A DNA stretch of 40,958 bases, from the NCBI GenBank assembly GCA_017859335.1, contig JAFMNH010000008.1:898-41855 (forward strand). The letters run 5' to 3'. A model generated the notes under the pieces. The model saw nothing but the letters and a program-made list of their open reading frames with translations. It was not told the DNA's origin and made no database searches. Positions 1-40,958 of the stretch are shown here, in pieces. Each line of letters opens with the position of its first letter. The first letter of the stretch is position 1. The position numbers were made by a program, and so were the translations under genes. This DNA comes from Rhodothermales bacterium. Lineage in GTDB: Bacteria; Bacteroidota; Rhodothermia; Rhodothermales; UBA10348.

Positions 1-225
1 AACCCCAGCACACGGGTCGTTGCCCGATTTGGAGCGGAAGATTGGAAGAAGGAGGGCGATTACCGGGTTATCCGGACGACAATCGAAAATGTCGATCATG
101 ACATGTATATCCGGGTCAGGGGTACAAACACATCGGATCTTGAACCATTGACAGATCCACGGGGAGAAGATCCCTGGAGCGATCTTTGGTTCTACTCGAA
201 TCCCGTGTTTGTTGGCTTGCAATAG
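1..225 (+). CDS. C-terminal fragment of an unidentified protein truncated by the window edge
   Basis: Frame 1 is open from base 1 to TAG at 223-225: NPSTRVVARFGAEDWKKEGDYRVIRTTIENVDHDMYIRVRGTNTSDLEPLTDPRGEDPWSDLWFYSNPVFVGLQ*. The ending WFYSNPVFV resembles C-termini of PHP/metallophosphoesterase-like proteins, but this is weak. Confidence 0.6.
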   Translation, partial: NPSTRVVARFGAEDWKKEGDYRVIRTTIENVDHDMYIRVRGTNTSDLEPLTDPRGEDPWSDLWFYSNPVFVGLQ

Positions 226-310
226 CCCGTTTCCGTTTAAAGGGGCTGCGCATCGAGGACTGTTGAGGGATCTCTCCGGGTGGAGATCTTCACCAAAGGA
301 AAAGACGACC

Positions 311-341
311 TTGACACACATATAATGCACATATTACCATG
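311..341 (+). promoter_or_regulatory. Putative SOS-type operator/promoter element, copy 1, upstream of imuB
   Basis: TTGACACACATATAATGCACATATTACCATG, matching the elements at 4781 and 5164. Confidence 0.6.
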
Positions 342-388
342 GGGCTCTACTCACGGGCGCTGCTGTTGCGCCACAGACTACGGGCCTG

Positions 389-1693
389 ATGGAAACTCGA
401 CCTCTCTCCTTTTCCGATTCCGATCCTGAGCGCCAGGGCTCCGATGCCCCCCGAAAGGCAGCCACTGACGCCAGCACCCCGGCACTCATCGGCTGCCTGA
501 CCATAAAACACTTCCCCGCTTGGGCCATTGCCATGGCGCGGCACCACGACGGCACGCAGCCGCTCATCGTGCAGGAGGAAAACCATATCGTGGCGCTCAA
601 CCGGGCCGCCGCCATGCAGGGCCTTGAGCGCGGCATGACGGCGGCCCGGGCCCGTTCCCTGTGCCCCGAGGCAGCGTGCCATCTGCGCGACCCCGTGGCT
701 GAATTCAGCGCGTGGGAAGCCGTGCTCGAGCGGATCAACCGTATCACGCCGTTCATGGAAAGCACGTTCGGACAATCGGGTGCGTCTTCGCGTGGAGCCT
801 CCTCGAAGGGCGTTGCCTCCCTCACCCGTTCGGATCAGCCGCAGCTCTGGCTGGCGGCCGCACCCGATGAAGTCCGTATGATGGCGCGGTCCCTGGGCGC
901 CTCCATCGGCTTTGCCCCACACCGCTCCACAGCCTGGCTGGCCTCCATCCGGGCCGGCGCAGGGGAGCTCCTTACTGTACCGACAGACGAGGTCGAATCC
1001 TTCCATGACAGCTTCCCCGTATCCTGGCTTGAGGAGGCCGGCTTCGGCATCGACTGCGTGGATGGTCTGCAGATGGTGGGGTGCGAAACGCTGGGCACGG
1101 CGCGAGCGATGAGCGAGCGCCATCTGAAACTCGCTTGGGGCGATGAAGGCGTGCGCGTCCACCGCCTCCTCTATCCCGACGATGCCACATCGGTCTCGCT
1201 TTTCCATCCGGCGCCATCCATCAACACCCACTTCACCCTCTTCACGCCCTGCTACGACGCGCCCTACCTCGTGCCCATCGTACACCGGCTCGTGCAGAAG
1301 GCCCATGACAAGCTGAAGGACAACATCGTCGGCCAGGTGCGCCTGGTGCTGCACCTCGAAGGGCACCCGCCCGAGCGTGCTGCCCGCCTCCTGACCCATC
1401 CCACGACCCGTCTCGATGCGCTCGTTCGCTTTGCCGAAAAACTCGCTGAAGACCTTTTCAGCCGCATCACCCGGGATAAAGGGCGCGTGGGCGTCGAGAA
1501 GATCGAGATAGAGTTGGCCGGCCTCTTGACCGGGGACATGATCCAGATGTCGCTCTTCGACCGGCGTCTGCGCGAGGTCAAGGAGGCCGTTTCAAAAGTC
1601 CACCGCCGCTATCCGCGGGCCCTCAAGAAACCTGTGGTCCGCGAGGGCGCCCACTTCCACGAAGACCGCTATTCGTATGTCGTCTGGGAGTGA
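389..1693 (+). CDS. imuB: Y-family DNA polymerase, ImuB-type (SOS mutagenesis)
   Basis: 434 aa. N-terminal CLTIKHFPAWAIAMARHHDGTQPLIVQEENHIVALNRAAAMQGLERGMTAARARSLCP is typical of ImuB/DinP-like proteins. dnaE2 and a DUF6504-like gene lie nearby. Confidence 0.85.
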   Translation: METRPLSFSDSDPERQGSDAPRKAATDASTPALIGCLTIKHFPAWAIAMARHHDGTQPLIVQEENHIVALNRAAAMQGLERGMTAARARSLCPEAACHLRDPVAEFSAWEAVLERINRITPFMESTFGQSGASSRGASSKGVASLTRSDQPQLWLAAAPDEVRMMARSLGASIGFAPHRSTAWLASIRAGAGELLTVPTDEVESFHDSFPVSWLEEAGFGIDCVDGLQMVGCETLGTARAMSERHLKLAWGDEGVRVHRLLYPDDATSVSLFHPAPSINTHFTLFTPCYDAPYLVPIVHRLVQKAHDKLKDNIVGQVRLVLHLEGHPPERAARLLTHPTTRLDALVRFAEKLAEDLFSRITRDKGRVGVEKIEIELAGLLTGDMIQMSLFDRRLREVKEAVSKVHRRYPRALKKPVVREGAHFHEDRYSYVVWE

Positions 1694-2469
1694 TCGAAGG
1701 CCGCTACGCCCATCACCCGACCCACGATGTGGACTCCGACGGCAGCCACGCACAGGAAAAAGCACACTAGTGCCGCCGTCTGCACGAGGCTGTCCTCGGG
1801 TTGGTTGGCCTGGATGCCCCACGAGGCCCACGCTACTACGATAACAAAGGCCACGTTCCGGTAGCGCAGGTACACGAAGGCCGTTACCGTCAGCGCGATA
1901 GCCAGCTTCAGGAAGGTCCAGATCTGCTCATCCATCAGGGCATCGTTCCAGCCCCAGGCGCTCTGCAGGATGCTGATGTTGGCCAGCGTGGCCATGCAGA
2001 CCCAGGCGAAATACACACTGACCGGATACAGCACGGCCAGCTTCCAAAGCAGTCCCGACTGCCTCTGGGCCTCCCGATGCAACACAATCAGCGTCCCCAG
2101 CAGACCCAGCATGATGACCATGCTCAGAGCCAGCTGCTCGTAGTGCCATGCCACAATCCACGCGGCATTGAAGAGGCCATTGAGAACGAACGGCATGTCC
2201 ATGCGGGCCAGTGACGCATCCTGGCGAAAGCGCGGAAGCGCCTGCACGATGACAAAGGCCAACAGTCCCGAGTAGATGACACCCCAAATCGAGAACGTGA
2301 ACCCGGCGGGGGTGAACATCGATACATACCGGTCCGAAATCGCGCCGGTCATTTGCCCCCCGATGGGCAGGATATTGGCGAGGGCGTTGACGCTGACCAT
2401 CAACACGAAAGCCGCTGCCACCAGCGCGGTCCTTGAACCACCTCGATCTACCGTTTTCGAATGCTCCAT
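1669..2469 (-). CDS. TspO/MBR-family tryptophan-rich sensory protein
   Basis: Multi-TM protein with FTPAGFTFSIWGVIYSGLLAFVIVQALP, LNGLFNAAWIVAWHYEQL and YFAWVCMATLANIS motifs. Likely start MEHSKTVDRGG (ATG at 2469). Confidence 0.8.
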   Translation of the reverse strand: MEHSKTVDRGGSRTALVAAAFVLMVSVNALANILPIGGQMTGAISDRYVSMFTPAGFTFSIWGVIYSGLLAFVIVQALPRFRQDASLARMDMPFVLNGLFNAAWIVAWHYEQLALSMVIMLGLLGTLIVLHREAQRQSGLLWKLAVLYPVSVYFAWVCMATLANISILQSAWGWNDALMDEQIWTFLKLAIALTVTAFVYLRYRNVAFVIVVAWASWGIQANQPEDSLVQTAALVCFFLCVAAVGVHIVGRVMGVAAFDHSQTTYE

Positions 2470-2505
2470 GACAGACAATACTGGACCGGGATGATTCTGG
2501 CAAGC

Positions 2506-2540
2506 AAAAACGGGCGGGTCGCCCTCCGGCGACCCGCCCG
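2506..2540 (-). terminator. Rho-independent terminator downstream of the HtrA gene
   Basis: Perfect 13-bp stem CGGGCGGGTCGCC-CTCC-GGCGACCCGCCCG (2511-2540), with a T-run on the minus strand (AAAAA at 2506-2510 on plus). Confidence 0.85.
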
Positions 2541-2565
2541 CAACCATTCAAGACCACAGGCTCCC

Positions 2566-4125
2566 TTACTTCTCAAGGGCTGTCAACATCGTTGTACCAC
2601 TCTCGAGAATGCGAACACGGATGAGGAACGTGTCTCCCTCCTCAAGGCCCCCGACAATCTCTTCGAAGTCCGCCACGGAGTCCACTTTCTTGCGGTTGGC
2701 TTCGATGATAAGCATGCCCGGGCGCACGTTGGCCTCGCGAAAGGCAAAGCTGCCCTGGTCCACATTCGTGATGAACACGCCGCGGGCGTCATCTTCCAGC
2801 TCGAACCTACGGGCAATGTCCTCCGTCATGTTCTGGTAGGACAGGCCGAGGGACTCGGACACCGATGCATCATCATCTCCTGACTCCGCCTCACCTGCCG
2901 CATCTTCTTCAGCGGCCCCCAGGGTGACACGGATGGTTTTCTCATCTCCCTCCCGGTTGATGAGGATATCTACGTCATCGCCCGGCTGAAGGCTGCCGAT
3001 GATGGTCGAAAGGGCCAACGCGTTGTCCAGCTTCTTGCCGTCAACGCCCAGGATGACATCGCCTTCGCGGATGCCTGCCTTCTCGGCTGCGCTTCCGTCA
3101 ACCACGTTGCCGACCTGTGCTGCACCGGCCGGCAGATCCAGTGCCTTACGAAGCGCGTCCGAAGCCGCACCGTACTCCACACCAAGACGGGCGCGCTGCA
3201 CGCTGCCATTCTCGATCAACTGTTCGGAGATGCGCTGCACGGTGTTCACCGGAATGGCAAAGCCGATGCCCTGATAACCACCCGTACGGGTGAAGATGGC
3301 GGTGTTGATTCCCACCAGTTCTCCGTTCAGGTTGACGAGCGGACCGCCCGAATTGCCCGGATTGATGGCCGCATCGGTCTGGAGGTAGTTCTGTACGCTG
3401 GTACCGGTGCTGGAGTAGCGTCCCACGGCGCTCACGATGCCGGTGGTGACGGTATTGTTCAGTTCGGCGGCAAGCGGCGAACCGAACGCCATCACCCACT
3501 GCCCGACTTTGAGGCGCTCGGCATCCCCGAACCGGATGATGGGCAGGTCCTCGGCTTTGATCTTCAGGATGGCCAGGTCCGTGAATGCATCCGAGCCCAC
3601 GACTTCGGCTTCATATTCCTTGCCGTCAAAGAGCAACACGGACAGATTCTCCGCGCCCTCAATGACGTGGTTATTCGTCACCAGATAACCATCTGAGCGC
3701 AGGATGACCCCCGAGCCCAGGCCCTGGCTACGGTATTCCCGCTCCTGTCCACCCTGTCCCCCTTGTGGCATCCCGAACTGACGGAAGAAATCCTCGAAGG
3801 GGCTGCCTTGGAAGGGTTGCGAAAATTGCGGTACCTGCTGGCGCACCACGCGTTCAGCACGGATCTGTACGACGGCCGGATTGATGCGATCGGCCACGCT
3901 CACAAAGGCGGTTTCAAATTCCTGGACGGACGCCACAGCCTCGGGCGCAGTCCAGTCTACAGCCTTTTCAGCATCTGCTACAACCGTCCGGTCCCCAGCC
4001 CAGCTGACAGCAGCTACACGGTCCTCTCTCCCAAGGAAATTTGCCCCGGAGGTAGCAAACAGGATACCGCCGAAAAACATGGCAGCAGCTACCACAGGAA
4101 TAGACATGCGATTCCAGGTATTCAT
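2566..4125 (-). CDS. Periplasmic serine protease Do/HtrA (DegP/DegQ-like) with two PDZ domains
   Basis: Catalytic motifs NNHVIEGA, FTDLAILK and GNSGGPLVN; LGVEYG...GIREGDVILGVDGKKL PDZ domain; second C-terminal PDZ. Likely start MNTWNRMSIPVVAAAMFFGG (ATG at 4125). Confidence 0.93.
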   Translation of the reverse strand: MNTWNRMSIPVVAAAMFFGGILFATSGANFLGREDRVAAVSWAGDRTVVADAEKAVDWTAPEAVASVQEFETAFVSVADRINPAVVQIRAERVVRQQVPQFSQPFQGSPFEDFFRQFGMPQGGQGGQEREYRSQGLGSGVILRSDGYLVTNNHVIEGAENLSVLLFDGKEYEAEVVGSDAFTDLAILKIKAEDLPIIRFGDAERLKVGQWVMAFGSPLAAELNNTVTTGIVSAVGRYSSTGTSVQNYLQTDAAINPGNSGGPLVNLNGELVGINTAIFTRTGGYQGIGFAIPVNTVQRISEQLIENGSVQRARLGVEYGAASDALRKALDLPAGAAQVGNVVDGSAAEKAGIREGDVILGVDGKKLDNALALSTIIGSLQPGDDVDILINREGDEKTIRVTLGAAEEDAAGEAESGDDDASVSESLGLSYQNMTEDIARRFELEDDARGVFITNVDQGSFAFREANVRPGMLIIEANRKKVDSVADFEEIVGGLEEGDTFLIRVRILESGTTMLTALEK

Positions 4126-4173
4126 CTTCGTGTCACCTTCGATTTGGTCTTGTTCTTCTAGTACCCCGCCTGA

Positions 4174-4200
4174 CCGGACAACGCCACGAATCAGGTCCGG
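4174..4200. repeat. Short REP-like palindrome
   Basis: CCGGAC(AACGCCACGAATCAG)GTCCGG just upstream of the HtrA start. Confidence 0.35.
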
Positions 4201-4510
4201 CGCTGGCGATGATTGTGGATTACAACAGTGCGCAAACAAGCGTCGTGCCAACGGTCCACACTGCGCTCTATACGGGCTTTAACGGGTCACAATGACACAT
4301 TATTGTGCATACCATGCAGCAGGATGTCGACATAATGACACACTTCCCGAGTAATTGCCTGTCACTTTTTCACCTCCTGCACTCTGCCGATTTTATTGGT
4401 CTGGTCCTTCGGTTTTGCAGCCTGGTATAGTAGACGTACAGGTGTGCGCTTGTTCTATCAGCTTCATCTCAGGCACCGCACTTTCGGCTTCACCCCTTAC
4501 CTCTCCCTTT

Positions 4511-4582
4511 CCGTCTCCACTTCCATCTCCGTCTCCACTTCCATCTCCGTCTCCACTTCCATCTCCGTCTCCACTTTCATCT
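4511..4582. repeat. 18-bp tandem repeat (minisatellite), 4 copies, decaying into CT-rich sequence to about 4645
   Basis: CCGTCTCCACTTCCATCT at 4511, 4529, 4547 and 4565 (last copy with one substitution); 6-bp sub-periodicity. Confidence 0.9.
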
Positions 4583-4650
4583 CCATCTCAGTCTCCCTTC
4601 CAATCTCCACTTCCATCTTCCTCTCCGTCTCCCTTTTTCCCTTCCGCAGT

Positions 4651-4752
4651 CAGTTGTACAACTCGTACAACATTGTGCGCATGTACAGAAAAGAACGCGG
4701 CCAGTTGTACAACTCGTACAACATTGTGCGCATGCACAGAAAAGAACGCGGC
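4651..4752. repeat. Two adjacent 51-bp direct repeats
   Basis: CAGTTGTACAACTCGTACAACATTGTGCGCATG[T/C]ACAGAAAAGAACGCGGC at 4651-4701 and 4702-4752, differing at one position. Confidence 0.95.
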
Positions 4753-4780
4753 CACCCATAGGATTTCACACGATGCGGAC

Positions 4781-4813
4781 TTGATGCACATATGATGCAC
4801 ATGGTATGATGAG
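4781..4813 (+). promoter_or_regulatory. Putative SOS-type operator/promoter element, copy 2, upstream of the DUF6504-like gene
   Basis: TTGATGCACATATGATGCACATGGTATGATGAG. Confidence 0.65.
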
Positions 4814-4848
4814 CACCTCAGTCATCACCTGAAAAATCACCGCTGATC

Positions 4849-5109
4849 ATGCTCAAACGTGTCCGCCGTCCACGCCCCATCCAGTTCGCCAAAGAGGTCC
4901 GGTTCAAGGGTGACCGCTCCGTCGTACTCATCGATGGCAACGAACGTCTGCCCATCCGGGAGGTGGTGGAACAGTGGGATGTGCGGGGCACGTGGTGGGC
5001 CACCGAGCGGCATCGGCGCTACGTCACGCTGCGCACGGAGCGGGGCACGTTTGATGTGATGCGGGACATGAAAACCGGTCGCTGGACCTTGGTTGGCGTC
5101 TACGATTGA
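4849..5109 (+). CDS. DUF6504-like small protein associated with the ImuB/DnaE2 mutasome
   Basis: 86 aa with IREVVEQWDVRGTWWATERHRRYVTLRTERGTFDVMRDMKTGRWTLVGVYD, matching the known DUF6504 layout (WR..GxWW...R.YY.v....g...l.rd...g.W.L..vyD). Lies between imuB and dnaE2. Confidence 0.7.
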   Translation: MLKRVRRPRPIQFAKEVRFKGDRSVVLIDGNERLPIREVVEQWDVRGTWWATERHRRYVTLRTERGTFDVMRDMKTGRWTLVGVYD

Positions 5110-5125
5110 CCTGAAATCGTGGCAA

Positions 5126-5139
5126 TGCACATGTGTGCA
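5126..5139. promoter_or_regulatory. Additional TGCACA-type inverted repeat between the DUF6504-like gene and dnaE2
   Basis: TGCACA-TG-TGTGCA; shares the TGCACA core of the nearby operator-like elements. Confidence 0.35.
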
Positions 5140-5163
5140 CCCACCTTTTTCATGGAAGCGATC

Positions 5164-5196
5164 TTGATGCACATATAATGCACATGGTATTGTGAG
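5164..5196 (+). promoter_or_regulatory. Putative SOS-type operator/promoter element, copy 3, upstream of dnaE2
   Basis: TTGATGCACATATAATGCACATGGTATTGTGAG; nearly identical to copy 2. Confidence 0.65.
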
Positions 5197-5248
5197 GTCC
5201 TTTTGATTCAGCCGGGCCTCCTGTGCAGCCCGAAAGCCCACTATTCGC

Positions 5249-8200
5249 ATGTTTGTGCATTTGCATGCCCGTTCCTGGTATTCCTTCCGTGCCGGGGGAT
5301 CTCCCCCTGAAGCCCTGGCGGCCGAGGCGGCCCGTCTGGGTATGTCCTCCATGGGTATCACGGATCGGCACGGGACCTATGGCGTGATTCGTTTCCAGCA
5401 GGCATGCAAGGAACATGGCCTGCGGCATGTACTTGGCGCCGAAGTACCGCTGCAATGGACGCCTCCGGGTAGCCAGCAATCCTTTGACAGGCACCATCCA
5501 ATCGGCGATGTCGTACTACTGGCAAAGAACCGCGAGGGCTACGCCAATCTGTGCAGGCTCCTGACGGACGCTCACCTCACGGCCGGCGAGCGCGACGATC
5601 GGGACAACCCCTGGACGACGTTTGACGTGCTGGCCGAACACGCGAAGGACCTGATCTGCCTCACGGGATCGGACGAGGGACTGCTCTACCCGTTGATGGA
5701 TGCAGGCATGAGTATGCTGGCCGGGCAGCTGACGGGCGCGCTGAAAGAGATCTTCGACGACCGGCTGTTTGTGGAGCTGACCCACCAGCGGCGCAAGGGC
5801 GATGACCGTCGACTCGGCCGTCTGATCCGGCACGCCGCGCAAGCCGGTATTCCCACGGTGGCTACGGGCGATGTGCGCTATGCCCTGCCCCGCGACTACT
5901 GGCGCTATGACCTGCTGACTTGCATCCGACATGGCATCACGGTCTTCGAGGACCACCCCCATCGCCCCTCGAACGCCATGGCCTATGTACAGCCCGAGGC
6001 GGAGCTGGCTCGCCGAGGGCTGCCACACGATGCCATCCACCGCAGCGGGGAAATTGCGGGCGCCTGCCAGGTCGACCTGATCCCCGGTCACATCATTCCG
6101 CCCGGCGCCCGCCTGCCGGAGGGCGTCACCTCCGGCGACCTCTTCCGGCAGAAAGTCGAGGCCGGGTTTGCCCGCAAGTATCCCGAGGGTGCAAAGCACT
6201 GGAAGGCCGCCAGACAGCGACTCGAGAAAGAGGTCGTCATCATCATGGATCTCGACATCCAGGACTTTTTCCTGGTTGTGGCCGAAGTGGTCGAAGAGGC
6301 CGGGCGACGGGGCATCCGCTGCCTCGGGCGCGGGTCGGCAGCCAACTCCATCGTGACCTACCTGCTCGACATCACGCGGGTCTGCCCCATCGAGCACAAC
6401 CTGTTGTTTGAGCGGTTCCTGCATCGAGGGCGCAAGGGCACGCCGGACATCGACCTGGACTTCGATTCGAGTCGGCGCATGGAGATCATCGAGTGGATGG
6501 AAGAGCGATTCGGTGCGGCACATACGGGTATGGCCGCTACCATCGACCGATACCTGACCAAGTCGGCCGTTCAGGACACAGCCAAGGCGCTGGGCTGGCC
6601 CCCCGAAATGGCCGTGCAGATGTCCAAACGCTGCAGCCACGAACCGCCCACCGCGGAGTACAATGCCACCCACATCGAAGGCGTGGCCGGCGGCAAAAGC
6701 CCGCTGCTGAAGATCCTGCTCTCGGCGTCGACGGCCCTCATGACGGTCCCTCGCCACCTGGGGCAACACTCGGGCGGCATGGTCCTGACGCGGGACCCGA
6801 TGCCGTACTTCTCTCCCCTGCAGCAGAGTGCCAATGGCGTACGCGTCGTGCAGTTTGACAAGAACGACCTCGAGTGGCTCGGGCTGGTCAAGCTGGACGT
6901 CCTTGGCCTGCGCATGCTGGGCGCCGTGTCCGAGGCTGCTCGGCTGGTAGCAGACCGGCAGGGTGAGATCATTGACCTCGACGCCCTGCCCTTCGACGAT
7001 CCGAAAGTCTACGACCGGATTTGCGAAGGTGATGTACTGGGCCTCTTCCAGATCGAGTCGCCCGCGCAGATGAGCGCGGGCGCCCGCATCCAGGCACGCT
7101 CCATGCAGGACCTGATCAAACAGATATCGCTCGTACGCCCGGGGCCGATCCTGGGCGGCCTCATGCATCCTTTCATCCGACGGCACCAGGGCATCGAGAC
7201 CGTCCGCTACGAGCATCCCATACTGGAGGACATCCTGCATGACACGTATGGTGTCATTGTCTTTCAGGAACAGGTCCTCGAGGTGGCCCACCGCTTTGCC
7301 GGCTGGTCCCTTGACCGCGCAGACCAGTTCCGTCGCCTGATGTCCCGTTTCCGGGACTCGAACGAAATGGAAAGCATGCGCGAGGGCTTCGTCGAGTCCG
7401 CGCTGCAGGTGGACACGAACCCTCCCATCTCCCGAACCGTGGCCAACCGGGTCTTTGACCAGGTGTCCAAGTTCGTGGGATACGGGTTCTGCCGCTCGCA
7501 TGCCGCTTCGTTCGCCCTGACAGTGTATCACAGCGCGTATCTGAAGGCCTATTACCCGGCGGCCTTCATGGCCGCCGTCATGCAGCACCGCCCGGGCATG
7601 TACGCCCAGATGACGCTCGAGCAGGAAGCCCGACGTCACGGCGTACGTGTACTGGTACCGGACATCAACATCTCCGGTCTGCGCTTCGACCTGGAGAACG
7701 TGCAGTATGCCTGGGCCATCCGCAAACCACTCACCTCCGTCAAAGGCGTGTCTGAGACGTTCGCAAAAGACATCGTGCTCGAGCGCCAACTCGGCGCGTT
7801 CACCAGTTTCGAGGACTTTTTCCACCGCGTGCCGGCCGACGAGAAAGAACTCCGGTCGCTGGCCAAGGCGGGCGCCTTCGATCAACTCGAAGGCGCCAAC
7901 AGAACAGTCCTCTACAAGATGCAGGTGCTTTTGAGGCGCCGCGCCAGCGGCGCCCAACTCGACTTCGAGTCCCAGAAAATGGCCCGGACACTGCTCGATG
8001 TGCGCTCCCTGGAGGAGAAGGACATCCCGGCACTGCCCGGCATCACGCTGCGTACGCGCCTGGAGTGGGATCTGCGTACGCACTCCGGCCCGCGGGTTCA
8101 CCCGATGATCGTGTTGCGCCAGCATCTGGCAGACTGGGAGATCCGCCCCATCGACACGGCCCGGGAGTTCGGTACCGTCCTGCCCTGGAAAGAGAAACAA

Positions 8201-8545
8201 CAGCCCACGTTCACGGCCGCCGGCCTCGTCATGTTCAGGCAGCGCCCCGGCACGGCCAAGGGCACCATGTTCATCTTCCTAGAAGACGAGACCGGCTACA
8301 TCCAATGCATCTGCAAGCCCGACATCCGGGAAAAGATGGGCGAAACACTGCATGAGAGCGCCCTCATCGTCCGGGGCAAACTGCAGGTCGTCGGGCCCTG
8401 GCGGGGCATCATGGTCGAAGAGGCCTGGGCGCTGGCGGGAGTTATCGGGGGCTACAAGGGCCGACCCGGGTCCCAGTACTACGGCCGGGACGAGCGGGAA
8501 ACCGCATTTGAACGTGCACCCAGGAAGCGGGGCCAGCACGCCTGA
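5249..8545 (+). CDS. dnaE2: Error-prone DNA polymerase III alpha subunit DnaE2 (ImuC)
   Basis: 1098 aa. N-terminal PHP domain FVHLHARSWYSFRAGGSPPEALAAEAARLGMSSMGITDRHG; GRGSAANSIVTYLLDIT; TPDIDLDFDSSRR; VGYGFCRSHAASFALTVYHSAYLKAYYPAAFMAAVM; C-terminal OB fold. Confidence 0.96.
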   Translation: MFVHLHARSWYSFRAGGSPPEALAAEAARLGMSSMGITDRHGTYGVIRFQQACKEHGLRHVLGAEVPLQWTPPGSQQSFDRHHPIGDVVLLAKNREGYANLCRLLTDAHLTAGERDDRDNPWTTFDVLAEHAKDLICLTGSDEGLLYPLMDAGMSMLAGQLTGALKEIFDDRLFVELTHQRRKGDDRRLGRLIRHAAQAGIPTVATGDVRYALPRDYWRYDLLTCIRHGITVFEDHPHRPSNAMAYVQPEAELARRGLPHDAIHRSGEIAGACQVDLIPGHIIPPGARLPEGVTSGDLFRQKVEAGFARKYPEGAKHWKAARQRLEKEVVIIMDLDIQDFFLVVAEVVEEAGRRGIRCLGRGSAANSIVTYLLDITRVCPIEHNLLFERFLHRGRKGTPDIDLDFDSSRRMEIIEWMEERFGAAHTGMAATIDRYLTKSAVQDTAKALGWPPEMAVQMSKRCSHEPPTAEYNATHIEGVAGGKSPLLKILLSASTALMTVPRHLGQHSGGMVLTRDPMPYFSPLQQSANGVRVVQFDKNDLEWLGLVKLDVLGLRMLGAVSEAARLVADRQGEIIDLDALPFDDPKVYDRICEGDVLGLFQIESPAQMSAGARIQARSMQDLIKQISLVRPGPILGGLMHPFIRRHQGIETVRYEHPILEDILHDTYGVIVFQEQVLEVAHRFAGWSLDRADQFRRLMSRFRDSNEMESMREGFVESALQVDTNPPISRTVANRVFDQVSKFVGYGFCRSHAASFALTVYHSAYLKAYYPAAFMAAVMQHRPGMYAQMTLEQEARRHGVRVLVPDINISGLRFDLENVQYAWAIRKPLTSVKGVSETFAKDIVLERQLGAFTSFEDFFHRVPADEKELRSLAKAGAFDQLEGANRTVLYKMQVLLRRRASGAQLDFESQKMARTLLDVRSLEEKDIPALPGITLRTRLEWDLRTHSGPRVHPMIVLRQHLADWEIRPIDTAREFGTVLPWKEKQQPTFTAAGLVMFRQRPGTAKGTMFIFLEDETGYIQCICKPDIREKMGETLHESALIVRGKLQVVGPWRGIMVEEAWALAGVIGGYKGRPGSQYYGRDERETAFERAPRKRGQHA

Positions 8546-8585
8546 AGGACGGATCATGAAGGCGAAGGTCATCGTTTGCATTTCC

Positions 8586-8662
8586 ATATTACACTATGGT
8601 CATACTGCAATACGCCTTCAAACCACGTATTGGATCATGGCAGTATGGCTATCGTGTCATAT
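8586..8662. repeat. Long imperfect inverted repeat / potential hairpin between dnaE2 and the SRAP gene
   Basis: Arm 8586-8608 ATATTACACTATGGTCATACTGC pairs with 8640-8662 (19 of 23 identical as inverted repeat); inner AATACG (8609-8614)/CGTATT (8626-8631). Confidence 0.7.
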
Positions 8663-8703
8663 TGAAAAACCAACATACCCTCCCCTGAATACCTACAACG
8701 CTC

Positions 8704-9384
8704 ATGTGCGGACGCATTGTAAACAACATGCAGCCACGTTTTCTGCGTGAGCAATTCGACGAAGTCGCTGGGGCGGATATCCTCGAAGAAACCGGCCTAC
8801 TGCCACGATTCAATCTCCCGCCGACGGGTCATTTGCCCGGAATCCGGATGAACCAATACGGAGGTCAGAAATGGGAAATATTCCGGTGGGGCCTGATTCC
8901 GCGATGGGCTAAACCTGATCGTATTCCGGATCGCACCTTCAATGCACGCGGAGAAACGGTCGCGGATAAACCGACATTCCGCGAAGCATGGAAGAAAAGA
9001 CGCTGTGTTCTTCCCATCAGCGGGTATTTTGAATGGACCGGGCCAAAGGGCCACAAGGAGCCCTTCTATTTTCACCGGGAGGATGGAACGCCCCTCATGT
9101 TGGCCGGCCTGTGGGAAACATGGCAACACGAGGATACCTTAGTGGAATCGTGTACGATAATAACCCGGCCTTCCACGGGAAAAACTGCAGAGTATCATCA
9201 CCGGATGCCTGTTTTCATCGACCGAACAGAAATGGATGCCTGGCTGTCAGGTCCCGTGGAAGTGGCAGCAGCTTTGATTCAAAAACCGGATATTGACGCA
9301 CTGGATATATATCCGGTAAGTCGGGAGGTCAATAACACACGCAACGACTACGCTTCATTGATAGAACCCATCGCCTCCGAATAA
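8704..9384 (+). CDS. SOS response-associated peptidase family protein (SRAP; YedK/HMCES-like)
   Basis: MCGRI start with catalytic Cys2; FRWGLIPRWAKPD; FNARGETVADKPTFREAWKKRRCVLPISGYFEW; HHRMPVFI. Confidence 0.93.
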   Translation: MCGRIVNNMQPRFLREQFDEVAGADILEETGLLPRFNLPPTGHLPGIRMNQYGGQKWEIFRWGLIPRWAKPDRIPDRTFNARGETVADKPTFREAWKKRRCVLPISGYFEWTGPKGHKEPFYFHREDGTPLMLAGLWETWQHEDTLVESCTIITRPSTGKTAEYHHRMPVFIDRTEMDAWLSGPVEVAAALIQKPDIDALDIYPVSREVNNTRNDYASLIEPIASE

Positions 9385-9416
9385 TCCATCAATACGAGTA
9401 TTTCCGTGTATCGGAC

Positions 9417-9457
9417 ACAAAAAAGGGGACACATGCAGCATGCGTCCCCTTTTTCAT
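9417..9457. terminator. Bidirectional rho-independent terminator between convergent SRAP and H-NS-like genes
   Basis: AAAAAAGGGGACACATGCAGCATGCGTCCCCTTTTT. Confidence 0.8.
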
Positions 9458-9472
9458 TTTCCTGGCGCGGAA

Positions 9473-9799
9473 TCAAACGGCAAAATCTTCTTTTGTTTTG
9501 CCCTTTTCGATTTCTTCAGCCATCCACTTGGGCATGCGACCGCGACCTGCCCACGTATTTTTGGCATTTTTAGGATCGCGATATTTGACCTGTGCCTTCG
9601 CCCTCTTTACCGTTTTGCGCTTGCGCACCGGCTTGATTTCTTGAACCAACTCAGCAACCGGAAAACCGGCTTCCTGGGCAATGGCTTGAATTTTCTTTTT
9701 GGCTTCAGACTTGGCTTTACGCTCGCGCTTTTTCAATTCCCGATCGATATCCCTACTCATTTTGGTAAGGTCAGCCCGGGATAGTTTTGTCAGATCCAT
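9473..9799 (-). CDS. H-NS family nucleoid-associated protein
   Basis: 108 aa, basic coiled-coil-like N-terminus. C-terminal KYRDPKNAKNTWAGRGRMPKWMAEEIEKGKTKEDFAV matches the H-NS/StpA DNA-binding motif (Y.dP.n...TWsGrGR.P.W). Confidence 0.88.
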   Translation of the reverse strand: MDLTKLSRADLTKMSRDIDRELKKRERKAKSEAKKKIQAIAQEAGFPVAELVQEIKPVRKRKTVKRAKAQVKYRDPKNAKNTWAGRGRMPKWMAEEIEKGKTKEDFAV

Positions 9800-9839
9800 G
9801 GAATAAATACAGTGGGGTTATTAATGACATTCCGAAAAT

Positions 9840-9849
9840 ATGTGCACAT
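9840..9849. promoter_or_regulatory. Perfect palindrome upstream of the H-NS-like gene, related to the mutasome element
   Basis: ATGTGCACAT, 41-50 bp upstream of the start codon at 9799. Confidence 0.35.
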
Positions 9850-10208
9850 TAAAATAATGTAAAGGAGATTCCTTTCTTTTTCATGTTTCAGATACGACCC
9901 ATACATCCCTCACGTAGAATTCCAATCGATAATATCCTGAAACTACAACCGGACAGACATCAGTAAGCAACGGGTAACACCTCACGGCACGTGGGAAAAT
10001 TCACATGACCCAACATTGGGTATTGGTGTATTTTTCGGTGTTCGTTATCACGAGTTGCCACCCGGTGACTCTCTTCTGTATGACCGTAACGCCGCGGCAC
10101 GTTTGCTCAACAGACGTCGTTCGGTGTCAGGGTTGCCCCATCGGGAATCCAACCTTCGTACACAGCAATCCCCTTATCACCCGTACAACTCCAACCTGAG
10201 GTAACGCC

Positions 10209-10478
10209 ATGTTGCTTGATACGGATCTGATGTTCGCACCAGAAGGCCTCGAAACCGAGGAAATGGACTTCAACACCACACTGACCGGTGACATCCACGA
10301 AATCGTCGCGCTCTCGTTCGATGATGATGACTGGGATGATGATGACTTCGAGGATGATGATGACTACATCCTTGACGACGAAGACGAAGAAGATGACGAG
10401 GATGACGACTGGGACGAAGACGACTTCGAAGAGGATGAAGACGAAGACGACGACTGGGGCGACGAAGACGCATGGTAG
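10209..10478 (+). CDS. Extreme Asp/Glu-rich small acidic protein
   Basis: 89 aa. By my count about 41 of the last 52 residues are D/E, with interspersed W/F/Y, and there is no K or R. Stop codon overlaps the start of the next gene. Confidence 0.75.
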   Translation: MLLDTDLMFAPEGLETEEMDFNTTLTGDIHEIVALSFDDDDWDDDDFEDDDDYILDDEDEEDDEDDDWDEDDFEEDEDEDDDWGDEDAW

Positions 10479-11524
10479 AGGATCGGCAGGAATCCGGTCC
10501 CCGTTCGGAGCGCGTCATCGCGCATGACACAGAGGCACGCAACAGAGCGGGCATGCCCGGCGTTGCGCGGTTCATCGAGCATCATTTCCGTCACTTCAAC
10601 GCGGCAGCGCTCGTTGATGCGGCGAAGGGCTACGTGCGCCATCTTTCCAACGATGGTAAAATGATGGTCACGTTGGCTGGTGCCATGAGTACCGCCGAGC
10701 TCGGGCTATCCTTGGCGGAGATGATCCGTGAGGGACACGTTCACGCTATTACGTGTACCGGAGCCAACCTGGAAGAAGACGTCTTCAACCTGGTTGCCCA
10801 CGATCATTACGTTCGCATCCCCAAGTATAGGGACCTCACGGCCGCTGACGAGCAAGCCTTGCTGGAACGGCATCTCAACCGTGTCACGGATACATGCATT
10901 CCCGAAGAGGAAGCCATCCGTCGCATTGAGGATGTCATCCTGGAAGCGTGGCAGGACGCGGATGCCAAGGGCGAGCGATATTTCCCGCACGAATTCCTGT
11001 ATCGCATCCTGCTCAATGGCTCCCTGGAGCATCACTACCAGATCGATCCCGCCGACTCCTGGCTTCTGGCAGCAGCTGAAAAGAACCTGCCCATCGTCGT
11101 TCCTGGCTGGGAGGATTCCACGCTCGGAAACATTTATGCCGCCCACTGTCTCGAGGGACACATAGGGAACGTACACACTGTTCGGTCCGGCATCGAGTAC
11201 ATGATGGTACTGGCCGACTGGTACACGGACACGGCCACGAACCACCCTGTCGGATTTTTCCAGATTGGTGGCGGGATTGCAGGCGACTTTCCGATCTGCG
11301 TCGTTCCGATGCTTGAACAGGATCTGCAACGCGACACACGCAAGTGGGCATGGTTCTGCCAGATCAGCGACTCCACGACCAGTTTCGGCTCCTACTCCGG
11401 TGCCGTACCGAACGAAAAGATCACCTGGGGTAAACTGGACGAGTCCAGTGAGTCCCACATCATTGAGTCGGATGCCACCATTGTGGCCCCGCTGATCTTC
11501 GCCTGGGTTCTGGAACGCGCCTGA
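10472..11524 (+). CDS. Deoxyhypusine synthase-like family protein (candidate homospermidine synthase or other NAD-dependent aminobutyl/aminopropyl transferase)
   Basis: MVTLAGAMSTAELGLSLAEMIREGHVHAITCTGANLEEDVFN; QIGGGIAGDFPI; TSFGSYSGAVPNEKITWGKLDE retains a WGK lysine aligned with the DHS catalytic Lys motif. Confidence 0.9.
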   Translation: MVEDRQESGPRSERVIAHDTEARNRAGMPGVARFIEHHFRHFNAAALVDAAKGYVRHLSNDGKMMVTLAGAMSTAELGLSLAEMIREGHVHAITCTGANLEEDVFNLVAHDHYVRIPKYRDLTAADEQALLERHLNRVTDTCIPEEEAIRRIEDVILEAWQDADAKGERYFPHEFLYRILLNGSLEHHYQIDPADSWLLAAAEKNLPIVVPGWEDSTLGNIYAAHCLEGHIGNVHTVRSGIEYMMVLADWYTDTATNHPVGFFQIGGGIAGDFPICVVPMLEQDLQRDTRKWAWFCQISDSTTSFGSYSGAVPNEKITWGKLDESSESHIIESDATIVAPLIFAWVLERA

Positions 11525-11581
11525 GCGCCTCCCCCGGTCTGCGACTCTCCTGCCTTCTTACCATTTTTCCATTCCGAAGCA

Positions 11582-13612
11582 TTGCCCCAATCTGCTGTTT
11601 CCCTATCCGTTCCTCCACTGGGTCCGGACGAAGTCTGGACCACGGATCACGCCGAAGAACTGTATCTGATGTCGGCGTGGTCGGATGGCTTCTTCTCTGT
11701 TGGTGATAATGGCAACGCACAGGTCAATCCGACAAAGGATCGTGATTCCGGTATCGATATTGCCAAGGTCGTGGCCCACCTTGAGCGCAAAGGCATCACC
11801 TTTCCGCTGCTCATCCGCTTCCAGGACGTCCTGAAGGGCCGCATAGAGCAACTCTACGAGGCGTTCAAGGACGCACTCACCGAAGTCGAGTACGGCGGCA
11901 CCTACACGGCCGTCTATCCGATCAAGGTGAATCAGCTGCATGAGGTCGTCGAGGAAATCCTGGATGCCGGCAAGCCTCTGGGCATTGGACTGGAGTGCGG
12001 TTCGAAGGCCGAACTCATTGCGGCCCTCCCTTTGTTGGAGGACGACGATACCCTGCTGATCTGCAACGGCTACAAGGACAGCGCCATGCTGGATCTGATC
12101 CTGTCCGGTCAGCAGATGGGCAAGTCCGTGCTGCCGGTCGTGGAAAAGATGGACGAATTCATGTCCTACGACAGCCAGGCACGGGCCATCGGACTGGCGG
12201 CGCCCTTCGGCGTCAGGCTCCGCCTGACGACGGCGGGCGCCGGGAAGTGGGCCGACTCCGGCGGCGACCAATCCAAATTCGGCATCTCCGTCCCCGAGCT
12301 GCTCCGTGTTGTTGAGCACCTCGAAGCACATGATGAGCAGGACCGCTTCCGCCTCCTGCACTTCCACCTGGGCAGCCAGATTTCCGACATCCGCACGCTC
12401 AAGCGGGCGGTTCGGGAAATCACGCAGGTCTACGCGCAGCTCAAGCGCCGCGGCCTGGGCATCCGCTATCTCGATGTCGGGGGCGGCCTGGGCATCAACT
12501 ACGGAGGGACCTATGCCAGCCACGACGATGCCATCAATTATTCGCTCGGCGAGTACGCCAACGCCATCGCCTCCACGGTAAAGGAAGTGTGCGACGCAGA
12601 GGGAGTCGAACATCCTGATCTGATTTCAGAGAGTGGCCGTGCGCTGACAGCCCATCACTCGGTGCTGATCGTCAACTCGATCGGGCTGTACTCCAAGGAA
12701 GAAGCGCCGGAAGATTACACGCCGGGCCCTGACAGTCACCGACTGGTTGCGGATCTGCATGCCCTGCGGGAGTGGCTTCGAGAAGAGCCCGGTATGGCCA
12801 TGCCCCAACTACTGGAGGCCTACCACGATGCCGCCGGCAAGCGGGCCGAGGCGGACTCCCTGTTCTCGTTGGGATACCTCCCGCTGGAGGAAAAGGCATC
12901 CATCGAGGGCCTGTACTGGGCCATCTGTCGCACCATCAACGACCGGGTCCAAACCTGGGAATCCGAAGCGTTGCCCCCTGAGCTTGATCGCCTGGACTCC
13001 CACTTGATCGACCAATGCCTGTGCGACTTCTCGGTGTTCCAGTCGCTGCTGGACCACTGGGCCATCGGTCAGCGCTTCCCCATCGTGCCCATCCAGCGCC
13101 TGGATGAAGAGCCCACCCGCCGCGCCGTGCTCGTGGACCTGACCTGCGATTCGGATGGCAAGGTGTCCTCCTTCATCGGCCCGGGACATCGGGAATACGA
13201 ATTCCTGCACATGCACGAGCCGAATCCGGGCGAAACGTACCGCTTCGGCATTTTCCTGGTGGGCGCCTACCAGGACATCATGGGCGATACGCACAACCTC
13301 TTCGGTCGGGTGACGGAGGCGCACATCTATGCCGATGCGGATGAACCGGAAGGCTTCTATGTCGAGAAGATCATCCGCGGCACCAAGGTCAAGGACATGT
13401 TGGCGCTCGTGCAGTACTTCCCGAACGATCTCTACAACCGCATGAGCCGGCACATCCGCTCGAAAGTGCAGTCAGGCCAACTCAAATCAAGCGAGGGCTA
13501 CGAACTCCTCGAGCGCTACGCCGAGACGTTCAACGATTCCACCTATTACACGGCGCCGAGTACCGGTCCGACGGTATCCGGCAGCCGGAAGCGGAAGGTG
13601 AACCATGAGTAA
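11582..13612 (+). CDS. speA: Biosynthetic arginine decarboxylase
   Basis: 676 aa. YPIKVNQLHEVVEEIL PLP-lysine motif; LGIGLECGSKAELIAAL; HFHLGSQISDIRT; LDVGGGLGINYGGT; ALTAHHSVLIVNSIG. TTG start at 11582. Confidence 0.96.
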   Translation: MPQSAVSLSVPPLGPDEVWTTDHAEELYLMSAWSDGFFSVGDNGNAQVNPTKDRDSGIDIAKVVAHLERKGITFPLLIRFQDVLKGRIEQLYEAFKDALTEVEYGGTYTAVYPIKVNQLHEVVEEILDAGKPLGIGLECGSKAELIAALPLLEDDDTLLICNGYKDSAMLDLILSGQQMGKSVLPVVEKMDEFMSYDSQARAIGLAAPFGVRLRLTTAGAGKWADSGGDQSKFGISVPELLRVVEHLEAHDEQDRFRLLHFHLGSQISDIRTLKRAVREITQVYAQLKRRGLGIRYLDVGGGLGINYGGTYASHDDAINYSLGEYANAIASTVKEVCDAEGVEHPDLISESGRALTAHHSVLIVNSIGLYSKEEAPEDYTPGPDSHRLVADLHALREWLREEPGMAMPQLLEAYHDAAGKRAEADSLFSLGYLPLEEKASIEGLYWAICRTINDRVQTWESEALPPELDRLDSHLIDQCLCDFSVFQSLLDHWAIGQRFPIVPIQRLDEEPTRRAVLVDLTCDSDGKVSSFIGPGHREYEFLHMHEPNPGETYRFGIFLVGAYQDIMGDTHNLFGRVTEAHIYADADEPEGFYVEKIIRGTKVKDMLALVQYFPNDLYNRMSRHIRSKVQSGQLKSSEGYELLERYAETFNDSTYYTAPSTGPTVSGSRKRKVNHE

Positions 13613-14549
13613 TAAGACGACGAGTAAGGCATCTACCAGCGCTCCCCGCAACACCTCCAAGCCGAAAATTGCCGCCCTTCAGTTCTCCTGCACGGACAAC
13701 CCGGCGGAGAACCTGGCCCGCGCCGAGGAGCTGGCCCGCCAGGCCGCTGCAGAAGGCGCCAACCTGATCTGTATGCCTGAGCTGTTCCAGACACGGTATT
13801 TCTGCCAAACCGAGTCGGTGGATTTGTTTGACCTGGCCGAGCCGGTGCCCGGCCCCACCTCGGAGCATTTCGAGAAGCTGGCGGCCGAGCTCGGCGTTTC
13901 GTTCGTGCTCAGTCTGTTCGAAAAACGGACCGAAGGCGTCTACCACAACACCGCATGTGTCATCGATCCGGAGAAGGGCTATCTGGGTAAGTATCGCAAG
14001 ATGCACATCCCGGACGATCCACTCTATCTGGAGAAGTTCTATTTCACGCCCGGAGATCTGGGCGTCAAGGTATTCGAAACGGCGGGCCTCAAGGTCGGCG
14101 TCCTGATCTGCTGGGACCAGTGGTTTCCGGAAGGAGCTCGCCTGGCGGCACTCAAGGGCGCGCAAGTCCTGGTCTATCCGACGGCCATCGGCTGGCATCT
14201 GTCGGAGAAGGACACGCACGGAGCGGGCCAGCTGTCGTCATGGCAGACTATCCAGCGCTCCCACGCGGTCGCTAATGGCGTATACGTGGTAGCGGTCAAC
14301 CGGACTGGCTTCGAGCCCACGTACGAGGGTGGCAAGCCGCCCGAAGGCATCCAATTCTGGGGCCACACGTTCATTGCCGGACCGAATGGTGTGCCGCGGG
14401 TTGAAGCCGGGGAGACCGACGAAGGCGTGTTCACGACCGACTTTGACCTGGGCGCGCTGCGCGAACAGCGTCACGGGTGGCCGTTCCTTCGCGATCGGCG
14501 GGTGGATCAGTACGACGCCATCACCAAGCTGTTCGATGACGAGGACTGA
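13605..14549 (+). CDS. aguB: N-carbamoylputrescine amidohydrolase (nitrilase family)
   Basis: ICMPELFQTRYFCQTE; YRKMHIPDDPLYLEKFYFTPGD; VGVLICWDQWFPEGARLAALKGA; overlaps the speA stop. Confidence 0.95.
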   Translation: MSNKTTSKASTSAPRNTSKPKIAALQFSCTDNPAENLARAEELARQAAAEGANLICMPELFQTRYFCQTESVDLFDLAEPVPGPTSEHFEKLAAELGVSFVLSLFEKRTEGVYHNTACVIDPEKGYLGKYRKMHIPDDPLYLEKFYFTPGDLGVKVFETAGLKVGVLICWDQWFPEGARLAALKGAQVLVYPTAIGWHLSEKDTHGAGQLSSWQTIQRSHAVANGVYVVAVNRTGFEPTYEGGKPPEGIQFWGHTFIAGPNGVPRVEAGETDEGVFTTDFDLGALREQRHGWPFLRDRRVDQYDAITKLFDDED

Positions 14550-14556
14550 TACCCGC

Positions 14557-15579
14557 GTGTCTGTTTCCCGCATATTCCCTGCCGAGTGGGCACCGCACGC
14601 CGCATCCTGGTTCACGTGGCCGGCCAACCCGGACACCTGGACGGATGCCCTTGACGCAACGCGCCAGGCCCTTGCCAAGGCCTTCCTGGCCATTGCTGAG
14701 GGCGAAGTTGTCTTGGTCAATGTGGCCTCCGCTGAAGAAGCAGAACAGGTCCACCGTCTTACGGATCATCATCCGGATGTCCGCTGCTTACATCTGCCAT
14801 CGAACGACTGCTGGTGTCGTGATCACGGTCCGACCTTCGTCTTCGAGGCCGGCCGACCACGCGCCGTGACCTGGAATTACAATGCCTGGGGCGGCAAGTA
14901 TCCGCCCTATGACCTGGATGCCAAGCTGGGCGCCCGCATGGCGGAACGGGTTGGTGTCCCCGTGGACACGGCAGAAATTACCTGCGAAGGCGGCGCACTC
15001 GAGACCAACGGCCGGGACATCCTCCTGACAACCGCTTCCTGCATACTGAACCCCAACCGCAACCCGGGGCTCTCCCGCGTGGGGGCCGAGCTGGAATTCA
15101 AGGCGCAGCTGGGACTCGAATGTATCGGATGGTTCGAGGGCGAACTCGACGGCGATGACACCGACGGCCACATCGACAACCTGATCCGTTTCACGGCGGA
15201 GGACCGCATCCTCATGCCGGAATCCCTCGACACTGCCGAGAACCAGGCGGAATTCGGCCGCCTGTCTGCGGAGTGTGGCCGTCCCCTGACCTGGGAAGCC
15301 CTGCCTGAACCGGAGCCATTGCTGCATGAGGGACAGCCGCTTCCATGTTCCCACATGAACTTTTACATCACCAATGCCTGCGTCATCCTGCCGGCGTATG
15401 GTGGCGCCTCGGATGCTCAGGCCGCGCGGGTGCTCAAACGTCACTTCCCGGGCCGGACTATCGTGCCCCTGGACTGCCGTCACATCATTCGCGGCCTCGG
15501 CGCCATCCACTGCCTCAGCCAACAGGTCCCCGCGTGGGACAGAATCCGCCTGCCGGAGGATGATTTCCGGGCTTCGTAA
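14557..15579 (+). CDS. aguA: Agmatine deiminase
   Basis: FPAEWAPHAASWFTWP; LPSNDCWCRDHGPTFVF; WNYNAWGGKYPPYDLDAKL; CEGGALETNGRDILLTTASCILNPNRNP; DGHIDNLIRF. Likely GTG start at 14557 rather than the longer ORF from 14329. Confidence 0.95.
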   Translation: MSVSRIFPAEWAPHAASWFTWPANPDTWTDALDATRQALAKAFLAIAEGEVVLVNVASAEEAEQVHRLTDHHPDVRCLHLPSNDCWCRDHGPTFVFEAGRPRAVTWNYNAWGGKYPPYDLDAKLGARMAERVGVPVDTAEITCEGGALETNGRDILLTTASCILNPNRNPGLSRVGAELEFKAQLGLECIGWFEGELDGDDTDGHIDNLIRFTAEDRILMPESLDTAENQAEFGRLSAECGRPLTWEALPEPEPLLHEGQPLPCSHMNFYITNACVILPAYGGASDAQAARVLKRHFPGRTIVPLDCRHIIRGLGAIHCLSQQVPAWDRIRLPEDDFRAS

Positions 15580-15588
15580 CTTCCTACT

Positions 15589-16449
15589 ATGGAATCTTTC
15601 ATTGCCTTCTTCCAGGACATCCCCTCGTCGCAGCGCACGCTGATTCTGGCCAGTGGTGTGCTTGCCTTCTGGATCCTGGAAGGCGTCGTCCCCCTCTTCT
15701 CGACCGAGTACCGTCGCTATCGGCATGCACTCTTGAACGCGGTGTTCACGCTGACGACCATGGTCGTCAACTTCTCGTTGGCGTTCCTGATCGTGAAAGC
15801 CGCCGACCTGACCACCACGATGGAATTCGGCGTCATGCACTGGGTACCCGGACCGCTCTTTCTGCAGGTCCTCCTCGGCATCATGGTCCTGGATCTGATC
15901 TCGGCATGGTTCATCCACTGGATCGAGCACAAGGTGGCATGGATGTGGAAATTCCACCTCATCCATCACTCAGACACCCACGTGGACGTGACCACCGCGC
16001 TGCGCCATCATCCGGGCGAGAGTGTCTTCCGTGCCGTCTTCACCATCCTGGCGGTGTTCGTTGCCGGAGCGCCCATCGCTGTAGTATTCATCTACCAGAC
16101 GTTCTCGGCGCTCTTTTCGCAGTTCAACCACGCCAACTTCCGCATACCGCGTGCCCTCGACAAAGCGTTGTCATGGATCATTGTAACGCCGGACATGCAC
16201 AAGGCGCACCACCACTTCCAGCAGCCGCTCACGGACACGAACTACGGCAACATCTTCTCCATCTGGGATCGCTTCTTTGGCACGTTCGCCTACGTACCGG
16301 ATCCACGAAAACTGGTCTACGGAGTCGACACGCACATGGACGAGCGCGAACACGATGACGTCAAGAACTTGATGGCCATCCCGTTCCAGCCCTACCGCAA
16401 GCGCCCCGACCCACCTCCTGCCGAAGAGCAGGACGTGCTGAAAGGCTGA
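15589..16449 (+). CDS. Sterol desaturase/fatty acid hydroxylase superfamily protein
   Basis: Histidine clusters HWIEH, HLIHHSDTHVD, HHP, HKAHHH; multiple TM segments. Confidence 0.9.
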   Translation: MESFIAFFQDIPSSQRTLILASGVLAFWILEGVVPLFSTEYRRYRHALLNAVFTLTTMVVNFSLAFLIVKAADLTTTMEFGVMHWVPGPLFLQVLLGIMVLDLISAWFIHWIEHKVAWMWKFHLIHHSDTHVDVTTALRHHPGESVFRAVFTILAVFVAGAPIAVVFIYQTFSALFSQFNHANFRIPRALDKALSWIIVTPDMHKAHHHFQQPLTDTNYGNIFSIWDRFFGTFAYVPDPRKLVYGVDTHMDEREHDDVKNLMAIPFQPYRKRPDPPPAEEQDVLKG

Positions 16450-16451
16450 GC

Positions 16452-16473
16452 GGCGCGGCCTTGAGGCCGCGCC
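16452..16473. terminator. Terminator hairpin between convergent genes
   Basis: GGCGCGGCC-TTGA-GGCCGCGCC perfect 9-bp stem. Confidence 0.7.
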
Positions 16474-16482
16474 AAAACCCCT

Positions 16483-18315
16483 CTAGTACGTGGTATTCCG
16501 GAAGAACATGATGCCGCCGGAGATGCCACCTATGAAGAGGTCCAGATCGCCGTCGCCATCAATGTCCGCAAACTCGGGACTGGCAATGGCCTGAGTGTCG
16601 ATGTCCAGCGTGCCGCGCTCCTCGAACTGGAAGGCTTCGGGCGTACCGACATTCTCCCAGAGGAATAGACCGTCGAGTTCGCTGCCCACGATCATGTCCT
16701 GGTCGCCATCGCCGTCCATGTCGGCAAAGGTCGGGAAGCTGCGACGACCGATGTCGATGTCCAGCCACGTGTCGGATACCAATTCGAATGCGGGCTCCTG
16801 CGGCGTGCCGTTGTTCACCCAGTAGTTGAGGCTTCCGGAGGCTTCTCCCGCCACCAGATCGTAATCACCGTCGTTGTCCAGATCCACAAGCGCCGGTGCG
16901 GCGTTCTGTCCGCGCGTCAGCGCGCGATAGACATCGGCTACCTCCGTAAAAGCATAATCGGCGGCTGAGCCATCGTTGCGCCAGAATGCTATCTCCTTGT
17001 TCCACTTCCCGATCAGGAAGTCCAGGTCGCCGTCGGCGTCTATATCGGCAATCGCAGGATTCTGGTGATAGGTGCTAATCAGATCCAGCGTCTCCTTGTA
17101 CTCGAATGCAGGGGCCGTAGCGGTACCGGTGTTCTCGAAGACAAACATGAGGGACGTCTTCTGATTCGTGGGCTCGATCTTGTTACCCACAATCATGTCC
17201 AGATCCCCGTCATTGTCCATGTCCCACAGTTTGACGATGCTCTCGCTGCCGACATCCAGGTCGTACAGATACCGGGTCGTCTCCGCTTCAAAGTTGCCGT
17301 CGGCATCCTGACGCATCAGGTAGAAGTTGTCGCGCGTCGTGGAGTTGGCATTGAAGGCCCCACCGAGCACACCGAACACCATGTCCAGATCGTCATCGGC
17401 GTCCACATCCAGCAGGACCGGCGCATTATAGCCGCTCGTCTCGACCGGGTCATTCAAAGGCCAATTGACCGGCTCGGAGCGCAGCGAAGGCGATGCGCAC
17501 GATCCCAGGTTGCGGACCAGCAGGAGGCCAGCCTCGAAGAAGTCGCCCCAGAAAAGGTCCAAATCCCCATCCAGATCGACGTCGGCAAAGTTCATCGTGT
17601 TGGCGCCATGCAGGGATACATTCTCGCCCACGATTTCGATGTCCTCCCAGCGATCTGTCACAAAGCGGAAACGGGGTACACCATTCTCGTCATCCCCCAC
17701 CGATTCGTAGCGGGTGATGGTGCCTGTCACACGGCCGATAAACAGGTCCAACAGTCCGTCGCAGTCAATATCTACGATATGCGGGATGTTCTGGCGATCG
17801 GCGAAAATGGGCGTACCCGTGGCGTCCATGAGGGTATCCACGGCCACTACGAAGTTCGGCTCCTCGAGAGTGCCGTCGTTACGGTAGTAGCGGATGTACG
17901 AAAAACGCTCCTCCGTCAGGATGTCCATGTCGCCATCCTGGTCCAGGTCCACGATGCGATACCACTCGCCCGTGTCCAACCCTTTCCATGCGCTTGAGCG
18001 CCAGGTGTAGCGCGGCGCGGCAGCGGATCCGGTGTTCTCGAGATGGATGATCCGGCCGGACTCCTCCTGCACGAACATGTCCTGATCCCCGTCATTGTCC
18101 ATGTCGGCAAACTGCGGACGCGGCACGTTGAATCCACCCTGGAAGGGCAGTTGATAGGCCTGTCCGAGACTATCCACGATGGCAAACGGCTCCACTTCGC
18201 GTACGAAGGTCGGACCGGATGTGGCATCCGCGGCGTCCAACGACCCGGTGGAAGCACAACCCGTGATGAGGGCACCGCCCCAGACAAAAAGAGCGATCAG
18301 GACTGCATTGCGCAT
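16483..18315 (-). CDS. FG-GAP/VCBS-repeat beta-propeller lipoprotein
   Basis: Lipobox LITGCAS; many DxDxDGDxD motifs (FADMDNDGDQDMFV, DVDLDGDLDLFWGD, DIDADGDLDFLIG). Confidence 0.92.
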   Translation of the reverse strand: MRNAVLIALFVWGGALITGCASTGSLDAADATSGPTFVREVEPFAIVDSLGQAYQLPFQGGFNVPRPQFADMDNDGDQDMFVQEESGRIIHLENTGSAAAPRYTWRSSAWKGLDTGEWYRIVDLDQDGDMDILTEERFSYIRYYRNDGTLEEPNFVVAVDTLMDATGTPIFADRQNIPHIVDIDCDGLLDLFIGRVTGTITRYESVGDDENGVPRFRFVTDRWEDIEIVGENVSLHGANTMNFADVDLDGDLDLFWGDFFEAGLLLVRNLGSCASPSLRSEPVNWPLNDPVETSGYNAPVLLDVDADDDLDMVFGVLGGAFNANSTTRDNFYLMRQDADGNFEAETTRYLYDLDVGSESIVKLWDMDNDGDLDMIVGNKIEPTNQKTSLMFVFENTGTATAPAFEYKETLDLISTYHQNPAIADIDADGDLDFLIGKWNKEIAFWRNDGSAADYAFTEVADVYRALTRGQNAAPALVDLDNDGDYDLVAGEASGSLNYWVNNGTPQEPAFELVSDTWLDIDIGRRSFPTFADMDGDGDQDMIVGSELDGLFLWENVGTPEAFQFEERGTLDIDTQAIASPEFADIDGDGDLDLFIGGISGGIMFFRNTTY

Positions 18316-18365
18316 GTTTAAAGGTAGGATTCGCTGATAATAGGAGGTGAACCGGAGAAGGTGAC

Positions 18366-19442
18366 TTACTGCCAGGTCGGACGGCTGCCGGCACCTGAAG
18401 GCAATACGCCCACTTCGATCACTTTCACGATCTCGGCCGATTCGGTGTCAATGATGACAACGGTGCCGGGATGGCTACCATCCTCAGCGGTATAGGCCAT
18501 ATTGCCGTTCTGGTTGCTGACGTAGAGGTAGCGTCCATCCTCGGACAGCGCCGTACCGTGGGGCTGGGCCAGGCCATTGCCCTCGATGACGACCTCCACT
18601 TCCATGGTTTCCATGTTCAGGATGGTCACCTTGTCAGCCATCTTGTTGGCAAAGTAGGCGCGCGTTCCTTCTCGGTTAAATACCGGGTGCCACGGAGCGG
18701 CATCCACGTCGATGATCTTCTCGATCGGTATGCCGGCCTGGTCCTCTGAATCGAAGAAGAAGAACTTGGCCGTAAGCTGGCCACCGGCTACCATCGTCTT
18801 GCCATCCGGTGCAATCTGCAGGTCGACCAGCGTGTGCGTCGGGCCGTCGAGGTCCTTGAATTCGGTATCGCCTGTCTCGATATCGATGATGGTCATGCGA
18901 TTCTCTGCCAGGGACGCTGAATACACGAACTTGCCGTTCGGGGCGACGGCCAGGGCATGAGGGCGCGGAATGAAGACCTCTAGTTCCTCCACTTCCATGG
19001 TGTTGGTGTCGATCTGCCCGATGCGCTGCGGCGGGTTCACCGCCGCCATGGAACGTCCCACGTACAGGTAGTCGGATGATGGATCCAGTTCGAGGAGGCC
19101 CGGCACTTCGAATTCAGCCTGTCCGACCAGCTCATTGTCGCGGGTGAACTTGAGGACGCGGCCGGCAGAAATGAGCGACACGTACCAATGGTCACCGCCC
19201 GGCTCTACGGCAATATGGTGCGGCTTGGCACCTTCATCAAATCCGAGCTCTTTCAGGTCGATGACCTCGGAAACGGTGTTGGTAGCCACATCGATGACAT
19301 TGATCGTTGCCTCCCCCTGGTTCGTGATGTAGACGAACTCACGATCGTCGGAGGACGACATGCTCGTTCCGGACGAGCTGGCACATGCAGAAAGCAGCAG
19401 GGATGGGATGACGAGCATCACCACTAGAGCAAAACGATTCAC
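18366..19442 (-). CDS. YncE-like (cytochrome D1/beta-propeller) lipoprotein
   Basis: Likely GTG start at 19442 (VNRFALVVMLVIPSLLLSACASS lipobox); repeated FVYITNQGEATINVIDVATNTVSEVIDL and YLYVSNQNGN motifs. Confidence 0.85.
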   Translation of the reverse strand: MNRFALVVMLVIPSLLLSACASSSGTSMSSSDDREFVYITNQGEATINVIDVATNTVSEVIDLKELGFDEGAKPHHIAVEPGGDHWYVSLISAGRVLKFTRDNELVGQAEFEVPGLLELDPSSDYLYVGRSMAAVNPPQRIGQIDTNTMEVEELEVFIPRPHALAVAPNGKFVYSASLAENRMTIIDIETGDTEFKDLDGPTHTLVDLQIAPDGKTMVAGGQLTAKFFFFDSEDQAGIPIEKIIDVDAAPWHPVFNREGTRAYFANKMADKVTILNMETMEVEVVIEGNGLAQPHGTALSEDGRYLYVSNQNGNMAYTAEDGSHPGTVVIIDTESAEIVKVIEVGVLPSGAGSRPTWQ

Positions 19443-19717
19443 GGGCTTGATGGGGTTTCGTGGCAGGATGGCGGAGAGGTCCCGTGCTGAATACCGGGCG
19501 CACAGGCAATATCGGAAAGGCTGATGGACGAAATCATGCTCATAAAGTTCAGAAACTATCGCCGTAAGCGGCAAACCGCTGGTCATGTCTCCCGTTCCAC
19601 TGAAGGCAGCCGATAACCCCGTGAAACTCACGTGATTACCCTGTCTGCATGATCGTGAGTAGTTCGCCGGAAGCGCTTCCCCGTTTATCTTGACGATTCC
19701 TAACCTCCCCTCATGCC

Positions 19718-20698
19718 ATGATTCTCATTACAGGTGCTTCAGGCCAGATCGGCGTCGATCTGGCAGACGAACTCGTTCGGCGCCACGGTCCGGACACGGT
19801 TTTGGTTACCGACCTCCGGATGCCGGAAAAGCAGCGTCCGGGACGGATCTACGACGTGCTCGACGTGACCTACATGGAATCGGTCGAGAAAATCATCCAG
19901 AGCCGTGATATATCAGTAATATATCACCTCGCCGGCATCCTCTCGGCCACGGGGGAACGCCATCCCGAGCTGGCCTGGAATGTCAACGTCAACGGCGTGC
20001 GCAACGTGCTTGAGGCCGCCCGTCGCTTCGGCTGCCGGGTGTTCTGGCCCAGTTCGATTGCCGTCTTCGGGCCTACCACACCAAAAGTCGATACACCGCA
20101 GGCCACGGTCACCGAGCCCGGCACGATGTATGGCGCCACGAAAGTCACCGGAGAACTGCTGTGCAAGTTCCACGCCACGCACCATGACCTGGATGTCCGG
20201 TCCGTCCGCTTCCCGGGCATCATTTCGCACTCGGCCCCTCCCGGCGGCGGTACGACCGACTGGGCCGTGGACATGTTCTTCCAGGCAGTACGTCACGGTC
20301 ACTACACGTGCTTCGTGACCGAGGACACCCGTCTCCCCATGATGTACATGCCGGACGCCGTCAAGTCCGTCCTGGACCTGATGGACGCCGATGCCGATCG
20401 GATTACCATCCGCACGAGCTACAACCTGACCGCCTTCTCCTTCTCCGCCGGCGAACTGGCCGACGCCATCCGGAAATACATCCCGGACTTCACGTGCGAC
20501 TATGCCCCGGACTTCCGCCAGGACATTGCCGATTCCTGGCCGCAATCCATCGACGACAGCTGTGCCCGCGAAGATTGGGCGTGGCAGCCCGAGTATGAGC
20601 TGGATGCCATGGTGCAGGACATGCTCCATCACGTCCGTATCATGATCGAGAAGGAACAGGCCGAAGCAGCCGTCGACACGGGCCACGACGACGCGTGA
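19718..20698 (+). CDS. tdh: L-threonine 3-dehydrogenase, SDR/NAD-dependent epimerase type
   Basis: [55 protein letters not shown]; next to kbl. Confidence 0.85.
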
Positions 20699-20753
20699 CC
20701 CGCCCGACACGGAACGCCCCCGACTATCATCACCCCAGAGAGGAACGCAACCC

Positions 20754-21944
20754 ATGTTTGACGCAGCCCGAGATCAGCTCCAGAACACCCTCGACGAGAT
20801 CCGCGAAGCCGGTCTGTACAAGGACGAGCGGATTATCACCTCACAACAGTCGGCCGAGATTGCAGTCTCGACAGGTGACCATGTGGTCAACTTCTGCGCC
20901 AACAACTACCTCGGTCTGGCCAACCACCCGGACCTGATCGAGGCGGCGAAGGAAGGCGTGGACAAATACGGCTTCGGTCTGGCCTCCGTGCGCTTCATCT
21001 GCGGCACGCAGGATGTGCACAAGGAGCTGGAGCGCCGCATTGCCGACTTCTTGGGCACCGAGGACACCATCCTCTACGCCGCCTGCTTCGATGCCAATGG
21101 CGGCCTGTTCGAGACGCTACTGGACAAGGAGTGCGCGGTCATTTCGGATGAACTGAACCACGCCTCCATCATTGACGGCATCCGGCTTTCGAAGGCGGCC
21201 CGCTTCCGCTACACGCACAACGACATGGCGGACCTCGAGCGTTGCCTGAAGGAGTCCGAGGATGCGAAGCGGCGGGTCATTGCCACGGACGGCGTATTCT
21301 CGATGGACGGCAACATCGCACAACTAGACAAGATCTGCGATCTGGCCGAGCAGTACGACGCCATGGTCATGGTCGACGAGTGCCACGCCACCGGATTCTT
21401 CGGCGAGACCGGCCGCGGCTCGATCGAATACCGCAATGTCATGGGCCGCGTGGACATTATCACGTCCACGCTTGGAAAAGCACTGGGTGGTGCGATGGGT
21501 GGCTTCACGACAGGCCGCAAGGAGATCATTGAGCTCCTGCGCCAGCGCTCCCGCCCCTACCTCTTCTCGAACTCCCTGGCACCCGTCATCGCGCACACCT
21601 CGTTAAAGGTGCTGGACATGCTCGAAGGCTCCACGGCGCTGCGCGACCGATTGGAGGAAAACACGGTTCGCTTCCGCACGAGGATGACCGAAGCGGGCTT
21701 CGACATCAAGCCGGGCGTGCACCCCATCGTGCCCATCATGCTCTACGAGGCGCGCCTGGCCCGGGACATGGCCGCCGACCTCCTGGCCGAGGGGATCTAC
21801 GTCATCGGCTTCTCCTACCCCGTCGTTCCGCAGGGCCAGGCGCGCATCCGCGTCCAGCTCTCCGCCGCGCACACAACCGAGCAGATCGACCGCTGTGTGG
21901 ACGCCTTCGTCCGTGTCGGTAAGAAGCACGGCGTACTGTCCTGA
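20754..21944 (+). CDS. kbl: Glycine C-acetyltransferase (2-amino-3-ketobutyrate CoA ligase)
   Basis: [69 protein letters not shown]. Confidence 0.96.
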
Positions 21945-21972
21945 CACCCTCGAAGAGGTCATGATTTGAAAA

Positions 21973-22014
21973 GGGCGGGGCGACGATCGATGATCTTCGA
22001 TAGTCGCCCCGCCC
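21973..22014. terminator. Terminator hairpin between kbl and the T9SS protein gene
   Basis: GGGCGGGGCGAC (21973-21984) / GTCGCCCCGCCC (22003-22014), followed by TTT. Confidence 0.8.
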
Positions 22015-22069
22015 TTTCCGTGTCCAATGGGTCCGCAAAACCGGTTGCGGACAACCATTCCCCCGTCGC

Positions 22070-24364
22070 CTACTTCATCAGCACCAACATTCGGGATGTC
22101 GCGGAGGCGCCCACTTTCATGCGGTACAGATAGACGCCAGAGGGTACTGGGACACCAGCGTCATTGGTTGCATCCCAAACCACCTGGTGCGTACCGGAAG
22201 GCACCATGCCATCGACCAGTGTCTTGACAATCTGACCGAGTACGTTATACACCGTGATGGACGCGTACGAAGATGCCGCCACACTATACTGGATCGTTGT
22301 CTGTGGATTGAAGGGGTTGGGGTAGTTCTGCCCGAGCTCGTAGGCCACCGGAAGATCTTCCACGGCCTCGGTGTTCACGCCGAAGCGCGCCGACGTAGTG
22401 AAGCGTCCCCGATCAGAATAGGCCGATACCGAAGATCCATCAACAGTCCGCGCACGCACCTGCCAGGTGTAGGCGCCCTCCTCGAGCGACACGACCTGTA
22501 CGAAGGGGGTGGCCAGATCGGTAACCTCCGTGTAGGCCCCTCCTTCTGCGGCATAGCGCACATCATAGATCACGTCAGAGGTCGAAGTAGACGGCACAAT
22601 CCACGACAGCGTCGGCGAAGAGGTGCTCACCCCGATGCCATTTGTTGGCCCGCCAATTCTCGGCATGGGAGCACTTGCTCCCGCATCGACAGCAAACGAT
22701 GCGGCATCAGACCAGCCTCCAAACGTACTGCCTCCGTCGTTTGAAACGGCTACCTGCCACCAGTAGGATCCACCGGCTTCAAGATCTGAAATCAGGACAT
22801 GGCTGCTGCCTGATTCGGTTTCCTGCGTGGCTCCTGCCGGAAATGTCTCGTCCAGGCTGTATCGGACCTTGAACCGATCTGCAGCACCCACGGCCCCGGT
22901 AACATACCAGGAGAAGTTGATGGAGGTATCGTAAACGAGCAGATCATCGGCGGGATATGTCGGAACCGCAGTCAGTGTCGTCAGGCCACCGTATACGGTG
23001 AAGGTTCCTTGCGACGCCACGTTGTTCCAATCAGAAGGCGGTCCCGCCGCATACGTAGCTCGGACGCGCCACGAAACCACATCTCCCAATTCAAGCGGGC
23101 CAATGGTCACCTGACTGGCAACCAGTCCGGATTGCTCCGAGCAGCCCGGATCACCGAAAGCATCCGGAGCTACACACACTTCAACGTCGTAGCCTGTAAG
23201 GTCTACGCTGGAACCCTCGACGTACCAGTGAAGCGAGGGGCTCGTCTGGTAGACAATGGCATTGCCGACGGGCCACGAAGCCACTGGCGCACTCAAAACA
23301 CCACCGCCAGCCACAGAGAAGTGGGCAACAGGCGAATCAAAATCACCATTCGGCCCGCTGGAGCGAACGCACCAGTCATAGGTTGCGCCTGGCTCGAGAC
23401 CGGAAACATCCACATGGGTAATCCCGGTGGATGACGCGCTGTCCGTGTCACCGTCTGCTCGGATGACAGCACAATCAGCAGGCGCTCCAGCGTCACGCTT
23501 CAGGTAAAAAGCTTCAAAATCGACACCGTTGTTGTCGACCCCGGTATACCAGTGCAATTCAGGGCTTGTCGTGTAAATATCGAGACCGTCGACGGGGTAG
23601 GAAGGCGTTGCGGCGTTGGCCATGCCTGGTCCGGCCGTGGTGAAAGAGGCAACCTCGGAGTCGAAATCGCCATTCAACCCGCTCGACTGGACGCACCAGT
23701 CGTACGTCGATCCGGGATCAACTTCGGCATCGACATGCGTAACGCCCAATACTGACGAGAGGGATACGGCATCGTCGTCTGTACGTATGCTTTCACAGTC
23801 AGCCGGAGCGCCCGCATCACGACCGAGTAGGTACGCCGTAAAAGCAATGCCTGTGTTGTTCTGCTCGGTAAACCAATGCAGCTCAGGGGTGGTCGTAAAG
23901 ATTTCCAGATCCCCCACGGGGTAACTTGGAGTCGCAGCAACGGCGAGTCCATTGCCGTCCGTCGTGAATACCGCCCAGTCAGACCAGTCTGATTGCAGCC
24001 CATCCTCGGAAGCGCGGACGCGCCACTGGTATGTCTCACCAGGCAACAGCGAGGGATCACATTCCGAGGTCACTTGCTGGGTACCCGTGATCCCGCTTGG
24101 CCACTCCGGCTGGTTGCACACGGCCTCGTTTGAGGCCGCAATTTCGATTTGCACCTCGAACGTCATGTTGTCAATTGGAGCGCCTACCCACCAATTCAGC
24201 TCCGGCACGTTGGTTGGCACGATCAAGCTGTCGGCCGGATACGAGGGGGTCGGAGTCAAGGGATTTTCCTGGGAGAACGCGTCGATTGCCGACCACTGAA
24301 CGAGACAAACCAGCGCAAGGCCTGTCAGCAAACTGAACGTGTATGGTCGTTGGATGCGGATCAT
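22070..24364 (-). CDS. Exported multi-domain (Fn3-like repeat) protein with a type IX secretion C-terminal sorting domain
   Basis: Signal peptide from MIRIQRPYTFSLLTGLALVCLVQ (ATG at 24364); about 100-aa repeats; C-terminal YELGQNYPNPFNPQTTIQYSV...GVPVPSGVYLYRMKVGASATSRMLVLMK typical of T9SS type A domains. Confidence 0.9.
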   Translation of the reverse strand: MIRIQRPYTFSLLTGLALVCLVQWSAIDAFSQENPLTPTPSYPADSLIVPTNVPELNWWVGAPIDNMTFEVQIEIAASNEAVCNQPEWPSGITGTQQVTSECDPSLLPGETYQWRVRASEDGLQSDWSDWAVFTTDGNGLAVAATPSYPVGDLEIFTTTPELHWFTEQNNTGIAFTAYLLGRDAGAPADCESIRTDDDAVSLSSVLGVTHVDAEVDPGSTYDWCVQSSGLNGDFDSEVASFTTAGPGMANAATPSYPVDGLDIYTTSPELHWYTGVDNNGVDFEAFYLKRDAGAPADCAVIRADGDTDSASSTGITHVDVSGLEPGATYDWCVRSSGPNGDFDSPVAHFSVAGGGVLSAPVASWPVGNAIVYQTSPSLHWYVEGSSVDLTGYDVEVCVAPDAFGDPGCSEQSGLVASQVTIGPLELGDVVSWRVRATYAAGPPSDWNNVASQGTFTVYGGLTTLTAVPTYPADDLLVYDTSINFSWYVTGAVGAADRFKVRYSLDETFPAGATQETESGSSHVLISDLEAGGSYWWQVAVSNDGGSTFGGWSDAASFAVDAGASAPMPRIGGPTNGIGVSTSSPTLSWIVPSTSTSDVIYDVRYAAEGGAYTEVTDLATPFVQVVSLEEGAYTWQVRARTVDGSSVSAYSDRGRFTTSARFGVNTEAVEDLPVAYELGQNYPNPFNPQTTIQYSVAASSYASITVYNVLGQIVKTLVDGMVPSGTHQVVWDATNDAGVPVPSGVYLYRMKVGASATSRMLVLMK

Positions 24365-24550
24365 GAGGATATGCCGTGTCTTTGAGCTGATCGTTTTCGA
24401 CGCTGGGGGACTCAGAACGCCATTTTTATAAAGAGTTTCAAACAGCAACATTAAATACAACCCACCCCGAAAGCAACTGGTCAACACTCCATCAGAGATA
24501 CACTTCGTTGCGTCCGTAAGTATAATCTTCATCGCTCTTGCCGCGCTCGG

Positions 24551-25726
24551 ATGCTATCTTCCGCCCGGAATCCATCAACCGCGACGTACCCCCCCGTTTC
24601 CGTGATACTCATTCTCAAGCCCAACACAGACCGCGCGTCGGAGAGTTTTGCCCAGCTGACCAACCATTTGGAGTCGCTCGATGACATCTCTTTCACGTTC
24701 CATGATGTACACGGCGAGGGCCAGGTCCTGACGGAGGTTTACCTGCTCGGTGATACTGCGCGTCTGTCCAAGGAAGCCATGGCATCGCTGCCCTGCGTGG
24801 AGCGTGCAGTGCGCGTACAGGAGAGCTACCGCATCCTCGGACGCCACGGCGAAGAAGATCGGCAGGAGGGATTCGATTACAATGGGGTGCGCTTCAGCCA
24901 GGATGACCTGCATGTATTCGCCGGCTTGTGCGCTGTTGACACGCCCGAACATGTGGAAATCATGATGAAGGCGCTCAAGGAACATGGTCAGCAGTGCACG
25001 CGCATGGGTGCCTACAAACCGCGCACGAGTCCCTACTCGTTCCAGGGACACGGCGCGTCCTGCCTGCCCTGGGTTTTTGAGCTTGCCGGCAAGTACGATA
25101 TCCGCGTCATCGCGATGGAAGTGACCCATGAGCGGCACATTGACGAGATTGACGAAGCCCTCGAAAAAACAGGCAACCCCACCGGTGTGATGCTCCAAAT
25201 AGGCACCCGGAATACGCAGAACTTCGAGCTGCTCAAACATGTGGGTAGGCAAAAGAGGCATCCCGTGCTCTTCAAGCGTGGGTTCGGCATCACGCTGAAC
25301 GAGTCGCTCAATGCCGCCGAGTACCTTGCCAGCGAAGGGAACCCGAACGTCGTCTTCGCACTGCGCGGGATGAAAAACCAAGGCGGTGATCCCCACAGGA
25401 ACATGGTGGATTTCACCCATGTGCCGGTTGTGAAACGGCTGACCAGGATGCCTGTCTGTGTGGATCCTTCCCACTCCGTCGGGTCCCGACACAGTTCACC
25501 GGACGGACTTCTCGATGTTTTTCACGCTACGGCGCAAGGCGTCATTGCCGGGGCGAACATGGTCCTGGTGGACTTTCACCCGAAACCGGCCGGTGCCCTG
25601 GTGGATGGGCCGCAGGCCCTTCGCATGTCAGAACTGGGATGGTTCCTCGAGGACGTTTCCATCGCAAGGGAGGCCTATCTGCTCCGCAGGAAGGCTGCCG
25701 ACCGAGCATTGAAAACGAACAACTGA
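24551..25726 (+). CDS. aroF: 3-deoxy-7-phosphoheptulonate (DAHP) synthase
   Basis: [75 protein letters not shown]. Confidence 0.93.
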
Positions 25727-25730
25727 GCCC

Positions 25731-26468
25731 ATGGATGTTCTTGGCATTGACATAGGCGGTACGGGTATCAAGGGAGCTCCTGTGGATACGCGCGACGGTT
25801 CGCTACTGGCGGAACGTCACCGGATCCCGACGCCCGATCCTGCCACCCCGGCGGCCGTCGCTGACATTGTTGCCGACATGGTACGCCATTTCGGTTGGAC
25901 GGGCCCCGTCGGGGCTACGGTACCGGCTCGAGTGCAGCACGGTCTGGTCCGAACGGCAGCCAACATCCACGACCAGTGGATCGATACGCAGGTAGACCGT
26001 TTGTTCTCCGATGCCACAGGTTGCTCTGTGACCGTCCTGAACGATGCCGACGCCGCCGGCTTGGCATCCATGCGCTTCGGCGCCGGCTCGGGACTCGACG
26101 GCATCGTGTTTTTCATTACGGTCGGGACAGGCATAGGGTCTGCCATGTTCTACGACCAGAAGCTGATCCCAAACACCGAGCTGGGACATCTGCGACTCAA
26201 GGGTGGCTCCGCTGAGGACTACGCGTCCAACCGGGTCAGGAGGGAAAAAGACCTGTCCTGGAAAAAATGGGCGCGTCGATTCCAGAAGTATCTGGACCGT
26301 ATCGAATTCCTTTTCGCGCCCGATGCCATCATCATCGGTGGCGGCATCTCTCGTCCCATGAAAGTTGCGAAGTACTGGGATTACCTGTCGACGCAGGCAG
26401 CGTTGATACCCGCTGAGCTGGAAAACGAAGCCGGCATTATCGGAGCTGCAGCCGCTGCTGCCCGCTGA
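25731..26468 (+). CDS. ppgK: Polyphosphate glucokinase (ROK family)
   Basis: [75 protein letters not shown]. Confidence 0.9.
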
Positions 26469-26510
26469 CGAGACGGACGACCTGTACAACTTAAACGGGA
26501 AGCGGCAGCG

Positions 26511-27080
26511 TCAGCGCATGACCGTCACACGATCAGGCACGACAAGGGCACCCGTCCATTGACGTTGCAGCGCATTGGCCAATCGCACCGCATCGTCCCG
26601 CTGCTCAAAGTCACCGACGCGGATACGATAGAACGGGGGACGATAGAACGAGTAGACAGCCACGATATCCGAGAGTCCCAACCGGTTGCGTTGTCCATCG
26701 GAAAGATTGCTGAGCCATCGCTCCACGGCGTCCTCCACCACGGCGGCCTCTTCCCGGACAGAAGAGGAAAAAACCTGCACGCGGAAGCCATCCAGTTCAA
26801 TCTGACTTCCGTCGTCTGCCGTGCTGTTCATCAACGCCTGGGGCACGTCATGCACAAGGGCGTCCCGTACGGGAGGCAATACGTCCGGGTATTGGCCCAC
26901 ATCCATCCGCTCCACGTCAGCCCAGGAAACCGGTTGAGTCGCCGCTGGGGTATCCGGCGGCGCATCCGCCACGGGAGCAGTAGCAGAGCAGGCCGACAGG
27001 CCAACGGCCAGAACGAGTAGAGGTATCGTTGCGCGAAAACGAGGCAAGTTCGGTACCCGGAATTCAGTAATCGGACGCAC
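26511..27080 (-). CDS. SPOR-domain lipoprotein
   Basis: Lipobox VGLSACSA; C-terminal [14 protein letters not shown]...[22 protein letters not shown] typical of SPOR. Confidence 0.8.
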
Positions 27081-27993
27081 TCTTTGCGCCCTTCAAAATG
27101 GCTACAGATGCGCTGGCTCCAATGCGGGTAGCGCCATGCGCTATCATTGTTTCCGCGTCCTCTTTCGTCCGAACACCACCAGAAGCCTTGACTCCCATGT
27201 CGGGTCCGACGGCACGCCGCATCAAAGCAATATCCGATGCGGTTGCCCCGCCCTTGGCGAATCCTGTCGATGTCTTGACGAAGTCGGCTCCTGCATTGCG
27301 AGACAGCACGGAGGCGATGACTTTCTCCTCATCCGTCAAAAGAGCGGTCTCCAGAATGACCTTTACTATAACGGCGGTCCCAAAGCGACTACGGTGCCTG
27401 CCTGCTTGCCGAGCGGCTTCCACCACAGCGCGGATGTCCGCTTCAACCTGATCATACAGACCACTTTTCATGAAGCCGACATTCATGACCATGTCCACCT
27501 CCGTGGCGCCGTCGCGAACGGCACAATCCGCCTCGGCGGCCTTGATCTCGGTCGTGGAGGCGCCGAACGGGAAACCCACTACCGTACACACCGCCACGGG
27601 GGATCCAGCCAGGAGATCCGCAGCCAAACGCACATTGCAAGGGTTTACACACACTGATGCAAAACAGTAGGTTCGGGCCTCTTCGCACAGAGCGCGGACC
27701 TGTTCCTGGGTGGTATCCGGTTTGAGGGCTGTATGGTCGATCATGCGAGCGAGCGGTGGCGCCAGATCGCAGGCCGAGAACGAGTACCACTCCGGCTGAT
27801 CGGCCCTCACCCCGAAGCGACTGGCCCCGGCATCAACAAAGGAATGCAAGGCGCCTTGATGTTCTTCTGCCGGGGAATGATGCCCCTCGACCGGTGCGCG
27901 AGCGGAGACGGGCGCGCCCATCATGGAGCCCGCGGCCTTTTCAAAGCGCTTGCGTAAGCGCTCTACGATCTGTTGCTGTTCCTGCTCATTCAT
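27064..27993 (-). CDS. deoC: Deoxyribose-phosphate aldolase
   Basis: [86 protein letters not shown]. Confidence 0.96.
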
Positions 27994-28093
27994 GACGGCA
28001 TGATACGCACGAGTACTGATCTGATTCCGAGAGGACGGACAATTTCCGGAAAAGCCTCTGGCAGCCTTAGCCCAGGAACACCATTCGGATTAC

Positions 28094-29041
28094 TTACGAA
28101 AGGCGGGGTGCGTTTTTGGGCACTGCAACGTGCAGGCTGCCGGGATTGATGTCAACCTGGATGTCGCGGGCCTCCGTTGAGAGGATCTCACCGTCGGCAT
28201 GGATTGGAAGCCCATCGTCCGTTTCAATGTGCAGGCTCCTTGCCCGCTGATACCGGACTTCCTTCATTTTAATATGCCTTCCGGATCGGACGCGTGGCAA
28301 AAGCATCATGCATCGTAAGGCGGAGATACCCTCCACGATGCAAGGATCCAGATATCCGTCCGCAATCAGAGCTCCGGGATTGACCGTATACCCGCCTCCT
28401 GAATCGGACGCGTTCCCGACCGTAACGAACATCAGCCGGCCGCGATAGAGTATCGCACCCTGATTGGTCCCATCGCGAACCACGGCATGCCCGGATTCCC
28501 AGGTACGCAGCGCTTGAAGAATGGCCAAGGTGTACCCAAGATCGAACGGATATCCCTTGTATTTGGGGGCGATGACGGCGGAGTGGGCATCAAATCCGAT
28601 TCCCAGGGCATTGACGAAAAACCCATCGTGCAGCGAACCCGCTTCCTGCCATGTCAAGCGACCCGTATCGACCGCCTCGGTTCGAGCGTCAACCAGCGAA
28701 TCCAGGGCCGCAGGCCACGAAGACGGCATATGGAGAGCCCGGGCAAAATCATTTCCCGAGCCCATACCCAATACGCCCATGGGAACCGTCGATCCACTCG
28801 ATACAAGACCCTCGGCAACCTCATGAACGGTACCGTCTCCGCCGCATGCCAGAACCAGATCGGCGGACGACCCAGTCTCAGCGGCAATATCCCTGGCGTG
28901 CCCGGGGCGCTCCGTCGCCCGGAAGACAACCCTGGGAAAGGCCGCCTCAACGGCGTGGGCAAGGGATGCCAGCACACGCCCATTCCGACCGCTTCGGGCA
29001 GACGGGTTGGCTATGACGACGACGGTATTGAATGATCCCAT
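28094..29041 (-). CDS. Diacylglycerol/lipid kinase family protein (YegS-like)
   Basis: VIANPSARSGRNGRVL; ADLVLACGGDGTVHEVAEGLV; MGSGNDFARAL; likely start MGSFNTVVVIANPS (ATG at 29041). Confidence 0.9.
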   Translation of the reverse strand: MGSFNTVVVIANPSARSGRNGRVLASLAHAVEAAFPRVVFRATERPGHARDIAAETGSSADLVLACGGDGTVHEVAEGLVSSGSTVPMGVLGMGSGNDFARALHMPSSWPAALDSLVDARTEAVDTGRLTWQEAGSLHDGFFVNALGIGFDAHSAVIAPKYKGYPFDLGYTLAILQALRTWESGHAVVRDGTNQGAILYRGRLMFVTVGNASDSGGGYTVNPGALIADGYLDPCIVEGISALRCMMLLPRVRSGRHIKMKEVRYQRARSLHIETDDGLPIHADGEILSTEARDIQVDINPGSLHVAVPKNAPRLS

Positions 29042-29148
29042 GAAACAATCTACAACCCGGTGGCTCAGCAGTCGACAGTGCTCGTGTTCCCTATCTTGCA
29101 CCCGAGGGTAGAAGCTCCCCTCTACCTCACCCACTCCTGCCACACGCG

Positions 29149-30117
29149 ATGAGCCAGTCCGCCATGCGCCGACGAACACTGCCAGCTTTGTCCATTCTGG
29201 TCTGCTCCCTGCTTTGCGGATGCGCATCGGAGCCTCGCAAACCGGCCGAGACGCCTTTCATGACCCTGACGGATGGCCTGGAAAGGACCGTCAACCTGCA
29301 GAATCCGCCTCAGCGCGTGGTTTCCATCGCACCGGGCGCTACGCACATTATGCGGGCAGCGGGAGGCCTCTCTTCGCTGGTGGCGATCACCTCGGCTGAT
29401 TACCGGGAGCAGGATCTGGCCGGGCTGCCCAGGATTTCGGCACTGCCACTCGATCTGGAAGCCATCGTTGCCCTGGATCCCGACCTTGTGCTGGCCTCGG
29501 ATCAAGTGAACGACCCGTCACATGCCGATCTTTTCGATGCCCTGGATATTCCAATCGTGTACCTCGGATCGGCCTCTTGGGAGGCCGTACTTGCGTCCAT
29601 CCGGATGACAGGTGACATGATGGGGACAAGCGAGCAGGCGACATCCATGGTGGATTCGCTCGCGAAGAAACGGGATGAACTGATGGCGAAGACTGCCGCG
29701 CCCGGGGTGCGTCCGACGGCTGTTTTCCTGATCTCTCCCATCCAATCCTATTCCTTCGGAGCAGGCAGCTACGTCCTGGATCTGATGCGGTGGGCAGGGC
29801 TGGATCCCATCACATCGAGCTTTGACACCCCTGCCCCGGTGCTGGATGACGAATGGGTACTCATGCATAATCCCGATGTCATCATCGGCTCATTCGGCGA
29901 GGATGATGCAAAGGATGCCCTACTGAACCACCATCCGACGTGGCAATCCCTGGACGCCATTCGCAACGATCGGATTTTTTCCATCCCTGCAGCTGACATC
30001 CTGACCCCGGGACCGAGGAACCTGCAGGCTGCCTCGCAGATGGCTCGATCAATTCACCCTCATCTTTTCGAAGTTGTTGCGCCACGCACCGGAAATGAAA
30101 GCCTCACGACCAAGTGA
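29149..30117 (+). CDS. ABC transporter substrate-binding lipoprotein (BtuF/FhuD-type: cobalamin or iron-siderophore)
   Basis: Lipobox LLCGCAS; ERTVNLQNPPQRVVSIAPGATHIMRAAGGLSSLVAIT; NPDVIIGSFG. Confidence 0.88.
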   Translation: MSQSAMRRRTLPALSILVCSLLCGCASEPRKPAETPFMTLTDGLERTVNLQNPPQRVVSIAPGATHIMRAAGGLSSLVAITSADYREQDLAGLPRISALPLDLEAIVALDPDLVLASDQVNDPSHADLFDALDIPIVYLGSASWEAVLASIRMTGDMMGTSEQATSMVDSLAKKRDELMAKTAAPGVRPTAVFLISPIQSYSFGAGSYVLDLMRWAGLDPITSSFDTPAPVLDDEWVLMHNPDVIIGSFGEDDAKDALLNHHPTWQSLDAIRNDRIFSIPAADILTPGPRNLQAASQMARSIHPHLFEVVAPRTGNESLTTK

Positions 30118-31145
30118 TCTGGAGCCGCCATCATACCATCCTGTTGGCCATGATCCTTGGCGTCGTTCCGGTACTGGGGATCGGCATGGCATTCGGTGCC
30201 GTCAGTCTTCCCCTCGGGTTTACCATGCGAACGGTTCTCGAAGCCCTAACGGGTGCTGCCCCTTCTGGCGGAGACCGTATGGCTGATATCATCCTTCAGA
30301 TTCGCTTGCCCCGGACGCTGGCGGCATTCGTAGTGGGCTCCGGCCTCTCGATGACCGGGGTTGCGATGCAGGCTCTGGTACGCAACCCCTTGGCAGATCC
30401 CTACGTTCTCGGGATTTCAGGAGGGGCATCAGCAGGAGCATCCCTGTTCTACATGGGGTTGATACCCGGATTCCTTGCTGGCCGGCTGGATATGTCCCTG
30501 GCAGCTTTCCTGGGTGCCCTGCTGGTCATCAGCCTGGTATATATGATTGCCCGAAGCGATGGTCGCCTGTCTGTATCCCGATTGTTGCTGGCAGGCGTGG
30601 CACTGGCTGCCTTCATGTCGGCGGTCTCTGCATTCGTAACGTTTGCATCCGAAGATGCCAACAAGACGCGGGCTGTACTCTTCTGGTTGATGGGCTCATT
30701 CTCGGGAATCACATGGTCGGACTTGCCTGTAGCCTCGACGGTCACACTTCTGGGCGGAGGAATCCTCCTCGGCTTTTCCAGATCGCTGGATGCCCTGCTT
30801 TCGGGAGAAGATCAGGCACGGTCTCTGGGTGTGAGCGTGGAACAGATGAAGAAGACCCTCATCGTCGTCTCCGCTCTTGTCACCGGGGTGTTGGTCTCCA
30901 TAGCGGGTGCCATCGGATTCGTAGGGCTCATCATCCCACATTCCGTACGAGGCTTGGTAGGCATTCGTCACCACTGGGTGGTGCCGGGCTCCTTTTTCCT
31001 GGGAGGCACATTCATGGTGCTGGCTGACACCCTGTCGCAGATCCTGCTACCTGGACAGCAGCTTCCTGTGGGGATTGTCACGGCACTCTGTGGTGTTCCC
31101 TTCTTTCTGGTCCTGTTGCGTCGAACTGATTACCAATTCAAATAA
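30114..31145 (+). CDS. FecCD-family ABC transporter permease
   Basis: RLPRTLAAFVVGSGLSMTGVAMQALVRNPLADPYVLGISGGASAGA; GAIGFVGLIIPHSVRGLVGIRHHWVVPGS; GTG start overlapping the upstream stop. Confidence 0.95.
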   Translation: MIWSRHHTILLAMILGVVPVLGIGMAFGAVSLPLGFTMRTVLEALTGAAPSGGDRMADIILQIRLPRTLAAFVVGSGLSMTGVAMQALVRNPLADPYVLGISGGASAGASLFYMGLIPGFLAGRLDMSLAAFLGALLVISLVYMIARSDGRLSVSRLLLAGVALAAFMSAVSAFVTFASEDANKTRAVLFWLMGSFSGITWSDLPVASTVTLLGGGILLGFSRSLDALLSGEDQARSLGVSVEQMKKTLIVVSALVTGVLVSIAGAIGFVGLIIPHSVRGLVGIRHHWVVPGSFFLGGTFMVLADTLSQILLPGQQLPVGIVTALCGVPFFLVLLRRTDYQFK

Positions 31146-31261
31146 GACGCACAACCCACAAGCGCTTGGGGTGTAACACCACGGACCATACGCCTGACCC
31201 AAAGGCCCCCAACGCCCTGCCATAGTGTATTCAGACTTCCAATGACCCCGAAGCAGCATCC

Positions 31262-32251
31262 ATGCCCCGGAAATCCAGCGCGATGACCCTCAACGATATC
31301 CGTCGCCCCGTTGAAGTTGAACTGGAGGCATTCCGGCAATACTTCCGCTCGGCGATGAAAAACAGGGTCTACCTGTTGGACAAAGTGGTGCAATACCTGC
31401 TCAGGAAGAAGGGCAAACAGCTGCGTCCGGTGCTGGTCCTGCTTACGGCCCGCGCCTGCGGAGGGATTACAGAATCGACCCATCGTGCGGCGGCACTGGT
31501 GGAGCTCCTGCATACGGCTACACTGGTTCATGACGATGTCGTGGACGAGGCCGACCAGCGACGGGGCGCTTTTTCAATCAATGCCCTTTGGAAAAACAAG
31601 GTGGCCGTGCTGCTGGGAGACTTCCTTCTCAGCCGTGGCCTGCTACTTGCTCTCGACCACAAGGAATACGCCTTGCTTCACATCGTCTCGGATGCTGTCC
31701 GACGGATGAGTGAGGGTGAACTGCTTCAGATAGAGAAAGCGCGGAAACTGGACATCGACGAGGAGACGTATTTCACCATCATATCCGACAAGACGGCCTC
31801 CTTGATTGCCGCCTGTACTGCCTGTGGCGCGCAAAGCGCAGGGGCAAACGAGGAGATGCAAACGGCCATGCGCTCGTTCGGTGAAGAACTGGGTATGGCC
31901 TTTCAGATTCGGGATGACCTGTTCGACTTCGGTGTAAAGGACGTTGGGAAGCCGCTGGGGATCGACCTGCAGGAGAAAAAGATGACCTTGCCGCTCATCC
32001 ATGCCCTGAGCCAAGCGGATGAGGGTGAAAAGAAAGAGATCATGCGGGTGGTACGTCGAAAAAGGAAGTCACAGACCGATGTGGAGAAGGTCCGGGCATT
32101 CGTTGGCACCCACAGCGGTATAGAGTACGCTACCCGCACCATGATGCAGCATGCCGACAATGCCATGGAAATCGTGCTGTCACTGCCCGAGTCGGATGCC
32201 CGCAGCGCCTTGGCTGACCTCGTGCGATTCACGGTTACGCGGGAAAAGTAG
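31262..32251 (+). CDS. Polyprenyl (trans-isoprenyl) diphosphate synthase
   Basis: LVHDDVVDEADQRRG first Asp-rich motif; QIRDDLFDF second Asp-rich motif; GKQLRPVLVLLTA. Confidence 0.95.
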   Translation: MPRKSSAMTLNDIRRPVEVELEAFRQYFRSAMKNRVYLLDKVVQYLLRKKGKQLRPVLVLLTARACGGITESTHRAAALVELLHTATLVHDDVVDEADQRRGAFSINALWKNKVAVLLGDFLLSRGLLLALDHKEYALLHIVSDAVRRMSEGELLQIEKARKLDIDEETYFTIISDKTASLIAACTACGAQSAGANEEMQTAMRSFGEELGMAFQIRDDLFDFGVKDVGKPLGIDLQEKKMTLPLIHALSQADEGEKKEIMRVVRRKRKSQTDVEKVRAFVGTHSGIEYATRTMMQHADNAMEIVLSLPESDARSALADLVRFTVTREK

Positions 32252-32309
32252 CGCCCGGACCCGCCCGCCACTGGAACGATCCGCTGAACGATCCTTCGGT
32301 ATGGACCGT

Positions 32310-33092
32310 CTATCCGACTTTCTTTCCAGAAAGGAATGCGATGGCCATCTCGTTGAAAACAGCCGGTCGCTCGATGTTGCACACGTGGCCCACCCCATCG
32401 ATGACCTGCAGGTATGCATTCCGGGAGGGATCAGCCTGTCGGCGCGCCGGGGGAAGAAACATGAAGTCACGGCTTCCCATCAGGTAGAGTGTCCTGCATA
32501 CAGCATCACGGGCCGACCATTTGCTCAATCGCTGACGCACCTCGGGGACCAGATGCCACCAGCGATGGAACTCGTCGGGAGCTACCTGCCTTGCTTCCCG
32601 ACGGAAGATGCGCCGTGACTCGGCTGCCTTGGCACCGGGCATGATGATCCAGGCGAACGTTGCGTAGAGCGTACGAAACGGGATGACCAGCCGAAGCGCT
32701 TGACCCGCGGTTATCAGGGCCTTGGCGGGGATAGTGAATCCAGCAACGGCACCGGCATATATGACCGATGATACCCGATCGGGCACCATGTCCACGATCT
32801 CCCGGATCAGGATGGTACCGAGAGAAACACCCACAAAATGGGCATTTTCAATGCCTTCTGCGTCCAGCACATCCAGCACGTCCTGTCCAATGGCACGCAA
32901 CGTATAGGGTTCGCCATTTCCGTGATACCCGCTGCTTCGCCCATGCCCTCTCAGGTCCAGGAGAAGCAGATTGAAGTGGACCCGGAAGTCGCGCAGCTGT
33001 TTGAACCAAACGGCTGAGCTGCCACCGGCGCCATGAATGAATACCACCCAGGCTATGGCTTCAGGATTCCGAAAGGTTTTGTAGGCCAGCAT
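32310..33092 (-). CDS. Alpha/beta hydrolase
   Basis: VVFIHGAGGSSAVW oxyanion motif; LLDLRGHGRSSG; HFVGVSLGTILIREI nucleophile elbow; likely start MLAYKTFRNPEA (ATG at 33092). Confidence 0.88.
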   Translation of the reverse strand: MLAYKTFRNPEAIAWVVFIHGAGGSSAVWFKQLRDFRVHFNLLLLDLRGHGRSSGYHGNGEPYTLRAIGQDVLDVLDAEGIENAHFVGVSLGTILIREIVDMVPDRVSSVIYAGAVAGFTIPAKALITAGQALRLVIPFRTLYATFAWIIMPGAKAAESRRIFRREARQVAPDEFHRWWHLVPEVRQRLSKWSARDAVCRTLYLMGSRDFMFLPPARRQADPSRNAYLQVIDGVGHVCNIERPAVFNEMAIAFLSGKKVG

Positions 33093-33296
33093 GAGGGGGG
33101 GAGCAGCGCGTGGAGGTGGGCACCCTTGTACGTACAAACCGGCCTCGGGTTGTTTCTTGTTTGAGAAGAGTGCGCGCGAAGTGTACGTTGGTCGAGACAC
33201 CCGTCTCCACTCGCAGTGGTATCCGCGGTGCTCACCCAAACTACCCCTCCCCGACCGTACATAGCCAACCACCCTGCTGCGAGCATACGATCCGCC

Positions 33297-34490
33297 ATGA
33301 GCACCTCCCCTGCACGATTGGAATCCGTCGCCCGCCTTTTTGGGGATGTTTACGGTACACTTCCGAATTCCCTGGCCGATGCCCCAGGGCGCGTGGAGGT
33401 TATCGGAAACCACACTGATTACAACGGTGGGAGCGTGGTTGGGGCAGCGCTCGAACGCGGCACGGCGGTTGCCATGGGGTTGCGTGCTGACGGGCGAATC
33501 CGGCTGATAAGCGATACACGCCAAGAGGCTGTACCGGTGGAGACAACCATGACGAGCTTCACGTCCGAACGTCTACCCGACTGGTGCGCATATCCACTCG
33601 GGGTCATTGACGAGGCTCGGCTGAACGGATGGGTTCCTGAGGGCGCCGGCCTGGATCTGACCATTCATTCAACCCTCCCCATCGGCGCGGGGCTTGCCAG
33701 CAGCGCGGCCCTGGAGCTGGCAGTGGCCGGCGCCCTCGTACCGCTTTTTTTTGAAGCCGGAAATGAACCCGGCACAGAGATGCTGGTGGCAGCTGCCCAT
33801 CGTGCCGAGAACCGGTTTGTCGGGATGCCGTGTGGTTTGCTGGATCAGACCGTCGTAGGTCATGCCCGAGAGGATCATCTGATTGTCATGGATGCGGCCA
33901 CCAATCGACATGATGTGGTCCCCATACCCTCTTCCCTGGGATTCGTCCTCTTCCAATCCCACGTCTCCCACGCACTGGTGACCTCACCCTACGAAGAACG
34001 TCACCGGGAGTGCAGACAAGCTTTGATGGGCCTGCAGCGATTCATTCCCGGGCTGCGCCATCTGGCATCCGTACACCCTGCCGATCTGGATGCCTATGGA
34101 TCGGTATTGGAGACCCGTCCCAGGATGAGGGCGCAACACGTGGTGGAGGAACAGGTCCGTGTCCTCGCATTCCAGGAGGCCCTTCGCAACGGGAAACGGG
34201 AAACTGCGGGTGCACTCATGTCCGCTTCGCACGAAAGCTCGCGTCTTCTCTTCGACAACTCGACACCTGAACTTGACGTGCTCGTCGCATCGGCATCCCA
34301 ACAAGAAAATGTCCTTGGGGCCCGTCTATCGGGTGGCGGTTGGGGTGGCACGGTTGTCGCCTTGGTAAGAGACACCTTTTCTGATCATCAGGCCGAGAGC
34401 ATATGCGATACCTACGAGGAACTGTTCGAAGTACGTCCGCATTGGTGGAGGTCCAGAGCCTGTCGGGGGCTTGTCCAGGAGCGCCTCTAG
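33297..34490 (+). CDS. galK: Galactokinase (GHMP family)
   Basis: APGRVEVIGNHTDYNGG; LPIGAGLASSAALELAVA; GMPCGLLDQTV; LSGGGWGGTVVALV. Confidence 0.95.
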   Translation: MSTSPARLESVARLFGDVYGTLPNSLADAPGRVEVIGNHTDYNGGSVVGAALERGTAVAMGLRADGRIRLISDTRQEAVPVETTMTSFTSERLPDWCAYPLGVIDEARLNGWVPEGAGLDLTIHSTLPIGAGLASSAALELAVAGALVPLFFEAGNEPGTEMLVAAAHRAENRFVGMPCGLLDQTVVGHAREDHLIVMDAATNRHDVVPIPSSLGFVLFQSHVSHALVTSPYEERHRECRQALMGLQRFIPGLRHLASVHPADLDAYGSVLETRPRMRAQHVVEEQVRVLAFQEALRNGKRETAGALMSASHESSRLLFDNSTPELDVLVASASQQENVLGARLSGGGWGGTVVALVRDTFSDHQAESICDTYEELFEVRPHWWRSRACRGLVQERL

Positions 34491-34540
34491 CCATGATGCT
34501 GCCTGAACAACGTCCTTGATGCACTCCGAACCCATCCGCC

Positions 34541-35191
34541 GTGGCCATGGCCCCTGACATGTCAGATCCATCCGGATCGCACCCGACTGCCGAACCGACC
34601 CGGAACCGCCGGATGAGAACCTTACTCGAGTGGGGTGCCATCCTGCTCTTTCTGGCCTTCATTCGCTTCACCGACCAAGGAACGGTCGTCCTCGGCTGGA
34701 TGCAACAGGGTATCCTGGCCACAGGACTCTTTCAGGCAGATACGGTCTGGGCCGAGGAAGAGGCCGAAACGGCCAGCTACGACATGGCCCTCCGTTCGCT
34801 CGATGGCGAACCCGCGCACATGGAATCATTCCGTGGGCGCACCATCTTCCTGAACCTTTGGGCCACGTGGTGCGCGCCCTGTCTGGCCGAGATGCCCTAC
34901 ATCCAGAAACTGTACGAGGACGTGGGCGACGAGGGTATCGTATTCATCACCATCTCTACGGATGAGGAGGCCGATGTGGGCCGGCAGTACATCGAGGCCA
35001 AGGGCTATACCTTCCCTGTATACCGGGTTGATGGCCCGATGCCTGCGCTGTATCGCAGCCCTACGCTCCCGACGACCTGGGTCATTTCGCCCGAAGGCAA
35101 ACTGGCTACCGTGCACGCCGGGATGGCCAACTACAATACCCGGGGCTTCAAACGTTTCTTGCGTTCGCTCGCGAAGATAGAGACGCCCTGA
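34541..35191 (+). CDS. Membrane-anchored TlpA/ResA-like thioredoxin-family protein
   Basis: N-terminal TM segment; FLNLWATWCAPCLAEMPYIQKLYED; LPTTWVISPEGKL. Confidence 0.9.
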   Translation: MAMAPDMSDPSGSHPTAEPTRNRRMRTLLEWGAILLFLAFIRFTDQGTVVLGWMQQGILATGLFQADTVWAEEEAETASYDMALRSLDGEPAHMESFRGRTIFLNLWATWCAPCLAEMPYIQKLYEDVGDEGIVFITISTDEEADVGRQYIEAKGYTFPVYRVDGPMPALYRSPTLPTTWVISPEGKLATVHAGMANYNTRGFKRFLRSLAKIETP

Positions 35192-35213
35192 GTGGCTCGG
35201 TGTACGACGAGGC

Positions 35214-35597
35214 TCATTTGCGCAAGTAGGCGTCCGTGCCATCCAGCCAATCCTGCCGCGGCGGGCTGAAAATGTCGACATCAAGCGTCTCTTCCAACGC
35301 CTGTGCCTTGTGCCACACGTTGGATGGAATGTGCAGGACCTCTCCTTCGTGAACATCGATGACCTTGCCCTCATCCTCTCCGATCCAGAATCTCAAGGTT
35401 CCTTTCAGGATGTAGGTGATCTGCTCATTCATATGCTGGTGTTTGGGCACGATGGCACCTTTCTCGAGGTAGACATGAGCCAGCATGGCTTCGCGGCCTG
35501 AGACCAGTTTTCTGCCAATCGTGGGCGATAAGGTCTCCATGGGGATGTCATCCCATGAGATGAGGGTAACATCGGTAGCGGAGGAGTAGTCAGGCAT
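35214..35597 (-). CDS. Cupin-domain protein
   Basis: VPKHQHMNEQITYILKGTLRFWIGEDEGKVIDVHEGEVLHIPSNVWHKAQA; likely start MPDYSSATDVT (ATG at 35597). Confidence 0.88.
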   Translation of the reverse strand: MPDYSSATDVTLISWDDIPMETLSPTIGRKLVSGREAMLAHVYLEKGAIVPKHQHMNEQITYILKGTLRFWIGEDEGKVIDVHEGEVLHIPSNVWHKAQALEETLDVDIFSPPRQDWLDGTDAYLRK

Positions 35598-35690
35598 GGG
35601 ATCTTGGGTTGGATCGAAGGAAGCCGGAATATAGGGTACGTCCTCTGTCGCCCGGAAGGACAGCCGGCCTGAAGACTGCGGTCGATTTGG

Positions 35691-36545
35691 ATGAACCTTG
35701 GTCAAATGCGGTTGCGATCGAGCCCCTCGAGGGTGAACTTGCGGTGGTTCCATTGGCGTTTTCACTCCTTCCTCTCTCCGATCAGCGTGATTCTTGGCCA
35801 TCGCATAGGGCGTGTGCTTCACGGAGTGGGCAGCTACTCGCTGTTCATGGCGAAAGGGCTCGGCGCCTCACGTGAAAGTCTTCGTCATCTGCCGATCATA
35901 TTCCGGCAGATGGTCCAGCTGGGAGTGAACTCAACGCCCGTGGTCATCATGGCCTCGGTTTTCGCAGGCGTCGTTTTTACGCTGCAAACAGCCTATCAGC
36001 TCGAAAATTCCTTTCTCCCACCCGACACGATCGGCGCCGTGGTCGTGCCCACGCTCATTCTGGAAATGGCCGCGCTGACACCCGGGCTTGTTCTGGCATC
36101 CCGCATCGGAGCCAGTATCGCAGCGGAGCTCGGTACGATGAAGGTTACGGAACAGGTCGATGCGCTGGAGGCCATGGGGCTCAACTCCATCGCCTACCTT
36201 GTCATACCGCGGATACTGGCCGGCATTGTCATGTTTCCATGCATGTACGTTGCCAGTGCCATGATCTCCATTGCCGGAGGGGCCATCGGAGGCGAAGTGA
36301 TGGGGTACCTCTCCGTGGAATCCTTCATCCTCGGTGCAAAAACTTGGTTCGTCCCGTTCGACGCCTTTTTCGGACTGTCCAAGTCCTTGGTGTTCGGCTT
36401 CCTCATAACGTCCATTGCCTGCTGGAAAGGCCTCACAACGAGTGGGGGTGCAGACGGGGTCGGCAAGGCCACAACAGAAGCTGTTGTCATTGCCTGCGTC
36501 AATATCCTGATTGCAGACTACATCATGGCTGAAGTCATCTTGTAA
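35691..36545 (+). CDS. MlaE-family ABC transporter permease
   Basis: VFTLQTAYQLE; LILEMAALTPGLVLASRIGASIAAELGTMKVTEQVDALEAMGLN; YLVIPRILAGIVMFP. Confidence 0.93.
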   Translation: MNLGQMRLRSSPSRVNLRWFHWRFHSFLSPISVILGHRIGRVLHGVGSYSLFMAKGLGASRESLRHLPIIFRQMVQLGVNSTPVVIMASVFAGVVFTLQTAYQLENSFLPPDTIGAVVVPTLILEMAALTPGLVLASRIGASIAAELGTMKVTEQVDALEAMGLNSIAYLVIPRILAGIVMFPCMYVASAMISIAGGAIGGEVMGYLSVESFILGAKTWFVPFDAFFGLSKSLVFGFLITSIACWKGLTTSGGADGVGKATTEAVVIACVNILIADYIMAEVIL

Positions 36546-36636
36546 CGAGGGCGGCCGGCTGCCCACCGGAATCGCAGCGTTCCGTATCATGCGCCCCGCC
36601 CCAGGTACTGACTGATTCACGACTCCAACCTGCTTC

Positions 36637-38838
36637 GTGCCCACCCAAAGCGAAACGCACCCCTCCCCATCCGATGCTTCCCGTGAGGGATCGTCCGGGC
36701 TGGGTACGTTCGGTGGTGTGTTCACCCCGTCGATCCTGACCATCCTCGGGGTCATCATGTACCTGCGCTTCGGCTGGGTTGTTGGCAATGTTGGTCTGCT
36801 CGGGACCCTGACCATTGTAACGCTCTCGACCGGGATCACTTTCCTGACCGGCCTCTCCATTGCGTCTATCGCGACGGACCAGCGGGTACGCACGGGTGGG
36901 GCCTACTACATGATCTCCCGGTCGCTGGGCATCGAGGCCGGCGGGGCCGTCGGCATTCCGCTCTACCTCGCTCAGGCGCTGTCCGTGGCCCTCTACACGA
37001 TCGGATTCGCCGAGAGCGTAGTTCGCGTTTTCCCTGTGCTGGATGAGAAAATGGTGGCGCTGGTCACCACGGCCGCCGTCACCGTTCTGGCCTTGAAATC
37101 CGCTGAAGCAGCCATCAAGGCGCAATTCGTCATCATGGCGGCCATTGCAGTATCGCTTCTTTCGCTTGTATTCGGTTCCCCGGTGGAGGTATCCGCGGCC
37201 CCGGTCGACCCACAGGACACGGCAGGATTCTGGGTTGTTTTTGCCGTCTTTTTCCCGGCCGTCACGGGGATTATGGCCGGTGTCAACATGTCGGGTGATC
37301 TCAAAGACCCGGGACGCAGTATTCCGTACGGTACGCTGGCCGCCATAGGCGTGGGGTACATCATCTACATGAGCATCCCATTCGTACTGGCCAGCAGGGC
37401 TTCCGCAGGGGATCTGATTGCTGACCCCTTGATCATGCGCAAGATCTCCTTTTGGGGCGATGCCATCATCATGGGGGTCTGGGGCGCCACGCTCTCCTCG
37501 GCTGTGGGATCGATCCTGGGGGCTCCCCGTGTCCTGCAGGCCCTGGCGCGGGACGGCGTCCTACCACCCATGATGCGTTTCCTGGGACAGGGTTCGGGTG
37601 AAGACGATGCACCCCGCATCGGAACGGCGTTCACGTTTGCCCTGGCCGCCATCACCGTCATGCTGGCCGACCTGAACATCGTGGCGCCCATCCTGACCAT
37701 GTTCTTCCTGACCACCTACGGGGTGCTCAACATTACCGCGGGCCTGGAGCGCTTTCTGGGAAATCCCTCGTTCCGACCGAAATTCCGCGTCCATTGGATG
37801 TTCTCCCTGATCGGGGCGGTGGGTTGTACGGTTGTGATGTTCCTCATCAACGCCGCTGCTACAGGCGCAGCCATCGCCATTGTGTTGACCATTTATTTCT
37901 GGCTGGAGCGCCAAGAGCTTCGATCAGCCTGGGGCGATGTGCGCAATGGAATCTGGTTCAACCTGACGCGAACCGGTCTTCTGAGGCTTCGCAATACGGT
38001 CGATGCCAAGAATTGGCGGCCGCACCTCCTCGTACTCTCGGGCGCTCCCTCTCGCCGTTGGCATCTGATTGATCTGGCCTCGGCCTTCTCCCACAACCGG
38101 GCGCTGGTCACGATCTCCAGTGTGCTCACGGGCTCCTCCATGACCTCGCGCCGGATCGAAAGCATGTCCTCCAGCCTGTACGAGTACCTGGACAAGCAGG
38201 GTGTTCAGGCCCTTGTGCGCATTATTCACGCAGACAATGCCTTCTCCGGCGCCGTCCAACTCGTCAGTACGTATGGACTGGGTACCCTGGTGCCAAATAC
38301 CGTGCTGGTCGGGGCTACCGAGCGCGAGGAGGCGCGTGCAGACTATTGCACCATGATTTCCCAGTTTCATGCCGCCCAACGGAATACGCTCATCGTACGG
38401 CACAACGAGCAGCGTGCCTTCGGCGCTCGCAGACATATCGATGTCTGGTGGGGTGGCCGCAAGGGCAACGGGGCCCTCATGGTCATCCTTTCCTGGCTGA
38501 TCAGTACGAGCCTCGCGTGGCGGGGCTCCACGGTCACAGTCAAGATGGTGGTACCCAGCGAGTCCGCATCGGTCGGCGCCCGCGCCAATCTGGAGAACAT
38601 CCTGCATGCGGCACGAACGAATGCACTGGCCGAAGTCATCGTGTCCGAGGGACGACCTTTCTGGGACATCATCCGGGAATCCTCCTCGTCGGCCGACCTC
38701 GTATTCCTGGGTATGGCCGAGCCGGACGAGGCATTCGAAACGTACTATGGACAGCTCCAGGAAAACACGCGCGGCCTTCCCACGACCGTCTTCACACTGG
38801 CCGCCGAAGAACTCGAATTCGGCGAAGTGATCATGTAG
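36637..38838 (+). CDS. Cation-chloride cotransporter-like (SLC12/APC superfamily) membrane transporter
   Basis: GTFGGVFTPSILTILGVIMYLRFGWVVGNVGLLGTL; RTGGAYYMISRSLGIEAGGAVGIPLYLAQALSVALY; FFPAVTGIMAGVNMSGDLKDPGRSIPYGTLAAI; about 270-aa soluble C-terminal region. GTG start. Confidence 0.92.
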   Translation: MPTQSETHPSPSDASREGSSGLGTFGGVFTPSILTILGVIMYLRFGWVVGNVGLLGTLTIVTLSTGITFLTGLSIASIATDQRVRTGGAYYMISRSLGIEAGGAVGIPLYLAQALSVALYTIGFAESVVRVFPVLDEKMVALVTTAAVTVLALKSAEAAIKAQFVIMAAIAVSLLSLVFGSPVEVSAAPVDPQDTAGFWVVFAVFFPAVTGIMAGVNMSGDLKDPGRSIPYGTLAAIGVGYIIYMSIPFVLASRASAGDLIADPLIMRKISFWGDAIIMGVWGATLSSAVGSILGAPRVLQALARDGVLPPMMRFLGQGSGEDDAPRIGTAFTFALAAITVMLADLNIVAPILTMFFLTTYGVLNITAGLERFLGNPSFRPKFRVHWMFSLIGAVGCTVVMFLINAAATGAAIAIVLTIYFWLERQELRSAWGDVRNGIWFNLTRTGLLRLRNTVDAKNWRPHLLVLSGAPSRRWHLIDLASAFSHNRALVTISSVLTGSSMTSRRIESMSSSLYEYLDKQGVQALVRIIHADNAFSGAVQLVSTYGLGTLVPNTVLVGATEREEARADYCTMISQFHAAQRNTLIVRHNEQRAFGARRHIDVWWGGRKGNGALMVILSWLISTSLAWRGSTVTVKMVVPSESASVGARANLENILHAARTNALAEVIVSEGRPFWDIIRESSSSADLVFLGMAEPDEAFETYYGQLQENTRGLPTTVFTLAAEELEFGEVIM

Positions 38839-38908
38839 GCCGCGTTGGGAGGTGGTAATTTGAAAGCCCCCTTCCTATCCTCGGAGCCCACGCATCCAAA
38901 CTCTGCCG

Positions 38909-40138
38909 ATGACCCAGCTTTCTACCGAAGAACGCCGTCTCCTCCGCTCTTGCGCCGACGCCTTCGGCACACCCACGTACGTCTATTTCGAAGAGACGAT
39001 TGTCCGTCAGATCCGATCGCTGAAAGAACATCTCGACGGACTGCCCCTTCAGCTACTCTATGCCATGAAGGCCAACCACGCGGTGCCGGTCATGCAGACC
39101 ATGCTGCGGGAAGGACTGGGTATCGATGCGGTCTCGCCCGCCGAGCTGGCATACGCGCTCAAGCTGGGTTTCCCAGCCGACAAGGTGCTTTTCTCGGCCA
39201 ACAACATGACCGATGAGGAGATGCACTTTGCCACCGGGCGGGGTGCCCTGTTGAATGTGGGCGAACTCTCGCGACTGGAGTCCTTCGGTCAGGCCTACCC
39301 GGGGTCGAAGGTGTGCGTCCGGCTGAACGGCCAGGTGGGCGCAGGGCACCATGCCCATGTCATCACCGCCGGCGACAAGAGCAAGTTCGGCATCCCGGTT
39401 GAGCAGGTGGACGCGGTGCATCGGATTGCGGGTGCGTACGACCTGACCATTGTGGGGCTGCATCAGCACATCGGAAGTGGCATCATGGATACCGAGACGC
39501 TGTGGCAGGCCATCAGCGTCATCCTGGATGCCTCCACTTCGTTCGAGGACCTGCGCTTCATCAACGTGGGGGGCGGTCTGGGCATCCCCTACCGCCCCGA
39601 TGAAGAGGCGCTCGACATGTCCTCTTTCGACCGTCTGATCGTAGCGCCTCTGAAAGACTTTATCGACGGTCACCCTTCCGACGATCTGTCCATCTGGTTC
39701 GAGCCCGGACGCTATTTCACGGCGCAGTCCGGTATCCTCCTGGCGCGGGTCAACACGGTCAAGGAAGGCACGGTGCGCACCTTTGCCGGAACGGATTCCG
39801 GGATGAACCACCTCGTCCGTCCGGCCATGTACGGGTCCTATCATCACGTGGTCAATCTCTCGAACCCGGACGGTCCCGAAAAGACCTACGACGTGGTCGG
39901 CAACATCTGCGAATCATCGGACTTCTTTGCCAAGGACCGCTTGGTGTCGGAGCTGCGTGAGGGCGATATCATCGGGGTGCTCGACGCCGGCGCGTACGGC
40001 ATGTCCATGGTCACGACCTACAACCTGCGATCGGAGCCGGCAGAAGTCTGGATTCCTGCGGGCGGTGAACCTCGCCTGACCCGTCCGAGGAGGAGTGTGG
40101 AGGAAATCGTGGCTGCTGAGATGGCGCGCGCCCTCTAG
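38909..40138 (+). CDS. lysA: Diaminopimelate decarboxylase
   Basis: GTPTYVYFEETIVRQI; LLYAMKANHAVPVM (PLP Lys); GLHQHIGSGIMDTE; FEPGRYFTAQSGILLARVN; GNICESSDFFAKDR; DAGAYGMSMVTTYN. Confidence 0.93.
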   Translation: MTQLSTEERRLLRSCADAFGTPTYVYFEETIVRQIRSLKEHLDGLPLQLLYAMKANHAVPVMQTMLREGLGIDAVSPAELAYALKLGFPADKVLFSANNMTDEEMHFATGRGALLNVGELSRLESFGQAYPGSKVCVRLNGQVGAGHHAHVITAGDKSKFGIPVEQVDAVHRIAGAYDLTIVGLHQHIGSGIMDTETLWQAISVILDASTSFEDLRFINVGGGLGIPYRPDEEALDMSSFDRLIVAPLKDFIDGHPSDDLSIWFEPGRYFTAQSGILLARVNTVKEGTVRTFAGTDSGMNHLVRPAMYGSYHHVVNLSNPDGPEKTYDVVGNICESSDFFAKDRLVSELREGDIIGVLDAGAYGMSMVTTYNLRSEPAEVWIPAGGEPRLTRPRRSVEEIVAAEMARAL

Positions 40139-40809
40139 GAGGTCCTTACCCCGACTTCGAGCGGGGGTAGCCCTTCCACAGTAGCGCACAACCGGTCACC
40201 TTCACGCACGGGTCCCACACCTTCCGGTGTGCCCGTGAACAGCAGATCCCCCGGCATGAGGGTGAAAATGGTGGAAGCGTAGGCAATCAACGTGTCTACG
40301 GGAAAGATCATGTCTCCCGTATGTCCTGCCTGCCGCTCCTCGCCATTGATTTCGAGGCGGATGGAAAGATCCTGTGGATTGCTGACGGCCTCGGCCGGGA
40401 CGAAGTTACCCAGCGGTGCAAACGTGTCGTACCCCTTTGCTACGCTCCACGGATGGCCTTTCTCCTTGGCCAGCAGCTGGATGTCGCGTGCCGTCATGTC
40501 GAGCCCCACGGCATATCCGGCCACATGATCCAGCGCGCGCTCGCGGGGTATGTGCGAGCCTGCCGTGCCGATGAGACACACGAGCTCCACTTCGTGATGG
40601 ACATCAGCGGAAGCGGGTGGGATGACGATATCCGAGCCCGACGGAATCAGTGCTGATGCCGGTTTTAGGAAAATCATGGGCGATGTGGGCACGGCATTGC
40701 CCAGTTCCGCGGCGTGCTTGGCATAATTCCGGCCGATGCAAACCAGTTTTCCCGCTCGATACGTAGCTTTTCCGCCGGTCGCTGGCACCGGAATTCGATA
40801 TTCCTCCAT
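40135..40809 (-). CDS. Fumarylacetoacetate hydrolase (FAH) family protein
   Basis: KLVCIGRNYAKHAAELGNAVPTSPMIFLKPASAL; HHEVELVCLIG; GYAVGLDMTARDIQ; GDLLFTGTPEGVGPVREGD. Confidence 0.94.
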   Translation of the reverse strand: MEEYRIPVPATGGKATYRAGKLVCIGRNYAKHAAELGNAVPTSPMIFLKPASALIPSGSDIVIPPASADVHHEVELVCLIGTAGSHIPRERALDHVAGYAVGLDMTARDIQLLAKEKGHPWSVAKGYDTFAPLGNFVPAEAVSNPQDLSIRLEINGEERQAGHTGDMIFPVDTLIAYASTIFTLMPGDLLFTGTPEGVGPVREGDRLCATVEGLPPLEVGVRTS

Positions 40810-40958
40810 GATTCCTTGGATTGATATCCCCTGTCTGATGTCTTAAATTTGTGGGCTCGGCAATTATTTGCTGACACGTACTCCGTGAAAGGAGACTCGA
40901 TTTCTTTCCTCTCGCGTCGGTACCCAGTCCGGCGCCCCAAAGCAGAGAACCCAATGTA

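Follow-up and report, generated by a model that had tools for sequence, protein, structure and literature searches.

A direct-repeat LexA motif, TTACACATATTTTWTACATA, has been described for the Balneolaeota through motif discovery and EMSA with the LexA of Balneola vulgaris (Kilic et al., 2020; PMC7739468). The Balneolaeota LexA regulon comprises lexA, recA, polymerases IV and V, a helicase, a radical-SAM gene and an SOS peptidase, and direct-repeat LexA forms have evolved independently in several instances (PMC7739468). In the Bacteroidetes, the repressors are non-canonical, CI-like S24 proteins with palindromic motifs (PMC8565304). A literature search on LexA with Rhodothermus returned nothing relevant, and the papers searched held no LexA motif for the Rhodothermales lineage. 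Genome-based taxonomy places the Rhodothermales and the Balneolales in one class. At NCBI, the two groups are found in separate phyla.

The repeated element studied here is, with little room for doubt, the LexA operator (SOS box) of a Rhodothermales bacterium, in a direct-repeat variant. A box of this type has already been published for the Balneolaeota, and the present one is an extension of that known system and not a new operator class. The window, meaning the whole 40,958-nucleotide stretch of DNA that was analyzed, comes from a genome of 2.6 Mb that is 96.6% complete, and three copies of the element were found in it, upstream of imuB, of a small ORF of the mutasome operon and of dnaE2 (Table 1). 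The copies start at 311 (TTGACACACATATAATGCACAT), 4781 (TTGATGCACATATGATGCACAT) and 5164 (TTGATGCACATATAATGCACAT), and the distances of 78, 68 and 85 bp to their start codons (ATGs at 389, 4849 and 5249), as given in a preliminary description of this DNA, were all correct on re-checking, as were the two direct TGCACAT half-sites of the third copy, which start 11 bp apart at 5168 and 5179. The label DUF6504, which the same description had attached to the 86-aa ORF, holds only as a weak match through two homologues (E ~0.01, below the cut-off), and the window protein itself gave no Pfam hit.

Table 1. Predicted operators, promoters and genes of the mutasome locus, in window coordinates.
Feature	Position	Strand	Basis or remark
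Sigma-70-like promoter TTGACA-18-TACCAT enclosing operator 1	311..340	+	Promoter scan; TTGA and TAT..T flanks kept in relatives
LexA operator core 1 CACACATATAATGCACAT (predicted)	315..332	+	Upstream of imuB; conserved at imuB in relatives
imuB-like Y-family polymerase homologue (IMS domain)	389..1693	+	Pfam PF00817, E 1.8e-06
Sigma-70-like promoter TTGATG-18-TATGAT enclosing operator 2	4781..4810	+	Promoter scan
LexA operator core 2 TGCACATATGATGCACAT (predicted)	4785..4802	+	Upstream of small ORF; kept there in genus members
Small ORF, 86 aa, conserved between imuB and dnaE2 in family	4849..5109	+	Homologue comparison
Promoter-like TTGATG-18-TATTGT enclosing operator 3	5164..5193	+	Read from sequence and alignment with relatives; below generic-scan threshold
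LexA operator core 3 TGCACATATAATGCACAT (predicted)	5168..5185	+	Upstream of dnaE2; kept there in genus members
dnaE2, error-prone DNA polymerase III alpha	5249..8545	+	Pfam; best NCBIfam match PRK05672 (error-prone DNA polymerase), below its curated cut-off
SRAP (SOS-response-associated peptidase) gene	8704-9384		Directly downstream of dnaE2; Pfam

A 22-mer taken from the element, at ≤3 mismatches, occurs at these three places only in the window, with 0 such cases in 100 dinucleotide-preserving shuffles. The element had been described as roughly 22–27 bp long; the repeat is real and extends over 31–33 bp, but the operator core makes up only ~18 bp of it, the outer parts (TTGAYR and TAT/TACNNT) being promoter hexamers. 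A PWM of the 18-bp core scored 25.3–30.3 at the three sites, against 9.6 for the next independent site in the window and a top score of 15.4 in 15 Markov windows, and the same scan of the window found no further sites at the SRAP gene (8704; best score 3.3) or at other promoters. When shifted by 11 positions the core has a self-identity of 0.78, compared with 0.32 expected, which reflects two direct ACAT half-sites with an 11-bp period, and the operator consensus YRCACATATWWTRCACAT is a direct repeat of about TRCACAT. A palindromic reading was rejected, as its best symmetry was 0.52–0.62 compared with 0.78 for the direct repeat.

Beyond the window, CACATATWWTRCACAT at ≤2 mismatches has exactly five matches in the 2.6-Mb genome, all five at damage-response promoters (imuB, the small ORF, dnaE2, lexA and recA), compared with a single match for the reversed control pattern. 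Across seven genomes of the genus, all 24 matches at ≤1 mismatch lie upstream of these same five genes, and the control pattern again matched once; such scans were aimed at strong sites, and weaker targets could escape them. The recA site (CACATATATTGCACAG, ~145 bp from the ATG) is itself weaker, and a match with 3 mismatches (L005) was set aside, as it sits within a large metH-like ORF. Seven single matches near non-target genes were observed in other genera of the family, a frequency similar to that of the control pattern. The genome scan and the phylogenetic footprinting that the preliminary description had suggested therefore both bear it out, with a motif that is not random and is present at lexA and recA, and a site that is kept in the orthologous promoters of imuB, dnaE2 and lexA.

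All three window copies of the element fall on a TTGAYR-18-TAYNNT sequence, and as similar promoters look alike, the repeat could be no more than a core promoter (-35/-10) that the genes have in common, without a specific regulator. The core does fill the promoter spacer at imuB, the small ORF and dnaE2, where 18 bp separate a TTGA(C/T)(A/G) -35 from a TATNNT-like -10, and these flanks are kept in relatives. However, a promoter spacer is normally free to vary, and here the spacer core is better conserved than the rest of the element. A common promoter would also be expected at hundreds of genes, whereas the element is found at five. At lexA, moreover, the core is inverted and lies over the -10 of a TTGNNN-17-TAWTAT promoter (lexA strand), an arrangement seen in 11 of the 30 lexA upstream regions examined, namely those of the window's own genus and the nearest genera. 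As the core is present in both orientations with different hexamers, it appears to be the site of a bound protein, an operator and not a shared promoter, and an explanation by promoter sequence alone is hardly credible. It is just as implausible that a promoter segment or a mobile repeat was recently duplicated to give the three copies, with no separate maintenance of each. Copies 2 and 3 do resemble each other closely (TTGATGCACATATRATGCACATGGTAT), yet their flanks outside the promoter are unrelated, the CACATATWWTRCACAT scan found no copies elsewhere in the genome apart from the lexA and recA sites, and the same positions are occupied, with drifting sequence, in orthologues that are 45–90% identical. 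This orthologous conservation refutes duplication for the whole set; duplication at the origin of one box is possible.

If a protein binds the element, the preliminary description had left two candidates: a LexA box specific to the lineage, or a site bound by some damage regulator other than LexA. The latter, be it a CI-like S24 repressor or a DdrO- or PafBC-like factor, has a precedent in the non-canonical S24 repressors employed by the Bacteroidetes (PMC8565304), and such a regulator could in principle control lexA too. Against this, the genome, at 96.6% completeness, encodes a lone S24-peptidase protein, which is a canonical LexA, and the LexA of the sister group binds the same architecture in vitro (PMC7739468). 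The LexA carries both the LexA DNA-binding wHTH domain (PF01726, E 7.6e-17) and the S24 domain (PF00717, E 6.6e-17), and aligns with solved LexA structures, including the A-G cleavage-site segment (ITAGK), the GNSM serine and the SLKK lysine. There is no need to invoke a CI-like, Bacteroidetes-type repressor, and a non-LexA regulator is not supported and very improbable. The lineage-specific LexA box is instead strongly favored by the sites at lexA and recA, by a canonical LexA as sole S24 repressor and by the shared architecture of the EMSA-confirmed motif of the sister group; the assignment is made because architecture, position, repressor and intermediate sites (see below) agree together.

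By homology, LexA would bind and repress at these sites and DNA damage would induce the genes behind them. A LexA dimer on the operator is expected to block RNA polymerase, occlusion being assumed by analogy with every characterized LexA system, and the inverted operator over the lexA -10 would allow lexA autorepression. DNA damage would then activate RecA, which would stimulate the self-cleavage of LexA and free the operator, such that lexA, recA and the translesion-synthesis cassette would all be induced after the loss of LexA.

Through much of the family, the site is present at the orthologues of imuB, dnaE2 and lexA (45–90% identical). The sequence drifts within the family, with spacers of AWWT, TTTT and ATT, but CACAT/CAYAT at period 11 is strongly kept. 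The lexA promoters of more distant Rhodothermales tend towards CACAT-N6-CACAG(TA), and in some of these promoters the site was not detected. In families f17–f21, of the same class and other orders, the lexA promoters possess TRCACATAYWTTATACAT-type sites in the same 11-bp register, which was taken from the PWM scan, as the unseeded motif search gave a shifted version there; by the usual genome-based taxonomy these families would be Balneolales. The unseeded search did recover the motif in the window's own family, and CACAT-N6-CACAG in other Rhodothermales. Between the Rhodothermales and the other orders of the class, the recognition-helix segment SPNSVTQN(L/I)QAL hardly changes.

Of the known systems, that of the Balneolaeota is the closest to the element, sharing its 11-bp direct repeat, its ACAT half-sites, its canonical LexA and its sites at lexA, recA and error-prone polymerases, and in other orders of the class the sites are intermediate and the recognition helix is almost the same. 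The element differs in its half-sites, which are TGCACAT/CACACAT compared with TTACACAT/WTACATA, and in its spacer, AWWT compared with TTTT. The regulon detected in the genus is also small (lexA, recA, imuB, the small ORF and dnaE2), with SRAP lacking a box, unlike in the Balneolaeota. When matched to TTACACATATTTTWTACATA, the five own sites agree at 13–14 of 20 positions, which is near the 99th percentile of single random 200-bp segments and marginal if taken alone, and the lexA sites of the other orders agree at 14–19 of 20. On sequence comparison, the element would be a diverged relative of the Balneolaeota motif, joined to it by intermediates. The alphaproteobacterial box GTTC-N7-GTTC shares the direct repeat and its 11-bp period, but its half-site sequence is unrelated, it belongs to a different phylum, and GTTC is absent from the three window sites. 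The neighboring phylum Bacteroidetes shows a likeness in that dinB-type polymerases, recA and imuA-imuB-dnaE2 are under SOS control, but there the repressor has a CI-type N-terminal domain whereas the genome here encodes a canonical LexA, and the dyads GGA-N5-TCC and CTAA-N5-TTAG were not found in the sites, which are direct repeats.

Whilst imuB, the small ORF and dnaE2 form three separated units in the window's genus, each with its own box, genus g6 possesses one box before a contiguous imuB-small ORF unit and another at lexA, and in two of its genomes (G021 and G026) dnaE2 starts a few hundred bases past imuB. It may be that the whole class inherited the direct-repeat LexA box from its common ancestor, and that in the window's genus unrelated genes broke up an imuB-small ORF-dnaE2 operon into three units, each gaining and keeping a box of its own, a scenario for which the chances are about even. 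If true, the ancestral box and the operon split would make operator gain traceable after the break-up of an operon.

These findings allow an SOS operator and a core regulon to be proposed for a Rhodothermales lineage, and suggest that the direct-repeat form of the Balneolaeota reaches a sister order. They also tie a small uncharacterized ORF to the LexA-controlled ImuB-DnaE2 mutasome. Their use lies in annotation and in the study of LexA motif drift; a new mechanism is not revealed.

In the recA upstream regions of genus g10 (L094 and L103), CGAACATATGTTTGAT, a palindromic AACATATGTT, replaces the direct repeat, and is possibly a locally altered LexA box. None of the six genomes of the Rhodothermales family f3, genus g12 (G028, G042, G052, G069, G076 and G125) has a LexA homologue at E <1e-40, and for three of the six the best match at a looser cut-off is a weak S24 protein (E ~1e-9 to 1e-10); LexA may have been lost there.

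Some further features were seen around the promoters themselves. At the imuB, small-ORF and dnaE2 promoters and their counterparts in relatives, a conserved CCC triplet lies ~6–8 bp past the -10, at about the expected transcription start, with 80–85% agreement per position over 20 promoters, and its equivalents in the window (~346–348, 4816–4818 and 5199–5201) deviate from the triplet. Promoters with a C start are unusual. Window positions 5120–5141, some 40 bp ahead of the dnaE2 box, hold GCAATGCACATGTGTGCACCC, which is imperfectly palindromic and has the half-site of the box, and several congeners have CGCACATGTC immediately 5' of the -35; either is possibly an auxiliary half-site near the dnaE2 box. 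On its upstream side, the small-ORF promoter adjoins a 51-bp direct tandem repeat (4645–4746, 94% identical) that contains TTGTACAACTCGTACAA and is itself preceded, at ~4490–4644, by an imperfect, pyrimidine-rich CCATCTCCGTCTCC repeat.
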